Shown: piece by piece, positions 1 through 60,804 of the stretch
Numbering within the stretch: the stretch's first letter is position 1
Layout of the letters: each line of letters opens with the position of its first letter
DNA from: an uncultured beta proteobacterium
GTDB taxonomy: Bacteria > Pseudomonadota > Gammaproteobacteria > Burkholderiales > SG8-41
Length of the DNA: 60,804 bases
Assembly (NCBI GenBank): GCA_903913965.1
Contig: CAIWNB010000399.1
Coordinates: 1-60,804, forward strand
Direction: 5' to 3'
Notes under the pieces: generated by a model
The model's input: only the letters and a program-made list of their open reading frames with translations
The model's database searches: none
What the model was told of the DNA's origin: nothing
Program-made: the position numbers and the translations under genes

Positions 1-1605
1 AGCAATCCGGTGCTGCCGAAGATCGAGCTGAGCCAGCCCATACTCTTCAGATTGTTGCTCGCCGATATTGCCTTGCAGCGCGGCCAGATCAATGTCGCGG
101 TGCAGTCTTACCTCGAGCTGGCACGCGAGACGCGAGACCCGCGCATCGCGCAGCGGGCGACCGAGGCGGCGTGGAACGGACGTTTTGTCGGTGCCGCGCT
201 GGAAGCCGCCGGCATCTGGCTGGCCGCTGACCCCGAGTCGCAACAGGCGCGTCAGGTGGTGGCGGGACTGATGATCAACCAGGCGCGCCTGGCTGACGCC
301 CAGCCGCACCTTGAGAAGTCGCTTGCGGCTGACAAAGAGAATGTCGGACAAGCCTTCATGCAGTTGAATCCGTTACTCGGACGCCATCCTGATAAGGCTG
401 CGGTGTTGCAGCTTATGCAAAATCTGGCTAAACCCTATCCGAAGCTGGCTGAAGCGCATTTCAGCATCGCGCAGGCTGCGGTTGCAGCCGAGCAGTTGCC
501 GCTGGCGCTCGCTGAGGCGCGTGAGGCGCTGAATCTGCGTCCGGATTGGGAACAGGCTGCGTTGTTTGTCGGTAGCCTGTTGCAGCAGCGTGGTGGTAAT
601 GGCGAGGCGCTGGCTTTTTTCGCTGATTTCCTTAAACGCAATCCGGCGGCGATGGACGTTCGTCTCAACTATGCGCGTCTGTTGGTTTCGGATACCCAGT
701 ATCCACAGGCGCGCGCAGAGTTTCAAAAGCTGCGGCAGGAATTTCCGAATAATCCGGACGTGTCGCTCGCGGTGGGCTTGCTCTCGTTGCAGCTGGGTGA
801 TGTGGATGACGCCCGCAAGCTCTTGCAGCATGCGCTCGACAACGATTACAAAGATCCCGACGCGGTACGTTTTTATCTGGGGCAGGCTGCCGAAGAGGCC
901 AAACTTTTTGAGGAAGCGCTGAAGTGGTACGGGGAGGTCAGTGGTGAACAGTTCGTGCCGTCGCGCGCCCGTTATGCCGGCGTGCTCGTCAAACAGGGCC
1001 GCATGGCTGATGCACGTAGCTATCTGCAAGGCGCCGGACGCAACCCGCAAGAACGCATGCAGTTCACCCTGGTCGAGGCGCAATTGCTGCGCGACGCCAA
1101 TGACGTGCGAGGCGCTTTCGATCTCCTCGGTCGTGCCGTTGCGGCGAATCCAAACTCGCCCGAACTGCTCTATGACTACGCCATGCTGGCGGAAAAACTC
1201 GAGCGTCTCGATATACTCGAAACGAGCTTGCGTAAGGTTATCCAGATCAAACCGGACCATGCGCATGCCTACAACGCGCTGGGCTACACTTTTGCTGATC
1301 GCAACGAGCGCCTGCAGGAATCCTACACATTGATCGAGCAGGCGCTGAAGCTCGCGCCCGAGGATCCTTTTATTCTCGACAGCATGGGCTGGGTGCTCTA
1401 CCGCATGGGGCAAAACGATACGGCGCTGACTTTCCTGCGGCGTGCCCATGAGTTGCGTGCCGATGCCGAGATTGCGGCTCATTTTGGCGAAGTGCTGTGG
1501 GTTGTCGGGCGTCAGGATGAGGCGCGCAAGGTTTGGAGTGTTGCGCTCAAGCAGAGCCCGGCCAACGAACTGCTGCTGGCCACGGTCAAGAAATTCTCTC
1601 CCTGA
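1..1605 (+). CDS. Tetratricopeptide repeat protein (5' end outside window)
   Basis: The reading frame is open from the first base, so the true start and probably a signal peptide lie upstream; about 534 codons are visible. The protein is built almost entirely of degenerate TPR helical pairs. Typical A/G/Y/P spacing is clearest near codons 420-470, in the stretch NALGYTFADRNERLQES followed by LDSMGWVLYRMGQ. TPR arrays are protein-protein interaction scaffolds. In betaproteobacteria a long TPR protein commonly sits directly before lolB, as it does here, so an envelope-associated periplasmic or lipoprotein scaffold is likely (inference). Its stop lies just before the lolB start, so the two genes are probably cotranscribed. 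The partner is unknown. Confidence 0.85.
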   Translation, partial: SNPVLPKIELSQPILFRLLLADIALQRGQINVAVQSYLELARETRDPRIAQRATEAAWNGRFVGAALEAAGIWLAADPESQQARQVVAGLMINQARLADAQPHLEKSLAADKENVGQAFMQLNPLLGRHPDKAAVLQLMQNLAKPYPKLAEAHFSIAQAAVAAEQLPLALAEAREALNLRPDWEQAALFVGSLLQQRGGNGEALAFFADFLKRNPAAMDVRLNYARLLVSDTQYPQARAEFQKLRQEFPNNPDVSLAVGLLSLQLGDVDDARKLLQHALDNDYKDPDAVRFYLGQAAEEAKLFEEALKWYGEVSGEQFVPSRARYAGVLVKQGRMADARSYLQGAGRNPQERMQFTLVEAQLLRDANDVRGAFDLLGRAVAANPNSPELLYDYAMLAEKLERLDILETSLRKVIQIKPDHAHAYNALGYTFADRNERLQESYTLIEQALKLAPEDPFILDSMGWVLYRMGQNDTALTFLRRAHELRADAEIAAHFGEVLWVVGRQDEARKVWSVALKQSPANELLLATVKKFSP

Positions 1606-1628
1606 GCGTGTCCGGCGCGGATCGTGTC

Positions 1629-2192
1629 ATGCCATTGATGTTGCGATGCTGCGTGTGTTTGCTGGTGCTGCTGCTCGGTGCCTGCGCCAGTGATCCACTG
1701 GCGCCCGTGCCGGATAGCACGACGGGTTTTGAGCTCTCCGGGCGCATGGCGGTACGTTCCCGTGACAGTGCGTTTTCGAGCGCGCTTCGTTGGAAGCAGG
1801 GCGGTGGTACCGACGAAATCTGGCTCAACACTCCGCTGGGTCAGACCCAGGCTCATCTGCGGCAGGATCGTAGCGGTGCCGTGCTCACTACGGCCGAACA
1901 AAAGCAGCACCGCGCCGCTTCGATCGAATCGCTGACGCAAACTGCGTTTGGCTGGCGCTTTCCGCTGGCCGGTCTGCGCTATTGGGTGTTGGGCCAGATT
2001 GCCCCCGGGGTGCCAGCACAGGGGCTGACGCGTGACGAGCGTGGTCGCATTCTCAGCCTCAGACAGGCCGATTGGGATGTCGCCTTCGAGTATGCGGAGC
2101 CGGAGGCTGTGCGGCCGGCGCGTTTGGAGTTGGCGGGCGCCGGCGCGCAAGTGCGTCTGGTCATCGACCGTCTTGAGCTGGATCAGCCATGA
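1629..2192 (+). CDS. lolB: Outer-membrane lipoprotein LolB
   Basis: LolB receives lipoproteins from periplasmic LolA and inserts them into the inner leaflet of the outer membrane. The chosen ATG gives 187 residues with a hydrophobic signal and a lipobox LGAC at residues 16-19; Ala follows the lipidated Cys, which fits outer-membrane sorting. A longer in-frame opening from 1533 would overlap the TPR gene and bury the lipobox. The body carries the LolB pattern FELSGRMAVR followed by alternating strands. The stop overlaps the ispE start by 4 bases (ATGA), indicating translational coupling. The lolB-ispE pairing is standard in betaproteobacteria and supports the call. Confidence 0.93.
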   Translation: MPLMLRCCVCLLVLLLGACASDPLAPVPDSTTGFELSGRMAVRSRDSAFSSALRWKQGGGTDEIWLNTPLGQTQAHLRQDRSGAVLTTAEQKQHRAASIESLTQTAFGWRFPLAGLRYWVLGQIAPGVPAQGLTRDERGRILSLRQADWDVAFEYAEPEAVRPARLELAGAGAQVRLVIDRLELDQP

Positions 2193-3037
2193 ATGCGCCG
2201 TCTGTGTTTGCCGCCCCGGCTAAGCTGAATCTATCGCTGCTGGTAACCGGTCGCCGCGCCGACGGCTATCATTTGTTGCAGACGGTATTTCGCTTCATTG
2301 ATTTTGCCGACCAGATCCATCTCACGGTGCGCCACGATGGACGTATCGAGCGCACCACAGCGCTGCCCGGGGTTGCCGCCAATGACGACCTCACGGTGCG
2401 CGCGGCGCGCCTGCTGCAGCAGGCCGCAGGCGTGACGTTGGGGGTCGATATCGCCGTCGACAAACAGCTGCCGCTGGGTGGTGGTCTGGGTGGCGGGAGT
2501 TCCGATGCGGCCACGGTACTGATCGCCCTGAATCGATTGTGGCAGCTCGATTGGCCGCCGCAGCAATTGCAAGCACTGGCGTTGTCGCTCGGCGCTGATG
2601 TGCCGGTGTTCATCTTCGGCGAGTCGGCCCTGGCCACCGGGGTCGGCGAAGAATTAACGCCGCTGGCACTGCCGCCGGCGTGGTATGTTGTGCTGATGCC
2701 GCCGGTCGGGGTGGCGACCGCGGGAATATTCCAAGATCAGGATTTGATTAGGGATTCGATTCCGCTTACAATATCGCCCTTTTCGTTTGTAGCGGGTCGT
2801 AACGACCTCGAAGCGGTGGTTTGCAGGCATTATCCTGAAGTCGCAGCGCACCTTGCGTGGCTCAAGCAGCGTGGTGCAGCTCGGATGACCGGCTCTGGGG
2901 CGTGCGTATTTGCAGAATTCGGCAGTGAAGCCGAAGCGCGCGAGGTACTGGCAGGTTTGCCGCAGACGATGCGCGGAATTGTGGCGCGCGGCCTTGATCG
3001 CCACCCTTTGTGGGGTATGCGGGCGCAGGGGCAGTAA
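2189..3037 (+). CDS. ispE: 4-diphosphocytidyl-2-C-methyl-D-erythritol kinase
   Basis: IspE phosphorylates the 2-hydroxyl of CDP-methylerythritol in the MEP isoprenoid pathway, in the cytoplasm. The 282-residue protein is of normal length. It has the N-terminal PAKLNLSLLVTGRRADGYH substrate motif, the GHMP-kinase ATP loop GGGLGGGSSDAAT near residues 95-107, and the C-terminal GHMP motif RMTGSGACVFAEF near residue 231. It is coupled to lolB by a 4-base overlap. The tRNA-Gln gene and prs follow, the standard betaproteobacterial order. Nothing is missing or unusual. Confidence 0.97.
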   Translation: MNAPSVFAAPAKLNLSLLVTGRRADGYHLLQTVFRFIDFADQIHLTVRHDGRIERTTALPGVAANDDLTVRAARLLQQAAGVTLGVDIAVDKQLPLGGGLGGGSSDAATVLIALNRLWQLDWPPQQLQALALSLGADVPVFIFGESALATGVGEELTPLALPPAWYVVLMPPVGVATAGIFQDQDLIRDSIPLTISPFSFVAGRNDLEAVVCRHYPEVAAHLAWLKQRGAARMTGSGACVFAEFGSEAEAREVLAGLPQTMRGIVARGLDRHPLWGMRAQGQ

Positions 3038-3087
3038 CTGGATTATCGCCGCCGGTGCGTGTGCACCGCGCGACAGTGTTTACGTGT

Positions 3088-3162
3088 TGGGGAGTCGCCA
3101 AGTGGTAAGGCACCGGATTTTGATTCCGGCATTCGTAGGTTCGATCCCTACCTCCCCAGCCA
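3088..3162 (+). tRNA. tRNA-Gln (anticodon TTG)
   Basis: A cloverleaf can be drawn by eye. The acceptor arm TGGGGAG (3088-3094) pairs with CTCCCCA (3152-3158). The anticodon arm CCGGA/TCCGG encloses the loop TTTTGAT with TTG at positions 34-36, and the T loop is TTCGATC. The 3' CCA is encoded. It lies between ispE and prs and ends 37 bases before the prs start. Confidence 0.97.
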
Positions 3163-3199
3163 TTTTTTCAAACCGTGGTTCGCTTTCGGAAGGGTGACT

Positions 3200-4150
3200 G
3201 TGCCGTACGATCGCTTAATGGTGTTCACTGGTAGTGCAACGCCGAAACTTGCTGCGGATGTGGTCAAACATCTGAATATCCATCTCGGCAAAGCCAAGGT
3301 CGGTCGCTTTAGTGACGGCGAAGTCATGGTTGAAGTGCTGGAGAACGTGCGCGGCAAGGATGTTTTCGTGCTGCAGTCGATCTGCACACCGCCCAACGAC
3401 AATCTGATGGAAGTGCTGGTGCTGGTCGACGCTCTTAAGCGTGCCTCGGCCGGCAGGGTAACCGCCGCTATTCCCTACATGGGTTATGCGCGTCAGGACC
3501 GCCGCCCGAGCTCGGCGCGGGTGCCGATTACGGCCAAGGTCGTTGCCAACATGCTCGATTCGGTCGGTGTCGACCGCGTGCTGACGATGGACTTGCACTC
3601 CGAACAGATTCAGGGCTTTTTCGATATTCCGGTCGACAATATTTATTCCGGTCCGATTTTGCTCGGCGATGTCTGGAAACAAAATTACAAGAATCTGGTG
3701 GTGGTGTCCCCCGACGTCGGTGGTGTGGTGCGCGCGCGCGCGCTGGCCAAGCGTCTGGAAGCCGACCTCGCCATCATCGACAAGCGGCGTCCGCGTCCGA
3801 ACGTGGCCACCGTCATGAACATCATCGGTGAAATTGAAGGTCGTACCTGCGTCATCATCGACGACCTCGTCGACACTGCAAACACGCTGTGCGAAGCGGC
3901 TCGTGCACTTAAAGAGCGTGGCGCTGAAAAAGTTCTGGCGTATTGCACGCACCCCGTGCTGTCTGGCAAGGCGATCGAACGCATCGCCAACTCGGCGCTG
4001 GATGAAATCGTCGTCACCGACACGATTCCGTTGAGTGCGGAGGCCGCACAGTGTCCGCGCATCCGTGTTATCTCGATTGCAGGCTTGCTGGCCGAAACCA
4101 TGTTGCGCATCAGCAATGAGGATTCTGTGAGCTCGTTGTTCGTAGAATAA
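3200..4150 (+). CDS. prs: Ribose-phosphate pyrophosphokinase
   Basis: Prs makes PRPP from ribose 5-phosphate and ATP, feeding nucleotide, histidine, tryptophan and NAD synthesis. The open frame begins upstream at 3059 and runs through the tRNA. The GTG at 3200 is chosen because GGAAGG lies at the right distance (about 3187-3193) and because it gives 316 residues starting [18 protein letters not shown], the usual length and N-terminus. The flexible metal/ATP segment around [18 protein letters not shown] and [14 protein letters not shown] are present. The PRPP-binding loop reads [13 protein letters not shown], with Asn where Gly is more common. rplY follows. Confidence 0.97.
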
Positions 4151-4244
4151 TTTTTTGGCGCGGCGTCAGGCGGAATATCGCAGGAACGCCGTATTTTGAA
4201 ACCGGATCGACTGGTCGCGGCCGATTCGTACAGTGGGGACTTAA

Positions 4245-4958
4245 ATGAAAATCGAATTCACAGCTTTTCCGCGCACTGCGCAGGGTACGGGTGCGAGCCG
4301 CCGTATGCGCATTGCCGGCAAGGTGCCGGGCATCGTGTACGGCGCCGACAAAGCGGCGACGCCGATCGAAATGGATCATCAGGCGTTGTTCCGTCATCTG
4401 AAAATGGAGGCGTTCCACGCCTCGGTGCTTGATATGAACATTGACGGTGGTAAGCAGCAGGTACTGTTGCGCGACGTGCAAATGCACCCGTTCCGCCAGA
4501 TCGTTCTGCACGTGGATTTTCAGCGTGTTGACAAGAACCACAAGATCCACATGAAGGTGCCGCTGCATTTTATCAATGCGGAAATCTGCCCTGGCGTCAA
4601 AGTCGGTGGTGCGCTGGTCAACCACGTCTTCAACGAAATCGATATCCAGTGTCTGCCTGACGATCTGCCGGAATTCATCACGGTCGATCTCGCCAAGCTT
4701 GATATCGGTCATTCGGTGCACATTAATGACGTGCAGATGCCGAAAGGCGTTGAGCCGATTTCACGCTTGAAGAAAGACAATCCCGCGATCGTCAACCTGC
4801 AGCTGCCGCGTGCCGCCGTGGTTGAGGAAGAAACCACGGCAGCGCCGAAGACCGAGATCACAGGTCAGGCTGCTTTGGATGCTGCCGCGAAGGATGGTGA
4901 CAAGAAGGATGCGGGCAAGAAAGACGCCGGCAAGAAAGACGCAGGCAAGAAGGCCTGA
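4245..4958 (+). CDS. rplY: 50S ribosomal protein L25 (Ctc-type, two domains)
   Basis: L25 binds 5S rRNA in the central protuberance. The 237-residue form has the N-terminal L25 domain (about 1-95) and a C-terminal TL5/Ctc beta domain (about 100-190), the long type usual in betaproteobacteria. The C-terminus ends in a low-complexity basic tail with repeated KKDAG units (about residues 219-236) after an acidic/alanine linker, a common variable feature of this family. The ATG at 4245 is the only sensible start. The gene is followed by a strong hairpin-T terminator, so the prs-rplY unit probably ends here. Confidence 0.96.
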   Translation: MKIEFTAFPRTAQGTGASRRMRIAGKVPGIVYGADKAATPIEMDHQALFRHLKMEAFHASVLDMNIDGGKQQVLLRDVQMHPFRQIVLHVDFQRVDKNHKIHMKVPLHFINAEICPGVKVGGALVNHVFNEIDIQCLPDDLPEFITVDLAKLDIGHSVHINDVQMPKGVEPISRLKKDNPAIVNLQLPRAAVVEEETTAAPKTEITGQAALDAAAKDGDKKDAGKKDAGKKDAGKKA

Positions 4959-4981
4959 GCGTAGCCAGGCGCATGCCTACC

Positions 4982-5019
4982 GCCCGCCATGTTGCGCGCA
5001 ATATGGCGGGCTTTTTCTT
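4982..5019 (+). terminator. Rho-independent terminator after rplY
   Basis: GCCCGCCAT (4982-4990) pairs perfectly with ATGGCGGGC (5003-5011) and is followed by TTTTTCTT. It lies 23 bases after the rplY stop and 31 bases before pth. Confidence 0.9.
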
Positions 5020-5050
5020 GTCCAATGTAATCGTCGGATAGCGGTGATCC

Positions 5051-5647
5051 ATGAGACTGGTCGTCGGGCTCGGCAACCCGGGCAAAAAATACGAGCGTAC
5101 GCGTCACAACGCCGGCTTCTGGTGGGTTGAGCAGCTGGCGGGCACGGTGCGCGCCTCTCTGCGTGACGACGCCAAGTTTCACGGGCGCGTCGCCAGGGTG
5201 AGTGGCGCGGCTGAAACCTGGCTGCTGTTGCCAGCCACCTTCATGAATAATTCCGGGCGTGCGGTCGCCGCGCTGGCGACCTTTTACAAAATTGCGCCGC
5301 CGGAAATATTGGTCGTCCACGACGAACTTGATCTGCCGCCGGGTGCCGCCAAATTGAAGCAGGGCGGTGGCAGCAGCGGACACAACGGCTTAAAAGACAT
5401 CGCCGAATGCCTGGGCAGCCGTGATTTCTGGCGCTTGCGGCTGGGCGTGGGGCATCCGCGGGAAACCACCGCCAGCGAGCAGGAGGTGGCCGACTATGTG
5501 CTGCATCCGCCGCGTAGCGAAGAGCAATCGGTCATCGATGTGGCGATTGCGAAGAGTCTGGAGATCTGGCCGCTGTTGTGCGACGGCAAAACCGAAGCAG
5601 CGATGTTGAAGCTGCATACCAAAGAGAAAAAATCCAATGAGTCTTAA
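5051..5647 (+). CDS. pth: Peptidyl-tRNA hydrolase
   Basis: Pth releases tRNA from peptidyl-tRNAs that drop off the ribosome. The 198 residues contain the family signature [19 protein letters not shown] with the catalytic His near residue 22, the substrate Asn in TFMNNSG (about 70), the Asp in VHDELDLP, and [12 protein letters not shown] (about 110). The length is normal. The last 11 bases overlap ychF, a conserved pth-ychF pairing that suggests coupled translation. Nothing unusual. Confidence 0.97.
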
Positions 5648-6728
5648 ATGCGGAATCGTCGGCCTGCCTAACGTAGGTAAATCAACGCTGTTCAACGCAC
5701 TCACCAAGGCCGGTATTGCGGCCGAAAATTATCCGTTCTGCACCATCGAGCCCAACGTTGGCATCGTCGAGGTGCCCGATCCGCGCATGCAGGCGCTGGT
5801 CAGTATTGCCAAGCCGCAGAAAACCATACCCGCGGTAGTTGAGTTTGTCGACATTGCCGGTCTGGTGGCGGGGGCTTCGAAGGGTGAGGGCCTGGGTAAC
5901 AAGTTCCTCGCCAACATTCGGGAAACCGACGGCATCGTCAACATGGTGCGCTGCTTCGTCAACGACAACGTGATCCACGTCTCGGGCAAGGTAGACCCGA
6001 TTTCCGATATCGAGACCATCCATACGGAACTCGCGCTGGCCGATCTCGACACCGTTGAGAAATCGATACAACGTGCAGGCAAAACCGCCAAGGCCGGTGA
6101 CAAGGAGGCGATTCGCCTCGGCGCCTTGCTGGAGAAAGTGCGTGCCCAGTTGAATGAAGGCAATCCGGTGCGTGCGATGAAGCTCGATAAGGAAGACCTT
6201 GTGCTGTTGAAGCCGCTCTGTCTGATGACCGCCAAACCGGCGATCTATGTTGCCAACGTCGATGACAAGGGTTTCGAAAACAATCCGCTGCTCGATCGCG
6301 TGCGTGAATACGCAGCGAAGGAGCATGCGCCGGTGGTGGCCATCTGTGCTGCGCTGGAGGCCGAGATCGCCGACCTTTCCGACGAAGACAAGAACGTATT
6401 TCTCGCCGATGTCGGCATGACAGAGCCGGGCCTCAACCGCCTGATCCGCGCTGCGTACGATCTGCTCGGTCTGCAAACCTATTTCACCGCCGGTGAAAAG
6501 GAAGTGCGAGCATGGACGATGCACAAAGGCGACACTGCACCGCAGGCCGCTGGCGTCATCCATACCGATTTTGAAAAAGGCTTTATCCGCGCCGAGGTCA
6601 TTGCCTACGATGACTATGTCAAATTCAAGGGCGAGCAAGGCTCCAAGGAAGCGGGCAAGATGCGTCTGGAAGGCAAGGAATACATCGTCAAGGACGGCGA
6701 TGTGATGCATTTTAGATTTAACGTTTAA
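5637..6728 (+). CDS. ychF: Redox-regulated ribosome-binding ATPase YchF
   Basis: YchF is an Obg-family P-loop protein that prefers ATP over GTP and binds ribosomes; in E. coli it affects translation fidelity and the oxidative stress response. The sequence shows the P-loop [14 protein letters not shown] (residues about 8-21), the G3 motif [19 protein letters not shown], and a C-terminal TGS-like domain with [18 protein letters not shown]. It has the family's 363 residues. It overlaps pth by 11 bases and the ATG start is unambiguous. Confidence 0.97.
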
Positions 6729-6781
6729 CGGGGTCTTTTTTCGCGCTGCATTTTTTCTGCCCTGCCGGTTAAAAAGACGGA

Positions 6782-7729
6782 GTGTGCCAGATGTTGGTTA
6801 CGCAAGAGCTTGCAAAAATTTTTGCTTGCCCGGTTTGTCTGGAGCACATCTCTGCTGGTGGGGATTGTATTCATTGTGGCGAGAGCTTCAACAAGCCGGA
6901 GACTCGGACTTACTCTTTCGTCTGTCGTGGCATGTATCCGTCAGACGCAGATTTTGATAGCGCCACGAAGGTGATCGACTTTTGGGGTAACGGTTGGAAG
7001 AAGCGCCTCGCAGAGACCGATCATAGTTTTCTTTTCGACATGGATGCCGCCCAGTTAGGAAGTTACGCGGACAAATCAATCGCGTGGTGTCGAAAAAATA
7101 AAACTTTGATGGGTTTTGAGGTTCCAATTGAAAGTTTGAAGAACAAGTTAGTGCTAAATATCGGCTGTGGTGCCGGCGACGAAGCGCTAATGCTTTCTCG
7201 GGCTGGTGCGACATGCTTCGCAATGGACATTACCTTGCCTGCGGCTCAGGCCGCCAACTCCTTGCTGGGAAAAGTCGGCGGTGGCATAGGATTTCAGGCG
7301 GACGCCAGACACCTTCCTTTTCCAAGCGGTTCCATCGACTTTGTCTATTCCAGCGGTGTATTGCATCACTCCGCTGATATCAAGAAATCGATATCCGAGA
7401 TATATCGTGTTCTCAAGCCAGGTGGCACCGCCTATTTGATGTTGTATGCCAAGTGGTCGATTACCTTCATGCAGGAGAAGTTGCTTCGCTGGACTGGCGA
7501 GGCTGCATGGGAGACCGAAGGACGTAAGAATCCACTGACGACTACCCATTCCGCCAGAGATTGCAGAAAACTTTTTGCCGATTTTGAGCAGGTAAACGTG
7601 AATAAAAGAGGCGGGAGTTTCCGCAATATTGCGAAAATCGGTCGTTTTCTACCCCAGACATTCGATTTTCTTGTGGATAAGACGCTGGGCGCAAATATGA
7701 ATATTGTTGCGATCAAGCCTGCAGTGTAG
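6782..7729 (+). CDS. Zinc-ribbon class I SAM-dependent methyltransferase
   Basis: The N-terminus holds a CPVC...CIHC zinc-ribbon-like pair (residues about 19-38). A linker is followed by a Rossmann methyltransferase domain: motif I VLNIGCGAGDEA near residue 122, the acidic motif II AMDI, FQADARHLPFPSGSIDFV (motif III/IV), and LHHSADIKKSISEIYRVLKPGG (Methyltransf_11 type), quoted here from residues near 195. The substrate cannot be read from the sequence; the layout resembles small-molecule or sugar methyltransferases. The start is GTG 6782, with ATG 6791 as an alternative. The gene looks AT-richer than its neighbours and interrupts the housekeeping order, so it may have been acquired. Confidence 0.85.
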   Translation: MCQMLVTQELAKIFACPVCLEHISAGGDCIHCGESFNKPETRTYSFVCRGMYPSDADFDSATKVIDFWGNGWKKRLAETDHSFLFDMDAAQLGSYADKSIAWCRKNKTLMGFEVPIESLKNKLVLNIGCGAGDEALMLSRAGATCFAMDITLPAAQAANSLLGKVGGGIGFQADARHLPFPSGSIDFVYSSGVLHHSADIKKSISEIYRVLKPGGTAYLMLYAKWSITFMQEKLLRWTGEAAWETEGRKNPLTTTHSARDCRKLFADFEQVNVNKRGGSFRNIAKIGRFLPQTFDFLVDKTLGANMNIVAIKPAV

Positions 7730-7847
7730 TTTGAGGGCCTTCTCTGGGAGCGATGCACTTTGTTTGATCAAGGTGGGCGCTACAACCAGAGGCAGCATGA
7801 TAAAGATTCAATGTGGTTCTGGTGTTTACATCAAAGGGAGATACGTC

Positions 7848-8810
7848 ATGCAGTCGTGGAAACTATTGGCTCTTGCAGTGTTGTCCGCTCTGACCGGCCT
7901 TGCTGCCGCACAAAGTTATCCGAACAAGCCGGTGCGCGTGATCATTCCTTATCCGCCGGGCGAAGCCGCCGACTTTATCGCACGCGTGATCGGGCCGACG
8001 TTGTCCGAACGTATGGGCCAGCAGTTCGTGGTGGAGAACCGGGCCGGTGCCAGCGGCCAGATCGGTATGGAGCTGCTGAAGAACGCGCCGGCCGATGGCT
8101 ATACCATCGGGGTTGGTCAGGGCGGCAATCTGGTTGTTGCGCCGCACACCTATAAAAAAATTCCATATGACCCGGTTAAGGATTTCACCGGTGTCGCACT
8201 CAATGCCACCAATTATCTCGCAGTAGTCGCACATCCGACCGCACCGTTTAAAAATGCTGCCGAGATGATCAAATGGGCGAAGGCGCATCCGGGTCAGTTG
8301 ACCCTCGCGTCGAACGGCGAGGGCGGTTATCCGCATCTTGCGTTCGAATTGCTGGCGTCGATGGCGGGCTTCAAGTTTTTGCATGTGCCTTACAAGGGCG
8401 CCACACAAATTGCCACTGATGTGATTAGCGGTCAGGTGCTGACCGGAATCGGTTCTTATACCGGTATGTCGACGCAGATCAATGCCGGCCGTATGCGGTT
8501 GATCGGTGTGACGAACCATGTTCGTGTGCCTAACAATAAGGAACTGCCGATCTTCTCGGAACTGGTGCCTGGCTATGACATGCGCGGCTGGTTTGGTTAT
8601 GTCGCACCGGCCGGCACGCCGCGCGATATCGTGAAAAAACTCAACGAGGAAATCAATCGTGCGATGCAGTTGCCCGAGGTGAATGCAAAACTCACCGGCG
8701 CGGGCCTGATTGTCGTTAACGAATCGGCTGAGTATTACACCGAGTTCATCAAGACCGAATATGCCAAATACGGCAAGATCGTGCGCGAGATCGGCTTGAA
8801 GCCTCAGTAA
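7848..8810 (+). CDS. Bug/TctC-type tripartite tricarboxylate transporter receptor (1 of 5)
   Basis: Bug proteins are periplasmic venus-flytrap receptors for small, mostly carboxylated solutes that normally feed a TctA/TctB membrane pair. This 320-residue protein has a Sec signal (MQSWKLLALAVLSALTGLAA, cleaved after AQ), the core PNKPVRVIIPYPPGEAADFIA, PADGYTIGVG, and the family block HVPYKGATQIATDVISGQV. The ATG at 7848 has GGGAG upstream (about 7835) and starts the signal peptide. The first ligand loop reads PPGEAAD instead of the usual PPGGPTD, so the ligand may be atypical. No transporter subunits are nearby. Confidence 0.93.
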   Translation: MQSWKLLALAVLSALTGLAAAQSYPNKPVRVIIPYPPGEAADFIARVIGPTLSERMGQQFVVENRAGASGQIGMELLKNAPADGYTIGVGQGGNLVVAPHTYKKIPYDPVKDFTGVALNATNYLAVVAHPTAPFKNAAEMIKWAKAHPGQLTLASNGEGGYPHLAFELLASMAGFKFLHVPYKGATQIATDVISGQVLTGIGSYTGMSTQINAGRMRLIGVTNHVRVPNNKELPIFSELVPGYDMRGWFGYVAPAGTPRDIVKKLNEEINRAMQLPEVNAKLTGAGLIVVNESAEYYTEFIKTEYAKYGKIVREIGLKPQ

Positions 8811-8821
8811 GTAAACATATA

Positions 8822-8851
8822 CCGCGCATCGCCTGATTTCGGGATGCGCGG
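8822..8851. other. Intergenic hairpin between Bug receptor and ppa
   Basis: CCGCGCATC (8822-8830) pairs with GATGCGCGG (8843-8851) around a 12-base loop. There is no T run, so this may be a factor-dependent end or an mRNA-stabilising hairpin rather than an intrinsic terminator. Confidence 0.4.
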
Positions 8852-8913
8852 CGCCTCTACCGCCGCGCGGGTTAACACCACGGCGATCCACGTCGCCTTT
8901 TGGGGAGCCCAAC

Positions 8914-9462
8914 ATGCAACTCGACAAACTCGTCACCGGTATTGATGTGCCGAACGATATTTATGTCGTCATCGAAATCCCCGCCAACGGTCCGGGCCTC
9001 AAGCTCGAACTCGACAAGGGCTCAGGTGCCTTGCTGGTAGATCGTTTCATGGCAACACCGATGCACTATCCGTGTAACTATGGTTTTGTGCCGCATACGC
9101 TGTCGCTTGATGGTGATCCGCTCGATGCATTGGTGATTTCGCCGATACCATTGATCTCCGGTGTGGTGGTGCGCTGCCGTGCCGTTGGCTATCTGGCCGC
9201 CGAAGATGATGCCGGCCCGGACGCCAAGCTGTTATGCGTGCCCGTGCCTAAGCTCACGTCTGTTTACGATAATGTGCAGGAAGTTGGCGACCTGCCGCCC
9301 TTGATCATCGAGCAGATCGAGCATTTCTTTACCCACTACAAGGATCTCGAGGCGGGCAAGTGGATGAAGGTGCACGGCTGGCGCGATGCCGCTGCTGCAC
9401 GTACTGAGATTCTCGAGAGCGTGGCGCGTTACCAGGCGTCAAGCCCGCAGCCGAATTTCTAG
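8914..9462 (+). CDS. ppa: Inorganic pyrophosphatase (family I)
   Basis: This enzyme hydrolyses pyrophosphate and so drives biosynthetic reactions. The 182-residue protein carries the family signature DGDPLDALV (near residue 67), with the metal-binding aspartates, and YPCNYGFVPHTL before it. The downstream DxxxK segment near FFTHYKDLEAGKWMKV completes the active site. Length and order are normal. A GGGGAG Shine-Dalgarno precedes the ATG. The stop converges on the EamA gene only 12 bases away, with no obvious terminator between. Confidence 0.97.
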   Translation: MQLDKLVTGIDVPNDIYVVIEIPANGPGLKLELDKGSGALLVDRFMATPMHYPCNYGFVPHTLSLDGDPLDALVISPIPLISGVVVRCRAVGYLAAEDDAGPDAKLLCVPVPKLTSVYDNVQEVGDLPPLIIEQIEHFFTHYKDLEAGKWMKVHGWRDAAAARTEILESVARYQASSPQPNF

Positions 9463-9474
9463 GGGCCACTGGCG

Positions 9475-10398
9475 TCAGGACTTGGCCGGTATTGCTTCCG
9501 CTTTTAATCCGACCAGCAACACGCCGGCTAGCACCAGCACGGCGCCGGCGATCTGTATCGTCGTCACCGGTTCGTTGAGTATCAGCCAGCCAAAATAGAT
9601 TGTGATGATGGGCCCGACTGCGCTGATCATTGAGACCTGGCTCGCCCCGATGCGTTTGACGCCCTCGGCCATCAGCCAGATCGGCAGTACCGTCGAGACC
9701 AGAGCCATGGTGAGTGACAGCCAGTAGACCTTGGCGGGCTGCACCAGCCCAGCCACGCCGTGACCGATGAAAAACTGGCCGGTGGCAAATCCGCAGGCAA
9801 TGATCGAAGCGTAACCGGTGAAGCGCGCCGCCCCCAATCGCGGAATCACCGCGCCGCTGCCGATCAGGTAACAGGCGTAGGCCAGCGCGCTCAGAAATAC
9901 CAATCCGCTGCCCAGCATGATGGTCTGCGGGTCCTGCGCGAGCGTGAGGTTGCTGGCAAAGACCAGCGCAATGCCGCCGTAACTGAGGACGATGGAAATC
10001 ACGTGATGGCGGCGCACCTGCGTTTTGAATAAAAACGCGGAAAGCAGCACGACGATGGTCGGTTGCAGAAAAAGTATCAGGCGTTCGAGACCGGCTGAAA
10101 TGTATTGCAGCCCGAGAAAATCAAAATAGCTCGACAGGTAGTATCCGATGAAGCCGAGTGCCGTTAGATTGCGCCAGTCGCGTGCGCTGAGGTTGCGCGC
10201 GCCGCCGCCAGCCATCCACGCCATCAGCAGAAAGAAAGGCAGCGAAAACAACAGGCGCAGGGCGAGCAGCGTTTCGGCGTCGATCGAGAATTCCGCATAG
10301 AGAACCTTGATCAGGATCGCCTTGAAAGCGAAGCCGGTTGCGGCAATCAGAACCAGTAATGGACCAATCAGGCGATGAGCAGGCGCGGAGTTGGGCAT
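9475..10398 (-). CDS. DMT-superfamily (EamA) permease
   Basis: The 307-residue protein has about ten predicted membrane segments in two repeated EamA halves, the classic drug/metabolite transporter layout. The second half contains YGGIALVFASN and a C-terminal segment ending LVLAGVLLVGLKAEA. Members export amino acids, metabolites or drugs across the inner membrane; the substrate cannot be inferred. It lies 3 bases downstream of the herA-like gene on the same strand, so the two are probably cotranscribed. Confidence 0.9.
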   Translation of the reverse strand: MPNSAPAHRLIGPLLVLIAATGFAFKAILIKVLYAEFSIDAETLLALRLLFSLPFFLLMAWMAGGGARNLSARDWRNLTALGFIGYYLSSYFDFLGLQYISAGLERLILFLQPTIVVLLSAFLFKTQVRRHHVISIVLSYGGIALVFASNLTLAQDPQTIMLGSGLVFLSALAYACYLIGSGAVIPRLGAARFTGYASIIACGFATGQFFIGHGVAGLVQPAKVYWLSLTMALVSTVLPIWLMAEGVKRIGASQVSMISAVGPIITIYFGWLILNEPVTTIQIAGAVLVLAGVLLVGLKAEAIPAKS

Positions 10399-10401
10399 GC
10401 C

Positions 10402-11928
10402 TTAGCGCTTGCGGCCGCCGCCGAGCAGGCTGCCCAGCACGCCGCGAACAATTTCACGGCCAACCTGTGAGCCGATACTGCGCATCGCACTTTTCGCCAC
10501 CGCATCGATGAGGCCGGGTTGCCGTCCGCCACGCGGGCCAGTGCTGCCGAGCAAGACGTTGCCGAGGACGCCGCCCAGTGCGCCGATCAAGCCGCCGTTG
10601 TTATCGTTGGTGCCGGGGTTTGTTGGTGCGGCGACCGTGCCGGATTGCGATTCGGCGGTGCGTCCCTTGAGTTTTTCGTAGGCTGATTCGCGGTCGATCG
10701 CCGTTTCGTAATGGCCGTAGATCACCGAGGCCTTGATGATGGCGGTGCGTTCAGCTTCGCTAAGCGGTCCGATGCGCGTGGCGGGCGGGAAAATCGCGGC
10801 GCGTTCAACCATTGATGGCCGGCCCTTCTCGTCGAGCAGCGAGATCAACGCTTCGCCCACCGATAGCTCGGTGATCGCTGTTTCAGTATTCACCGCCGGA
10901 TTGGCGCGCATGGTTTGCGCGGCCGACTTGACCGCCTTCTGGTCGCGTGGCGTGAAGGCGCGCAGGGCGTGTTGCACACGGTTGCCGAGCTGGCCCAGTA
11001 CGGTATCTGGAATGTCGAGCGGGTTCTGGGTGACGAAATAGATACCCACGCCTTTGGAGCGGATCAGACGCACCACTTGCTCGATTTTGTCGAGCAGGGG
11101 TTTGGGCGCTTCGTTAAAGAGCAGATGCGCCTCGTCAAAAAAGAACACCAGCTTGGGTTTTTCGAGGTCCCCGACCTCGGGCAAGTGCTCGAACAGTTCG
11201 GCCAGCAGCCACAGCAGAAAGATCGAATACAGCTTGGGTGCGTTCATGAGGCGGTCGGCAGCCAGAATGTTGATGACACCGCGACCCTTGTTGTCGGTCT
11301 GCATAAGGTCGTTGATATCGAGCATCGGTTCGCCGAAAAAAGCGTCGCCGCCCTGTTGCTCGACTTCCAGTAGCGCACGCTGGATGGCGCCGATCGAGGC
11401 CGCCGACACGTTGCCGTATTCGGTAGTGAATTCCTTCGCGTTGTCGCCGATGTGCTGCAACATCGCGCGCAGATCCTTGGCGTCGAGCAGCAGCAGGCCG
11501 TGATCGTCGGCGATCTTGAACACCAGCGAGAGCACGCCTTGTTGCGTGTCGTTAAGGTTGAAGAGGCGCCCGAGCAGCAGCGGGCCCATGTCCGAGACCG
11601 TGGCACGCACCGGATGCCCGGCCTTGCCGTAGACATCCCAGAACACGGTCGGGCAGGCGCTCCATTGCGGTTCGTCCAGATGGAGCGCGGCGAGTCGTTC
11701 TTTCATCTTCGGCGAGCTGGCGCCGGCGGCGGCCAGCCCAGAGAGATCGCCTTTCACGTCCGCCATAAACACCGGCACGCCGATCGCCGAAAAGCGCTCG
11801 GCCAGCACCTGCAGGGTGACGGTCTTTCCGGTGCCAGTGGCGCCGGCGATCAGGCCGTGACGGTTGGCGAGTGCGGGCAGCAGGGCGATCTCGCTCTTTG
11901 AGCGGGCGATGACGAGTGGTTCGGACAT
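10402..11928 (-). CDS. HerA-like ATPase, DUF853 (YjgR-type)
   Basis: The 508-residue P-loop protein has Walker A GATGTGKT at residues 29-36, [11 protein letters not shown] just after (typical HerA/FtsK superfamily), and Walker [12 protein letters not shown] near residue 262. The C-terminal 90 residues are glycine-rich and of low complexity ([20 protein letters not shown]). This matches the DUF853/YjgR group of helicase-HerA-like proteins, which have no established function. It is divergent from yebC across a 128-base AT-richer gap that probably holds both promoters. Confidence 0.9.
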
Positions 11929-12056
11929 GGCGGCTCCGGGCGAGGGGTATGTTAAAATTTCAATTATATCAGCGCGATATTGCGGACATTCGTGGCGGAC
12001 TTCCGCCGACTTGTCCGGCCGCGCGTATCTTCACGTTCAGACGAGCAGAGGTTGCA

Positions 12057-12785
12057 ATGGCCGGTCACAGTAAATGGGCGAACATCCAGCATCGCAAAGG
12101 CAAACAGGATGCCAAGCGCGGCAAAATTTTTACGCGCTTGATCAAGGAAATCACCGTTGCCGCGCGCATGGGCGGCGGTGACGCCAATGGCAATCCGCGC
12201 CTGCGCCTGGCGATGGATAAGGCCTACGAAAACAACATGCCGAAGGATAACGTCGAGCGCGCGATCAAACGCGGCACTGGCGACCTTGACGGCGTGAACT
12301 ACGAAGAGATTCGTTATGAAGGCTATGGCATTGCTGGTGCCGCGGTGATGGTCGATTGCATGACCGACAATCGCACGCGCACGGTGGCCGATGTGCGGCA
12401 TGCCTTCGCGAAATACGGCGGCAATATGGGCACCGACGGTTCTGTGGCTTTTCTCTTCAAGCATTGCGGGCAGATGATGTTCGCCCCCGGCACCAACGAG
12501 GATAAGCTGATGGAAGCCGCGCTTGATGGCGGCGCCGAGGATGTGATCGCCAACGACGATGGCAGCTTCGAAGTCATAACCGCCCCTTATGAGTTGTCGA
12601 AAGTGAAGGCCGCGCTGGAGCAGGCGGGCTTCAAGCCGGAGATGGCGGAAGTGACGATGAAGCCGGGCACCGAGACCGAACTCAAAGGTGATGATGCGGC
12701 GAAAATGCAGCGCCTGCTCGATGCGCTCGAAGTGATTGACGACGTGCAGGATGTTTATACGACTGCGCTGATGGAGAGCGCGTGA
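12057..12785 (+). CDS. yebC: YebC/PmpR-family regulatory protein
   Basis: YebC-family proteins are reported both as DNA-binding regulators and, more recently, as factors relieving ribosome stalling at proline-rich sequences. The 242-residue protein starts [20 protein letters not shown], the family hallmark, at ATG 12057; the frame is open upstream to 11916 but that N-terminus lacks family resemblance. Later motifs include RIRYEGYG-like [15 protein letters not shown] and [12 protein letters not shown]. Its stop overlaps the ruvC GTG by 4 bases, the usual yebC-ruvC coupling. Confidence 0.95.
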
Positions 12786-13339
12786 CGGCGACCGCCCCAC
12801 GCGTTCGCATTCTAGGCATCGACCCCGGCCTGCGTATCACAGGCTTTGGCATCATCGACAAAACCGGCAACACCCTTGATTACGTCACCAGCGGCTGTAT
12901 TAAAACGCGCGCTGAAGACGGACTCGCGCAGCGCCTGAAAACCATCCTCGATGGTCTCGGTGAAGTGATCACCGCCAACCGGCCCGAACAGGTGGCGATC
13001 GAAAAAGTTTTCGTCAACAGCAATCCCCAATCGACACTGCTGCTCGGGCAGGCGCGTGGCACGGCGATTTGCGCGGCGGTCTTGCAATCATTGATGGTGA
13101 GCGAATACACCGCGCTGCAAATCAAGCAGGCGGTGGTGGGCAATGGGCATGCTGCCAAGGAGCAGGTGCAGGACATGGTCAAGCGCCTGTTGCGATTGGG
13201 CGGAGACCCCAGCGCCGACGCCGCCGACGCGCTGGCCTGCGCGATTTGTCATGCGCATGGCGGCCAAGGCTACGGTCAACTCGCCACCGCCGGTTATCGT
13301 ATGCGGCGCGGTCGTCTGATCGGCCCGGGGCCGGCGTGA
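12782..13339 (+). CDS. ruvC: Crossover junction endodeoxyribonuclease RuvC
   Basis: RuvC resolves Holliday junctions by paired nicks together with RuvAB. The 185-residue protein has the RNase H-like catalytic acids in [14 protein letters not shown] (Asp near residue 12), [15 protein letters not shown], and the C-terminal [12 protein letters not shown]. It begins at GTG overlapping the yebC stop and ends in a 4-base GTGA overlap with the prenyltransferase gene, so all are read as a coupled series. Confidence 0.97.
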
Positions 13340-14283
13340 CGCGACCCTCGGAGCCAACTCCCGAGGCATTGCGTAACCCGCTGCTGCGCTACGGGCTGGC
13401 AACACGCCCGCCGTTTTTGCTGGTGACGCTGATCGGTGCGCTGATTGGTTTTGCCACCGCATATGCGGATGGCGCGCCGGCACAACCGCTGGCCGCAGTT
13501 TGTGCCTTGTTGCTGGGCCTGATCCTGCATGGCGCGGTCAATGTGCTCAACGACTATTACGATGCCCTGAACGGCACCGATACGATCAACACCGCGCGTG
13601 TTTTTCCGTTTACGGGGGGCAGCCGCTTTATCCAGAACGGCGTGTTGAGCGTGTCGCAAACCGCGTTGTATGGATGGCTATTACTCGCGGTTGCGGTGGC
13701 CGGGGGATTGGTGTTGACCACCTACGCCGGCGGGGGACTGATTGCGATCGGCCTGCCCGGCGTGCTGATCGGCTGGGCCTATTCGGCGCCGCCGCTGGCG
13801 CTTAACAGCCGCGGCTTTGGCGAACCCTGTGTTGCCGCTGGCTTTGTGCTGGTCGTGGCGGGTGCCGATTTTGTATTGCGCCATGCCTTGAGCGTCGTGC
13901 CGCTGGTGGCAGCCGCTTCGTTTGCCCTGCTGGTGACTAATGTGCTCTATATCAACCAGTTTCCCGATCGCGATGCCGATATGAAGGTCGGCAAGCATCA
14001 TTGGGTGGTGCGGCTGGGCACACGCCGTGCCGTCCGCGGTTATCATCTTATCGCCGGGCTTGCTTACGCGTGGCTGCTGGCGGCGGTTTTATCAGGCGCG
14101 TTGCCAATGTTGGTGTTATCGGCGCTAGCGGCGGCACCATTTTCGTTGGCGGCGGCCCGCCGTCTGGCGCGCGATGCGGAACAACCGGAACGGCTCGCGC
14201 CGGCGATCAGGCTGACGATTGCTGCAGCGGTGCTGCATGGCGCTTTGCTGGCGTTGGCGATATTTCTACGGGGACACACATGA
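13336..14283 (+). CDS. UbiA-family membrane prenyltransferase (MenA-like)
   Basis: UbiA-type enzymes attach polyprenyl chains to aromatic acceptors in the inner membrane. This 315-residue protein has seven to nine hydrophobic segments and both acidic motifs: [14 protein letters not shown] (about residue 68) and [14 protein letters not shown] (about 209). The second is closer to MenA (dihydroxynaphthoate prenyltransferase) than to UbiA of ubiquinone synthesis. It starts at GTG 13336, overlapping ruvC by 4 bases, and its stop overlaps ruvA by 4 bases, so it is embedded in the ruv operon. The acceptor is unknown; a MenB/BadI-like gene lies 44 kb away in this window. Confidence 0.88.
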
Positions 14284-14849
14284 TCGGTCGTATCAGCGGG
14301 CGCTTGCTGGAAAAAAATCCGCCACAGGTGGTGGTGGACGTGCACGGAATCGGCTATGAAATCGATGTCTCGATGGGCACTTTCTATCAGCTGCCCGCCA
14401 TCGGACAGGAGGTGGCGCTCTACACGCATTTTGTGGTGCGTGAAGACGCCCAGTTGCTCTATGGTTTTGCCACCGAAGACGAGCGCCGGGTGTTCCGCCA
14501 GTTGCTGAAAATTTCCGGCGTCGGCGCGCGTACCTCACTGTCAGTGCTCTCGGGTATGAGCATCGCCGACTTGCACGACGCGGTCAGCGCACAGGATAGC
14601 GGTCGTTTGGTGCGGGTGCCGGGCATCGGTAAAAAAACCGCTGAACGCCTCTTGCTGGAATTAAAAGACAAGCTGGATGTGACGGTGTTGCCGCGTAGCG
14701 GCGGCGAACATGGCGGCGACATTCTCAATGCGCTGCTGGCGCTCGGCTACAATGACAAGGAGGCATCGTGGGCGGCGAAACAACTGCCCGGCGGTGTTGC
14801 CGTCGCCGAAGGCATACGCCAGGCGCTCAAGTTGTTGTCGAAGGGCTAG
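14280..14849 (+). CDS. ruvA: Holliday junction branch migration protein RuvA
   Basis: RuvA binds the four-way junction and loads RuvB. The 189-residue protein starts [15 protein letters not shown] (oligonucleotide-binding domain). It has the two helix-hairpin-helix motifs [17 protein letters not shown] and [20 protein letters not shown], and a C-terminal RuvB-binding domain ending in [11 protein letters not shown] 14280 overlaps the preceding stop by 4 bases. Length and motifs are normal. Confidence 0.97.
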
Positions 14850-14864
14850 GAAGCATAAAAACCC

Positions 14865-15926
14865 ATGGTGATAGAAACCGACCGCCTGATTTCCGCCGCC
14901 CCCGTCTCTCCTCAGGAAGAGGCGTTCGAGCGTGCATTGCGTCCGAAGGCGCTCGACGAATATGTCGGCCAGAAGAAAATTCGCGCCCAGCTCGAAATCT
15001 TTATCGAAGCGGCGCGCCGGCGCAAGGAACCGCTCGATCACGTCTTGTTGTTCGGGCCACCTGGACTCGGCAAAACCACGCTCGCCCATATCATCGCGCG
15101 TGAAATGGGCGTGAGTCTGCGCCAGACCTCGGGCCCGGTGCTCGAACGTGCCGGTGATCTGGCGGCGATGCTGACCAATTTGCAGCCCAATGATGTTTTG
15201 TTTATCGACGAGATTCACCGTCTGTCGCCAGTGGTCGAGGAGATACTCTATCCGGCGCTGGAGGATTTTCAGCTCGATATCATGATCGGCGAGGGGCCGG
15301 CGGCGCGCTCGGTCAAACTCGATCTGCCGCCGTTTACGTTGATTGGTGCCACCACCCGTGCCGGCATGCTGACCAATCCATTGCGTGATCGCTTCGGTAT
15401 CGTCGCACGGCTTGAGTTTTATACGAATGAAGAACTAACGCAGATCGTGCAGCGTTCGGCGCGCCTGCTGGAAATCGAGACCAGCCCCGAGGGCGCGGGT
15501 GAAATCGCCAGCCGTTCGCGCGCCACGCCGCGTATCTCCAACCGGTTGTTGCGACGGGTGCGCGATTACGCCGAGGTCAAGGCCGACGGCAAGGTGACGC
15601 GCGAAGTGGCCGATGCCGCGTTGAAAATGCTCGATGTCGATCCGCTCGGCCTGGATGTGATGGACCGCAAGCTGCTGCTCGCGGTGATCGAAAAATTTGC
15701 CGGCGGGCCGGTCGGTGTCGACAACCTGGCCGCTGCGCTGAGTGAAGAGCGCGACACCATCGAGGACGTGCTCGAACCTTATCTGATCCAGCAGGGTTAT
15801 CTGCAGCGCACACCGCGCGGGCGGATAGCCACGGCGAGCGCCTATCGTCACTTCGGTCTTGCCGCGCCGCGTGGCGGTGCCAATGCCGAACTATGGGATG
15901 GCGAACCGCCTGCGGTTGTGCCCTGA
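14865..15926 (+). CDS. ruvB: Holliday junction DNA helicase RuvB
   Basis: RuvB is the hexameric AAA+ motor of branch migration. The 353-residue protein has Walker [14 protein letters not shown] (about residue 64), Walker [13 protein letters not shown] (about 112), sensor [18 protein letters not shown], and the C-terminal winged helix with [16 protein letters not shown]. It lies 15 bases after ruvA. The order ruvC-(prenyltransferase)-ruvA-ruvB is otherwise the standard betaproteobacterial one. Confidence 0.98.
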
Positions 15927-15954
15927 ACCTGCAGAAATCGCGCGGGCGGCAACC

Positions 15955-17610
15955 ATGATGTACCAGATCGAAGTCACTACTCACTGCAACTTCGAATGCT
16001 TTTACTGCGCCGGCCGCGCCATGCCGCAGCGGCATATGCCGTGGGATCTCTTTAAAAGCATTATCGACGGTATTCCCTCAGGGCAGCACATGGTCTCGCT
16101 GCAGGGCGAAGGCGAGCCGACCACGCATCCAAAGTTCCGTGAAATGGCCGAGGCGGTGAGCGCGCGCAGTCTGGTCCCCTTTACGATCACTAACGGTGCG
16201 CAAATCGATGCGGACTGGATGGCCTCAACCTTTCCGAGCATTGGCGTCTCTATTGACACGCTGGATGCTGCTGAAGCTGAACGCATCGGCCGGCACAAAC
16301 TAGACCGAGTGCTGAAAAATCTCGAAGCCCTTGATGCGCGCATGGGGCCGAAGCGAATCCGCATCATGAGTGTCAACTATGGCCAGTCGCTGGATGCAGT
16401 GCGTGAATTTGTGCGCGCCCGCGGCTATCGCCATAGCGTACAGTCGTTGCAGACCAAACCCGACTACGCGCATCGTTATCCCGCGGCGTTTGATGCGCCG
16501 CCGCCGCGTTATACCTACCGTTGCCGCTACCTCGAACGCCCTCTGAAGCGTTATTACGACATCGAAGGCCGCGAATATCCCTGCTGCTTTATCAAGGATG
16601 CGCGTTTGCACGAGCCTATCGCCGCCATGCAGGAAAAAATGGCGGCTGGTGAAATTCCGCCGGCTTGTACGGGTTGTCGCGAGGTGCTCACCGCAGGTAG
16701 CCTGCCGATACCGCGGCTGGCTGCGGTCGCGCGGTCTGCTACGGACGTCACCGACACTGGTGACGCCGTGCCCGAACTCAGCATCATTACGACGTGCAAG
16801 GGGCGCCTCGCCCATCTCAAACAGACGCTACCTGCGATGGTGGCGCAGGCGGATACCGAGGTGATCGTGGTTGATTACGCTTGCCCGGAAGGCACGGCTG
16901 ATTGGGTTGCGGCAACTTTTCCGCAGGTGCGCGTGGTGCGTATTGAGCGTGCGCCGTTTTTCAACGTGGCACGCGCACGCAATTCGGGTGCCGCGCAGGC
17001 ACACGGACGCTGGTTGTGTTTTGTGGATGCCGATATTCTTCTCGCTGCGGATTTTGCGGTGCGTGTGCGGCCTCTTTTGCAGAACGACGCTTTTCATGTA
17101 TTTGCCAATCCGCAGCCGGCGGTGTTGGGTGCGGTGGTTTGCCGGCCGGCGGATTTTACGGCGATCGGCGGTTATGACGATGTGATCGAGGGTTACGGCA
17201 CCGAAGACCGCGATCTCTATCTGCGCTTACTCGCGCATGGCCGGCGGAGTGAACAGTTGCCGGGGGATATTGTGCAGGCGCTCTCTCACGATCGCGCTGC
17301 CAGTGTGCGTTATTACGAACTCAAGGATCACACGCTCAGCCAGCGCATCAACGCCACCTATGTTCAGATCAAACAGGATCTGGCCCGCCAGTTCGGGGCC
17401 CATTTTCTTGGCGTCGATACGCGCAGGACAATTTATGCCGAGGTCGGGCGCGCCTTTCGGCAGGCCGCCGCGTCCGGGCGGCCTGCAACTCGCGTTGAAA
17501 TCACTTTGCCGGCCGCTCTCGACGTGCGCCTTTTCGACTGGCAGATGACGCGGGTATGGACCTACCTGCTGAATCCTTTGCCGCCGCCACTGCGCGTGCC
17601 CGAAGAATAG
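15955..17610 (+). CDS. Radical SAM / GT2 glycosyltransferase fusion protein
   Basis: This 551-residue protein joins two enzyme domains. Residues about 1-255 form a radical SAM domain with the cluster motif CNFECFYC (Cys 11, 15, 18), a GEGEPTTHP glycine-rich SAM segment, and a later CCF...CTGC cysteine group like a SPASM-type extra cluster. Residues about 272-551 form a GT2-type glycosyltransferase with ELSIITTCKGRLAHLKQTL, FFNVARARNSGA, and the acid motif CFVDADILL, followed by a galactosyltransferase-like GYGTEDRDLYLRLL. Separate proteins are the normal arrangement. Substrate and product are unknown. The frame is open from 15859 inside ruvB; ATG 15955 gives the usual distance to the first Cys. 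It lies between ruvB and ybgC. Confidence 0.82.
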   Translation: MMYQIEVTTHCNFECFYCAGRAMPQRHMPWDLFKSIIDGIPSGQHMVSLQGEGEPTTHPKFREMAEAVSARSLVPFTITNGAQIDADWMASTFPSIGVSIDTLDAAEAERIGRHKLDRVLKNLEALDARMGPKRIRIMSVNYGQSLDAVREFVRARGYRHSVQSLQTKPDYAHRYPAAFDAPPPRYTYRCRYLERPLKRYYDIEGREYPCCFIKDARLHEPIAAMQEKMAAGEIPPACTGCREVLTAGSLPIPRLAAVARSATDVTDTGDAVPELSIITTCKGRLAHLKQTLPAMVAQADTEVIVVDYACPEGTADWVAATFPQVRVVRIERAPFFNVARARNSGAAQAHGRWLCFVDADILLAADFAVRVRPLLQNDAFHVFANPQPAVLGAVVCRPADFTAIGGYDDVIEGYGTEDRDLYLRLLAHGRRSEQLPGDIVQALSHDRAASVRYYELKDHTLSQRINATYVQIKQDLARQFGAHFLGVDTRRTIYAEVGRAFRQAAASGRPATRVEITLPAALDVRLFDWQMTRVWTYLLNPLPPPLRVPEE

Positions 17611-17688
17611 TGCCGCTTGCGCGCTTGCGCGGATTGCGCGATAACCCCGTTGATATTGCATCAACGTTAATACTGCCGGACTGGAGGC

Positions 17689-18129
17689 GTGAAATTGAGT
17701 GCCCAGACATTTACGGAACAAACAAGCGTATTTCGCTGGCCGGTGCGTGTCTATTACGAAGACACCGACGCCGCCGGCGTGGTTTATTACGCGAACTATC
17801 TGAAGTTTCTCGAACGCGCGCGCACCGAATGGCTGCGTGCGGCCGGTTTCGAGCAGACGGCGTTGCGCGATGAACATGGCATCGTGTTTGTGGTGCGCGC
17901 AGTCAATATCGACTATGCGGCGCCGGCCCGTTTCAACGATGCGCTTGAAGTCACGGTGGCAGTGAATTTGGTCCGCGGTAGCGTGATCGAACTCGCGCAA
18001 ACCGTGTGTGGAGAGGCCGGTGTGTTGGTGACCGCGCTGGTCAGGGTGGTCTGTGTCAACACGCTGACATTCAGGCCCGTTAGAATACCGACGTTGATTG
18101 TCGAAAAACTCGCTGTGAGGTGCGCATGA
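17689..18129 (+). CDS. ybgC: Tol-Pal associated acyl-CoA thioesterase YbgC
   Basis: YbgC is a hotdog-fold thioesterase for short acyl-CoAs, encoded with tolQRAB. The 146 residues include the 4-hydroxybenzoyl-CoA-thioesterase-type motif YYEDTDAAGVVYYANYLKFL with the catalytic Asp, and VVRAVNIDYAAPARF. GTG 17689 is given as start. However, GGAGG at 17683-17687 sits one base from that GTG but seven bases from an in-frame TTG at 17695, so TTG may be the real start. The end overlaps tolQ by 4 bases. Confidence 0.94.
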   Translation: MKLSAQTFTEQTSVFRWPVRVYYEDTDAAGVVYYANYLKFLERARTEWLRAAGFEQTALRDEHGIVFVVRAVNIDYAAPARFNDALEVTVAVNLVRGSVIELAQTVCGEAGVLVTALVRVVCVNTLTFRPVRIPTLIVEKLAVRCA

Positions 18130-18800
18130 ATGTCACTCATGACATGTCCGTCCTGAGTCTGATCACCGGTGCGAGTGTGCTGGTGCAGCTGGTCATGGCC
18201 GGGCTGCTGATCTGTTCCTTGTTCTCCTGGTACTACATCTTCGTCAAGGTGTTCACCTTCCGGCGCGCGACGCAGCAATCCGAGCAATTCGAAAAGGATT
18301 TCTGGAGCGGCGGCGATCTCAATGAATTGTTCCAGCGTGCGGTCAATTCGCGTGAGTCGGCCGGCACCATGGAGCGGCTCTTTGAGTCGGGCTTTCGTGA
18401 ATACACCAAGCTGCGCAAACAATCAGGCCATAACATCGCCGCGGTGATGGACGGCACGCGGCGGGCAATGCGTGCCACCTATCAGCGCGAGATGGAGGGG
18501 CTGGAATCGCATTTGTCGTTCCTCGCTTCGGTCGGCTCGGTTAGCCCGTACGTGGGATTGTTCGGCACGGTGTGGGGCATCATGAATTCCTTCCGCGGGC
18601 TGGCCAATGTCGCGCAAGCGACGCTGGGTACCGTTGCGCCGGGGATCGCCGAGGCGCTGATCGCCACGGCGATGGGGCTCTTTGCGGCGATACCGGCGGT
18701 GGTGGCGTATAACCGCTTTGCCGGCGATCTGAATACCCTTGCCACCAAGTTTGATTCGTTCACGGAAGAGTTTTCCAACATCCTGCAGCGTCAGGGTTGA
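18126..18800 (+). CDS. tolQ: Tol-Pal system protein TolQ
   Basis: TolQ forms, with TolR, the proton-driven stator of the Tol-Pal envelope machine at the division site. The 224-residue protein has three membrane segments: one near residues 15-38 and two in the C-terminal half around VGLFGTVWGIMNSFRGL and ATAMGLFAAIPAVVAYNRF. These contain the conserved MotA/ExbB residues. ATG 18126 overlaps the ybgC stop by 4 bases; a GTG two codons upstream is less likely. Confidence 0.97.
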   Translation: MNVTHDMSVLSLITGASVLVQLVMAGLLICSLFSWYYIFVKVFTFRRATQQSEQFEKDFWSGGDLNELFQRAVNSRESAGTMERLFESGFREYTKLRKQSGHNIAAVMDGTRRAMRATYQREMEGLESHLSFLASVGSVSPYVGLFGTVWGIMNSFRGLANVAQATLGTVAPGIAEALIATAMGLFAAIPAVVAYNRFAGDLNTLATKFDSFTEEFSNILQRQG

Positions 18801-18827
18801 GGCAGCGATGAAACCCGGTGTCAAATC

Positions 18828-19253
18828 ATGATGATCGAGAAGCGCGGTAACCGCCGCCTGATGAACCAGATCAACGTCGTGCCGTATATCGACGTGATGC
18901 TGGTGCTCTTGGTGATTTTCATGGTGACTGCGCCGCTGACCAATCCCGGCCAGGTTGAATTGCCGTCGATCGGTAAGGCCTCCAATCCACCGGTGGCGCC
19001 GATCGAGGTCTCCATCCATACCGATCAGACGCTCTCGTTGCGTGATCGTTCGACCACGGTCGACGATCGTAAACTGTCGCGCAATGATCTGCTCGCGGCC
19101 ATCCGCCAGAAGCAGGCCAAGAACCCCGAGCAGGCCGTGGTGATCGCCGCCGACAAGGATGTGCGCTACGAGGCGGTACTCGACATCATGGATATGCTGC
19201 AGCAAAACCAGGTCAAGAAGGTCGGCTTGCTGGTCAAGCCGCGCGGCCAGTAG
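18828..19253 (+). CDS. tolR: Tol-Pal system protein TolR
   Basis: TolR is the single-span partner of TolQ. The 141-residue protein has NQINVVPYIDVMLVLLVIFM, with the proton-carrying Asp in the membrane segment, and an ExbD-like periplasmic domain ending VKKVGLLVKPRG. Between tolQ and tolR there is a seven-codon frame (ATG 18808, encoding MKPGVKS) whose TGA overlaps the tolR ATG. TolR proteins often begin with a similar short basic segment, so this could be a coupling minicistron or the trace of a shifted N-terminus. Confidence 0.96.
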   Translation: MMIEKRGNRRLMNQINVVPYIDVMLVLLVIFMVTAPLTNPGQVELPSIGKASNPPVAPIEVSIHTDQTLSLRDRSTTVDDRKLSRNDLLAAIRQKQAKNPEQAVVIAADKDVRYEAVLDIMDMLQQNQVKKVGLLVKPRGQ

Positions 19254-19273
19254 GCGGCCATACGCAACGCGGC

Positions 19274-20080
19274 ATGTACGCCCACGCCTCACAGCTCAAT
19301 GCGCAGGAGAAGCTGATCTCCGGTGCGGTTGCGGCTGGCATGCATCTACTGTTTCTGGCGCTGCTGGTGTTTGGTGTGAATTGGCAGAAGCACATCGAGC
19401 CACCGGTCAATATGGTTGACTTATGGTCTCCGCCCGCGCCGGTCGCCGAGGCGCCGCCGGCACCGCCCCCCGAACCGGCACCGCCGCCTCCGCCGCAGGA
19501 GGTCAAGCCTGAGCCCAAACTGCGCACGCCTGCACCGGTCAAGGCGTTACCGAAACCGGAGGCGGTCAAGCCTGATATCGCCTTGAAAGACAAGAAAGAT
19601 AAAGAACGCGAAAAAGAACGCGAGAAGGATCGCGAGAAAGACAAGCGCGCCGAGGAGAAAAAGCAGCAGGATGCGCGCAAGAAAGAGCAGGAGGCGCAGC
19701 AGGCGCAGGCGGCCGAGGCGCAGCGCGTCGCCAACGAACAGGCCGAGGCGCAGCGCCGGGTGGCGGAGCAGGCGGTGGCGGCGCAGGTTCGTTTGATCGA
19801 CGAATACAAGTCCAGAATCCAGGCGCAGATTTACAAGACGATGCAGCCCTTCGATGATCTGCCGAAAGATACCTTCGCAGAAATTGAAATCACTGTATTG
19901 CCTGACGGCAATGTACTCAGCACAGTGGTGAAGAAAAATAGCGCAAGTGCGCGCTTCAACGAAGCCGTTGAGCGCGCGGTGCTCAAAGCGCAACCGCTGC
20001 CCGTGCCCAAGGGCAAGGACGCCGCCCTGTTTGCCGACAACTTTCGCCGGATGACACTCGTGTTCCGACCCAAACAGTAA
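19274..20080 (+). CDS. tolA: Cell envelope integrity protein TolA
   Basis: TolA spans the periplasm between TolQR and TolB-Pal. The 268-residue protein shows the three-part layout: an N-terminal membrane anchor (about residues 15-38), a proline-rich stretch followed by a long charged Lys/Glu helix (about 105-170, with EKDREKDKRAEEKKQQ), and a TonB/TolA-like C-terminal domain (about 180-268). It is on the short side for TolA because of a brief helical spacer. It lies 20 bases after tolR. Confidence 0.95.
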   Translation: MYAHASQLNAQEKLISGAVAAGMHLLFLALLVFGVNWQKHIEPPVNMVDLWSPPAPVAEAPPAPPPEPAPPPPPQEVKPEPKLRTPAPVKALPKPEAVKPDIALKDKKDKEREKEREKDREKDKRAEEKKQQDARKKEQEAQQAQAAEAQRVANEQAEAQRRVAEQAVAAQVRLIDEYKSRIQAQIYKTMQPFDDLPKDTFAEIEITVLPDGNVLSTVVKKNSASARFNEAVERAVLKAQPLPVPKGKDAALFADNFRRMTLVFRPKQ

Positions 20081-20170
20081 ATATCCGGCTGCATGAGCTT
20101 CTGTGCCGGTTTGCAGCGCGGAACCAAAGCCGGCGGTATGTGCCGAACAGTGTTAATAGCGGTCAACCCT

Positions 20171-20176
20171 TATAAT
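20171..20176 (+). promoter_or_regulatory. Consensus -10 box directly before tolB
   Basis: TATAAT ends 8 bases before the tolB ATG. A transcript from it would begin within one or two bases of the start codon, so it would be leaderless. No good -35 hexamer is seen 16-18 bases upstream and no Shine-Dalgarno precedes the ATG. Confidence 0.4.
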
Positions 20177-20184
20177 ACGCGACG

Positions 20185-21468
20185 ATGAAAACACAAATTT
20201 TGCGTGGTCTTTTGAGTGCTCTGTTGCTGGTGGCGACGTTTGCCCAGGCGCAGCTCCGCATTGAAATTGTCGGTGGCGGGGCCAGTCAATATCCGATCGC
20301 GCTGGCCCAGTTCAAGGGCGAGGAGCGTCTGCCGCAGAAGATCAACGAGGTGATCGCCGCCGATCTGTTGCGCAGCGGTTTGTTCAAAATCATAGACGGC
20401 GGTGGTCTTGCTGTTGTGCCGTCAGAGCCCTCCGAGGTGCAATACCCGGCGTGGAAAGCGCGCAGCGCTGATTATCTCGTCATCGGCAGCGTGTCGCCCG
20501 CCGCCGGCGGCGCATGGGATATCCGTTTTCGTCTGCTCGATGTCGACAAGCAGACGCAGTTGACCGGCTTTGCCTATCAAGTCTCGGCTCAGCAGTTGCG
20601 CGTCACGGCACACCGTATTGCCGATGCCATTTACGAAAAAATTACCGGTGACGCGGGAGTGTTCAGTACGCGTATCACGTACGTGATCAAAAGCGGTAGC
20701 CGCTTTGAATTGCAGGTTGCGGATGCCGACGGGCAGGGTGCGCAAACGGTGCTGGCTTCCAACGAACCGATCCTGTCGCCGTCATGGTCACCCGATGGCA
20801 CGCGTATCGCGTATGTTTCGTTCGAGCGCAAGAAACCGATTGTCTATGCGCAGTCGCTGTTGACCGGACAGCGCAGCGTGGTCGCGAATTTCAAAGGCAG
20901 TAACAGTGCGCCGGCATGGTCGCCCGACGGCAAGCGTTTGGCGGTGGTGTTGACCAAGGACGGTAACTCCCAGATCTATCTGGTGACGCCGGACGGTGGC
21001 AATGCAACGCGCCTGACCAATAGTTCGACCATTGATACCGAGCCGAGTTTTTCGCCTGATGGACAGTGGGTTATTTTCACTTCCGATCGCGGCGGCAGCG
21101 CGCAGATATACCGTGTCGCGGTCAGTGGTGGTGTGCCGGAACGGCTTACCTTTGAAGGTAGTTATAACGTCAGTCCGCATTACGCGCCGGACGGGAAATC
21201 GTTTGCCTTTATTCAGCGCAACAACGGTCGTTTCAGTGTCGCGGTACAGGATTTTGCCAGCCGTCAGGCTCAGGTATTAACGGAAAACAGTGCCGATGAA
21301 TCACCAAGCTTTGCACCGAACGGACGCATCATCCTCTATGCGACCGAGGTGAGGGGGCGTGGTATATTAGCCTCTGTATCAAGCGATGGCCGAGTGCGCC
21401 AGCGTTTCAGTATCGAAGCCGGTGATGTGCGCGAACCGGCGTGGGGCCCGATTCTCAAGAGTCAGTAA
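20185..21468 (+). CDS. tolB: Tol-Pal system beta-propeller protein TolB
   Basis: TolB is the periplasmic switch that binds Pal and TolA. The 427-residue protein has a Sec signal peptide (cleaved after FAQA, about residue 22), an N-terminal TolB_N domain, and a six-bladed beta-propeller with repeated WSPDG/FSPDG blocks (SPSWSPDGTRIAYVS, APAWSPDGKRLAVVL, PSFSPDGQWVIFTS). Length is normal. It lies 104 bases after tolA, with a possible own promoter very close to the ATG, and pal follows 16 bases later. Confidence 0.97.
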   Translation: MKTQILRGLLSALLLVATFAQAQLRIEIVGGGASQYPIALAQFKGEERLPQKINEVIAADLLRSGLFKIIDGGGLAVVPSEPSEVQYPAWKARSADYLVIGSVSPAAGGAWDIRFRLLDVDKQTQLTGFAYQVSAQQLRVTAHRIADAIYEKITGDAGVFSTRITYVIKSGSRFELQVADADGQGAQTVLASNEPILSPSWSPDGTRIAYVSFERKKPIVYAQSLLTGQRSVVANFKGSNSAPAWSPDGKRLAVVLTKDGNSQIYLVTPDGGNATRLTNSSTIDTEPSFSPDGQWVIFTSDRGGSAQIYRVAVSGGVPERLTFEGSYNVSPHYAPDGKSFAFIQRNNGRFSVAVQDFASRQAQVLTENSADESPSFAPNGRIILYATEVRGRGILASVSSDGRVRQRFSIEAGDVREPAWGPILKSQ

Positions 21469-21484
21469 TTCAAGGAGCGACGGC

Positions 21485-22063
21485 GTGAAAATATTTTTGA
21501 TCAGATTCGCAGCAATCGTCACGGTCATCGGCCTCTTTGCTGGTTGCGCCAGTCAGTCCGCCAAGGAACAGGAACCTGCCCCTGTCGTCGATGGTAATCC
21601 TGTGGGTACGGCTGTTGTTGCCGAGCCTGCGGCAAAAACAACGCCGGTTATTACAGTCGCACCGAAGGCGACGCCGGTGAAGCCCGAGGTGATCTCGGCC
21701 AATCCGTTGAAAGATCCGGGCAGCATACTGTCCAAGCGCAGCATTTTTTACGATTACGATAGCAACGTGGTCAAGGAAGAATATAAGCCGCTGATCACCG
21801 CGCATGCGCGTTTTCTGACGCAGAACCGCGGCCGCAAAGTGGCGATTCAGGGTAATACCGACGAGCGTGGAAGCCGCGAATACAACATCGCACTGGGTCA
21901 GCGTCGCGCCGATGGCGTCAAGCAGATGATGATTCTGCTGGGTGTGCAGGAAGCCCAGATCGAGGCTGTCAGCTTCGGCGAAGAAAAATCCCGTTCGTCT
22001 GGCAAGGACGATGCCGCCATGGCGGAAAACCGTCGCAGCGATATCGCTTACGACGGCGAATAG
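21485..22063 (+). CDS. pal: Peptidoglycan-associated lipoprotein Pal
   Basis: Pal anchors the outer membrane to peptidoglycan. GTG 21485 is chosen because AAGGAG lies 6-12 bases upstream and because it produces a lipoprotein signal with lipobox FAGC (Cys near residue 20). The open frame itself continues upstream inside tolB. The 192-residue protein has an alanine/proline-rich linker, then an OmpA-like domain with IFYDYDSNVV, IQGNTDERGSREYNIALGQR and a C-terminal ENRRSDIAYDGE. The linker is somewhat long for Pal. Confidence 0.96.
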   Translation: MKIFLIRFAAIVTVIGLFAGCASQSAKEQEPAPVVDGNPVGTAVVAEPAAKTTPVITVAPKATPVKPEVISANPLKDPGSILSKRSIFYDYDSNVVKEEYKPLITAHARFLTQNRGRKVAIQGNTDERGSREYNIALGQRRADGVKQMMILLGVQEAQIEAVSFGEEKSRSSGKDDAAMAENRRSDIAYDGE

Positions 22064-22088
22064 AACTTAGGCGGCGGGCACGTTCGGT

Positions 22089-23030
22089 ATGTTGCAGCGA
22101 ATGAAAAAATCCGGAGCCTGTTGGTGCGCCTTGTTGCTGCTTTGTGTGGTGGCCGGCGGTGTGCAGGCCGGGATGTTCGACGACGAAGAGGCGCGCAAGC
22201 AGATTGCTGCGGAAAGAAAACGCCTTGATGCGCTCTCTACGGACATCAAAAATCAACAGCAGGCTGCGGATACGCGCTTTGCCAAGGTCGAAGAGGCGCT
22301 GAAAAGCCAGGCCTTGCTTGATCTGTTCACACAGATCGAGGCGCTCAAAGCTGATTTGAACAAATTGCGTGGTCAGATCGAGGTGCTCAACAACAATGTT
22401 GAAAACAGCGCCAAGCGTCAGCGCGATATGTATACCGACCTTGATTCCCGTCTGACGCGGATCGAGCAGCATGGTGGTGCCGTACCGCCAGTGCCGACAG
22501 CAGCTCCTGCCGCAGTGACAGCCCCTGTGGTTGCGAACCCGGCTCCCGCAGCCGCACCGGCAGCTAGTGCAACGGCTACAACAGCTACAACGGCCTCGCC
22601 GCCGGCCTCGATACCCGGAGATCCTGCCGCTGAGGCGCGCAACTATGATGCCGCGCAGGCACAGCGCCGTCTGGGTAATTATCAGGGCGCCATTGTCGCC
22701 TTCCAGAATTTCCTCGCGCAATATCCGAAGAGCAACCTCGCACCGCGTGCCCAATACTGGATTGGAGACTCGTATTTCAATCTGCGTGATTTCAGGCTTG
22801 CCATCGCCGCCCAGCAAACGCTGGTCAAGACCTACCCCGATAGCGCGACGGTGCCGGACGCGATGTTGAACATCGCCAGTTCGCAAATTGAAATGGGCGA
22901 GACCATCGCCGGTAAAAAATCCCTCGAAGAGATTTTGCAAAAATTCCCGATCAGCGAGGCTGCCGGAAAAGCCAAGCGCCGTCTGGCGGCGATGAGCGCT
23001 GTCAGTGGCGCGCCGGCCGCCAAGCAATAA
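22089..23030 (+). CDS. cpoB: Cell division coordinator CpoB (YbgF)
   Basis: CpoB links peptidoglycan synthesis to outer-membrane constriction through TolA. The 313-residue protein has a signal peptide ending VQAG, an N-terminal trimerising coiled coil (about residues 30-115), an Ala/Pro/Thr-rich linker, and a C-terminal TPR domain (about 185-300) with YPKSNLAPRAQYWIGDSYF and the terminal KAKRRLAAM. It closes the tol-pal cluster. ATG 22089 is used; ATG 22101 is an equally possible start. Confidence 0.95.
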   Translation: MLQRMKKSGACWCALLLLCVVAGGVQAGMFDDEEARKQIAAERKRLDALSTDIKNQQQAADTRFAKVEEALKSQALLDLFTQIEALKADLNKLRGQIEVLNNNVENSAKRQRDMYTDLDSRLTRIEQHGGAVPPVPTAAPAAVTAPVVANPAPAAAPAASATATTATTASPPASIPGDPAAEARNYDAAQAQRRLGNYQGAIVAFQNFLAQYPKSNLAPRAQYWIGDSYFNLRDFRLAIAAQQTLVKTYPDSATVPDAMLNIASSQIEMGETIAGKKSLEEILQKFPISEAAGKAKRRLAAMSAVSGAPAAKQ

Positions 23031-23097
23031 GCTTGTGCCAGGGTTCGGTGTGGGTGTGCACAAATCAGGCGGTTACGACAGTGTCGTGGAGCGATCT

Positions 23098-23760
23098 GTG
23101 ACTGGGGCGGCGCGCCCTGCCGATACGCTCCGTATCACCGAGATCTTTCATTCGCTCCAGGGTGAAACCAGCCGTAGCGGCCTGCCCACGGTTTTCATAC
23201 GTCTGACCGGCTGCCCATTACGCTGCGGGTATTGCGACACTGCCTATGCATTTACCGGCGGCCGTCTCCATACCTTTGATGAAATATTTTCTACGCTGCA
23301 GCAATACGCTACGCCGTACGTCACAGTCACTGGTGGCGAACCGCTGGCGCAGAAGGCCTGTCTCGTATTGCTGCGCGAACTGTGCGAGCGTGGTTATTCT
23401 GTTTCATTGGAGACCAGCGGTGCGCTCGATGTCTCGGCGGTTGATCCGCGGGTTTCGAAAATTCTCGATATCAAAACGCCTGCCTCTGGCGAGGTTGAAA
23501 AAAATCTCTGGGGCAATCTCACGCATCTGACACCGCATGACGAAATCAAATTCGTCATTTGCAGCGAAGCCGATTACGACTGGGCGAAGCAGCAGCTTGT
23601 AGCGCACCAACTCGGCGCCTTGTGTCCGGTGCTGTTTTCGCATTCCTATCACGATCTGCCCGCGGCGCAACTGGCGGAGTGGATTCTGCGCGACCGCCTC
23701 GCCGTCCGTTTTCAAACCCAGCTGCATAAGCAGTTGTGGGGCGAAAAGGCGGGCGTATGA
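23098..23760 (+). CDS. queE: 7-carboxy-7-deazaguanine synthase QueE
   Basis: QueE is a radical SAM enzyme that makes 7-carboxy-7-deazaguanine for queuosine. GTG 23098 is selected because GGAG is at 23088-23091 and because it gives 220 residues, the family length; the frame is open upstream to 23005 without family similarity. The cluster motif is CPLRCGYC, followed by VTGGEPL and [10 protein letters not shown]. The end overlaps queC by 4 bases. QueD and QueF are not in the window. Confidence 0.95.
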
Positions 23761-24449
23761 GCATGCCGGCGGTGGAACCCATGAACGCGGTGGTACTGCT
23801 CTCGGGCGGTCTGGATTCGGCTACCGTGCTCGCCATGGCACGCCAACAGGGTTACGCCTGCTATTGTCTCTCGCTCGATTACGGCCAGCGTCATCGCGCC
23901 GAACTCGATGCGGCGGCACGCGTCGCTGCGGCGCTCGGTGCGCGCGCGCATCGGGTGGTGAAGCTGGATCTGGCCGCTTTCGGTGGCTCGGCGCTCACCG
24001 ATACTTCGATTGCCGTGCCCGTGGATGGTATCGAGCCCGGCATACCGGTGACCTATGTGCCGGCTCGCAATACCATTCTCTTGTCGCTGGCGCTGGCATG
24101 GGCAGAAGTTCTCGCAGCACGGCATATATTTTTTGGTGCCAACGCAGTTGATTATTCTGGCTACCCTGATTGTCGTGGTGAATTCGTCAGCGCTTTTCAA
24201 CACATGGCGAATCTGGCTACGAAAGCGGCGGTGGAAGGTGCGAGCCTCACCGTGCACGCGCCCATTATTGAATTGAGCAAGGCGGAGATTATCCAGCGCG
24301 GTACTACGCTGGGCGTCGATTACGGCCTGACGGTGTCGTGTTATCAGGCGGATGCGGCGGGGCGCGCCTGCGGTGCCTGCGATTCCTGCCGTCTGCGTCG
24401 TGCCGGGTTCGAGGCCGCCGGGGTGACCGACCCGACGCATTATCGCTAA
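23757..24449 (+). CDS. queC: 7-cyano-7-deazaguanine synthase QueC
   Basis: QueC converts carboxydeazaguanine to preQ0 using ATP and ammonia. The 230-residue protein has the PP-loop [13 protein letters not shown] near residue 14, [19 protein letters not shown], and the C-terminal zinc-binding cysteines in [20 protein letters not shown] 23757 overlaps the queE stop by 4 bases. Normal length. The queE-queC pair following cpoB is a recurrent proteobacterial order. Confidence 0.97.
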
Positions 24450-24513
24450 CCGTGTTGCCGTTCTTGCAGATGCGCTCGATTAGAATAACGTTTTCTATGG
24501 CCGGAGTTCTCTG

Positions 24514-25632
24514 ATGGAAGGTGGTGCGCATACAGCGTCGCTGGTGGCATGGAGTGGCTTTGCACTGGCGCTGATTTTCGGCGTGGTTGGCAGCAAGACT
24601 AATTTCTGCACCATGGGGGCAGTCTCCGATATCGTTAACATGGGTGACTGGTCCCGCATGCGTATGTGGCTGCTGGCCATCGCGGTGGCTATCGCCGGGG
24701 CCTATCTCTTGCAGGCGGCCGGTCTGGTTGATCTGTCCCGCTCTATTTACACTTCGCCGAACTTTGCCTGGCTGTCCTTCATTACCGGTGGTTTTATCTT
24801 TGGCGTCGGTATGACGCTGGGTTCCGGTTGCGGTAGTAAGACGCTCATACGCATCGGCGGCGGCAATCTGAAGTCGGTGGTGGTCTATGTGTTTCTGGCG
24901 ATTTCGGCGTCGATGACCCTGCGTGGTCTGTTTGGCCAGTTCCGGGTGTCGGTGTTGCAACCGGCGGCGGTGAACCTCGAGGCATACGGTTTTAAAGGCC
25001 AGGATCTGCCGTCACTGTTGGCGGGGACCGGCATGGAAATGAACCTGCTGCGTCTGGTTGTAGCCACTTTCGTGGTTTCGGCGCTGCTTGGTTTTGTTTT
25101 CAGGGATCGAGAGTTTCGCAGCAACCCGAATTATGTGACTGGCGGACTGGTGGTCGGCTTGTTGATCGTCGCTGGCTGGTATGTCACCGGACACCTTGGT
25201 TACAAGGAAAACACAGAGACCCTCGAAATGACCTTTTTTGGCACCAATTCGCGTGCTGCTGAATCATTTTCTTTTGTTGCGCCACTGGCCTACACACTTG
25301 AGCTGTTGATGCTGTGGACGGATAAATCGCTGACTGCCACCTTCGGTATCATGACAGCGGCAGGTGTTATCGCCGGGTCTTTTCTCTATGCCAAGGCCAG
25401 CGGGGGATTCCGTTGGGAAAGTTTCGCCAACGTGGAAGACCTCGCCAATCACATCATTGGCGGCATCCTGATGGGATTTGGCGGCGTGACCGCGCTTGGT
25501 TGCACGATTGGGCAGGGCCTCAGCGGGTTTTCGACCCTGGCCCTGGGCTCCATTTTGACCTTCGCGGCCATCATCGCCGGCTCCGCAGCGACCATGAAGT
25601 ATCAATACTGGAAAATCATGCGTGAGCCTTGA
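24514..25632 (+). CDS. YeeE/YedE-family sulfur-compound transporter
   Basis: This 372-residue integral membrane protein has about ten hydrophobic segments and the family cysteine motifs: SKTNFCTMGAVSD near residue 30, GSGCGSKTLIRIGGGN near 110, and GCTIGQGLSGFSTLALGS near 330. YeeE/YedE proteins import sulfur compounds, and TsuA takes up thiosulfate through such conserved cysteines. The substrate here is not determined. It lies between queC and tRNA-Lys, preceded by CCGGAG at a good distance and a possible -10 TAGAAT at 24481. Confidence 0.9.
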   Translation: MEGGAHTASLVAWSGFALALIFGVVGSKTNFCTMGAVSDIVNMGDWSRMRMWLLAIAVAIAGAYLLQAAGLVDLSRSIYTSPNFAWLSFITGGFIFGVGMTLGSGCGSKTLIRIGGGNLKSVVVYVFLAISASMTLRGLFGQFRVSVLQPAAVNLEAYGFKGQDLPSLLAGTGMEMNLLRLVVATFVVSALLGFVFRDREFRSNPNYVTGGLVVGLLIVAGWYVTGHLGYKENTETLEMTFFGTNSRAAESFSFVAPLAYTLELLMLWTDKSLTATFGIMTAAGVIAGSFLYAKASGGFRWESFANVEDLANHIIGGILMGFGGVTALGCTIGQGLSGFSTLALGSILTFAAIIAGSAATMKYQYWKIMREP

Positions 25633-25722
25633 GCGGGCGCAGGCAGGCCCTGTTTAATTTTTGGGCGCATAAAATTGACCCGCTTCTCGTCAACCGGTAA
25701 AATTCGCGCCTTTCGTAGTACC

Positions 25723-25798
25723 GGGCGGTTAGCTCAGCCGGTAGAGCAGCGGACTTTTAATCCGTTGGTCGCGAGTTCGAATCTCGCACCGCCTACCA
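25723..25798 (+). tRNA. tRNA-Lys (anticodon TTT)
   Basis: The acceptor GGGCGGT (25723-25729) pairs with ACCGCCT (25788-25794), with a G-T pair at the end. The anticodon arm CGGAC/ATCCG-type stem presents the loop CTTTTAA with TTT, the T loop is TTCGAAT, and CCA is encoded. A large hairpin terminator follows, and the accessory region begins here. Confidence 0.96.
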
Positions 25799-25805
25799 AT
25801 AAAAC

Positions 25806-25845
25806 AATGGCTTGCAGTCTCGCGACTGCAAGCCATTTGTCTTTT
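25806..25845 (+). terminator. Strong hairpin terminator after tRNA-Lys
   Basis: AATGGCTTGCAGTC (25806-25819) pairs over 14 bases with GACTGCAAGCCATT (25824-25837) around a TCGC loop and is followed by a T-rich end. It starts 8 bases after the tRNA. Confidence 0.85.
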
Positions 25846-26009
25846 GGCGTGGGCATCCAACGCAGTACCTGCTTTGCTCGTTGGTAAATCCTGGGATCAA
25901 CAAAATACCAACCTATCGGCACTTAGCCCCTGGCACGCTGCTAGCTTCAGCGACGAGCTGTCAGTCGCGATGCTATTGATTCAAATCATACGTGCGGAGG
26001 CGGGCTAAT
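25846..26009. other. Gene-free stretch after tRNA-Lys
   Basis: I see no coding frame with support, no repeat of the tRNA 3' end, and no integrase. The short forward frames are unlike proteins. It ends at the stop of the minus-strand membrane peptide. Confidence 0.5.
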
Positions 26010-26189
26010 TTAACGCGGCGGTATGGCCGTCATGATGACCGCCACCATAATCACGGCCGCCACTATCAGGATCAAAATAAGCGAGGTACGGTCTTTTTGT
26101 GGGGGCCCGGAGGATTTTTTTGGCTCTGGAAGGCCGGGCATGCGGCGTTTGGTGCTTCGGATGATCGACTGCACTATGGCTGAAAACAT
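26010..26189 (-). CDS. Small tail-anchored membrane protein (59 residues)
   Basis: An ATG at 26189 is preceded by AAAGGA nine bases upstream, a good Shine-Dalgarno on the minus strand. The predicted 59-residue protein has an N-terminal basic segment (RSTKRRMPGLPEPKK) and a single hydrophobic span at about residues 36-56 (LILILIVAAVIMVAVIM), with the chain ending IPPR. That is the layout of a small inner-membrane protein with its tail in or near the membrane. I recognise no family. A plus-strand frame covers the same bases but is His/Arg-rich and unlike a protein. The gene may be cotranscribed with the secreted protein upstream on the same strand. Confidence 0.55.
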   Translation of the reverse strand: MFSAIVQSIIRSTKRRMPGLPEPKKSSGPPQKDRTSLILILIVAAVIMVAVIMTAIPPR

Positions 26190-26383
26190 GATGTGTGTTC
26201 CTTTGACGCGGACGTTAACTATGTTTCAGGTTGCTGCCCGATGGTTTGTCGTGGCTGCCGCGCCGGTACGGTCTGCGCGCATTGGCAGATCAGAAAAACC
26301 TGACGCCACTGCAGTGCAGAATAATACAAATGCCGCGTCTATGCATGCAGAGGCATCTTAACTTCTTGGGTATTGGCGCATTG

Positions 26384-26746
26384 TCAACGCGCGATCAACC
26401 GGCAGGGGGTGCGGATTGCTTTTTGCTGTCGCTCCGTTTCGCAATAGCGCATGGCGCGGCGCGCGCCTTCATTTGAGATTTTTATATGGATCGAGCAGTT
26501 GAGATTCATTAGGCGGGGGTCAGTGGTGCTGTCGAAGGCGGTCGCGCACTGGCTCGCCGGGGTCATGTCGGGTGCGAGTTTGGACCATTCCTGTTTGAGC
26601 GGATCAGGCAAATCCCGCAAAGAGATCGTTGGCCAGGGTTCCGCCGCCGACAAGCCGGTTATGGTGAGTGCGCTGTAGGTGAGCGCTGTCATCAGGTGTG
26701 TCAACAGGCGGGGCTGGATGTGGTTTTTCTTGCTAGAAATAAACAT
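26384..26746 (-). CDS. Secreted hypothetical protein
   Basis: The predicted 120 residues begin with a basic stretch and a hydrophobic signal peptide ending ITGLSAAEPW (cleavage near residue 35), followed by about 85 residues with four cysteines, the mark of an exported protein that may form disulfides. ATG 26746 is used; ATG 26692 would give a shorter, still plausible signal. No family is recognised. The sequence upstream is strikingly AT-rich and probably holds the promoter, shared as a divergent region with the J-domain gene. Base use differs from the housekeeping genes. Confidence 0.55.
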   Translation of the reverse strand: MFISSKKNHIQPRLLTHLMTALTYSALTITGLSAAEPWPTISLRDLPDPLKQEWSKLAPDMTPASQCATAFDSTTDPRLMNLNCSIHIKISNEGARRAMRYCETERQQKAIRTPCRLIAR

Positions 26747-26849
26747 ATGTAGTTGAATTTATATATTAATTTTAAAAATTGGCGCCTCCCGTCAGCATCC
26801 CGGTGCCGGTTTCGAGAGCGTAGTGTGTGACCTCAGGCGTGCTCGTAGA

Positions 26850-26877
26850 TTGAGACAAATCAAATAAAATGTATAAA
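26850..26877 (+). promoter_or_regulatory. Sigma-70-like promoter for the J-domain gene
   Basis: TTGAGA (26850-26855) and TATAAA (26872-26877) are 16 bases apart in an AT-rich stretch that stands out from the GC-rich surroundings. The predicted transcript start is about 70 bases before ATG 26954. Confidence 0.5.
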
Positions 26878-26953
26878 AATAATAACAAAAGTGGTGGAAG
26901 TTGGTATTATGTGTTCGAGCCGATCAACTTTCGCATTGGTTTCAGGTGCGCAA

Positions 26954-27358
26954 ATGAACAAAGACTATTACGCGATTCTGGGTGTGCTTCCATCGGTGGA
27001 AGACTTCGTGATCCGGGCTGCTTATCGTGCATTGGCACAGCGTTATCACCCCGATAAATTGCCAGATTGCCGTGCGACAGCGGAAGCGCGCATGCGCGAA
27101 ATCAATGAAGCCTACGCGATGCTCTCCGACGAGCGCCTGCGCGCCCAATACGACGCCCGGGGCGCATCAGTTCGCTCATCATCGATTACGCGCGCAGCAG
27201 AAGATTCGGTGCCTGTTGGGCATCGCCAGCCACCACAAAACGATGCCCTGGTGATCGCCAATCGTTTGCGCCTGAACGAAACCTTCGGCTACGCGCAAGT
27301 GCCTCTTGCCGCCCGCGCCCACACCTTCGCCGTGCACCACATCAGCGAATTTGCCTAA
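26954..27358 (+). CDS. J-domain (DnaJ-like) protein
   Basis: J domains stimulate the ATPase of Hsp70 (DnaK). ATG 26954 starts [20 protein letters not shown], directly at the J domain; the open frame extends upstream to 26891 without similarity. The HPD motif is intact in RYHPDKLP (about residue 33), and helix IV carries [17 protein letters not shown]. After about 70 residues the remaining 64 have no recognisable zinc-finger or substrate-binding domain, so this is a short type III J protein whose client or partner is unknown. It lies in the accessory block, not near dnaK. Confidence 0.88.
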
Positions 27359-27373
27359 CCAGCGCCATACCCC

Positions 27374-27676
27374 TTGAGTCGATCGCGGGGTCCTGTCATC
27401 CGTCCAAAACTCGTCAAGCTGGGGACCGTCATCCTCATCGTTCTCGCGCCAATCGCTATCGCGCCTTTGGCAGAGCGGATTTGCGCCATCGACGCCCTGG
27501 CGGGCTGGAGCCTCGTCGCTGAGGCGCACGCATACAAGGTTGAAAAAATCTGCGAGGAGATCACCAACAAATACGGCAAACAAGAGAAGTGCCGCAGCGT
27601 GTTGGTGAAGGAGGACGGCATTCCGAAAAAAGAAGAGAAAAAGGCTGATGAGAAGAAGCCGGCTGGGCATCATTAA
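27374..27676 (+). CDS. Hypothetical protein with N-terminal hydrophobic segment
   Basis: Starting at TTG 27374 (no ATG is available), the 100 residues contain a hydrophobic stretch LGTVILIVLAPIAIAPLAE (about 15-33) that may be an uncleaved anchor. Then come two cysteines in KVEKICEEITNKYGKQEKC, and a highly charged tail KKEEKKADEKKPAGHH. The composition is protein-like. It follows the J-domain gene by 15 bases, so the two may be cotranscribed. Function unknown. Confidence 0.5.
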   Translation: MSRSRGPVIRPKLVKLGTVILIVLAPIAIAPLAERICAIDALAGWSLVAEAHAYKVEKICEEITNKYGKQEKCRSVLVKEDGIPKKEEKKADEKKPAGHH

Positions 27677-27791
27677 TCTCGTAGAGACTGCCAGCGAAAA
27701 AAACACTGATCGCTACTTCCAGAAACAAAAAATACAGCCAGACCAGTATGCCGCCGGGCAATGGCTGCGATTCATTAAAAAGACCCAATGA
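27648..27791 (+). CDS. Possible 47-residue overlapping small protein
   Basis: An ATG inside the tail of the preceding gene, with AAGG four bases upstream, opens 47 codons in another frame. The product is polar (ASEKNTDRYFQKQK...AGQWLRFIKK) and has a protein-like composition. A hydrophobic minus-strand frame (27561-27788) covers the same bases and cannot be excluded. No family is recognised. Confidence 0.22.
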   Translation: MRRSRLGIINLVETASEKNTDRYFQKQKIQPDQYAAGQWLRFIKKTQ

Positions 27792-28027
27792 CGAATCGCA
27801 AGCGATATCGCTCTTAATCCACCAACAGATTATTTGCTCTTCAGCGGCAGGCTGGCAAACACGCCAACCGCCACCGAGCTGCTCTATCCCTTCGCATCAA
27901 CACCACCGCGCAGGCGCAATTAGGCGGCAGCCTGTTAGCCGACGGAAAGACTATCGTCAGTTTTCTCAAGCAGGCTGTACAATCCCGCGCGAGGGCAACA
28001 CAACACAACCGTTATAAGGCTTCCAAA
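27792..28027. other. Gene-free stretch before the glycine-zipper gene
   Basis: No supported gene is seen. A TACAAT hexamer near 27976 is a possible -10 for the gene at 28028, but I see no convincing -35. Confidence 0.4.
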
Positions 28028-28657
28028 ATGAAATACCAGTTCCTGACTGCAACCGTCTTGTCGATGCTTGCTGGCGGCGCCATTGCTGCGAGCGATTTCA
28101 TCGATACCGCACAGGTAATTTCTGCGAAACCGAAAATTGCCCGGGTCACTGAAAAACGCCAGGATTGCGACCCCGCGGCTGCACCTGCTCCCGCACCGGC
28201 ACCCAAGAAAGAGAGCAACATCGCGGGCACGATACTGGGCGGCATCGCCGGTGGTTTGCTCGGTCATGAGGTCGGCGGCGGCAGCGGCAAGACCGCGGCG
28301 ACCATTATCGGCGCCGCCGGTGGCGCGGTTGCAGGCGGCATGATCGGGGATCATTCCAGCACGAGTGCGGCTCCGAATGTGCCGCCACCACCGCCGCAGC
28401 AATGTCGCACCGTAGAAACCACGCGCGAGGTTGTCGAAGGCTACGATGTTGTCTACCGCTACAACGGTCGAGATGTCAGCGTGGTCTTGCCGAGCAATCC
28501 GGGAATCACCGTTAAGGTTGCGATCAGTGCAGTTGTCGACGAACCTCCCATGGACGCTCCTCGTCGTGGTGTCGAAACCAGCGCGCCGAAGGGCGCTGAA
28601 GTTAAGGGCCGGCGCCCCCGTGAGCCGCAGGGCGGCAACTACCAGTATCGTTACTAG
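28028..28657 (+). CDS. Glycine-zipper 2TM-domain envelope protein
   Basis: The 209-residue protein has a Sec signal (MKYQFLTATVLSMLAGGAIA), an Ala/Pro-rich linker, and a glycine-zipper domain NIAGTILGGIAGGLLGHEVG followed by TIIGAAGGAVAGGMIGDHSS (residues about 66-115). A proline run and a conserved C-terminal part CRTVETTREVVEGYDVVYRY follow. This matches the Rickettsia 17-kDa antigen/SlyB-type group of outer-membrane-associated proteins, which often respond to envelope stress. There is no lipobox, so it is not an obvious lipoprotein. The C-terminal 55 residues are low-complexity and basic. Confidence 0.87.
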   Translation: MKYQFLTATVLSMLAGGAIAASDFIDTAQVISAKPKIARVTEKRQDCDPAAAPAPAPAPKKESNIAGTILGGIAGGLLGHEVGGGSGKTAATIIGAAGGAVAGGMIGDHSSTSAAPNVPPPPPQQCRTVETTREVVEGYDVVYRYNGRDVSVVLPSNPGITVKVAISAVVDEPPMDAPRRGVETSAPKGAEVKGRRPREPQGGNYQYRY

Positions 28658-28794
28658 TGTCACTCGTCTGAACAGCGCCAATCGATTCTTTGCCCCGTAC
28701 GCGAAGACGGTTGGCGTGCCGGACGGATGGCAACAACGGTGCCGCTATGGCGGTTCGGGTCTAACGAATTGAAACCGATACGTTCAAGTCAGCC

Positions 28795-29634
28795 ATGTTG
28801 TCACGCCTGATTGCGGCCATCAAAAGCAGACGTAAAACGATCGCGCCCCCGCCGGCTGGAAACTATGTCGGTTTAATGGGCGGACTGGGCAATCAGCTCT
28901 TTCAATATGCCTATGCCCGCTATCTGGTGGCGAACGGTGTGGCGGTTAGCGCACTTGCCACCAATTTGTTTGACCACGATCCCTATGCACGCAAACCGCT
29001 TGTGCAGCGTATCTCGCGGTTGCCTGCCATCGTGTTGCAGCGTAAGCAAATTGCCGCGCTGAAGATCATGGCCGACGAAGACGGCGTTACGATGGGCAAC
29101 ACCTTGCGTGAGTCCGGTGAGACCGGTGTGTTCTGTCGAGGCTATTGGCAGGACCCTCGTTATGCCAGCGCAGTGTCTGTCGAACTTGCGGCGGATTTAC
29201 AGGCGTTTGGCGCAGATCATTGTTCCGCTGTGACGACCCCCTGTGTGTTGCATGTGCGCCGCCATGACTACGGCCATCACGGCTTGCTGCCGTTGCAATA
29301 TTATCGTGCCGCGCTTGAGCAATACGGTGACCCGGAATTCCAGGTGGTCACCGATGAACCGAATTTTTGCGAGTATGCGTTCTCCAAAATACCGGGCTAT
29401 AGCGGCGTTGTGCGTGGCAACACCCGGGAGCCGTGGGATGATTTTTTTCTCATGTCGGCGGCCCCCATGCAGATCATCGCCAATTCGTCGTTCAGCTGGT
29501 GGACAGCGTGGCTCGGAGAAGTCAGCGGCGTGACCAAAAAAATCATTGCGCCGGCTGAATGGTCGCTGCTGGGGCAGCCCGCCGCTTGCCCCGTCAGCTG
29601 GCAACGCATCGAGATGCCGCTGCAGCGGCCATGA
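28795..29634 (+). CDS. GT11 alpha-1,2-fucosyltransferase-like protein
   Basis: GT11 enzymes transfer fucose from GDP-fucose to a glycan acceptor. The 279-residue protein shows GLMGGLGNQLFQYAYARYL (residues about 26-44), the donor-site motif as HVRRHDY (about 152), and ANSSFSWWTAWLGE (about 223), in family order. The normal motif is HVRRGDY, and here His replaces the Gly next to the essential Arg, so activity may be altered. Length is normal. It is followed 22 bases later by a GT2 gene, so this is a glycan-building cassette. No GDP-fucose synthesis genes are in the window. Confidence 0.87.
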   Translation: MLSRLIAAIKSRRKTIAPPPAGNYVGLMGGLGNQLFQYAYARYLVANGVAVSALATNLFDHDPYARKPLVQRISRLPAIVLQRKQIAALKIMADEDGVTMGNTLRESGETGVFCRGYWQDPRYASAVSVELAADLQAFGADHCSAVTTPCVLHVRRHDYGHHGLLPLQYYRAALEQYGDPEFQVVTDEPNFCEYAFSKIPGYSGVVRGNTREPWDDFFLMSAAPMQIIANSSFSWWTAWLGEVSGVTKKIIAPAEWSLLGQPAACPVSWQRIEMPLQRP

Positions 29635-29656
29635 ATACGGGACTCTGAAGCAGCGC

Positions 29657-30685
29657 ATGTCGGAGACACCCCTCTTAACCGTCATCATCCCCGCATTCAA
29701 TGCCGGCGCCTTCGTGCGCGAAGCGATCGAGTCGGTGCTCGAGAATGGATTTTCCGATCTCGAGCTGCTGGTGATCGACGACGGCTCGACCGACAACACC
29801 GTTGAAGTCGTCAATGCTATCCATCACCCCGCGCTTAGATTGGTGCGGCAGCAGACTAATCAGGGGGTCGGTCGCACGCGTCGACTTGCCACCAGCCGCG
29901 CCCGCGGGCGCCTGCTGGCCATGCTGGATGCGGACGACATTGCGGTGCCTGGTCGTTTCGCGTTGCAGGTTGAATATCTAGAGGCTGCGGAAGCCCCGCA
30001 TATCGTCGGCGGTGCGATCGAAAACTTTGGCGATCGCGCGGGAGTTGTCGAATTTCCGCTGCGTGATGCGGAAATTCGCGCCGGCTTGTTGTTTCACGAT
30101 CTGCCCATCGCCAATCCCGCGGTGTGCATGAAGCTTGCCGCCTTGCGTGAGGCCGGCGTTAACTACGGTGAGCATCGGGGTGCGGAAGACTATGCGTTGT
30201 GGGTCGATGCGCTCTGTGCCGGACTGCGTTTTGCCAATCTGCCGACGGTGGTCACGCGCATGCGGCGGCACGCGGCGTCGCTGACGCGTCTCAAGCAAAG
30301 TGAAGCGGAAGCGCCGGCGCGTGCCTTGCGTGCGCGCATCGCCGAGCGGTTTTTTCCGCACATGACGCCACCTCAACGCGCAGCGCTGGTCGAGGCGTTA
30401 TCGGTCAATATCGGTGGCGGTCAGCGCTGGATCGACGGCGTGTGCGCGCTGGCGCAGGCTGCACGCTGCGCGGATGCCGTGACAGGCGTTGATGCAGCGA
30501 CCCTGTGCCGTCTGCTGAAAGATAACTTCCTGCGTATGCTGCGATATGCCCTCGATCATCAACTGATCGATAATGATTTGCTCGAAATGCTCACCGAGAC
30601 CAACGCTGATTTTGAACACTGGCGCATGGCCGATGATGGCGCACTTGATCTGCAGATCGTCGAGCTGGTGAGCGCTGCAGGATAA
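29657..30685 (+). CDS. GT2-family glycosyltransferase
   Basis: The 342-residue protein has the GT-A nucleotide-sugar fold: LLTVIIPAFNAGAFVREAI, LVIDDGSTDNTVEVV, and the DxD region MLDADDIAVPGRF (about residue 96). C-terminal to this is GAEDYALWVDAL-type HRGAEDYALWVDAL near 175. The last 120 residues are an alpha-helical extension without a recognised domain. ATG 29657 follows the fucosyltransferase stop; the longer frame from 29546 overlaps that gene. Donor and acceptor are unknown. Confidence 0.88.
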   Translation: MSETPLLTVIIPAFNAGAFVREAIESVLENGFSDLELLVIDDGSTDNTVEVVNAIHHPALRLVRQQTNQGVGRTRRLATSRARGRLLAMLDADDIAVPGRFALQVEYLEAAEAPHIVGGAIENFGDRAGVVEFPLRDAEIRAGLLFHDLPIANPAVCMKLAALREAGVNYGEHRGAEDYALWVDALCAGLRFANLPTVVTRMRRHAASLTRLKQSEAEAPARALRARIAERFFPHMTPPQRAALVEALSVNIGGGQRWIDGVCALAQAARCADAVTGVDAATLCRLLKDNFLRMLRYALDHQLIDNDLLEMLTETNADFEHWRMADDGALDLQIVELVSAAG

Positions 30686-30955
30686 TGTGTGAGTCCCTCC
30701 AGCAGGCGCCCAATGAGCATACGTGCTGTGGGCGCGGCGGCGGCTAACTCGTACAGGGTTTTGACCAAGGTGCATCCTTCAAGTGAGTGAACAAATTGCT
30801 CGCGATCACCGCTGCCGGACAACAAGGTGCAGGTCTGGATTAATCACGATGGTGCGCAGACGGCGACGCTGAAAACGCACCCGCGTATTATGATGAGCTC
30901 ATCGTATCCTTGAGAGGAATCACAGGCGCCGGCCGATACCTGCCCTTTTTTCGCC
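30686..30955. other. Intergenic stretch between GT2 and GT41 genes
   Basis: No supported gene lies in these 270 bases. A minus-strand frame through it also runs into the GT2 gene and looks like a shadow. I see no terminator. Confidence 0.4.
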
Positions 30956-32494
30956 ATGCTGCGCAGACTCTTACAACGCTGGTTCGGACTTTCGACGCAT
31001 GCGCCGGTAGAGGCAGGCCCGCAGGCGCTGGTGCGCGAGGGCGATCGACTTGCCCGCAGCGGCGCATTGACGGTGGCGCTCGAGCGCTATCACGCCGCGC
31101 TTGAAAACGATCCGCGCTGTCTTGATGCTTGGCTCGGCATTGGCAACACGCTGGTGGATGCCTGGCGGCTCGATGAAGCGATGGCTGCTTATGCGCGCGC
31201 CCTCGTCATCGCGCCGCAGGCGACGGCCATTCGTTCTGCATTGTTATTTCACCAACACTATGCGTCTGCGATCGACGGGCCCGCCTTGTTTGCGGCGCAT
31301 CGCGAGGCTGCCATGTATTGGCCTCCCGTTGTAGTCGATGCTGATCAACGCACAGTTCGCTCGCCAACTGGCCGGCGTCTGCGCATCGGTTATGTCTCGC
31401 CGAATTTTTCTCGGCACTCGGTGGGTTATTTCATCGAGCCGGTCATACGCAATCACGACCGCGAACAGTTCGAAATTTTCTGTTACTACGCGCATCCCAA
31501 AGCGGATGATGTCACCGCACGTTTTCGCGCCATGGCTGATGCGTGGCGCGAGATTGCAGACACCGACGGCGAGGCACTGGCCGCGCTGATCCGCAATGAC
31601 GCCATCGACGTGCTGGTTGATCTGGCCGGACATTCGAAGATGAACAAGCTCGCCGCTTTCGCGCACAGGCCGGCGCCCCTGCAAATCACCTGGCTTGGTT
31701 ACCCTGATACCACCGGGCTGCCAGCGATGGACTTGCGTCTCACCGATACGATCGCTGATCCGCCGCCGCAGGCCGATCGGCTCAACAGCGAGCGACTCGT
31801 CCGCATCGACGGCGGTTTTCTCTGTTATCAGCCGCCCGCTGACAGTCCGCCGCCGGCGGCCCAGGTCAATCCGGCGACGGCGGTGGTGTTTGCCTCCTTC
31901 AATAACCTGGCCAAAATCAATCTCCCCATGGTGCGCCTCTGGAGCGCGATCCTGCAGGCGGTGCCCGGTTCGCGGCTGGTGCTTAAATCGGCAGCGCTTG
32001 ATTTCACTGAAACCGCCGATCGGGTGCTCGAAGCGTTTGAGGAATGCGGTGTCGCCGCCGGGCGGGTCGAGTTGCGCGGTTGGATCGCACAACGCGGCGC
32101 CCATCTGCAAATGTATGAGGGTGTGGACATCGCCCTCGATACCCATCCCTACAACGGCACCACCACCACCTGCGAGGCCCTATGGATGGGGGTGCCAGTG
32201 GTGACGCTGGCCGGTGACGTGCACATGGCACGTGTCGGCGCTTCGTTGTTGCATAGCGCCGGCCTCGATGAACTGATCGCGACCGATAGCGAGGCCTATG
32301 TCGCGATTGCCGTGGCGCTCGCCAACGACGAAGCGCGCCGCCGTACAATACGCACGGGCGTGCGCGAACGCCTCGCCGCCTCGGCACTGCTCGATCATGC
32401 CGGCTTCACCCGCAAGCTCGAACAGGTTTATCGCGATTATTTGTCGTCGGCTCGAAACGGTACTCAGAACGAGGCTGTTGTCAGGCTGACGTGA
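30956..32494 (+). CDS. GT41 (O-GlcNAc transferase/SPINDLY-like) TPR glycosyltransferase
   Basis: The 512-residue protein has about two TPR units (residues 25-95), then a GT41 catalytic domain. The motifs are RIGYVSPNFSRHSVGYFIEP, LVDLAGHSKMNKL, PLQITWLGYPDTTGLPAMD, FASFNNLAKINL, and TTTTCEALWMGVPVVTLAGD followed by HMARVGASLL. GT41 members modify Ser/Thr of proteins (O-GlcNAc or O-fucose) or act in bacterial glycan synthesis; in bacteria the acceptor is seldom known. The TPR part is short compared with eukaryotic OGT. It forms a cassette with the two preceding glycosyltransferases. Confidence 0.92.
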   Translation: MLRRLLQRWFGLSTHAPVEAGPQALVREGDRLARSGALTVALERYHAALENDPRCLDAWLGIGNTLVDAWRLDEAMAAYARALVIAPQATAIRSALLFHQHYASAIDGPALFAAHREAAMYWPPVVVDADQRTVRSPTGRRLRIGYVSPNFSRHSVGYFIEPVIRNHDREQFEIFCYYAHPKADDVTARFRAMADAWREIADTDGEALAALIRNDAIDVLVDLAGHSKMNKLAAFAHRPAPLQITWLGYPDTTGLPAMDLRLTDTIADPPPQADRLNSERLVRIDGGFLCYQPPADSPPPAAQVNPATAVVFASFNNLAKINLPMVRLWSAILQAVPGSRLVLKSAALDFTETADRVLEAFEECGVAAGRVELRGWIAQRGAHLQMYEGVDIALDTHPYNGTTTTCEALWMGVPVVTLAGDVHMARVGASLLHSAGLDELIATDSEAYVAIAVALANDEARRRTIRTGVRERLAASALLDHAGFTRKLEQVYRDYLSSARNGTQNEAVVRLT

Positions 32495-32645
32495 ATGTTA
32501 CGAGGCGGTTCGTCGCTATCCGGCGTTTTCCCCAACAAGGGGGCAGTGTCACCTCATGAGATAAATATACGCATGCGGAGGAGATGGCGGCTAAGAAAAA
32601 GTCGGATGTGGGAACGCCTACACTGAAAATGATGTGCCTGCCAGA

Positions 32646-33413
32646 TCAACGGGTGGCATAAACATTTTTGAGCACGCTCCTGAAATCTTTCGGCAAGTAA
32701 CTCCATCCCTTTTCGGCGATCTCTGCCGGAATGCCATGCAAAGCTTCGGCAATTCCGCCGGCGATGGCGGCGATGGTATCGCTATCGCCTCCGATGGATA
32801 TAGAGTTGCGTAGGGCGTCTTCAAAGCTGGTGGATTTGAGAGCGCAGATAATGGCCTGCGGCACTGAACCTGCTGCTTTCTCTGTGCGCTGGTAGTTAGG
32901 ACGGATTTCGTCCGGCGAAGGAGAGAGATCGTATGCAAATCGTTCACCTAGTTCAGCAGCGATTTCGTCAGGACGTTTTCTGGCTCTCGCCCAATAGATG
33001 GATAGCGCAACGGCCCGAGCAGCATTCATCGCGTCGGGGTGGTCATGCGTGATGCGGGTGAAGACGTCTGACCACTCCAAGGCTTGTTCTTCGGTCTCTG
33101 CTAGAAGACCTACCGGGGAGATACGCATAGCGCCACCGTTCCCCCAACTGCCGTATGGTTTTGGATTTTCGTTAACAATCCAGAGCGCGAAGCGTTGGCC
33201 CCAACCGCCGTTATTTTGGTAACGACGACACCACATCTGCAGCGTACTTACCGGTTCTGTGCCGCTGGTCAGGGCGTCAGCTACCGCAATCGTGCAAACC
33301 GTGTCGTCAGTGAATTTTGCGTGATCGTGAAAGAGGGGCGAGAAATCCTTACGCCTCATATTTTTGAACTCGTAGACAGAGCCCACAATGTCACCGATGA
33401 TTGTGCCGAGCAT
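32646..33413 (-). CDS. ADP-ribosylglycohydrolase family protein
   Basis: This 255-residue protein has the DraG/ARH pattern of metal ligands: GTIIGDIVGSVYEF at the N-terminus, KFTDDTVCTIAVADAL (about residue 33), THDHPDAMNAARAVAL, and GGDSDTIAAIAGGIAEAL (about 212). Such enzymes remove ADP-ribose from proteins, nucleic acids or related adducts using two metal ions. No ADP-ribosyltransferase is seen beside it, and no nitrogenase genes are here, so a dinitrogenase-reductase role is not supported. It is AT-richer than the core genes. A plausible setting is defence or toxin reversal (inference). Confidence 0.92.
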   Translation of the reverse strand: MLGTIIGDIVGSVYEFKNMRRKDFSPLFHDHAKFTDDTVCTIAVADALTSGTEPVSTLQMWCRRYQNNGGWGQRFALWIVNENPKPYGSWGNGGAMRISPVGLLAETEEQALEWSDVFTRITHDHPDAMNAARAVALSIYWARARKRPDEIAAELGERFAYDLSPSPDEIRPNYQRTEKAAGSVPQAIICALKSTSFEDALRNSISIGGDSDTIAAIAGGIAEALHGIPAEIAEKGWSYLPKDFRSVLKNVYATR

Positions 33414-33604
33414 TGACAGGAGCCTGTTAAATTAAGCCTTGTAGAATAAGAGAGGAGGAGCGTGCCGTTTCGCTTAACTCGCCCCTGCACCTAACCAGCC
33501 GAAATTCAATAAAACGCTGTAGCCAAGTTAACGACATCTACGCTATCACTTGGCGCCGCAACTTCAATCATCGTATTTATTAAATAGATACGGTTTTCTT
33601 AACA

Positions 33605-34051
33605 CTAACAGTCCCCGCTATATTTGTGTTCATGATCTCCTGGATTAATAGCGTAAGGTTTCAACCAATTGATTTGCCATTGAGCGAGTCGACCCTTTGA
33701 ATGACCCCGCTTTGTGTAAATAGCATTAGGGTATTTTTCACGACAGTATTCAGTTAATTTGTCATGCGGGAATAGATACCATTGGGAGTGATACTTATCC
33801 TCAAACATGATGTATATGTCTTTAGTCTCATAATCAGGGCTTGTTGTTAGCCTTCCCTTAAGCTGGATTTTTAACCAATCCCCATCGATATGTTGCGCTA
33901 GAAAATCAGCGCCCATCCAGTCATATTTTAATAAATTGGTAACAAAGCCGAACTCTGCAAGTAGGGCTGATGCCTTTTGAAAGTTATAAGCCTCTTTAGC
34001 TTTGCTGGGTAAGTCAGCATAAGAAATTTTTTGGTATTTTTTAAGCAGCAT
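33605..34051 (-). CDS. Hypothetical protein, possible PD-(D/E)XK-like fold
   Basis: The predicted 148 residues are polar and basic, and clearly lower in GC than the surroundings. The central stretch WMGADFLAQHIDGDWLKIQL, with KGR after it, has an Asp followed by a strand ending in an acidic-to-Gln/x-Lys arrangement (D...IQLK). This is the spacing of PD-(D/E)XK nuclease folds such as those of restriction-associated proteins. Only one stretch supports this and Gln replaces the usual Glu, so the call is tentative. It lies next to the ADP-ribosylglycohydrolase in the atypical block. Confidence 0.6.
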   Translation of the reverse strand: MLLKKYQKISYADLPSKAKEAYNFQKASALLAEFGFVTNLLKYDWMGADFLAQHIDGDWLKIQLKGRLTTSPDYETKDIYIMFEDKYHSQWYLFPHDKLTEYCREKYPNAIYTKRGHSKGRLAQWQINWLKPYAINPGDHEHKYSGDC

Positions 34052-34194
34052 TTTTCACCGAACCTTTACGAACTACTTTTATTAGTTCTTACAGCGTGCT
34101 GTTAAATACGGACCCTTTTTAGAATCAGTATTTTCGGCGTCAGGCAAAATATTCCTAGGAATCAGTTCGCTTTCAAGGCTAGCAGCGAGCGTCT

Positions 34195-34290
34195 TTAAAT
34201 TTCATGGTTCTCCGTTTGAAGCGTGATGTCAAAAGGTGTCATGCCGTCTAGGAAGCATTCATACTGAGCGACGTCGCCGTGTCTGCAGTC
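34195..34290 (-). pseudogene. Possible ankyrin-repeat gene relic (C-terminal end)
   Basis: About 31 codons on the minus strand end at TAA and read GDVAQYECFLDGMTPFDITL and on to ENHEI, close to an ankyrin unit (DGxTPLxxA). A stop lies immediately upstream, so only the tail of a former gene is left. Confidence 0.3.
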
Positions 34291-34464
34291 CTAAGCGATC
34301 TCCTCACTGGGGTGACTGTATCCCAAGCCTATCGCAGGGATGATCTGGCAAATATCCAGAGGGTCCATGCGTTTCCGTTGCCGCTTGACACGGTTCTTCT
34401 GGGTCTGCAAGTTAAAATCGGTGGACCAGTTCTCAAACGTATTCTTGGGGGCAGCCCCGCCGGA
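34291..34464 (-). pseudogene. Unidentified open remnant without a start codon
   Basis: A minus-strand frame of about 57 codons, bounded by stops, reads NTFENWSTDFNLQTQKN and on to LGYSHPSEEIA. The composition is protein-like but the first ATG is halfway in. It may be a fragment of a transposase or other mobile gene. Family not recognised. It abuts the ankyrin relic. Confidence 0.22.
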
Positions 34465-34505
34465 TGCCCCTCATTCCAGACGTAATAAGGGCGGGGCAGA
34501 CAGAA

Positions 34506-36206
34506 TTATTTCGCCGGGATCACCGGCAGCAGAATATACGAAGCCTTGTCGCCGCCGGCGTAGATGGTGTTCTTCGCGCCGGCGTTGTATTCGGCATGGT
34601 AGTGCGTATACGGCTCGCTGCCGATGCCGTCACGCGGCTGGATATCAACGCGCAGCTTGTGGCCCTTCTTGATGACGATGGAGGTCGACCACACTTCGAC
34701 GTCACATTCGACCGGTTCGTCTTTCTTCAGCCACCAGCGTTCATTGTGGGCGTGAAACGGACGGTACGGCAGTGACTTTGCCGGATCGAGTTTGCGGTGC
34801 GAGGCGCGCAGCCAGCCTTTGGTCAGGCAGGGTACCGGCTGGCCGTGCTGGCCGACTTCGCAGACGTCCTTGCCGTCGGGTCCGATGTTGCGCAAGGTGA
34901 TGAAGATGTCCATGTCCTCCGAGGTGCTCGATACCCACAGCTTCATCGCCATCGGGCCGGTGAGCTCCATGTCCTGCGTCATCGCCGGCGTTTCAAACGA
35001 CACGCCACTGCGACCGACGTTGCCGTGGGTGGTGGACAGCGACGAGCCCGAGGCGACGCCGGCCTTGGTCACGCCGCTGGCGCTGTAGGTGAGTTTGGCG
35101 GGCTCTGTTGGCGCGCTGGTGGTCAGCGTGCCTTCGGCGCTGTGCGGATCGCTCGACGGCTCGCGCTCGATCTTGAGATAGTGTTTGCTCCATTGCGTGC
35201 GCGCCAGCGGCCATTCGTTCTCACTGCGGAACGGATAACGCTCGGTACTGCCGCCGGTGCGGATTTCGAGTTTGACCGGCGGTTCTTCCATCAGGCCGGT
35301 GTCGATGCCCTTCAACCAGTGATCGAACCAGCGCAGTTGATCCATGCGGCCTTCTTCCGAGTGGAAGGGGTGGAAGTGGGTGCCGGTGTGGATGCGCAGC
35401 TTCTTGTTTTTGGAGGCGGCGTTCATATAGCCCTCGGTGTTGCCGCGCAAATGCATCGAGAAGCCGCCCCAGTTGCCGACGCTGTAGATCGGCAGGGTCA
35501 TTTTGTCCCACTGCCCGCCGCTTTGCTGCCACCAGCCCGAGTCGAGGTCGTGGCTCATGTACTGCCACATCATGTCGTTGTGAAACGAGTCTGGATTATA
35601 GGAACGCGGATTACCGAGCAGATGGTGCGCAGTGTGCGTCAACCACCAGTTGCCGATGAAGCCGAGCGCGAAGATGCCGCCGTGATAAGCCTGATCGCGG
35701 TACTGATCGGCGCGGCCCTCCCACGGCATGATGCATTTGAGCGACGGCGGTTGCTGGTTGGCGGCGCGCCATTGCGAACTGGCATGGTAGGAAATACCGA
35801 GCATGCCGACATTGCCCGAGCACCACGATTGCTTGGCTACCCATTCGATGACGTCATAGGTGTCGAGTGACTCCTGGTAAGAGCTCGGCTCCGAGCGCCC
35901 CGGTGATTTGCCGGCACCGCGCGAATCAACCCGCACGCAGGCATATTCACGCGGACACCACCATTGCGGATTCACCGTCTCCCAATTCATGTGCGGGTTG
36001 GCTTCCTCTTCGAGGTCGGCCGGCGGCACCCACAGTTTGTCTTTTTGATAAACGCTGGTATTGAGGATCACCGGCACGCGGGTGGCGGTCTCCGGTCTGA
36101 AGATGTCGGCGTACAGCACGGTGCCGTCACGCAGCGGGATTTTGACGTCTTTTTCGACGATGAGTTGATGTGGCTTGGGCTGCGATACTTGTTCTGCGAC
36201 GGACAT
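34506..36206 (-). CDS. CocE/NonD-family hydrolase 1 (S15 type)
   Basis: These alpha/beta hydrolases (X-Pro dipeptidyl peptidase S15 group) cleave esters or acyl bonds; characterised members include cocaine esterase and glutaryl-7-ACA acylase. ATG 36206 has GGAG at a good distance and gives 566 residues. The N-terminal domain has KDVKIPLRDGTVLYADIFRP, the oxyanion/GxG region DSRGAGKSPG, the nucleophile motif GISYHASSQW (Ser near residue 139), and later the Asp/His region. The C-terminal jelly-roll domain ends in LLPVIPAK. There is no signal peptide, so it is cytoplasmic. It is a close paralogue of the gene at 51845-53518, and together with Bug receptors suggests uptake then hydrolysis. Confidence 0.9.
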   Translation of the reverse strand: MSVAEQVSQPKPHQLIVEKDVKIPLRDGTVLYADIFRPETATRVPVILNTSVYQKDKLWVPPADLEEEANPHMNWETVNPQWWCPREYACVRVDSRGAGKSPGRSEPSSYQESLDTYDVIEWVAKQSWCSGNVGMLGISYHASSQWRAANQQPPSLKCIMPWEGRADQYRDQAYHGGIFALGFIGNWWLTHTAHHLLGNPRSYNPDSFHNDMMWQYMSHDLDSGWWQQSGGQWDKMTLPIYSVGNWGGFSMHLRGNTEGYMNAASKNKKLRIHTGTHFHPFHSEEGRMDQLRWFDHWLKGIDTGLMEEPPVKLEIRTGGSTERYPFRSENEWPLARTQWSKHYLKIEREPSSDPHSAEGTLTTSAPTEPAKLTYSASGVTKAGVASGSSLSTTHGNVGRSGVSFETPAMTQDMELTGPMAMKLWVSSTSEDMDIFITLRNIGPDGKDVCEVGQHGQPVPCLTKGWLRASHRKLDPAKSLPYRPFHAHNERWWLKKDEPVECDVEVWSTSIVIKKGHKLRVDIQPRDGIGSEPYTHYHAEYNAGAKNTIYAGGDKASYILLPVIPAK

Positions 36207-36430
36207 GCGAATCTCCAATGGTCGGTGGTTGGACGGGCGGCTGTGCGGGTTCTGATCGACTATGCGGGATGCCTCGATCGATCCGTCGCCAGCCGTTTTG
36301 TTTGTTTTACTTATAAGGCAGCGGCCGGCGTGGCGTCAATGGCGCCGCCGCCTCATGCCGTGCGCGCTACAATAAGCGCCGACCGATGATTGCCACACCC
36401 ATCGACACCACGACCCCACGGAGGACTGCA

Positions 36431-37402
36431 ATGGCTCACGCAATTCGCATCACGGAATTTGGTGGTACCGACAAACTGCGCTGGGAAGAAGTCGCCGTCG
36501 GCGAACCCGGCCCTGGCCAGGTGCGTGTGCGCAACACCGCCGTCGGCCTGAATTTCATCGACACCTATCATCGCACCGGTTTGTATCCGAACCAGCTGCC
36601 GCTGACGCTGGGCATGGAAGGCGCGGGCGTGGTCGAAAAGGTCGGCCCCAAGGTCAAAGACTTCAAAGTCGGCGACCGCGTGGCGTACGCCAACCCGATC
36701 GGTGCCTATGCCGATGTCTTGCTGCGGCCGGCTGAGCGGCTGGTGAAGATTCCCGCCGGCGTTGATGACAAGGTCGCCGCCTCCGTCATGCTCAAGGGCA
36801 TGACCGCCTGGTACCTATGCAAGCGCACCTATAAAGTGAAAAAAGGCGACACCATTGTGGTGCACGCCGCCGCCGGCGGAGTGGGGCAGATCCTCTGCCA
36901 ATGGGCGAAGGCGCTCGGTGCCACCGTCATCGGTACCGTCGGCAGCGATGCCAAGGCGGTAATCGCGAAAAAATGCGGCTGCAAGCATGTCATCGTGATT
37001 CCGCGTGAAGACTTGGTGGCACGCGTCAAGGCCATCACCAAGGGTAAGGGCGTGCCGGTGGTGTATGACGGCATCGGTAAAGACACCTGGGACGCTTCGC
37101 TCGATTGCCTCGCACCGCGCGGCATGATGGTGAGTTTTGGCAACGCTTCCGGTCCGGTGACACAGATCAATCCCGGTATCCTCGCCGCCAAGGGCTCGCT
37201 CTTCCTCACCCGCCCAACCTTGTTTCATTACGTCGCCTCGCGCCCCGAGCTGTTGGCGGCGGCGCGTGATCTGTTCTCGATGATCAAGAGCAAGAAGGTC
37301 AAAATCTCGGTTAACCAGACCTATCCGCTGCGTGACGCCGCGCGCGCGCAGGCTGATCTTGAATCGCGCAAGACCACCGGCTCGACGGTGCTGATTCCCT
37401 GA
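36431..37402 (+). CDS. Quinone oxidoreductase (zinc-independent MDR)
   Basis: The 323-residue protein is a QorA-type NADPH:quinone reductase of the medium-chain family. Motifs are NFIDTYHRTGLYP, GMEGAGVVEKVGPKVKDF, and the nucleotide-binding AAAGGVGQILCQWAKALGA. The catalytic-zinc cysteines of alcohol dehydrogenases are missing, as expected. The ATG at 36431 is preceded by GGAGGA. It is divergent from the CocE gene and ends in a strong hairpin. It may detoxify or reduce quinones formed in aromatic degradation (inference). Confidence 0.92.
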   Translation: MAHAIRITEFGGTDKLRWEEVAVGEPGPGQVRVRNTAVGLNFIDTYHRTGLYPNQLPLTLGMEGAGVVEKVGPKVKDFKVGDRVAYANPIGAYADVLLRPAERLVKIPAGVDDKVAASVMLKGMTAWYLCKRTYKVKKGDTIVVHAAAGGVGQILCQWAKALGATVIGTVGSDAKAVIAKKCGCKHVIVIPREDLVARVKAITKGKGVPVVYDGIGKDTWDASLDCLAPRGMMVSFGNASGPVTQINPGILAAKGSLFLTRPTLFHYVASRPELLAAARDLFSMIKSKKVKISVNQTYPLRDAARAQADLESRKTTGSTVLIP

Positions 37403-37457
37403 GTTCTAACCGCGTCGCGCCGGCGTGAAGTTGGCGCAACGTCGGAATACTGGTGAT

Positions 37458-37488
37458 AAAAAAACGGCCCTGTGGGGCCGTTTTTTTT
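37458..37488. terminator. Hairpin terminator between converging genes
   Basis: AACGGCCC and GGGCCGTT pair around TGTG (stem about 37461-37482), flanked by an A run on the left and eight T on the right, so it can act from both directions. It lies between the oxidoreductase and the amidase. Confidence 0.88.
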
Positions 37489-37551
37489 GCTGCTGTTACC
37501 GGAACGGTACGGTAATTTCTGTTGGCGTTGATCCGCCTGCCACCCTTACGC

Positions 37552-38934
37552 TTACAGAAACCCCGCCATCTCCGGACGTGCGGCGCGACCAACCACCGCT
37601 TCCACCGCCGCCGCCAATGACAAGAGCTTGGCGTCTTCAAGACCGCTGCAGTTGATCTGTAAGCCGACCGGCAGGCCGCCTTCCGCCGCCGGCAGCGGCA
37701 GCGATACACCGCATTGCTCTAATACATTGCCGATGCGTGTGTTGCGTAGCGCACGCTTGTTCCATTCGAGCGCCGGCATCAAGGTGTCATCATCTGCAAG
37801 CGGGCCCGGCACCAGCGGGGTGGCGGGGCTGAGCCAACCGTCAATACCCGTCATCTTGGCGCGTACCAGATCGCGCAATTCGAGCTGACGTTTTTTTGCA
37901 TCGGCCAAACGCTGCGGCGGATATTTGGTGGCGGCGATGACGCGCGATTGCGCAATCTCATCGAAGAGGTCATGGCTTTTTTCGATGCGCTCACGGCCGA
38001 GAATCTCGACCAGTTCACCCGGCACGATGCCGCCAAACACCGGATCAAACTCGGCGATTTCCGGCACGCTGACGGCGGTGATCTGGGTGCCGGCCGCACT
38101 CAATGCCTGTAATGCGGTGTTGATCCGCGTGGCGACTTCCGTATCGAGATCGTCAAAGAACACTTCTTGCGGTTTGCCAAATTTGAGCTGTTTGGCCGAC
38201 GGCGCTGGCGGGACTTTTTTGCCGGTCAGCGCATTGAAGATGAGTGCGGCGTCGGCCACCGAAGCGGTGAAGGTGCCCACGCTGTCGAGCGTGGGCGAGA
38301 GTGGGAAGATGCCGTCGAGCGCAAAGCCACGGCTGGAAAATTTGTGTCCGACCACGCCGCATAGCGCCGCCGGCAGGCGTACCGATCCGCCGGTATCGGT
38401 ACCGGCGGAAAAGGCGCAGAGGCCGGCCGCCATCGCCACCGCTGAGCCGTGGCTGGAGCCGCCGGGCATGCGCTGCGTTTGCGCATCGCAGGGATTCCAC
38501 GGCACGGGATGTTTGAAGTTGATGCCGCCCAGGGCGAATTCACTGGTGCGCGTTTTGCCGAGAATGATGCAGCCGCTGCGCTTCAACGCTTTGACGAAGC
38601 TACCTTCGGCCGGCGTAACGTCACGCACATCAAGACTGGAGCCAGCGTTCGTTGGCATGCCGTCGACCACATACAGATCCTTGAGCGCCACCGGCACGCC
38701 CATCAGCGGGCCCAGATCGGTGCCATCTTTTATCTGGCGGTCGATCTCGCGCGCAGCGGCCAGCGCCGGCAGGCGCGCCACGTGATGAAAGGCGTTGAGT
38801 TTGGGGTTCAGCAGCTCAATGCGGTCGAGTAGTGCGGAGGTCACCGACTCGGCGGTGATTTCGCGTTTGCGCAGGCGCGCGCCGTACTCGGCCAGGGACA
38901 TTTTTGCGAAGGGATTGGGCGGGAGTCTTTTCAT
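37552..38934 (-). CDS. Amidase (amidase-signature family)
   Basis: The 460-residue enzyme has the Ser-cisSer-Lys triad of the family. The Lys is in VALKDLYVV (near residue 84), the first Ser in PGGSSHGSAVAMAAG (near 160), and the nucleophile in SAGTDTGGSVRLPAALCG (near 184). It hydrolyses an amide to acid and ammonia; the substrate cannot be read from sequence. ATG 38934 is preferred, though a frame ten codons longer (38964) exists. No GatB/GatC genes are nearby, so a tRNA amidotransferase role is unlikely. It sits in the hydrolase-rich region. Confidence 0.9.
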   Translation of the reverse strand: MKRLPPNPFAKMSLAEYGARLRKREITAESVTSALLDRIELLNPKLNAFHHVARLPALAAAREIDRQIKDGTDLGPLMGVPVALKDLYVVDGMPTNAGSSLDVRDVTPAEGSFVKALKRSGCIILGKTRTSEFALGGINFKHPVPWNPCDAQTQRMPGGSSHGSAVAMAAGLCAFSAGTDTGGSVRLPAALCGVVGHKFSSRGFALDGIFPLSPTLDSVGTFTASVADAALIFNALTGKKVPPAPSAKQLKFGKPQEVFFDDLDTEVATRINTALQALSAAGTQITAVSVPEIAEFDPVFGGIVPGELVEILGRERIEKSHDLFDEIAQSRVIAATKYPPQRLADAKKRQLELRDLVRAKMTGIDGWLSPATPLVPGPLADDDTLMPALEWNKRALRNTRIGNVLEQCGVSLPLPAAEGGLPVGLQINCSGLEDAKLLSLAAAVEAVVGRAARPEMAGFL

Positions 38935-39040
38935 GATTGTGCCTACGCTTGTTGGTTGATACACGCTAATACACGCGGTTGCTGACTGTTAAGGCTTGCG
39001 AAGATACCATAGCGCTTCATTCATCGAGAGGGAACACATC

Positions 39041-39508
39041 ATGGCGGCGCAGGAATTCAAGATTTCGTCGATCGGCAGCGTCAAGTGCGCGGTGACCGAA
39101 ATGTCAGAGGGCGGCTGGGGCAAGATCGATTCGGAGATTCATCTCGATCCCGTCTACGCCGACGGCCTGCAGGGGCTCGCCGGCTTTTCACATGTGCTGG
39201 TCTTGTTTCTGCTCGACCGTGCCCAGGGTTTTGACATCGGCAAGCAGCTCTTGCGTCGTCCGCGCGGCATGGAAGATCTGGACCCGGTCGGCGTCTTCGC
39301 CCAGCGCACCAAATACCGTCCGAATCCGCTTGCGGTGACGGCAGTCAAACTGCTGGGGATCGAAGGTAACGTGGTCAAGGTGCGCGGTTTGGATGCACTC
39401 AACGGCACGCCGGTGCTCGATATCAAACCGTACATGCCGCCGTTTGATCGGATGGAGGATGTGACGATGCCGCCGTGGGTGTCGCATTTTATTGAGGGGT
39501 ATTTCTAA
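39041..39508 (+). CDS. trmO: tRNA methyltransferase TrmO (TsaA/VirR-like)
   Basis: TrmO adds the N6-methyl group to threonylcarbamoyladenosine at position 37 of certain tRNAs. The 155-residue protein has LQGLAGFSHVLVLFLLDRAQ, VGVFAQRTKYRPNPLAVTAV (with conserved SAM-binding residues), and VRGLDALNGTPVLDIKPYMP, in the family order. ATG 39041 follows GAGGGAA. The protein lacks the C-terminal extension of E. coli TrmO, as do many short family members, so it might be a related SAM-dependent member. Confidence 0.8.
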   Translation: MAAQEFKISSIGSVKCAVTEMSEGGWGKIDSEIHLDPVYADGLQGLAGFSHVLVLFLLDRAQGFDIGKQLLRRPRGMEDLDPVGVFAQRTKYRPNPLAVTAVKLLGIEGNVVKVRGLDALNGTPVLDIKPYMPPFDRMEDVTMPPWVSHFIEGYF

Positions 39509-39547
39509 GGTTTGTAGCGGAGTTACTTCCTGTTCTTTATGTCGGCG

Positions 39548-40070
39548 CGGTGCTTCAACTTCGCCGGGGGCAGCCCGGCGGCTGGTTACTTTTCTTGAAC
39601 CGCCAAGAAAAGTAACCAAAAGAAGCGGCCCCTGGTTCGCCGGTCCTGCGGACTCCCCTGTGCTGCTCGCCCTGCCGGGCGGCTGCGCAACTCGCCCTCG
39701 CAAGCGAGGGCTCAGACAGTGCTCGCCGACTGCCCCCGACAGGGCTGCGCTGCTCGGCGGCTCTTAAGGGGAAGCGAAAACCAGGCGCAGGCGAAACCTT
39801 CAGGCCCGTTTCATTGCGTGGGCGGAGTCCCTTGTGAGACGCCGAGTAACGCAAACGAATCTGGGGGTGTCGGCGAGGACTGTCTGAGCCCTTGCCGCGC
39901 AGCGGCAAGGGCGAGTTCCGCAGCCGCCAGATTCGTTGAGTAACGCAGGGAACCCCCGTCAGGGGGCGTCTCACCAGGGCGGCCTTCTCTTTGCTTACTT
40001 TCTCTTGGCCGCCCAAGAGAAAGTAAGTAGCTGCCGGGCTACCCCCGGCGACCTTGATCTTGAAGCACCG
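39548..40070. repeat. Palindromic element with terminal inverted repeats (about 523 bp)
   Basis: Left end CGGTGCTTCAA (39548-39558) matches the reverse complement of the right end (40060-40070). The similarity continues inward through CGCCGGGGGCAGCCCGGCGG versus CGCCGGGGGTAGCCCGGCAG. The next layer contains a perfect 14-bp hairpin (39584-39597 with 39604-39617) and a 15-bp hairpin (39994-40008 with 40013-40027). Further inside, the block around 39680-39735 is the imperfect reverse complement of the block around 39870-39925 (shared GGGCTCAGACAGT). No transposase is present. I see no target-site duplication. It looks like a non-autonomous (MITE-like) or structured dispersed element. The proteins predicted across it are Arg/Pro-rich and are not listed. 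Confidence 0.75.
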
Positions 40071-40179
40071 CATCACCCAAACCAAAAACACACCAGCGCA
40101 ATGCGCTGCGCTTGGTGCGCACGACAATACTAACCACGGCCAACGCGCAGCCCCGCATATCAATCTACAAAATCGCTGA

Positions 40180-41769
40180 TTAAGGCGAAACAGTGGAAAC
40201 CTCCACACCTTCCGCCCCCTTGAACTGCACCAACGGTTCCGCGATCACCGACAGACTGATCGCTGTATAAACAATCATCAACAGCGTCAACGGAATCGAG
40301 GCAATCACGGCCCGCCGCGGTGTGCCGTATTCGCGCAGCGCCACGCGGTGCGCAAGCCAGACGGAAATGACGTGGCCGATGACGATCGAGCTGATGGCTA
40401 CGTACCAGGTGATGCGCGCGTCGATGATGCCGATGTCGGGTTCGAAACCTGCGCTGCCGAACAGGTCCCACTTCCAGCCGAGCGGATTGGAGGCCAGCGG
40501 GATCATCAGCTGTCCCTGGATCAGCAGGTTGGCGAAATTATGTGCGACCAGATAGGCGACGGCGATGGGCACCAGCGTCAGCACAAAGAGCCTGGCAATG
40601 GTGCGCGGACTGCGGCCGCCGGCGAAGTGCCGGGTGATCGCACAGATCAGCAGGTAGGCGGCGAGAAACAGCAGCCAGGTGGCGATGAGGCCGATGCTGC
40701 CGGTGAAGTAGCCGCCGTCGTCAGCCCAGTGCGGAAAGCGCGCGTTGAGTGCGCGTTGTGTGACCGACCAGAGTTGTCCGCCGAGCAGGCCGTCAAACAG
40801 CACGGTCGAGAGCATCGCGATGACAAAGGCCACGGTGCCGGCCGGCGGCGCTGCAGCACCGGTCAGCGCGCGGCCCCAAGGGCGCAAGGCGATCTCGCGA
40901 TCGCTGCCGGCTTCCAGTGCGACCGGCGCGAAGCGGCCGAGGGTGGCGAAATAGACGGCGAATACATCGGCATTGCGTTGCCACTGCTCACGTCCGAAGA
41001 GCAGCATGCCGCCGAGTGTGAATGCGCTCCAGCACAGCGCGACGGTGGCGATGTGCGACGGGATCGAAGCCTTCAGGTAAATCACTTCAAACCATGAGAA
41101 TAGCAGTAGCAGGAAGGCCGCCGGCCAGACGCCGAGTGCTGCAGGGTAACGCCAGTGCAGGGCGATGCCGTCGCTGCGGCCGCAGCAACGCGCAAGGGCC
41201 TCGGCCAGATCGAACAGCGTGCGCCAAGGGTCGAAGGCCGGCCACAGATTGCCGACACAGGCGACCGTTAGCGAGAGGCCGATCCACCAGATCAGCCAGA
41301 CCAGCGTCGGCGTAATGTTGGCCTCGGGGCTGCGCGAGCCGTAGAGCCCGGCGATGATGGCGATGACAAAAAAGGCGAGGCCGATGATGCGCGCCACTAC
41401 ACGCAGCGCCGGCAGCAGCGCGCCGGCCGAGATTACGAACGAGTGTGCCGCAGCATGACCGGGGTGGGCGCGCGCGAACAATGCCGCTGCCACGAACGAG
41501 AGGGCGACCACCGCGGCACCGCCCGCCATGAAATAGGTCAAGGGTGCCGGCAGGTCGTAACGCTCGCCAAAGGCGTGTGCGAACGCAGTGAGAGGCAGGC
41601 CGGCGAGCGCGAGGCATGCGATCAGCCAACGCGTACATTCCCGTCGTCCCGCGTGCTTCGCGTAAGTGCGGCGCGTTTGTAACGCTGGCGCATCAAAGGC
41701 GGCGTCATCACGCCGAGCCACAGTTGTGCCGCAGTACGAGTAGCCCGGCGTGCTGCGGCGTGGTTTCAT
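40180..41769 (-). CDS. Polytopic membrane protein (fenitrothion-hydrolase-like)
   Basis: The predicted 529-residue protein has about twelve hydrophobic segments and, following a hydrophobic leader, the stretch FAHAFGERYDLPAPLTYFMA. From memory, similar membrane proteins are named fenitrothion hydrolase in databases, after an organophosphate-degrading protein; I could not verify this, and a transport or electron-transfer role is equally open. ATG 41769 is chosen because its ATGA overlaps the stop of the cupredoxin-like gene; a longer frame to 41847 exists. The two genes form a coupled pair on the minus strand. Confidence 0.65.
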   Translation of the reverse strand: MKPRRSTPGYSYCGTTVARRDDAAFDAPALQTRRTYAKHAGRRECTRWLIACLALAGLPLTAFAHAFGERYDLPAPLTYFMAGGAAVVALSFVAAALFARAHPGHAAAHSFVISAGALLPALRVVARIIGLAFFVIAIIAGLYGSRSPEANITPTLVWLIWWIGLSLTVACVGNLWPAFDPWRTLFDLAEALARCCGRSDGIALHWRYPAALGVWPAAFLLLLFSWFEVIYLKASIPSHIATVALCWSAFTLGGMLLFGREQWQRNADVFAVYFATLGRFAPVALEAGSDREIALRPWGRALTGAAAPPAGTVAFVIAMLSTVLFDGLLGGQLWSVTQRALNARFPHWADDGGYFTGSIGLIATWLLFLAAYLLICAITRHFAGGRSPRTIARLFVLTLVPIAVAYLVAHNFANLLIQGQLMIPLASNPLGWKWDLFGSAGFEPDIGIIDARITWYVAISSIVIGHVISVWLAHRVALREYGTPRRAVIASIPLTLLMIVYTAISLSVIAEPLVQFKGAEGVEVSTVSP

Positions 41770-42140
41770 TTCGGCCGGACTTCCAGCGTGGAAAGTGGCG
41801 GGCCGTGATGGTCGCCGGCTTTCGCCTTGGCGTTTTCGGCATGCCACTCAAAGCGGAAGCGACCGGTGGCGCGGGCGTTGAAGGCGAGTTCCACCGGGGC
41901 GCCGGGGGCCAGATGGGCTTCCATTTTGTAAGCGTGCAGATGCAGGCTGCCGGCACTATCACTGCTCACGCGCAGTTTCACCATGGTGCCCTTGTCGACA
42001 CGGATCAGCCGCTGTTCTTTGGGCACGTTGCCGTTAGTGATCGTCAGGTCAAACAATTTTTCTGTGATTTCGGCGGCCTGCGCCAACGGCAGCCAGGCGT
42101 TGGCGAGGATACAAAGAGTCAGCAACAGCAGTTTGCGCAT
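41766..42140 (-). CDS. Periplasmic cupredoxin-like protein
   Basis: The 124-residue product has a clear signal peptide (MRKLLLLTLCILANAWLPLA, cleaved after QAA) and a small beta-rich body with EQRLIRVDKGTMVKLRVSSD, SLHLHAYKMEAHLAPG, and FEWHAENAKAK. This resembles cupredoxin-type domains. Two His lie in HLHAY, but the standard Cys-His-Met copper site is not visible, so copper binding is unproven. It overlaps the membrane-protein gene by 4 bases, implying that the two work together. Confidence 0.72.
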   Translation of the reverse strand: MRKLLLLTLCILANAWLPLAQAAEITEKLFDLTITNGNVPKEQRLIRVDKGTMVKLRVSSDSAGSLHLHAYKMEAHLAPGAPVELAFNARATGRFRFEWHAENAKAKAGDHHGPPLSTLEVRPK

Positions 42141-42160
42141 GGTCGACCCTCGGCTTTCCG

Positions 42161-43837
42161 TTATTTGGCTTCGTAAACGATCCGGCCACCGGCCATGGTC
42201 ATGACCGGTTTGATGTTGAGGATATCATCGAGCGCTACCGTCATGTAATCACGGTCGAGCACTACCAGATCGGCGAGTTTTCCAGCCTCCAGCGTGCCAA
42301 GCTCCTTTTCCATGAACAGCAGATAAGCGTTTGAGCGCGTGTGCGCGATCAGCGCCTCTTCCCGTGTCAGCAGCTGATCGTAGGCCTTGATCGATGGAAA
42401 AATCCGGCCGGCGGTGTATTCCCAGATGGTGTGGAAGGGGTTGATGGTGGCGACGATGGTGCCATCGGAGCCGAGACCCCAGGGAATGCCACTGTCCTGA
42501 ATCATGCGCGCCGGCGGACGGTCAGCGCCGACCATTTTCGGCTTCACCGTGTGATTGTGCAGCGCCATCACCCAGCCTGCGCGTTTGGCACGCTCCAGCA
42601 GCTCCGGCGTGAGGAATTCGACGTGGGCGAGCACCCAGCGGAGATCGCGGATCGGATATTGTTTGGCGATGTCGTCGCCCATATCGATTAGCTTGCGGAT
42701 GGTGGTGTCCACGGCGGTATGTTCGTGGATCTGCCATTTATATTGCGCGGCGGCGGTGGCAAGGATACGGAACTGGTCATAGTGTTCTTCGGCGAAAACC
42801 TGTTTCGGTAAAAACGCCGAGTCATGGACCGGGCCGTAGACATGTTCACCCATGCCGAGCACGCCCAGCCAGTGGTTACGGCTCAACGGTTTCTCGCTGC
42901 GTATCATGTCGAGCACGCGCGGCACTTCTTTCGGTGTGCGGATGTAGTACTGCAGCGGGTAATAAACGCGCACCGTAAGATCGTTGTTTTTCAGCAGGCG
43001 TTCGAGCGGTTCGTAGGGGCCATCGAGATAGCCCATATCGTAGACAGTGGTGAGGCCCAGCGCATTGAGTTGGGTATTGAAATCCTGCACTTCACGCATG
43101 CGCCGTGGCATATCGTTGACCACCCACTCCTCGATACCGTCGTACTCGCTGCCCGCCTTGCCGGCAGGCGCTTCTTCGGTGGCGGCGCGCGGCATGTACT
43201 TTAGTGCCGCATACAGCACCTTGCGGCCGTCGAAGTTACTGGTGCGTACATGGGCCGAGCCCTTGTAGAGGTTGCCAATGGCCGGTGCGATCAGCTTGAT
43301 CGCCGGCGCGTTCATATAAAAATCCGAATAGGTCTTCTGAATGTAGACCGGGTTATGTGGGGCCGCGGCGTCAAGTTCTTCCTGCGTGAAGCCACCGGGT
43401 TTGTCGGCGAACTGTTGTTCATGCCAGCCGCCCAACACGAAGATCCATTTACCCGATTCGCTGCCGGGGCCGAGTGCCTTGGCGCGTGCGGCGATTTTTT
43501 CCAGTGCTTCCTTGCGCGAGAGCACGCCTTCGAGCCGCAGTTCATAGGGCATGAAGTTGGAGCCGCGCAGGTAATGCAAATGGTTGTCGATCAGGCCGGG
43601 GATGACGGTGCGGCCCTTGAGATCGGTCTGCGCGGTACGGCTGTCGGCGAGTTTGCGGATGGCTTCGTCGGTACCGACGGCGACGATGCGTTCACCACGG
43701 ATGGCGATCGCCTGCGCAGTGGAAAACTTTTCATCAACGGTGAGAATTTTTCCGTTGTAGAGAATGCGATCGGGTGACTGCGCCGCAACGACAGATGGCA
43801 GCAGCAGCGCACAGCACAACAGCACTAATTTTTGCAT
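42161..43837 (-). CDS. Exported amidohydrolase (YtcJ-like)
   Basis: The 558-residue protein has a signal peptide ending VVAAQ (about residue 19), then a metal-dependent amidohydrolase of the YtcJ/amidohydrolase_3 type. The motifs are DRILYNGKILTVDEKFS, GRTVIPGLIDNHLHYLRG with the HxH-like metal site near residue 87, HEHTAVDTTIRKL, and the C-terminal LEAGKLADLVVLDRDYM. Such enzymes hydrolyse amide or related bonds of small molecules. The export signal is notable and matches a periplasmic activity beside Bug receptors. Substrate unknown. Confidence 0.88.
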   Translation of the reverse strand: MQKLVLLCCALLLPSVVAAQSPDRILYNGKILTVDEKFSTAQAIAIRGERIVAVGTDEAIRKLADSRTAQTDLKGRTVIPGLIDNHLHYLRGSNFMPYELRLEGVLSRKEALEKIAARAKALGPGSESGKWIFVLGGWHEQQFADKPGGFTQEELDAAAPHNPVYIQKTYSDFYMNAPAIKLIAPAIGNLYKGSAHVRTSNFDGRKVLYAALKYMPRAATEEAPAGKAGSEYDGIEEWVVNDMPRRMREVQDFNTQLNALGLTTVYDMGYLDGPYEPLERLLKNNDLTVRVYYPLQYYIRTPKEVPRVLDMIRSEKPLSRNHWLGVLGMGEHVYGPVHDSAFLPKQVFAEEHYDQFRILATAAAQYKWQIHEHTAVDTTIRKLIDMGDDIAKQYPIRDLRWVLAHVEFLTPELLERAKRAGWVMALHNHTVKPKMVGADRPPARMIQDSGIPWGLGSDGTIVATINPFHTIWEYTAGRIFPSIKAYDQLLTREEALIAHTRSNAYLLFMEKELGTLEAGKLADLVVLDRDYMTVALDDILNIKPVMTMAGGRIVYEAK

Positions 43838-43900
43838 GACCCCCCCCTATTTTTTATTCGAGTTTGTGGACTGCCGGTCCGCATCTTTGGCGGTTGAAGG

Positions 43901-44917
43901 CTAGTAATACGAAATGGTTTCGATACCGCTGCCGCCTTCAAACCAGCCACTGATGAGGCGTTGTTCGAGATCGACCGCAGTGACGATACCGCTGTCGTGG
44001 CTGGCGATCAGCACCGAGCGGTTATCCTGCGCAAACGCCGATCCCATCGGACCCTTGGCGAGGATCATCACCGTCTGCTTGTGCAGGTTGCCGGTGTCCA
44101 TCACATGCACGGTGGCCGAGGCGTAGTTGGTGACGATCAAAAAACGTCCGTCGGGCGAAAAGCGCGGCCGCATCAGCCGGCTGCGTTTCGGGTGCGAGGG
44201 CGGCACGCCGTCGAGCGGCACGCGGGCAACCAGACGGTCGCTGACGGCGTCGATCACGTGCAGGTCGCCGCTGGCGTTGTCGGCGGTGACTACATGGCGG
44301 CCGTCGGGCGAGGCGGTAATGCCTTCGCTACCGTGGGGTAGCGTGAGGGTGGTGGTGAATTTTCGTTGCAGTACATCGAACACGCCGAGATCGTCGCCTT
44401 TGTTGGAAACATAGATCTTGGCGGCGTCTGGTGTCATCGAGATGAAATGGCTGCCAGTCGAGCCGGTATCCCAGGCCGCTTCGATCTTTCCGCTCGCCGC
44501 GTCGATGCACAGCAGTTTGGCCGCCGAGTCGCAGCCGACCCAGAGTTTGCCGCTGGCGTCGAACATCATGCCGTGCGGTGCAAAGAAAGGTTCGACGGAA
44601 ATGGTGCCGGTGCGTTGCATTGATTCAAGGTCATAGACCTCGATCGATTTTCCCGGCTCCGGGTTGTTGCCGAAGATGCCCATGCCGTAAATCGACACGC
44701 AGGCAAAACGGTGGTCGGGCGAGATCGCCAGTTCATGCGGAAATTTCGCGGTATCAATCGCCTTGATTTCGGCGTGGCTTACAGCGTCGTAGAAGCGCAC
44801 CTTGGCGGCAAGTTTGTCGACGGCAATGATGGCGCGCGCGCCGGAGGTGTTGTTGATATCGCGCGAGACGGTCTGTGCGGCCACCGACACGGCGGCATTG
44901 CTGGAGCTGGTTGTCAT
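43901..44917 (-). CDS. YVTN-type beta-propeller protein
   Basis: The 338-residue protein has seven-bladed propeller repeats of the YVTN/YncE type: HELAISPDHRFACVSIYG, MMFDASGKLWVGCDSAAK, ISMTPDAAKIYVSNKGDD, ITASPDGRHVVTADNASG, and RFSPDGRFLIVTNYAS. No signal peptide is seen at the chosen ATG, and residues 1-25 are Ser/Ala-rich. These proteins usually bind other molecules, and some are lactonases; no catalytic residues can be assigned. It lies between the amidohydrolase and a Bug receptor on the minus strand. Confidence 0.85.
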   Translation of the reverse strand: MTTSSSNAAVSVAAQTVSRDINNTSGARAIIAVDKLAAKVRFYDAVSHAEIKAIDTAKFPHELAISPDHRFACVSIYGMGIFGNNPEPGKSIEVYDLESMQRTGTISVEPFFAPHGMMFDASGKLWVGCDSAAKLLCIDAASGKIEAAWDTGSTGSHFISMTPDAAKIYVSNKGDDLGVFDVLQRKFTTTLTLPHGSEGITASPDGRHVVTADNASGDLHVIDAVSDRLVARVPLDGVPPSHPKRSRLMRPRFSPDGRFLIVTNYASATVHVMDTGNLHKQTVMILAKGPMGSAFAQDNRSVLIASHDSGIVTAVDLEQRLISGWFEGGSGIETISYY

Positions 44918-44945
44918 GGCAGGTGGCCCGATGGTTACCGTGGGT

Positions 44946-45908
44946 TTACTGGGGTTGCAGACCGATCTTGCGGATCAGCGCACCCATGCGTTCATGGCTT
45001 TCACGCACGATACGACCGAGATCTTCCGCGCTCGAGCCGATGGGGTCGAGCGCGCTCTCACGCAGTCTTTCGCGCGTAGCCGGATCGTTAACCGCTTTGA
45101 CCGCCTCGGCGTTGAGCTTGTCGATGATCGGCTTTGCTGTGCCCTTGGCGGCAAACAGGCCGGCCCAGGTGAAGTATTCAAAGCCCGGCACGCCGGCTTC
45201 AGCGATGGTTGGTACATTGGGCAGCAGGTCCGAGCGTTTGGAACTGCCGACACCCAGCGCGCGCACTTTGCCGTCACGGATGTTGCCCAGCACGATCGAG
45301 GTGGCGGTGAACATCACGGGGATCTGACCGCCGACAACATCCAGCGCCGCCTGCGTTGCGCCACGATACGGTACATGGTTGAACTTCAGATTGGTGCGTG
45401 CGGCAAATACTTCCATCGCGATGTGCTGCGGGCTGCCGTTGCCGCCGGACGCATAATCGATGTCGCCGGGGCGCGCCTTGGCCAGCGCAATGAAATCCTT
45501 GATGGTCTTTGGCATGCTGGGGTTGGCGATCAACACCCAGTTGATCTGCGCAATCAGACTGATCGGTTCAAAACTGTTGAGCGGATCGTAATTGACCTTC
45601 TTGTAGAGATGCGGCGTCATCACGAGACTGCCGTCGTTGACGCCGGCGATGGTGTAACCGTCGGTCGGCGCGCGCGCCGCACGCTCCATGGCGATCAGGC
45701 CTGCCGCGCCGGGCTGGTTGTCGAGCACGATCTGCTGCTTGAGGTTGTCCGACATCTTGTTGGCGACGATGCGCAAAATCGCATCCGCGCCGCTGCCGGC
45801 CTGTACTGGCACGATCATCTGGATCGGCTTGCTTGGATAGGGTTGCGCCGAGGCCAGGGTGGCGCTGCAGGCGGCGGCAATGAGAGCGGTGCGTAAAGTG
45901 TTTTTCAT
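44946..45908 (-). CDS. Bug/TctC-type receptor (2 of 5)
   Basis: ATG 45908, preceded by GGAGG five bases upstream, starts a 320-residue periplasmic solute receptor with signal MKNTLRTALIAAACSATLAS. It has the core PSKPIQMIVPVQAGSGADAIL, the region DNQPGAAGLIAMERAARAPT, and the block NHVPYRGATQAALDVVGGQ. The first ligand loop has QAGSGAD, a variant of PPGGPTD. It ends KIGLQPQ, very like Bug 1. It follows the propeller gene with no TctAB transporter. Confidence 0.92.
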   Translation of the reverse strand: MKNTLRTALIAAACSATLASAQPYPSKPIQMIVPVQAGSGADAILRIVANKMSDNLKQQIVLDNQPGAAGLIAMERAARAPTDGYTIAGVNDGSLVMTPHLYKKVNYDPLNSFEPISLIAQINWVLIANPSMPKTIKDFIALAKARPGDIDYASGGNGSPQHIAMEVFAARTNLKFNHVPYRGATQAALDVVGGQIPVMFTATSIVLGNIRDGKVRALGVGSSKRSDLLPNVPTIAEAGVPGFEYFTWAGLFAAKGTAKPIIDKLNAEAVKAVNDPATRERLRESALDPIGSSAEDLGRIVRESHERMGALIRKIGLQPQ

Positions 45909-45982
45909 GTTTCCTCCACAGAGAGCTTGATCACAGGACTTGGCAATACAGCGCCACCCGGGCATAGCGGTCCACGCAGCGT

Positions 45983-46510
45983 TTACGGGATGGGTTCGAA
46001 GCGCGTATACAAATCGAAGCCAAGGGCGCCGTGGCTAATGTGCATGCGCACGCTGCTTTTTTTATCGAGTGCCTCGGCGGCTTCTTTGGTCAGCTGGTAG
46101 CGCTGATACATACCGTCGCTATGCTTCACCGAGAGCTGCCAGCGGTCGTTCTTGCCTTCTTTGAGGCTGTCGATTTCGGCGACGATGCTGCGTTCGGTGG
46201 GCGTCGTGTATTGACGATTGAGCCACGAGCCGCCGACGGTGAAGATCAGGGCCAGCGCGAAGGCGGCGATCCACGGTTGGCGGTCCGCGGGTTTGAGGCT
46301 GAGTGTCGGCACGATGTGGAAGGTTTGCGTCCAGCCGAGAAAGCCGACCAGCGCACCGATAAAAAAAGCGGAGTTAAAAAAACGCCAGCCTTCGAGCACG
46401 TTGTCGTAGAGGGGGGCCTCACGCATGAGGCCGATGGCGCCGAGTATCACAGCGGCCAGCAGCAGGCTGGTGAGGGTTTTTTCGTCGGGGTGGGCTTGCG
46501 GTTCGCTCAT
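45983..46510 (-). CDS. Membrane hypothetical protein
   Basis: The 175-residue protein has three hydrophobic segments in its first 95 residues (SLLLAAVILGAIGLM, FFIGALVGFLGWT and WIAAFALALIFTVGG) and a soluble C-terminal half of beta-rich character ending LGFDLYTRFEPIP. No family is recognised. Its ATG overlaps the stop of the upstream PLP lyase by 4 bases (46507-46510), so the two are coupled. Confidence 0.75.
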   Translation of the reverse strand: MSEPQAHPDEKTLTSLLLAAVILGAIGLMREAPLYDNVLEGWRFFNSAFFIGALVGFLGWTQTFHIVPTLSLKPADRQPWIAAFALALIFTVGGSWLNRQYTTPTERSIVAEIDSLKEGKNDRWQLSVKHSDGMYQRYQLTKEAAEALDKKSSVRMHISHGALGFDLYTRFEPIP

Positions 46511-47793
46511 GTGGATGCTTTCAGTGTGGTGAAGCCGCGCTCAAGGTCGGCGATCAGATCGTCGCTGTCTTCGAGGCCGACGTGCAATCGCACCAGCGGT
46601 CCGCCGGGATTCCAGCCGGTGGCGGTGCGCATGTTTTTCGGATCGGTACGGATGGCGAGGCTTTCATAACCGCCCCAGCTCGAGCCGATGCCGAACAATT
46701 CATAGCTGTCGATCATCGCCCCCACCGCCTCCCAGGCGAGCGGTTTCAAGACCACGCCAAACAGTGAAGCGGCGCCGCTGAAATCGCGTTTCCAGATGGC
46801 GTGGCCGGGATCGGATTCAAGCGCCGGATAGAGCACACGCAGCACTTCGGGCCGTTGCTGTAGCCAGCGCGCCACTTTCAAGGCGCTCTCCTGCTGGTGG
46901 CGCATGCGCACACCGATCGTGCGCAGGCCGCGCAGCGCGAGATAGCAATCATCGGGGCTGACCGAAAAGCCGTAATCAGCGACGGCGCGGCGCACCGGCA
47001 GCCAGTATTTTTCGTTGGTGACAATCAAGCCGAGCAGCACGTCGGAGTGGCCGCCGATGTATTTGGTGCCGGCGTGAATCGAGACATCGACACCGTGTTC
47101 AAAGGCGCGAAAGAAATAGGGCGTGCCCCAGGTGTTGTCTGAGAGCACCGGAATGTTGTGAGCGTGAGCCGCGGCGGCGATTGCCGGGATATCCTGCATT
47201 TCAAAGGTCAGTGAGCCGGGCGCCTCGCAATACACCAGCGTGGTGTTCGGCCGGATCAGTTTTTCGATGCCGGCGCCGATCAAGGGGTCATAGTATTCAA
47301 CCTCGACGCCATAGGGCGTGAGGCGGCGTTTGCAAAAACTGCGCGTCGGTCCGTAGGTGGTATCGACCATCAGAATGTGGTCGCCGGCTTTGGTGAAGGC
47401 GGCGAGCGCGGCGGTGATGGCGGCCAGCCCCGAGGGCAGGGCGACGGCCTTGTCACCGCCTTCGAGTGCGGCCACCGCCTCTTCCAGCGCAAAGGTGGTC
47501 GGCGTGCCGTAGATGCCGTAGCGCATCACTTTGTAATCGTCGGGATGTCGTCCTTCATAGGTGGCGACATCATCGAAGAGCACCGTCGAGCCGCGATACA
47601 CCGGCGTGTTGACCAGACCGGCATGCTGTTGCGGATCGCGGCCGAGATGGCTGGTCAGCGTGTCGCGCCGGAATCTTTTTTTGTCGATCACAGTGGGGGC
47701 GGCGGCAGTGCCTGAAATCAAGAGAGCGCTATTCTGAGGGAGGCCTTGCGGGCACGCAACCGCGTTGCCGGGGGGCGGCTGCTGTGACATCAT
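46507..47793 (-). CDS. metC: Cystathionine beta-lyase (PLP, Cys/Met metabolism)
   Basis: This PLP enzyme belongs to the trans-sulfuration family that cleaves cystathionine or related thioethers. The 428-residue protein has NTPVYRGSTVLFDDVATYE, RYGIYGTPTTFALEEAVAALE, and the PLP lysine in HAGTKYIGGHSDVLLG (near residue 244). The C-terminal SLAIRTDPKN and HVGLEDSDDLIADLERGF are also present. The overall pattern is closer to MetC-type beta-lyases than MetB, but substrate preference is not certain. About 40 residues precede the conserved part, so the true start may be later. It is coupled to the downstream membrane protein. Confidence 0.88.
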   Translation of the reverse strand: MMSQQPPPGNAVACPQGLPQNSALLISGTAAAPTVIDKKRFRRDTLTSHLGRDPQQHAGLVNTPVYRGSTVLFDDVATYEGRHPDDYKVMRYGIYGTPTTFALEEAVAALEGGDKAVALPSGLAAITAALAAFTKAGDHILMVDTTYGPTRSFCKRRLTPYGVEVEYYDPLIGAGIEKLIRPNTTLVYCEAPGSLTFEMQDIPAIAAAAHAHNIPVLSDNTWGTPYFFRAFEHGVDVSIHAGTKYIGGHSDVLLGLIVTNEKYWLPVRRAVADYGFSVSPDDCYLALRGLRTIGVRMRHQQESALKVARWLQQRPEVLRVLYPALESDPGHAIWKRDFSGAASLFGVVLKPLAWEAVGAMIDSYELFGIGSSWGGYESLAIRTDPKNMRTATGWNPGGPLVRLHVGLEDSDDLIADLERGFTTLKAST

Positions 47794-47822
47794 CGCGGCA
47801 CAAAATTTACGGGATGGTCAAG

Positions 47823-48791
47823 ATGGTGAATGCGCGCCTGTTGTTGTTAATGATGTCGTCGTGTCTGTTGTCTGGCGTGGTGTCGGCGCAAACCTGGCCG
47901 ACCCGGGTGGTGCGCATGGTGACCGGCTCGGTGGCCGGCGGTGGCGCCGATATCACCGGCCGCCCGATCGCGCAGCGCATGAGCGAGCTGCTCAAGCAGC
48001 AGGTCATCATTGACAACCGTCCGGGGGCGGCGGGTCTGCTCGCCAATGATCTGGTGGCAAAGGCCGCGCCCGACGGCCATACCTTGTTGCTGACACCCGG
48101 TTCCTTTCTCATCATCAGCTCGTATCTGAACGCACGGCCTCCGTATGATCCGCTGACGCTGCTGACGCCGATTGCCCAGGTCGATAGCTATAGCTTCGTG
48201 CTGGTGGTGCATCCTTCGGTGCCGGCGAAAAACGCGAAAGAGCTGGTGGCGGTGGCGAAGGCGAAGCCGGGTGCGCTGAGTTTTGTGTCGTCCGGGGTGG
48301 GTAGCAATTTCCATCTCGCCGGTGAACTCTTCAAGCTGCGTGGCAACGTCGAACTTTGGCACGTGCCGTATAAAGGCAGCCCGCAGGCGATTGTCGATTT
48401 GCTGGCGGGGCGTGCGGATGTGATGTTCGTCGGTCTTCCAGCGGTGATGCCGCACATTAAAAGCGGCCGCCTGCGCGCGATCGGGGTGACGGGGCCCAAG
48501 CGCAACCCGTTGTTGCCGGATGTGCAAACGGTGGCCGAGTCTGCGCTGCCCGGCTATGAGGTCATCGGCTGGGAGGGTGTGTTCGCGCCGCTCGGCACTT
48601 CGCGTGAGATTGTTCATCGCGTTAATGCCATGATTAACGAGATTCTGATGACGCCGGAGATGCGCGAACTGTGGGCGAGCAAGGGGGTGGATTTCATTCC
48701 CAATACCGCCGAGCAGTTTGCGGCCAAAGTACGTGAGGATTACGAAAACGTTGGCCGATTGATCAAGGCCGCGGGTATCAAAGCCGAATAA
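47823..48791 (+). CDS. Bug/TctC-type receptor (3 of 5)
   Basis: A 322-residue periplasmic receptor with signal MVNARLLLLMMSSCLLSGVV (cleaved after SAQ). It has RVVRMVTGSVAGGGADITGR, RPGAAGLLANDLVAKAAPDG, and HVPYKGSPQAIVDLLAGRAD. The open frame starts at 47784; ATG 47823 and ATG 47814 both give a good signal, and 47823 is used. It is divergent from metC with about 30 bases between starts, so promoters must lie inside or overlap. Its 3' end overlaps the zinc-ribbon gene by 14 bases. Confidence 0.9.
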   Translation: MVNARLLLLMMSSCLLSGVVSAQTWPTRVVRMVTGSVAGGGADITGRPIAQRMSELLKQQVIIDNRPGAAGLLANDLVAKAAPDGHTLLLTPGSFLIISSYLNARPPYDPLTLLTPIAQVDSYSFVLVVHPSVPAKNAKELVAVAKAKPGALSFVSSGVGSNFHLAGELFKLRGNVELWHVPYKGSPQAIVDLLAGRADVMFVGLPAVMPHIKSGRLRAIGVTGPKRNPLLPDVQTVAESALPGYEVIGWEGVFAPLGTSREIVHRVNAMINEILMTPEMRELWASKGVDFIPNTAEQFAAKVREDYENVGRLIKAAGIKAE

Positions 48792-48948
48792 TAAGTCCCG
48801 CGCACGGCGCGTTTTTCTCGCGGCGCTGCTTGGCGCCGCAGCGCGGGCAGAACAGGTCTTTGCGGCCGACGGGCGCATTGCATTCGTGACAGTGGCGCAG
48901 GAGGTTCACGCCGCGTGCTGGCCGGTTTTCAGTTGGCTGTCGTGGCAT
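48778..48948 (-). CDS. Small zinc-ribbon protein (56 residues)
   Basis: On the minus strand an ATG at 48948 opens 56 codons ending at 48778. The product has a treble-clef/zinc-ribbon-like arrangement CHECNAPVGRKDLFCPRCGA, i.e. two CxxC pairs separated by ten residues, flanked by basic stretches (AKQRREKN). I do not recognise a named family, but the motif is hard to obtain by chance. Shine-Dalgarno support is weak. The gene overlaps the Bug receptor's 3' end tail to tail. Function unknown; nucleic-acid or protein binding is a guess. Confidence 0.6.
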   Translation of the reverse strand: MPRQPTENRPARGVNLLRHCHECNAPVGRKDLFCPRCGAKQRREKNAPCAGLIIRL

Positions 48949-49110
48949 CGTCCAAGGTTCGTGCGTTGGCGGTGGCGAGTGCGGGCTTGTGTGGGATTAT
49001 GCGGGCTTGATGAGGATCAAGTTCAGGGGGCTGTCGACCTGATAACTTGTCTGCATCCTTGCATAAAGACTTGCCCCCGGAAAATCGCTGACGCGAACCG
49101 CCGCCTCCTC

Positions 49111-49527
49111 ATGACGCTCCAATATATTCCCTATACCCGTAGCAAAAGCAGCGTGCGCCGAACGCGTGAGTTGGAAACCGTGCGCGTGATGGTGCGCCTG
49201 TATTGCCGCGGCCACGGTCACCACGGCGCGCACGACTGCAGTGAGGGGTTGTGCGCGGATTGCGGCACCTTGATGGAGTATGCAACGCGCCGTCTTGCGC
49301 GTTGCGTGTTTGGTGACGCGAAGCCGACCTGTGCCAATTGCGTTGTGCATTGCTACAGCGCGGCGATGCGTGAGCAGGTTCGTATGGTGATGCGCTGGGC
49401 AGGGCCGCGCATGTTGTTGCGCCATCCGCTGCTCGGTATCAGGCATCTGTTCGACGGGCGGCGACCGGTGCCGGTGTTACCGGCACAGCCAGCAGTAAAG
49501 CCCGCTAATGTGAATAATGATTCCTGA
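49111..49527 (+). CDS. YgbA-family (nitrous-oxide-stimulated promoter) protein
   Basis: ATG 49111 gives 138 residues; the frame is open upstream to 48886 but without similarity. The body follows the YgbA pattern: RRTRELETVRVMVRLYC near the N-terminus, LCADCGTLMEYATRRLARC, FGDAKPTCANCVVHCYS, and MRWAGPRMLLRHPLLGIRHL. Six or more conserved cysteines are arranged in CxxC-type pairs, so a metal site is likely. E. coli ygbA responds to nitrosative stress through NsrR; regulation here is unknown, and no NsrR-like site was found. The C-terminus is proline-rich. Confidence 0.85.
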   Translation: MTLQYIPYTRSKSSVRRTRELETVRVMVRLYCRGHGHHGAHDCSEGLCADCGTLMEYATRRLARCVFGDAKPTCANCVVHCYSAAMREQVRMVMRWAGPRMLLRHPLLGIRHLFDGRRPVPVLPAQPAVKPANVNNDS

Positions 49528-49837
49528 TCACGCGGGAATTGAGCAGCAGGCCGGCCAACACGGTAAGTAACACAACCGCACCGAGGATGACCGCAGATGT
49601 AGTCCAGTCGCGGCCTTCCGATATGCGTTGATTGACCAGATGAAGCGCGGTGACAACCCAGATCTCGGCTGCGCCATAAGCCAGCACCTGCAAGACGATC
49701 GGTACCCAGCGTCGTTTCCACAGAAATATCAGCGGCGCGGCAGCGCACAGCGCCACCGCGACGAGATTGGCGGCACGCAGAAAATGCGCGCCCAGCAGCA
49801 GCGCGGCGGCAGTGTAGAGACTGATGCGCAGGACCAT
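49505..49837 (-). CDS. Small polytopic membrane protein
   Basis: The 110-residue product has three to four hydrophobic segments (SLYTAAALLLGAHFL, NLVAVALCAAAPLIFLW, VLQVLAYGAAEIWVV, ILGAVVLLTVLAGLLL). It has a clear ATG start and converges with the YgbA gene, overlapping its 3' end by 23 bases. No family is recognised. Confidence 0.7.
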   Translation of the reverse strand: MVLRISLYTAAALLLGAHFLRAANLVAVALCAAAPLIFLWKRRWVPIVLQVLAYGAAEIWVVTALHLVNQRISEGRDWTTSAVILGAVVLLTVLAGLLLNSRVIRNHYSH

Positions 49838-49860
49838 GGGCTGGCCGGGTTGATGGCAGC

Positions 49861-50604
49861 TTATTTCAGCGTGGCGGCGATTTTGCGGATTTCGTCCGCC
49901 GAACGTTCACCCGCCAGCGGCGTGCCGGGGATCAAATACTTGCCCATGGCGGCCAGTGTGCCGACGAGTACCGGCTCGTAGCCAACATCGCGTATCAGTG
50001 CAGAAGCAATGCCAACCGCGCTGGCGTCGTCGCTAGCGATAGGCATGCCAATGCGCTCGCCGCCCTTGTTGGCGGCCTCGGCCATTTTGGCGGCACCGAT
50101 GGCGTTAAAGGCGCGCACGATGCGCGTGCCTGGCAGATATTCTGCGGTCGCAATGCCGACGCCCTTCTCACGTGCTGCGGCGGCGACTTCGCCATCGCGC
50201 GCGACGATGGGGTTGGAGGTGTCGATGATGATCTTGCCTTTGATGGCATCGCCGAGTTCGCGGCCGATCGCCGGGATCGCGGTATAAGGCACCGACACCA
50301 GCAGCACCGAGCCAAAGGCCGCCGCCTCGCGTGTCGTGCCGGCACTGGCCTTGCCGCCGAGGCTGGCGGCGAGTTTCTTGTCGGCTTCGAGATCGAGCGA
50401 GGAGAACATCACTTCATGGCCGGCTTTGATCCAGGCGCCGCCAATGGCACTGCCGACCTTGCCCGAGCCGATGATGCCGATTTTGTATTTTGTGCCGGCC
50501 GTCTGTGCGAAGGCGGCAAACGGCAGGCTGCCTATCAATGCGGTTGCGGCGGCGGCTTGCAGAAAGGCGCGGCGCTGGGTCGGGTGGTTGTGGCGTGTGG
50601 TCAT
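49861..50604 (-). CDS. Tat-exported F420/NADP-reductase-like protein
   Basis: ATG 50604 has GGAGGAG upstream and gives 247 residues. The N-terminus has RRAFLQAAAATALIGSLPFA, a twin-arginine-type signal ending FAQT. The mature part is a Rossmann protein: YKIGIIGSGKVGSAIGGAWI, the NADP loop, KIIIDTSNPIVARDG, and RAFNAIGAAKMAE, a pattern of F420-dependent NADP reductase-like and pyrroline-reductase-like proteins. Cofactor-dependent cytoplasmic enzymes of this kind are not normally exported, so the Tat signal is unusual and would mean folded export with cofactor. No F420 synthesis genes are present; NADP binding is more likely. Confidence 0.83.
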   Translation of the reverse strand: MTTRHNHPTQRRAFLQAAAATALIGSLPFAAFAQTAGTKYKIGIIGSGKVGSAIGGAWIKAGHEVMFSSLDLEADKKLAASLGGKASAGTTREAAAFGSVLLVSVPYTAIPAIGRELGDAIKGKIIIDTSNPIVARDGEVAAAAREKGVGIATAEYLPGTRIVRAFNAIGAAKMAEAANKGGERIGMPIASDDASAVGIASALIRDVGYEPVLVGTLAAMGKYLIPGTPLAGERSADEIRKIAATLK

Positions 50605-50774
50605 GTTGATCTCCTCCAAATGGATTGATGCAGCATTCATGGCGGTTCGCGGCGGATTCTGCCTTGTAAGCCCGGGTGTGGCAATGTCGTTTCAAAATGA
50701 CGCGGGGTGGGCGTGATGCGAACCGGAAGTCGCACCTAGAAGCGTAGCGTGCGCAGCTTTGTTTTCAGCGCCAC

Positions 50775-51773
50775 TTACTCGGGGCTTAGGCCGATCTCGC
50801 GGATGACTTTTGCGTACATCGCCGACTCGCGACGCATCAGGTCGGCAAGTTGCTCCGGTGGGCCGGCAATCGCCTCGGCGCCCTGACCGGCGAGCCGCTC
50901 GCGCATGTCGGCGCGTTTGACCACCTGGATAAAGTCGGCGCCGATTTTGTTGGCCAGTTCGCGCGGCGTACCTGCGGGCAGGAAGAGTCCCATCCACGCC
51001 GTGACATCGAACTGCGGATAAGTATTGGCGACGGCAGGAACTGTCGGCAGCAGCGAGGACCGGCTGGCTGATGACACGGCAATCGCGCGCAGACGCTCGC
51101 CTTTAATGTGTGGCAGTGCGCCGACGATGTTGGCAAACATCAGATCAACCTGGCCGGCGATCAGATCAACGAGTGCTGGCGCTGCGCCCTTGTAGGGCAC
51201 GTGATTCATTTTGCTGTGCGCCATCGACAGCAGCAGCTCCATGCTGAGGTGCTGCAGATTGCCGACGCCGGCTGAACCATAATTGATGCGGCCGGGTTTT
51301 GCCGTGGCCAGCGCCACAATGTCGCGTACCGATTTCACCGGCATTGACGGATGCACGACCAGCACCATCGGTGCCGACATGATGAGCGTGATCGGCATGA
51401 AGTCGCGCTGGGTGTCGTAAGGCAGTTTTTTCTGTAGCAGTGGGTTGATCGCCATTGGCCCGGCGTTACCAAGCATCATGGTGTAACCGTCGGGCACGGC
51501 TTTGGCTACGAAGGTCGCGCCGATTGTGCCGCCGGCGCCGGCGCGGTTTTCCACCACCACGGTTTGGCCCCAGATTTCGGTCAGGCGCGGCCCCAGCGCG
51601 CGGGCGACGTCATCGTAGGGGCCGCCCGCCGAGCTGGAGACGACCAGGCGCACCGGCTTCAGTGGCCAGGCACCGGGTTGCGCCTGCGCAGATAACGCGG
51701 GCAGCAGGCTGAGGCCTGCTGCGATGCACGGCCGCCACCACCGCATCCATAAGCTACGCAATCTAACTGGCAT
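50775..51773 (-). CDS. Bug/TctC-type receptor (4 of 5)
   Basis: ATG 51773 (with GAGAGAG upstream) gives a 332-residue periplasmic receptor with a signal peptide ending LSAQAQ. It has KPVRLVVSSSAGGPYDDVAR, GAGGTIGATFVAKAVPDGYT, and NHVPYKGAAPALVDLIAGQ, the usual family blocks. The first ligand loop reads SSSAGGPYDD. The open frame starts earlier at 51806, but the signal peptide favours 51773. It lies between the F420-reductase-like gene and a CocE hydrolase on the same strand. Confidence 0.91.
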   Translation of the reverse strand: MPVRLRSLWMRWWRPCIAAGLSLLPALSAQAQPGAWPLKPVRLVVSSSAGGPYDDVARALGPRLTEIWGQTVVVENRAGAGGTIGATFVAKAVPDGYTMMLGNAGPMAINPLLQKKLPYDTQRDFMPITLIMSAPMVLVVHPSMPVKSVRDIVALATAKPGRINYGSAGVGNLQHLSMELLLSMAHSKMNHVPYKGAAPALVDLIAGQVDLMFANIVGALPHIKGERLRAIAVSSASRSSLLPTVPAVANTYPQFDVTAWMGLFLPAGTPRELANKIGADFIQVVKRADMRERLAGQGAEAIAGPPEQLADLMRRESAMYAKVIREIGLSPE

Positions 51774-51844
51774 GGGATCTCTCTCGTTCAGTAGATCATG
51801 TTGCAATGAAAGCCGGATGTGGCAGTGGCCGGTTTTGTAATGCC

Positions 51845-53518
51845 TTACTTCGCCGGGATGATCGGCAACAACAAATACGTCTCCTTGTCGCCACCCGAAT
51901 ACACGGTGTTGGTGGCGTTGATGTTGTAGTCGGCACTGTAATGCGAGAAGTGGGCCGAGCCGACACCGTCGCGCGGGCCGACGTCGAGGCGGATCTTGTG
52001 CCCCTTCTTGAAGACCATGCAGGTCGGCCAGACTTCAACGCGCAGCTCCACGCTTTCGTTCGGTTTCAGCCACTGCCGTTCGTCATGGGCATGATACGGC
52101 CGGTAGGGCAACGACTTCTCTTTGTCGAGCTTGCGGTGCGAGGCGCGCAGCCAGCCCTTGGTGACGCCCGGTTGCGGTTCGCCACGCTGGCCTGCTTCGA
52201 GCACGTCCTTGCCGTCCGGGCCGATATTGCGGATCGTCGCGTAGACATCGCAGTCTTCCGAGGTGCTCGAGACCCAGATGTTGAGCACGATCGGACCGGT
52301 CACTTCAGTGTCTTCGCTCAGCACCGGCGTTTCGAACGTAATGCCGCCGGCCGGGTTGTGGCCGTGGCCGGAGGTCGCGGAGTACGATGCGGTCGTTGTT
52401 TTGGCGAGCGGTGCTGTGACGAGTTCACCTTCGACGCCGTCCGGATCGGGCAGCGGATCGCGGTCGATCTTCAGGAAGAACTTGGTCCACTGCGTGCGCG
52501 CCAGCGGCCATTCGTTTTCAAAGCGGTACGGATAACGGCCCTTGACCTGGCCACCGGTACGAATTTCGAGTTTGACCGGCGGTTCGTTCATGATGCCGGT
52601 GTCATTGTCTTTCAGCCAGTGATCGAACCAGCGTAGCTGGTCCATGCGGCCTTCCTCGGCGTGGAAGGGGTGGAAGTGTGAGCCGTTGTGGATACGCAGC
52701 TTCTTGTTTTTCGACGCTGCATTCATGTAGCCCTCGGTGTTGCCGCGTAAATGCATCGCGTAGCCACCCCAGTTGCCGACGCTGTAGAGCGGCACCGTGA
52801 TCTTGTCCCACTTCGCACTCTTGGCGCGCCAGTATTCCGAATCGAGATCATTGCGCATGTAATTCCACAACAGATCGTTTTGGAAAGAGTCCGGGTTGTA
52901 ACCGCGCGGACGGCCGAGCAAATGGTGCGCGGTCTGCGCGTTATGCCAGGCGGCGAGAAAGCCCATGGCGAAGATGCCGCCGTGATAAGCCTGATCGCGG
53001 TACTGATCAGCGCGGCCTTCCCACGGCATGATGGCTTTGAGCGACGGCGGGTTAAGGCCGGCAACTTTCCATTGAAATGCCGCGTGATACGAAATGCCGA
53101 GCGTGCCGACCTTGCCCGCCGACCACGGCAGCTTCGCCACCCATTCGATGCAATCGTAGGAATCGACTGCTTCCTGCATCGAGCTCGGTTCTGATTTGCC
53201 AGGTGATTTGCCCGAGCCGCGGGTGTCAACGCGCAGCAGGCCGTAACCGCGCGGGCACCACCATAGCGGGTTGGCCGTTTCCCAGTTCATATAGGGGTTG
53301 GCCGCTTCTTCGACGCCCTCGGGCGGCGTCCACACCTTGTCTTTTTGGTATGGGCCGATGTTCATGATCACCGGCACCTTCTCGTCGCAGTCGGGGCGAT
53401 AGATGTCGCCGTACAGAAAGCCGCCGTCGCGCAGCGGAATCTTCACGTCTTTTTCGATGATCAGTTTGTAGTCTTTGGGTTGTGAGACTTTTTGGGCGTA
53501 GTCAGGGGCGGTGGACAT
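51845..53518 (-). CDS. CocE/NonD-family hydrolase 2 (S15 type)
   Basis: ATG 53518 has GGAGA upstream and gives 557 residues. It is a close paralogue of the gene at 34506-36206, with long identical blocks such as PWEGRADQYRDQAYHGGIFA and GNTEGYMNAASKNKKLRIH and the same C-terminal ending (LLPIIPAK). The nucleophile motif is GISYHAAFQW (Ser near residue 143), with RVDTRGSGKSPG before it. There is no signal peptide, so it is cytoplasmic. The two copies differ mostly in the jelly-roll region and may differ in substrate. It follows a Bug receptor on the same strand. Confidence 0.9.
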   Translation of the reverse strand: MSTAPDYAQKVSQPKDYKLIIEKDVKIPLRDGGFLYGDIYRPDCDEKVPVIMNIGPYQKDKVWTPPEGVEEAANPYMNWETANPLWWCPRGYGLLRVDTRGSGKSPGKSEPSSMQEAVDSYDCIEWVAKLPWSAGKVGTLGISYHAAFQWKVAGLNPPSLKAIMPWEGRADQYRDQAYHGGIFAMGFLAAWHNAQTAHHLLGRPRGYNPDSFQNDLLWNYMRNDLDSEYWRAKSAKWDKITVPLYSVGNWGGYAMHLRGNTEGYMNAASKNKKLRIHNGSHFHPFHAEEGRMDQLRWFDHWLKDNDTGIMNEPPVKLEIRTGGQVKGRYPYRFENEWPLARTQWTKFFLKIDRDPLPDPDGVEGELVTAPLAKTTTASYSATSGHGHNPAGGITFETPVLSEDTEVTGPIVLNIWVSSTSEDCDVYATIRNIGPDGKDVLEAGQRGEPQPGVTKGWLRASHRKLDKEKSLPYRPYHAHDERQWLKPNESVELRVEVWPTCMVFKKGHKIRLDVGPRDGVGSAHFSHYSADYNINATNTVYSGGDKETYLLLPIIPAK

Positions 53519-53536
53519 GCGGTTTCTCCAGGTCAA

Positions 53537-53746
53537 ATCAATTTACGTAACACGGACGTACAGAAACCCGTGCTTCTGGTTTGCTTCTTCCCCCATTGAG
53601 GGAGAAGGTTGCGATGGGGGAGGCTGACAGTGACATGTTTTGAGGCGGCAAAATTCGCGCGTGTGCCTCCTCACCCCCACCCTGTCCTTCCCCCTCAAGG
53701 GGGAAGGAACCTTCAAATAGCGCCTTTCGGTTGAATAGTCCGAAAT
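53537..53746. repeat. C/G-run intergenic sequence with perfect hairpin
   Basis: The gap between two CocE genes carries CCTTCCCCC (53686-53694) pairing with GGGGGAAGG (53699-53707) around TCAA, plus a related block (53594-53630). Such CCCTC-rich motifs recur between genes in many proteobacteria, and a similar run lies near 59060-59095. It may be an intergenic repeat or a terminator-like element. Confidence 0.45.
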
Positions 53747-55489
53747 CTACTTTGCAGGAATAATCGGCAACAACACCGCCGACGGACGTTGCGGCCCGAC
53801 ATGCAAGGTGACCTTGCCACCGAAGATCGCCGGCGGACGGTCGGTCTCGTCGTCGTGCTCGAAGGGGCCGCAACCGCGCATCGGGTTCTTCATGTTCGAC
53901 AGCGTGGCGATCTCGCCGTCATACACATAGTCCTTGCCGCGTAACAGCAGTTTCACCGTGTAGCCCTTGGGTACGACGATGCAGGTCGGCCAGATTTCGA
54001 CGTCGAGTTCATAGACTTCGCCCGGTGTCAGCGGCTGGTCTTCGTCGTGCGCGTGATACGGCCGGTAGGGCAACGTCAGTTTCGGATCGAGCTTGCGATG
54101 CGAGGCGCGCAGCCAGCCTTGCGCGACCGGCGTATGCGGATCGAGCGCGCCCTTGAAGACGACTTCCTTGCCATCTGGATCGTAGACGGTGATCACGGCA
54201 AAAATGTCGGTGTTCGATGTCGCGGAGGATACGAACACTTTCAATGCCGAGGGGCCGGTAATTTCCGTTTCCTGTGCCAGCGGTCCGGTCGAGAAGACGA
54301 GGCCGTCGCCCATGGCGTCATAAGTCAGCGTTTGTTCGCTGGTGACCGGCGTCGGTGACAGCTTCATGCCGTTGGGGTCGAGATAGAAGTTGGTCCACTG
54401 GGTGCGCGCCAGCGGCCATTCGTTTTCATGGCGGATGACGAACTTCTCGCCAGGGTGGCGCACGTTGAGTTGAACCTTGGGCTGTTTGTCCCAACCGTTT
54501 TGCTCGCCCTTGAGGAAGTAATTGAAGAATTTTTTCTGCAGGCCGACGCCGTAGTCGGTATAGAACGGCGCCCAGTGCGAGCCGCCATGCGCTTCCAGCC
54601 ATTTTTGATCGGACGCTGCGCGCACGAAGCCTTCGAAATTGCCGCGCGTGTGCAGGCCCTGGCCACCCCAGTTGGCGGTCGAGAGCAGCGGCACTTTGAC
54701 TTTTGACAAATCGCCGGTGCGTTCGCGGTAGTAATCGCTGTCGAGCGGACGGCTCAGGTACTCGCCCCACATGTTCTCGCGGTTTTTCAGCAATTCTTCT
54801 TCAGAGAGGGTTTCCGGGCCGCAGAAGTATTCGCCGGTCAGCTTGCTCTTTGCGCCGCGTTCGCCAACACCGTGCTGCACGGTCTTGACCTGCATGTCCT
54901 GCCAGTTTTTGCGGAACACGCAGATGATGCCGCCGTGGCGTGCCGAGTCGCGGTAATTGTCGACCCAGCCTTCCCACACGCAGATCGCGGCGAGATGCGG
55001 CGGTTGCGTCGCCGCGGCGCGCCACTGACTGGCGCCAAAATAGGAAATGCCGTTGAGTCCGACCTTGCCCGAGCACCACGGCTGCACCGCGGCCCATTCG
55101 ATGCATTGATGAAAGTCGTCGTTCTCGCGTTTGTTGTTGTGCTGCAGATAACCGGGCGAGCGGCCGGCGCCGCGCGAGTCGACGCGCACCAGCGCGTAGC
55201 CGTCGGGTACCCATTTCTCCGGATCGGAGACTTCCCAGTTCTGGTATTTATTCGTCGTGCCGGAAACCGCGTCGGGGTTCTCCTTGCACATGATTTCCCA
55301 GGCGGTTTTGTAACCGTCCTGGAAGGCCAGCCCTTTGCCGTAGGGGCCGTAGCTCATGATCGCCGGATACTTGCCGTCGCCAATCGGGCGGAAGACGTCG
55401 GCGCGCAGTACGAGGCCGTCGTCCATTTTGATCGGCACATCCCAGTCGATTTGCATGCCGTCGCGAATTTCGCTTTTGTAATCGCTCAT
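53747..55489 (-). CDS. CocE/NonD-family hydrolase 3 (divergent)
   Basis: The 580-residue protein has the same architecture as hydrolases 1 and 2 but is clearly more divergent. Motifs are VPIKMDDGLVLRADVFRP, the oxyanion region VDSRGAGRSPGYL, and the nucleophile GISYFGASQWRA (Ser near residue 148). Then come HENEWPLARTQW and the C-terminal jelly roll ending VLLPIIPAK. It has long insertions (residues about 62-90 and 210-245) absent from the other two. No signal peptide. It is next to hydrolase 2, so the region has three related hydrolases. Confidence 0.9.
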   Translation of the reverse strand: MSDYKSEIRDGMQIDWDVPIKMDDGLVLRADVFRPIGDGKYPAIMSYGPYGKGLAFQDGYKTAWEIMCKENPDAVSGTTNKYQNWEVSDPEKWVPDGYALVRVDSRGAGRSPGYLQHNNKRENDDFHQCIEWAAVQPWCSGKVGLNGISYFGASQWRAAATQPPHLAAICVWEGWVDNYRDSARHGGIICVFRKNWQDMQVKTVQHGVGERGAKSKLTGEYFCGPETLSEEELLKNRENMWGEYLSRPLDSDYYRERTGDLSKVKVPLLSTANWGGQGLHTRGNFEGFVRAASDQKWLEAHGGSHWAPFYTDYGVGLQKKFFNYFLKGEQNGWDKQPKVQLNVRHPGEKFVIRHENEWPLARTQWTNFYLDPNGMKLSPTPVTSEQTLTYDAMGDGLVFSTGPLAQETEITGPSALKVFVSSATSNTDIFAVITVYDPDGKEVVFKGALDPHTPVAQGWLRASHRKLDPKLTLPYRPYHAHDEDQPLTPGEVYELDVEIWPTCIVVPKGYTVKLLLRGKDYVYDGEIATLSNMKNPMRGCGPFEHDDETDRPPAIFGGKVTLHVGPQRPSAVLLPIIPAK

Positions 55490-55632
55490 TTAATTATCCT
55501 GTGTCATTGTTACTTCTGGTTTTTTCCATACCTTGCGCGCGAGGCGCGAGGGGTGGCGCGTAGGGTGCGCACCGCGCACCGTTTACGATCGTCCCGCGTG
55601 CGCGATGCGCGCCCTGCACTTTTCGATTTACG

Positions 55633-56808
55633 TTATTTGGCGCGAACCAGCTTCTCTTCGAACCAGTTCCACATATCGGCGACCACCAGCGTCAGGTAAT
55701 CGCGCTGGCAGTGCTGCGAGCCGCCTTCTTCAGCGGTGTAGACGCGGAAGGTCTTGTCCTGTGAACCGCAGGCATCGAATTGCTTTTGCGCGTCGGCGAG
55801 CGGAATTTGTTCGTCTTCGGCACCGTGCACCAGCAGGAAGGGGCAGCGCATTTGCTGCATGATGCCGTCGAGCTTGAACGGTTCGAGCGTTTTCAGCGCT
55901 TGATCGAGGGTGTCCACACCGAGAATCCAGGTGATGTGATGACCCGGCACCGACAACGAGGTTTTGAATTGCGCGTCGATGCGTTTCTTCCAGGTGTCGT
56001 GGTAATCCCACTGCGCGCCCCAGGCGATACAGGCGGCGTAGCGATGATCCACCGCGGCGCAGCGCGGTGAATAGTAACCACCGAGGCTGATGGCGACGAT
56101 GCCGATTTTCTTGGCGTCGACGTCGGCGCGGGTTTCGAGGTAATCAATACAGGCGCTGCCGGCGACTTCGTAGTCGTAGCGCAGGAAGTGATTGCGAAAG
56201 CGGATCGCTTCGCCGGTGCCCGGGCCGTCCATCACCAGCACGGAAATGCCGCGCTTGATCAGATCGGGCACGCCGCGCATGTACTGGATTTCTTTGGTCA
56301 CATCGAGACCGTCGAAGAACACCACGCAGGGTGTCTTGCCGGGTTTGGCGTTTTGCGCATGCACGAAATAGCCGGGCAGGCTGCCGTCGACAAACGGTAC
56401 CTCGACTTTTTCGATCTTTACATCGGTCAGGCCGATAAAGCGGTGAAAGCAATCGACCCCGGCCTGAAAGGCGTCGAGCGCCTTCTTGTCTTTGGGCGTG
56501 CGGAAGCGCTCGGCCATCTGGTAATAGTTACAGGCGCGCAGATAGGCGTGACCGGCCGAGGGGCGGAAGTTACCGGCTTCAAATTTTTCCGCGTAGGCGC
56601 GCACCCCGTCGGCGACCGTGACGCAGGCATCGAACCACGCGCCGTCGTCATCCGGCGCCTTGCCTTTGAGCAGGGTACCGATCTTGTGCAGTTCACCGAT
56701 TTCGGAGCCGCCATAGGGAGCCGAACTGATCATATTGATAAAGGCCGCCGACCAGCGGTAGTTGCCGGGAAAATACATGAAATACGGAGGATCTTTTTTT
56801 TCAGCCAT
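55633..56808 (-). CDS. Alpha/beta hydrolase (DUF1100/FrsA-like)
   Basis: The 391-residue protein has a helical N-terminal half and an alpha/beta-hydrolase C-terminal half with the nucleophile motif AISLGGYYSPR, an acid in HGAEDEQIPLAD, and the histidine in GSQHCQRDY (near residue 369). This fits DUF1100/dienelactone-hydrolase-like or 2,6-dihydroxypseudooxynicotine-hydrolase-like enzymes, which cleave C-C or ester bonds. The exact substrate is unknown. No signal peptide. It sits between hydrolase 3 and Bug receptor 5. Confidence 0.85.
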   Translation of the reverse strand: MAEKKDPPYFMYFPGNYRWSAAFINMISSAPYGGSEIGELHKIGTLLKGKAPDDDGAWFDACVTVADGVRAYAEKFEAGNFRPSAGHAYLRACNYYQMAERFRTPKDKKALDAFQAGVDCFHRFIGLTDVKIEKVEVPFVDGSLPGYFVHAQNAKPGKTPCVVFFDGLDVTKEIQYMRGVPDLIKRGISVLVMDGPGTGEAIRFRNHFLRYDYEVAGSACIDYLETRADVDAKKIGIVAISLGGYYSPRCAAVDHRYAACIAWGAQWDYHDTWKKRIDAQFKTSLSVPGHHITWILGVDTLDQALKTLEPFKLDGIMQQMRCPFLLVHGAEDEQIPLADAQKQFDACGSQDKTFRVYTAEEGGSQHCQRDYLTLVVADMWNWFEEKLVRAK

Positions 56809-56878
56809 GACCGTTCTCTTTCAGGTTGGAGGGGGTGTTTGTAATCTGCACGTTTGTTGATACGGGGTCGAGCAAAGC

Positions 56879-57853
56879 TTATTCGCGGATGTTGGCGGCC
56901 TTGGCCACCTTCGCCCATTTCTGAATTTCCGCACGAATGAAGGCGCTGTATTCCTCGGGGTCGCCGCCGCCCGGTTCGTGGCCCTGGCTGGTGAACAACT
57001 CCTGCCCCTCGCGTGTGGCGAGTTGTTTGGACAGCACCTCGTGGATGCGCGTGATGATGGCTTTTGGCGTGCCGGCCGGTGCGAGTACGCCGTTCCAGTT
57101 GTAACTGACAAAGCCAGGCACGCCCTGTTCGGCCACCGTCGGTAGATCGGGCAGCAGGTGCGTGCGTTTCTCTGAGGTCGCGCCGATCGCGCGCAGGCGG
57201 CGTTCTTTGATCAGCGGTGCACAGCCGGCGAACTGGATGATGGCGAGCTGGATGTGGCCGGCGATCAGATCGATGGTGTAGAGCGCGGCCCCCTTGTAAG
57301 GCACATGGTTCAGTTGCACGCCGATTTGCGTGGCAAACAATTCGGTGGCCAGATGACCGACGGTGCCGACTCCCGGCGAGCCGTAATTGATCAAGCCGGG
57401 CTTGCTCTTGGCGAGCGCGGTGAAGTCCTTCACGCCTTTCGTCGGCAGGCTCGGGTGGATGGCCAGACAGCTGGCGCTTTTGGCGATCAGCATGATCGGC
57501 ACCAGATCACGTAGTGTGTCGTAGGGAATGCGCGGATTGATGGTCGGCGAAATCGTCAGCGGGCCCGGATTACCGGCGAGCAGCGTATAGCCGTCGGGGG
57601 CCGCTTTGACCACCGCCTCGGTGCCCGGCACGCCGCCACCACCACCACGGTTGTCAACGATGACCGGCTGCCCGAATGCCGTGTTGAGCTGTTGCGCCGC
57701 CCAGCGCCCCTGCACATCGGTTGGTCCGCCCGGGGCGAACGGTACGATCATGCGGATCGCCTTCGCGGGATAGTTTTGCGCAAACGCAGGTGCGGCAATC
57801 AAGCCGGCGCCAAAGACGAGCAGGGCCGGCAAGCGTAGCGGTCGGGCGATCAT
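56879..57853 (-). CDS. Bug/TctC-type receptor (5 of 5)
   Basis: ATG 57853 (GGAGAG upstream) starts a 324-residue receptor with signal MIARPLRLPALLVFGAGLIA and cleavage after FAQ. It has AKAIRMIVPFAPGGPTDVQ, the most canonical PGGPTD loop of the five, DNRGGGGGVPGTEAVVKAAP, and NHVPYKGAALYTIDLIAGH. The open frame extends to 58138 without a signal, so the internal start is preferred. It is divergent from the enoyl-CoA hydratase gene across 211 bases. Confidence 0.93.
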   Translation of the reverse strand: MIARPLRLPALLVFGAGLIAAPAFAQNYPAKAIRMIVPFAPGGPTDVQGRWAAQQLNTAFGQPVIVDNRGGGGGVPGTEAVVKAAPDGYTLLAGNPGPLTISPTINPRIPYDTLRDLVPIMLIAKSASCLAIHPSLPTKGVKDFTALAKSKPGLINYGSPGVGTVGHLATELFATQIGVQLNHVPYKGAALYTIDLIAGHIQLAIIQFAGCAPLIKERRLRAIGATSEKRTHLLPDLPTVAEQGVPGFVSYNWNGVLAPAGTPKAIITRIHEVLSKQLATREGQELFTSQGHEPGGGDPEEYSAFIRAEIQKWAKVAKAANIRE

Positions 57854-58064
57854 CGGGGTCTCTCCAGAGCGCGCGATTATTTGAGGGTGGTTGATTAAAA
57901 CCGGGTCTGCGCGCGCCCCGAGACAATAGTAGAGCCCAGCGGCGCTGTCAACGCGAGTGCCGGCTGACGCGGTGCCTCGCGGGAGCTGCGGCCATTCTGC
58001 TAAAATCGATCGCTCGGCAGCGCCCAAACGCTGTGTCGACAGCTTACCAATCAAGGGGACCATC

Positions 58065-58982
58065 ATGGCAGTAAAGCGCAAATCCACCGCGAAGAGCACC
58101 GGCAGCCGCAAATACGGCGACATTCTTTTTGAAGTCAAAGATCAAGTGGCGTGGATCACGATCAATCGTCCGCGTGTCTTGAATTCCTTCCGTGAACAAA
58201 CCCTCGACGAAATGATCGACGCGCTGAAATCCACACGCGAAGATCCGTCCATCGTTTGTGCGGTGGTGACCGGCGCCGGCGAAAAATCGTTCTCTGCAGG
58301 TGGCGATTTCTACGCCATGAAGCGCCTCAATTTCACCAACGCTTACATGTGGAACGACCGCATGCTGGGCCTGGCGATGACTATCCGTGGTTTGCCGATT
58401 CCGGTGATCGCCATGGTCAACGGCTGGTGCATGGGCGGCGGACACGAACTCGCACTGTGGTGTGACGTGGTCATTGCCTCGGAAAACGCCGTGCTCGGTC
58501 AGACCGGTGCGAAAGTCGGCGCCTGCCCGACCGTCGGTGCGACGCAGTATCTGCCGCGCATCATCGGCGAGCGCCTTGCCCGCGAAATGATTTTCTGCGC
58601 GCGCCGCTTCACCGCCAAGGAAGCGGTCGAAATCGGTCTCATCAACAAATGCGTACCGCAGCCCGATCTGCTCAAAGAAACCCTGAAGTGGTGTGAAACC
58701 ATGAAGGGTCACAGCGCGCTGACCATCCGAATGACCAAGCGTTCGCTGAACTTCGAGTCGGATAATCTCTACTCGTCGTGGCAGCAGGGCATGGAGTTGC
58801 TGGCCCATGTGTGGGGCTCGCCGGAAGCCAATGAAGGTATGGAAGCCTTCCTTGCGGGGCGTAAACCGAACTTCCAGCAATTCCGCATGCGCGACAAGCG
58901 CGAGCTGGCGAAATACATGGACGGTTTTAATCGTGATCTGAACGAGCCGCCGTACATGCGCAAGAAAAAGGCGGCCAAGTAA
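58065..58982 (+). CDS. Enoyl-CoA hydratase/isomerase (MenB/BadI-like)
   Basis: Crotonase-fold proteins act on CoA thioesters. The 305-residue protein has ITINRPRVLNSFREQTLDE, the oxyanion region FSAGGDFYAMK, MGGGHELALWCDVVIASENA, and GQTGAKVGACPTVGATQYLP. The last stretch and the tail RKPNFQQF resemble MenB (dihydroxynaphthoyl-CoA synthase) and BadI (ring-opening 2-ketocyclohexanecarboxyl-CoA hydrolase) more than ordinary hydratases. The start is ATG 58065; the frame upstream is open to 57957. It precedes a CoA transferase and an epimerase, so it likely takes part in acyl-CoA breakdown. The reaction is not settled. Confidence 0.85.
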   Translation: MAVKRKSTAKSTGSRKYGDILFEVKDQVAWITINRPRVLNSFREQTLDEMIDALKSTREDPSIVCAVVTGAGEKSFSAGGDFYAMKRLNFTNAYMWNDRMLGLAMTIRGLPIPVIAMVNGWCMGGGHELALWCDVVIASENAVLGQTGAKVGACPTVGATQYLPRIIGERLAREMIFCARRFTAKEAVEIGLINKCVPQPDLLKETLKWCETMKGHSALTIRMTKRSLNFESDNLYSSWQQGMELLAHVWGSPEANEGMEAFLAGRKPNFQQFRMRDKRELAKYMDGFNRDLNEPPYMRKKKAAK

Positions 58983-59002
58983 TCACTGCAGCCGTTACGA
59001 GT

Positions 59003-59029
59003 ACCGCCCCTTCACCTTGACGGGGCGGT
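59003..59029 (+). other. Hairpin between hydratase and CoA transferase genes
   Basis: ACCGCCCC (59003-59010) pairs with GGGGCGGT (59022-59029). No T run follows, so it is probably an mRNA-stabilising or attenuating hairpin rather than a terminator. Confidence 0.4.
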
Positions 59030-59115
59030 GGCGGGGGTGACATCCATTGGCGAACCGTCACCCCACTCCATCCCTCCATCCTCAAGGGGGGCGATTTGGA
59101 AAGTTGTGAATTCAT

Positions 59116-60315
59116 ATGACTACTGAAAACACCGGCGCTCTCGCCGGCCTGCGTGTCCTCGATTTGACACGCATACTTGCCGGCCCGTTGTGCGCAATGA
59201 TGCTGGGCGACATGGGCGCTGATGTGATCAAGGTTGAACCGCCCACTGGCGACGATACGCGTAGCTGGGGGCCGCCTTTTGTCGGCACCGAGGCCGCGTA
59301 TTTCCTCGGGCTCAATCGCAACAAGCGTTCGATGACGCTGAATATGGCCTGCCCGCCGGGACAGGAAATTCTGGCTGCGCTGATCAAAAAATGCGATGTG
59401 CTGGTCGAGAATTTCAAATCCGGCACGCTGGAGAAGTGGGGTTTTTCCAACGCCTGGCTCGAGGCCAACGCACCGCAGGTTATTCGTTGCTCGATCACCG
59501 GTTATGGCGCCAATGGTCCGAAGGGCGGACTGCCCGGCTACGATTTCATTCTGCAGGCCGAGTCTGGCCTGATGAGCATCACCGGCCCGCAGGGCGGTGC
59601 GCCGACCAAGCACGGTGTTGCGCTGGTCGATGTCTGCACCGGCATGCTGGCTTCGAATTCGATTCTGGGCGCGTTACAGGCGCGTCATCGCACCGGACGC
59701 GGTCAGCATGTCGAAGTTTCGCTGTATGAATCGAGTCTCTTCATGCTGGCCAACGTCGGCGCCAATTATCTCGGCGCCGAACGCGACGGTGGGCGTTTCG
59801 GTAACGGCCACCCGAGCATCGTGCCCTACACCACCTATCCGGCACGTGACGCCATGATGGCGGTGGCGGTTGGCAATGACACCCAGTTCGTGAAGTTTGC
59901 GCAGGCCGTCGGCCACCCCGAATGGAGTGCCGATCCGCGTTTCATCAAAAACAAGGATCGTGTGGCTAACCGTGAGGTGCTCGACGCCGCGATCGCCGAC
60001 ACGCTCAAAACGGATGACGCGCTGGCATGGATCGAAAAGCTGAAGAAGGCCGGTGTACCGTGCGGCCGCATCAATACGGTCAAGCAGGCGTTTGAAGATC
60101 CGCAGACCGCGGCGCGCAAAATGATCGAAACGGTCGAGCATCCGACCATCGGTCCGGTCAAGGTGATCGGCACGCCGTTCAAGTTCTCGGATACGCAGAC
60201 GTCGGTGCGGCTCGCGCCGCCGCTGCTCGGTCAGCACACCGAGGAAATTCTGCAGGGCGAGCTTGGTTACGATGCGGCGCGGATTGCCACGCTGCGCAGC
60301 GAAAAAGTTATCTAG
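59116..60315 (+). CDS. CaiB/BaiF-family (type III) CoA transferase
   Basis: Type III CoA transferases move CoA between carboxylic acids by way of an acyl-enzyme intermediate. The 399-residue protein has VLDLTRILAGPLCAMMLGDM, GADVIKVEPPTGDDTRSWGP, LNRNKRSMTLNM, the catalytic Asp in HGVALVDVCTGMLAS (near residue 176), and GRGQHVEVSLYES. Donor and acceptor are unknown. ATG 59116 sits between two CoA-handling genes, supporting a role in activating a carboxylic acid for degradation. Confidence 0.95.
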   Translation: MTTENTGALAGLRVLDLTRILAGPLCAMMLGDMGADVIKVEPPTGDDTRSWGPPFVGTEAAYFLGLNRNKRSMTLNMACPPGQEILAALIKKCDVLVENFKSGTLEKWGFSNAWLEANAPQVIRCSITGYGANGPKGGLPGYDFILQAESGLMSITGPQGGAPTKHGVALVDVCTGMLASNSILGALQARHRTGRGQHVEVSLYESSLFMLANVGANYLGAERDGGRFGNGHPSIVPYTTYPARDAMMAVAVGNDTQFVKFAQAVGHPEWSADPRFIKNKDRVANREVLDAAIADTLKTDDALAWIEKLKKAGVPCGRINTVKQAFEDPQTAARKMIETVEHPTIGPVKVIGTPFKFSDTQTSVRLAPPLLGQHTEEILQGELGYDAARIATLRSEKVI

Positions 60316-60366
60316 TCGTCACGCCGCCGCCGACGTTGCACGTCTGACATCCCACGGAGTTCGCCT

Positions 60367-60783
60367 ATGTTCACCGGCATCAGTCATGTTTCCATCGTAG
60401 TGCCCGATCTGGATGCCGCCGCCCGCGGGCTTGAACAGAAATACGGCCTGAAGATCGGTGCCATTGAAGTCAATGCCGAACAGGGCGTGCGCATGGCGTA
60501 TGTCGAGCTGCCGAATGCGAAGATCGAATTGATGGAACCCTCGCGCGCGGATTCGCCGGTGATGAAGTTTCTGGAGAAAAATCCGCATGGCGGCATTCAT
60601 CATTTTTGCCTCGGCGTTGATAGTGTCGACGCGGTGAGTGCGGCGCTCGGCAGTGCCGGTGTGCGCGTGCTGGGCGAGGGCAAGAAGCAGCTCAACGTGC
60701 ACGGCGAACGCATCGCCTTTGTGCATCCGAAAGACTTTCTTGGTGCGTTGGTCGAGCTTGAAGAACACGCGTCCAAACATTAA
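60367..60783 (+). CDS. mce: Methylmalonyl-CoA epimerase
   Basis: This VOC-fold enzyme interconverts (R)- and (S)-methylmalonyl-CoA. The 138-residue protein has ISHVSIVVPDLDAAARGLEQ, a metal-binding HHFCLGVDSVDAVSAAL, and the C-terminal VHPKDFLGALVELEE, the family signature. Length is normal. An ORF beginning at 60796 follows, consistent with an operon. Together with the CoA transferase it suggests odd-chain, branched-chain or propionate-type carbon flow. Confidence 0.93.
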   Translation: MFTGISHVSIVVPDLDAAARGLEQKYGLKIGAIEVNAEQGVRMAYVELPNAKIELMEPSRADSPVMKFLEKNPHGGIHHFCLGVDSVDAVSAALGSAGVRVLGEGKKQLNVHGERIAFVHPKDFLGALVELEEHASKH

Positions 60784-60795
60784 CGGAGCTCCGGT

Positions 60796-60804
60796 ATGAG
60801 TGAA
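60796..60804 (+). CDS. Start of the next gene (cut by window end)
   Basis: ATG AGT GAA at the window edge is preceded by GGAG (60785-60788) seven bases upstream. Only three codons are visible, so the product cannot be told; a methylmalonyl-CoA mutase gene would fit the context but is only a guess. Confidence 0.4.

Follow-up and report, generated by a model that had tools for sequence, protein, structure and literature searches.

A gene joining a radical SAM/twitch half to a glycosyltransferase half in the ruvB–ybgC slot, with each half also found alone

Introduction

What does the fusion of two enzymes into one polypeptide tell us about their substrates? The question is raised by a gene in the window (the whole stretch of DNA analysed here, 60,804 nucleotides from an uncultured beta proteobacterium), in which a radical SAM domain precedes a GT2-type glycosyltransferase (GT) domain. 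Few features of a sequence hint at what an uncharacterised radical SAM enzyme acts on, and a domain fusion is one of them. Should the two halves serve one pathway, the gene would connect glycan assembly with radical SAM chemistry; should they share none, it would be a clean example of a fusion misleading functional inference. The locus provides a natural test set: one chromosomal place in one bacterial family holds the fusion, the radical SAM enzyme alone, the GT alone or nothing. A literature search, which covered few subscription papers, returned nothing on point about radical SAM–GT fusions.

The fusion gene and its position

The gene lies between ruvB and ybgC, in a place that we call the slot:

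14865..15926, + strand: ruvB, upstream border of the slot
15955..17610, + strand: radical SAM/twitch–GT2 fusion gene, 551 aa (open reading frame; kept in G006 and G012)
17689..18129, + strand: ybgC, downstream border of the slot, followed by tolQ-tolR-tolA-tolB-pal

The frame opens with ATG at 15955 and runs uninterrupted for 551 codons to a stop at 17608-17610, separated by 28 nt from the end of ruvB and by 78 nt from the start of ybgC, with all genes on the + strand. Frame, start and stop agree with the 551-residue protein that had been described earlier from the letters alone (the sequence-only reading), as does the place between ruvB and ybgC. That reading had proposed a search for the same architecture elsewhere, and the search of a whole-genome set located the fusion in two more genomes of the window's genus, G006 (95% identity) and G012 (71%), in both cases flanked by ruvB and ybgC. 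A scan of GTDB genome contigs retrieved CAMDSO010000058.1 and JANYDY010000107.1, which are the G006 and G012 fusions again; it used two N-terminal patterns only, so that distant fusions could escape it. An assembly or frame artefact, the objection that the sequence-only reading had raised against itself, has next to no chance of being the explanation, as the unbroken fused frame is present in three genomes and is under purifying selection.

The neighbours, which were also to be checked for peptide precursors or glycan genes, are ruv and tol-pal genes: no glycan gene stands directly beside the fusion gene, and the slot is too tight for a precursor. Sites resembling promoters or terminators occur in the region no more often than in shuffled sequence.

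Several features of the surroundings deserve mention in their own right. Three consecutive glycan genes, encoding a GT11 (fucosyltransferase-type), a GT2 and a TPR-GT41 (O-GlcNAc transferase-like) protein, lie at 28795-32494 (+), about 11 kb downstream of the fusion gene. A link to queuosine was considered, with queE starting 5.4 kb downstream, but the literature search gave no support for it. Between ruvC and ruvA the window carries a UbiA-type prenyltransferase gene (13339-14283, +; Pfam UbiA 2e-24). In the corresponding region G012 has nothing that matches it, and G006 only a match to a C-terminal fragment just upstream of ruvA; given this patchiness, the fusion gene may not be the only variable insert in the ruv row. 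The contig CAMDSO010000058.1 is titled Bordetella parapertussis, but G006 is placed with the window's genus, whose genomes are fragmented, and the species name seems mistaken.

The radical SAM and twitch half

The two-domain composition described by the sequence-only reading is upheld by Pfam matches above the curated cut-offs in both halves. The features of the N-terminal half and the linker are as follows, the boundary at residue 246 being the length of stand-alone homologues in genus g6 of the same family:

15955..16692, + strand: radical SAM and twitch half, residues 1-246 (PF04055 at 5-153; stand-alone g6 homologues match 1-246)
15985..16008, + strand: CX3CX2C radical SAM cluster motif, C11/C15/C18 (from the sequence; invariant in eight homologues)
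16522..16677, + strand: twitch-type auxiliary-cluster cysteines C190, C210/C211, C238 and C241 (invariant in eight homologues)
16693..16767, + strand: linker, residues 247-271 (25 residues), weakly constrained (dN/dS 0.44-0.65 between fusions)

Radical_SAM (PF04055) matches residues 5-153 with an E-value of 4e-10 and 40.5 bits (cut-off 29.5), and the CX3CX2C motif is intact, as had been noticed before. The cysteine group further downstream is also real, but its earlier description as SPASM-like has to be changed to twitch-like. The SPASM motif comprises seven cysteines, CX9-15GX4C..CX2CX5CX3C..C (PMC6231123); the fusion protein has only C190, C210, C211, C238 and C241 between barrel and GT half, lacks the CX2CX5CX3C stretch and does not match PF13186 (SPASM), so that a full SPASM domain is rejected. 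The twitch layout of BtrN has one cysteine before a beta-hairpin, one after it and two after the next helix (PMC6231123). The same layout is found here, with the cysteines taken from sequence and invariance and the secondary structure (E198-201, E207-210, H222-230) from a low-confidence model. That AlphaFold model of residues 1-250 (pLDDT 57) displays six strand-helix repeats in the pattern of a barrel, then the hairpin at 198-210 and the helix at 222-230, with the cysteines placed around hairpin and helix; the full-length model (pLDDT 45) was too poor for use. We infer from these features that the half cleaves SAM and carries one auxiliary cluster.

To which radical SAM enzymes is this half closest? 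No NCBIfam model reaches its cut-off for the fusion protein, in agreement with the earlier statement that it has no known named function; the best match, TIGR04317 (tungsten-enzyme radical SAM maturase), scores 68.5-70.9 bits over residues 5-128 only, against a cut-off of 380. A profile of the eight homologues compared with solved sequences ranks PqqE first, then BlsE (E 4e-4) and DesII (E 1e-3), a weak signal. The fold matches were for the most part a mixture of radical SAM enzymes and TIM barrels, and their ranking is uninformative: the comparison effectively covered residues 1-171 of the pLDDT 57 model, and many radical SAM enzymes tie. BtrN is not among the fold matches listed for that model, which we do not count against its likeness. 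MoaA and SkfB share with the fusion a radical SAM domain and a single auxiliary cluster region (predicted in the fusion), but the fusion scores 38-40 bits against the MoaA cut-off of 284, and SkfB has an N-terminal RiPP recognition element (RRE) that is absent here.

The glycosyltransferase half

The C-terminal half begins at about the residue (272) given by the sequence-only reading, and the DxD-type motif named there is D358-A-D360:

16768..17607, + strand: GT2/GT-A glycosyltransferase half, residues 272-551 (PF00535, PF10111, PF02709; stand-alone homologue in G008)
17026..17034, + strand: DxD motif, D358-A-D360 (invariant in the three fusions and the stand-alone GT)
17200..17208, + strand: xED motif, T416-E417-D418 (invariant in the same four proteins)
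17287..17289, + strand: C-His, H445, predicted metal ligand (invariant in the same four proteins)

Glyco_tranf_2_2 (PF10111; E 7e-12, 45.8 bits, cut-off 27.3) and Glycos_transf_2 (PF00535; E 3e-10, 40.6 bits, cut-off 23.3) both match the 276-367 region, and Glyco_transf_7C (PF02709) matches residues 392-440 (E 4e-8, above the curated cut-off). DxD, xED and C-His are core motifs of the GT-A fold, with xED providing the catalytic base of inverting enzymes (PMC7185993); the intact xED and C-His thus point to a metal-dependent inverting GT-A enzyme. The mycofactocin glycosyltransferase model MftF (TIGR03965) gives 44.4 bits against a cut-off of 280, and there are weak matches to SunS and to ppGalNAc-transferases, enzymes that glycosylate peptides or proteins.

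In its domains and motifs this half resembles the GT2/galactosyltransferase-like GT-A enzymes with a Glyco_transf_7C region. Its relatives of 35-42% identity, which occur both elsewhere in the order and in one other order of the same class, differ in being separate genes, and no radical SAM relative was seen within the several kilobases read around them. One genome of that other order, G459, has three copies of the GT family at 35-40% identity (L053, L054, L055); in L055 the similarity ends after about 150 residues and the frame at 188 residues.

Occupancy of the slot

The census was based on the 74 genomes of the window's GTDB family. We found ruvB in 66 and read 63 regions, in 58 of which ybgC was also located; none of the five regions without a detected ybgC has a radical SAM or GT match. 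The slot is empty in 49 of the 58 readable genomes, and holds the fusion in three (the window, G006 and G012), the radical SAM half alone in five and the GT half alone in one. The five radical SAM-only genomes (G1144, G1145, G1147, G1154 and G1156) all belong to genus g6; their proteins of 246-260 aa are 53-59% identical to fusion residues 1-246, and their ATG overlaps the ruvB stop as TGATG, which suggests translational coupling with ruvB. The single GT-only genome, G008, is of the window's genus; its GT (314 aa) is about 60% identical, and ruvB ends just inside the GT start. In family-wide searches with the full protein (E<=1e-10), none of the five radical SAM-only genomes showed a separately encoded GT partner, nor did G008 show a radical SAM partner of this kind, and no genome was found with both halves as separate adjacent genes. 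The two-domain enzyme is genuine, its pairing real and new-looking, and its halves are evidently able to live apart.

In genus g6 the gap between ruvB and ybgC also contains a conserved AT-rich element close to TATTTGTTTTAATTGAATAA (L103, L109, L116, L122; L097, L104, L112, L121). Genomes that have the radical SAM gene share it with genomes that lack the gene, and it may be a promoter of the ybgC-tol row or regulate this row in another way.

Selection and history

Pairwise dN/dS between the fusions is 0.05-0.31 for the radical SAM and twitch parts and 0.16-0.18 for the GT part, as opposed to 0.4-0.65 for the linker, which indicates that both domains are under selection and that the linker between them is loose. 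The stand-alone forms are similarly constrained, with 0.16-0.21 for the stand-alone GT against the fused ones and 0.09-0.15 for the stand-alone radical SAM genes of g6, which, judged by these values, appear to be functional without the GT.

Occupied and empty genomes are interspersed in a tree of ruvB, ybgC and tolQ, some nodes of which are weakly supported: G001, whose slot is empty, falls together with the fusion genomes, and every genome with the radical SAM half alone is next to empty ones. Could the insert have been passed recently between the occupied genomes? Its dS is mostly at least that of ruvB and tolQ in the same pairs, the exceptions with lower values being the G000-G006 pair for the GT half and the G1144-G1145 pair for the radical SAM gene, so that recent sharing is unlikely as a general explanation and such transfer is unsupported. 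The distribution fits an old accessory gene that was lost many times, or one exchanged from outside the sampled pool. The fused form itself has persisted at least since G012 split from G000 and G006 (dS of both halves >1.3). Carriage by phages or plasmids was rejected, as viral contigs, phages and plasmids yielded partial distant matches or none, and no full-length relative.

The fusion appears confined to the window's genus in the genome sets of family, order, class and phylum: searches of 399 order, 369 class and 398 phylum genomes gave no further case. Pfam was also run on several other long frames of radical SAM or GT type among the relatives, and showed none of them to join the two. The radical SAM subfamily itself was not detected outside the family at E<=1e-25 in the 399 genomes of the order.

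Possible functions

The explanation that we tentatively prefer, with less than even confidence, is that a SAM-cleaving twitch half with a two-electron reaction of the BtrN kind and an inverting GT act in the same glycoconjugate-tailoring pathway, encoded by an old accessory gene of the slot. The N-terminal half would cleave SAM with its CX3CX2C cluster, and a single twitch-type auxiliary cluster would lead to a two-electron radical reaction, presumably a dehydrogenation or related epimerisation at a C-H of a sugar, a cyclitol or a sugar-bearing substrate. The C-terminal half would use a nucleotide sugar as donor and pass its sugar, probably a hexose or N-acetylhexosamine, on to an acceptor. 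A flexible linker would join the halves, which in the three fusion genomes would serve the same pathway without strict mutual dependence.

The proposed chemistry draws on three comparisons. BtrN, the radical SAM/twitch 2-deoxy-scyllo-inosamine dehydrogenase of butirosin biosynthesis, is the model twitch enzyme. It has a fully Cys-ligated auxiliary cluster and carries out a two-electron oxidation (PMC9012708), and it shares with the fusion a compact radical SAM barrel followed by a twitch cysteine set (PMC6231123; for the fusion partly from the low-confidence model). BtrN differs in having no GT, and PDB searches detected no sequence match between it and the fusion. BlsE (cytosylglucuronate decarboxylase) and DesII (a TDP-sugar ammonia-lyase), the nearest solved radical SAM sequences after PqqE, act on nucleoside- or nucleotide-bound sugars, although the similarity is at superfamily level only and the fusion stays far below the NCBIfam equivalog scores. 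Together with the attachment of a GT in three species, the chemistry of BtrN and the nearness of BlsE and DesII make us lean towards a glycoconjugate pathway in which a sugar or cyclitol is oxidised or epimerised, a reading of superfamily-level similarity in a group of SPASM/twitch enzymes in which sequence similarity networks predict fold and function poorly (PMC6231123).

Does the fusion imply a common substrate? The sequence-only reading had taken it to mean that both steps act on one, which does not follow: the slot holds five radical SAM genes and one GT gene on their own, and each half persists in genomes without a close partner elsewhere. The same stand-alone occurrence weakens the case for a common pathway, which we nevertheless regard as plausible. 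The main rival holds that two independent enzymes, neighbours in the slot, were merged by loss of a stop codon and share their expression but not a substrate. This is possible, if rather unlikely. The stand-alone forms sit in exactly the same slot with low dN/dS, the linker is loose and variable, and with the TGATG overlap in g6 co-expression alone could explain the position. The absence among the genomes read of both halves as separate adjacent genes argues against it, as does the retention of the fused form since the G012 split. The census supports such a merger about as well as a shared pathway, and it removes the argument from fusion to common substrate.

A stronger version of the shared pathway would have the single polypeptide couple radical C-H chemistry to glycosyl transfer, the sugar of one glycoconjugate being oxidised or epimerised directly before or after its transfer. 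Such a bifunctional 'radical glycosyltransferase', as the coupled enzyme might be named, is without description in the literature searched (few subscription papers), and we consider it unlikely.

Another possibility is that the fusion tailors a peptide or protein, the twitch half modifying a residue and the GT half glycosylating the same molecule. Many of the weakly similar SPASM/twitch enzymes act on peptides (PqqE, the mycofactocin maturase, AmcB and the sactipeptide maturases), and the weak matches of the GT half to SunS and the ppGalNAc-transferases are in the same direction. The gaps of the slot, however, leave no space for a precursor peptide, and the fusion protein has no N-terminal extension and hence no RRE. 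We judge this account improbable. A prokaryotic viperin-like antiviral enzyme with an added GT is very hard to sustain: the patchy accessory occurrence, the similar N-terminal radical SAM core and the matches to PADLOC pVip (50 bits) and NCBIfam viperin NF038283 (43.8-46.1 bits) would be in keeping with it, but the scores are far below the NF038283 cut-off of 180, the alignment covers no more than the first half of the model, MoaA and the tungsten-enzyme maturase score similarly or better, and the twitch cysteines are conserved.

Two distant radical SAM/SPASM relatives adjoin genes that by eye resemble glycan genes: L005 has GT41-like and CmcI-like neighbours, and L063 has a gene for a Wzt-like ABC ATPase beside it.
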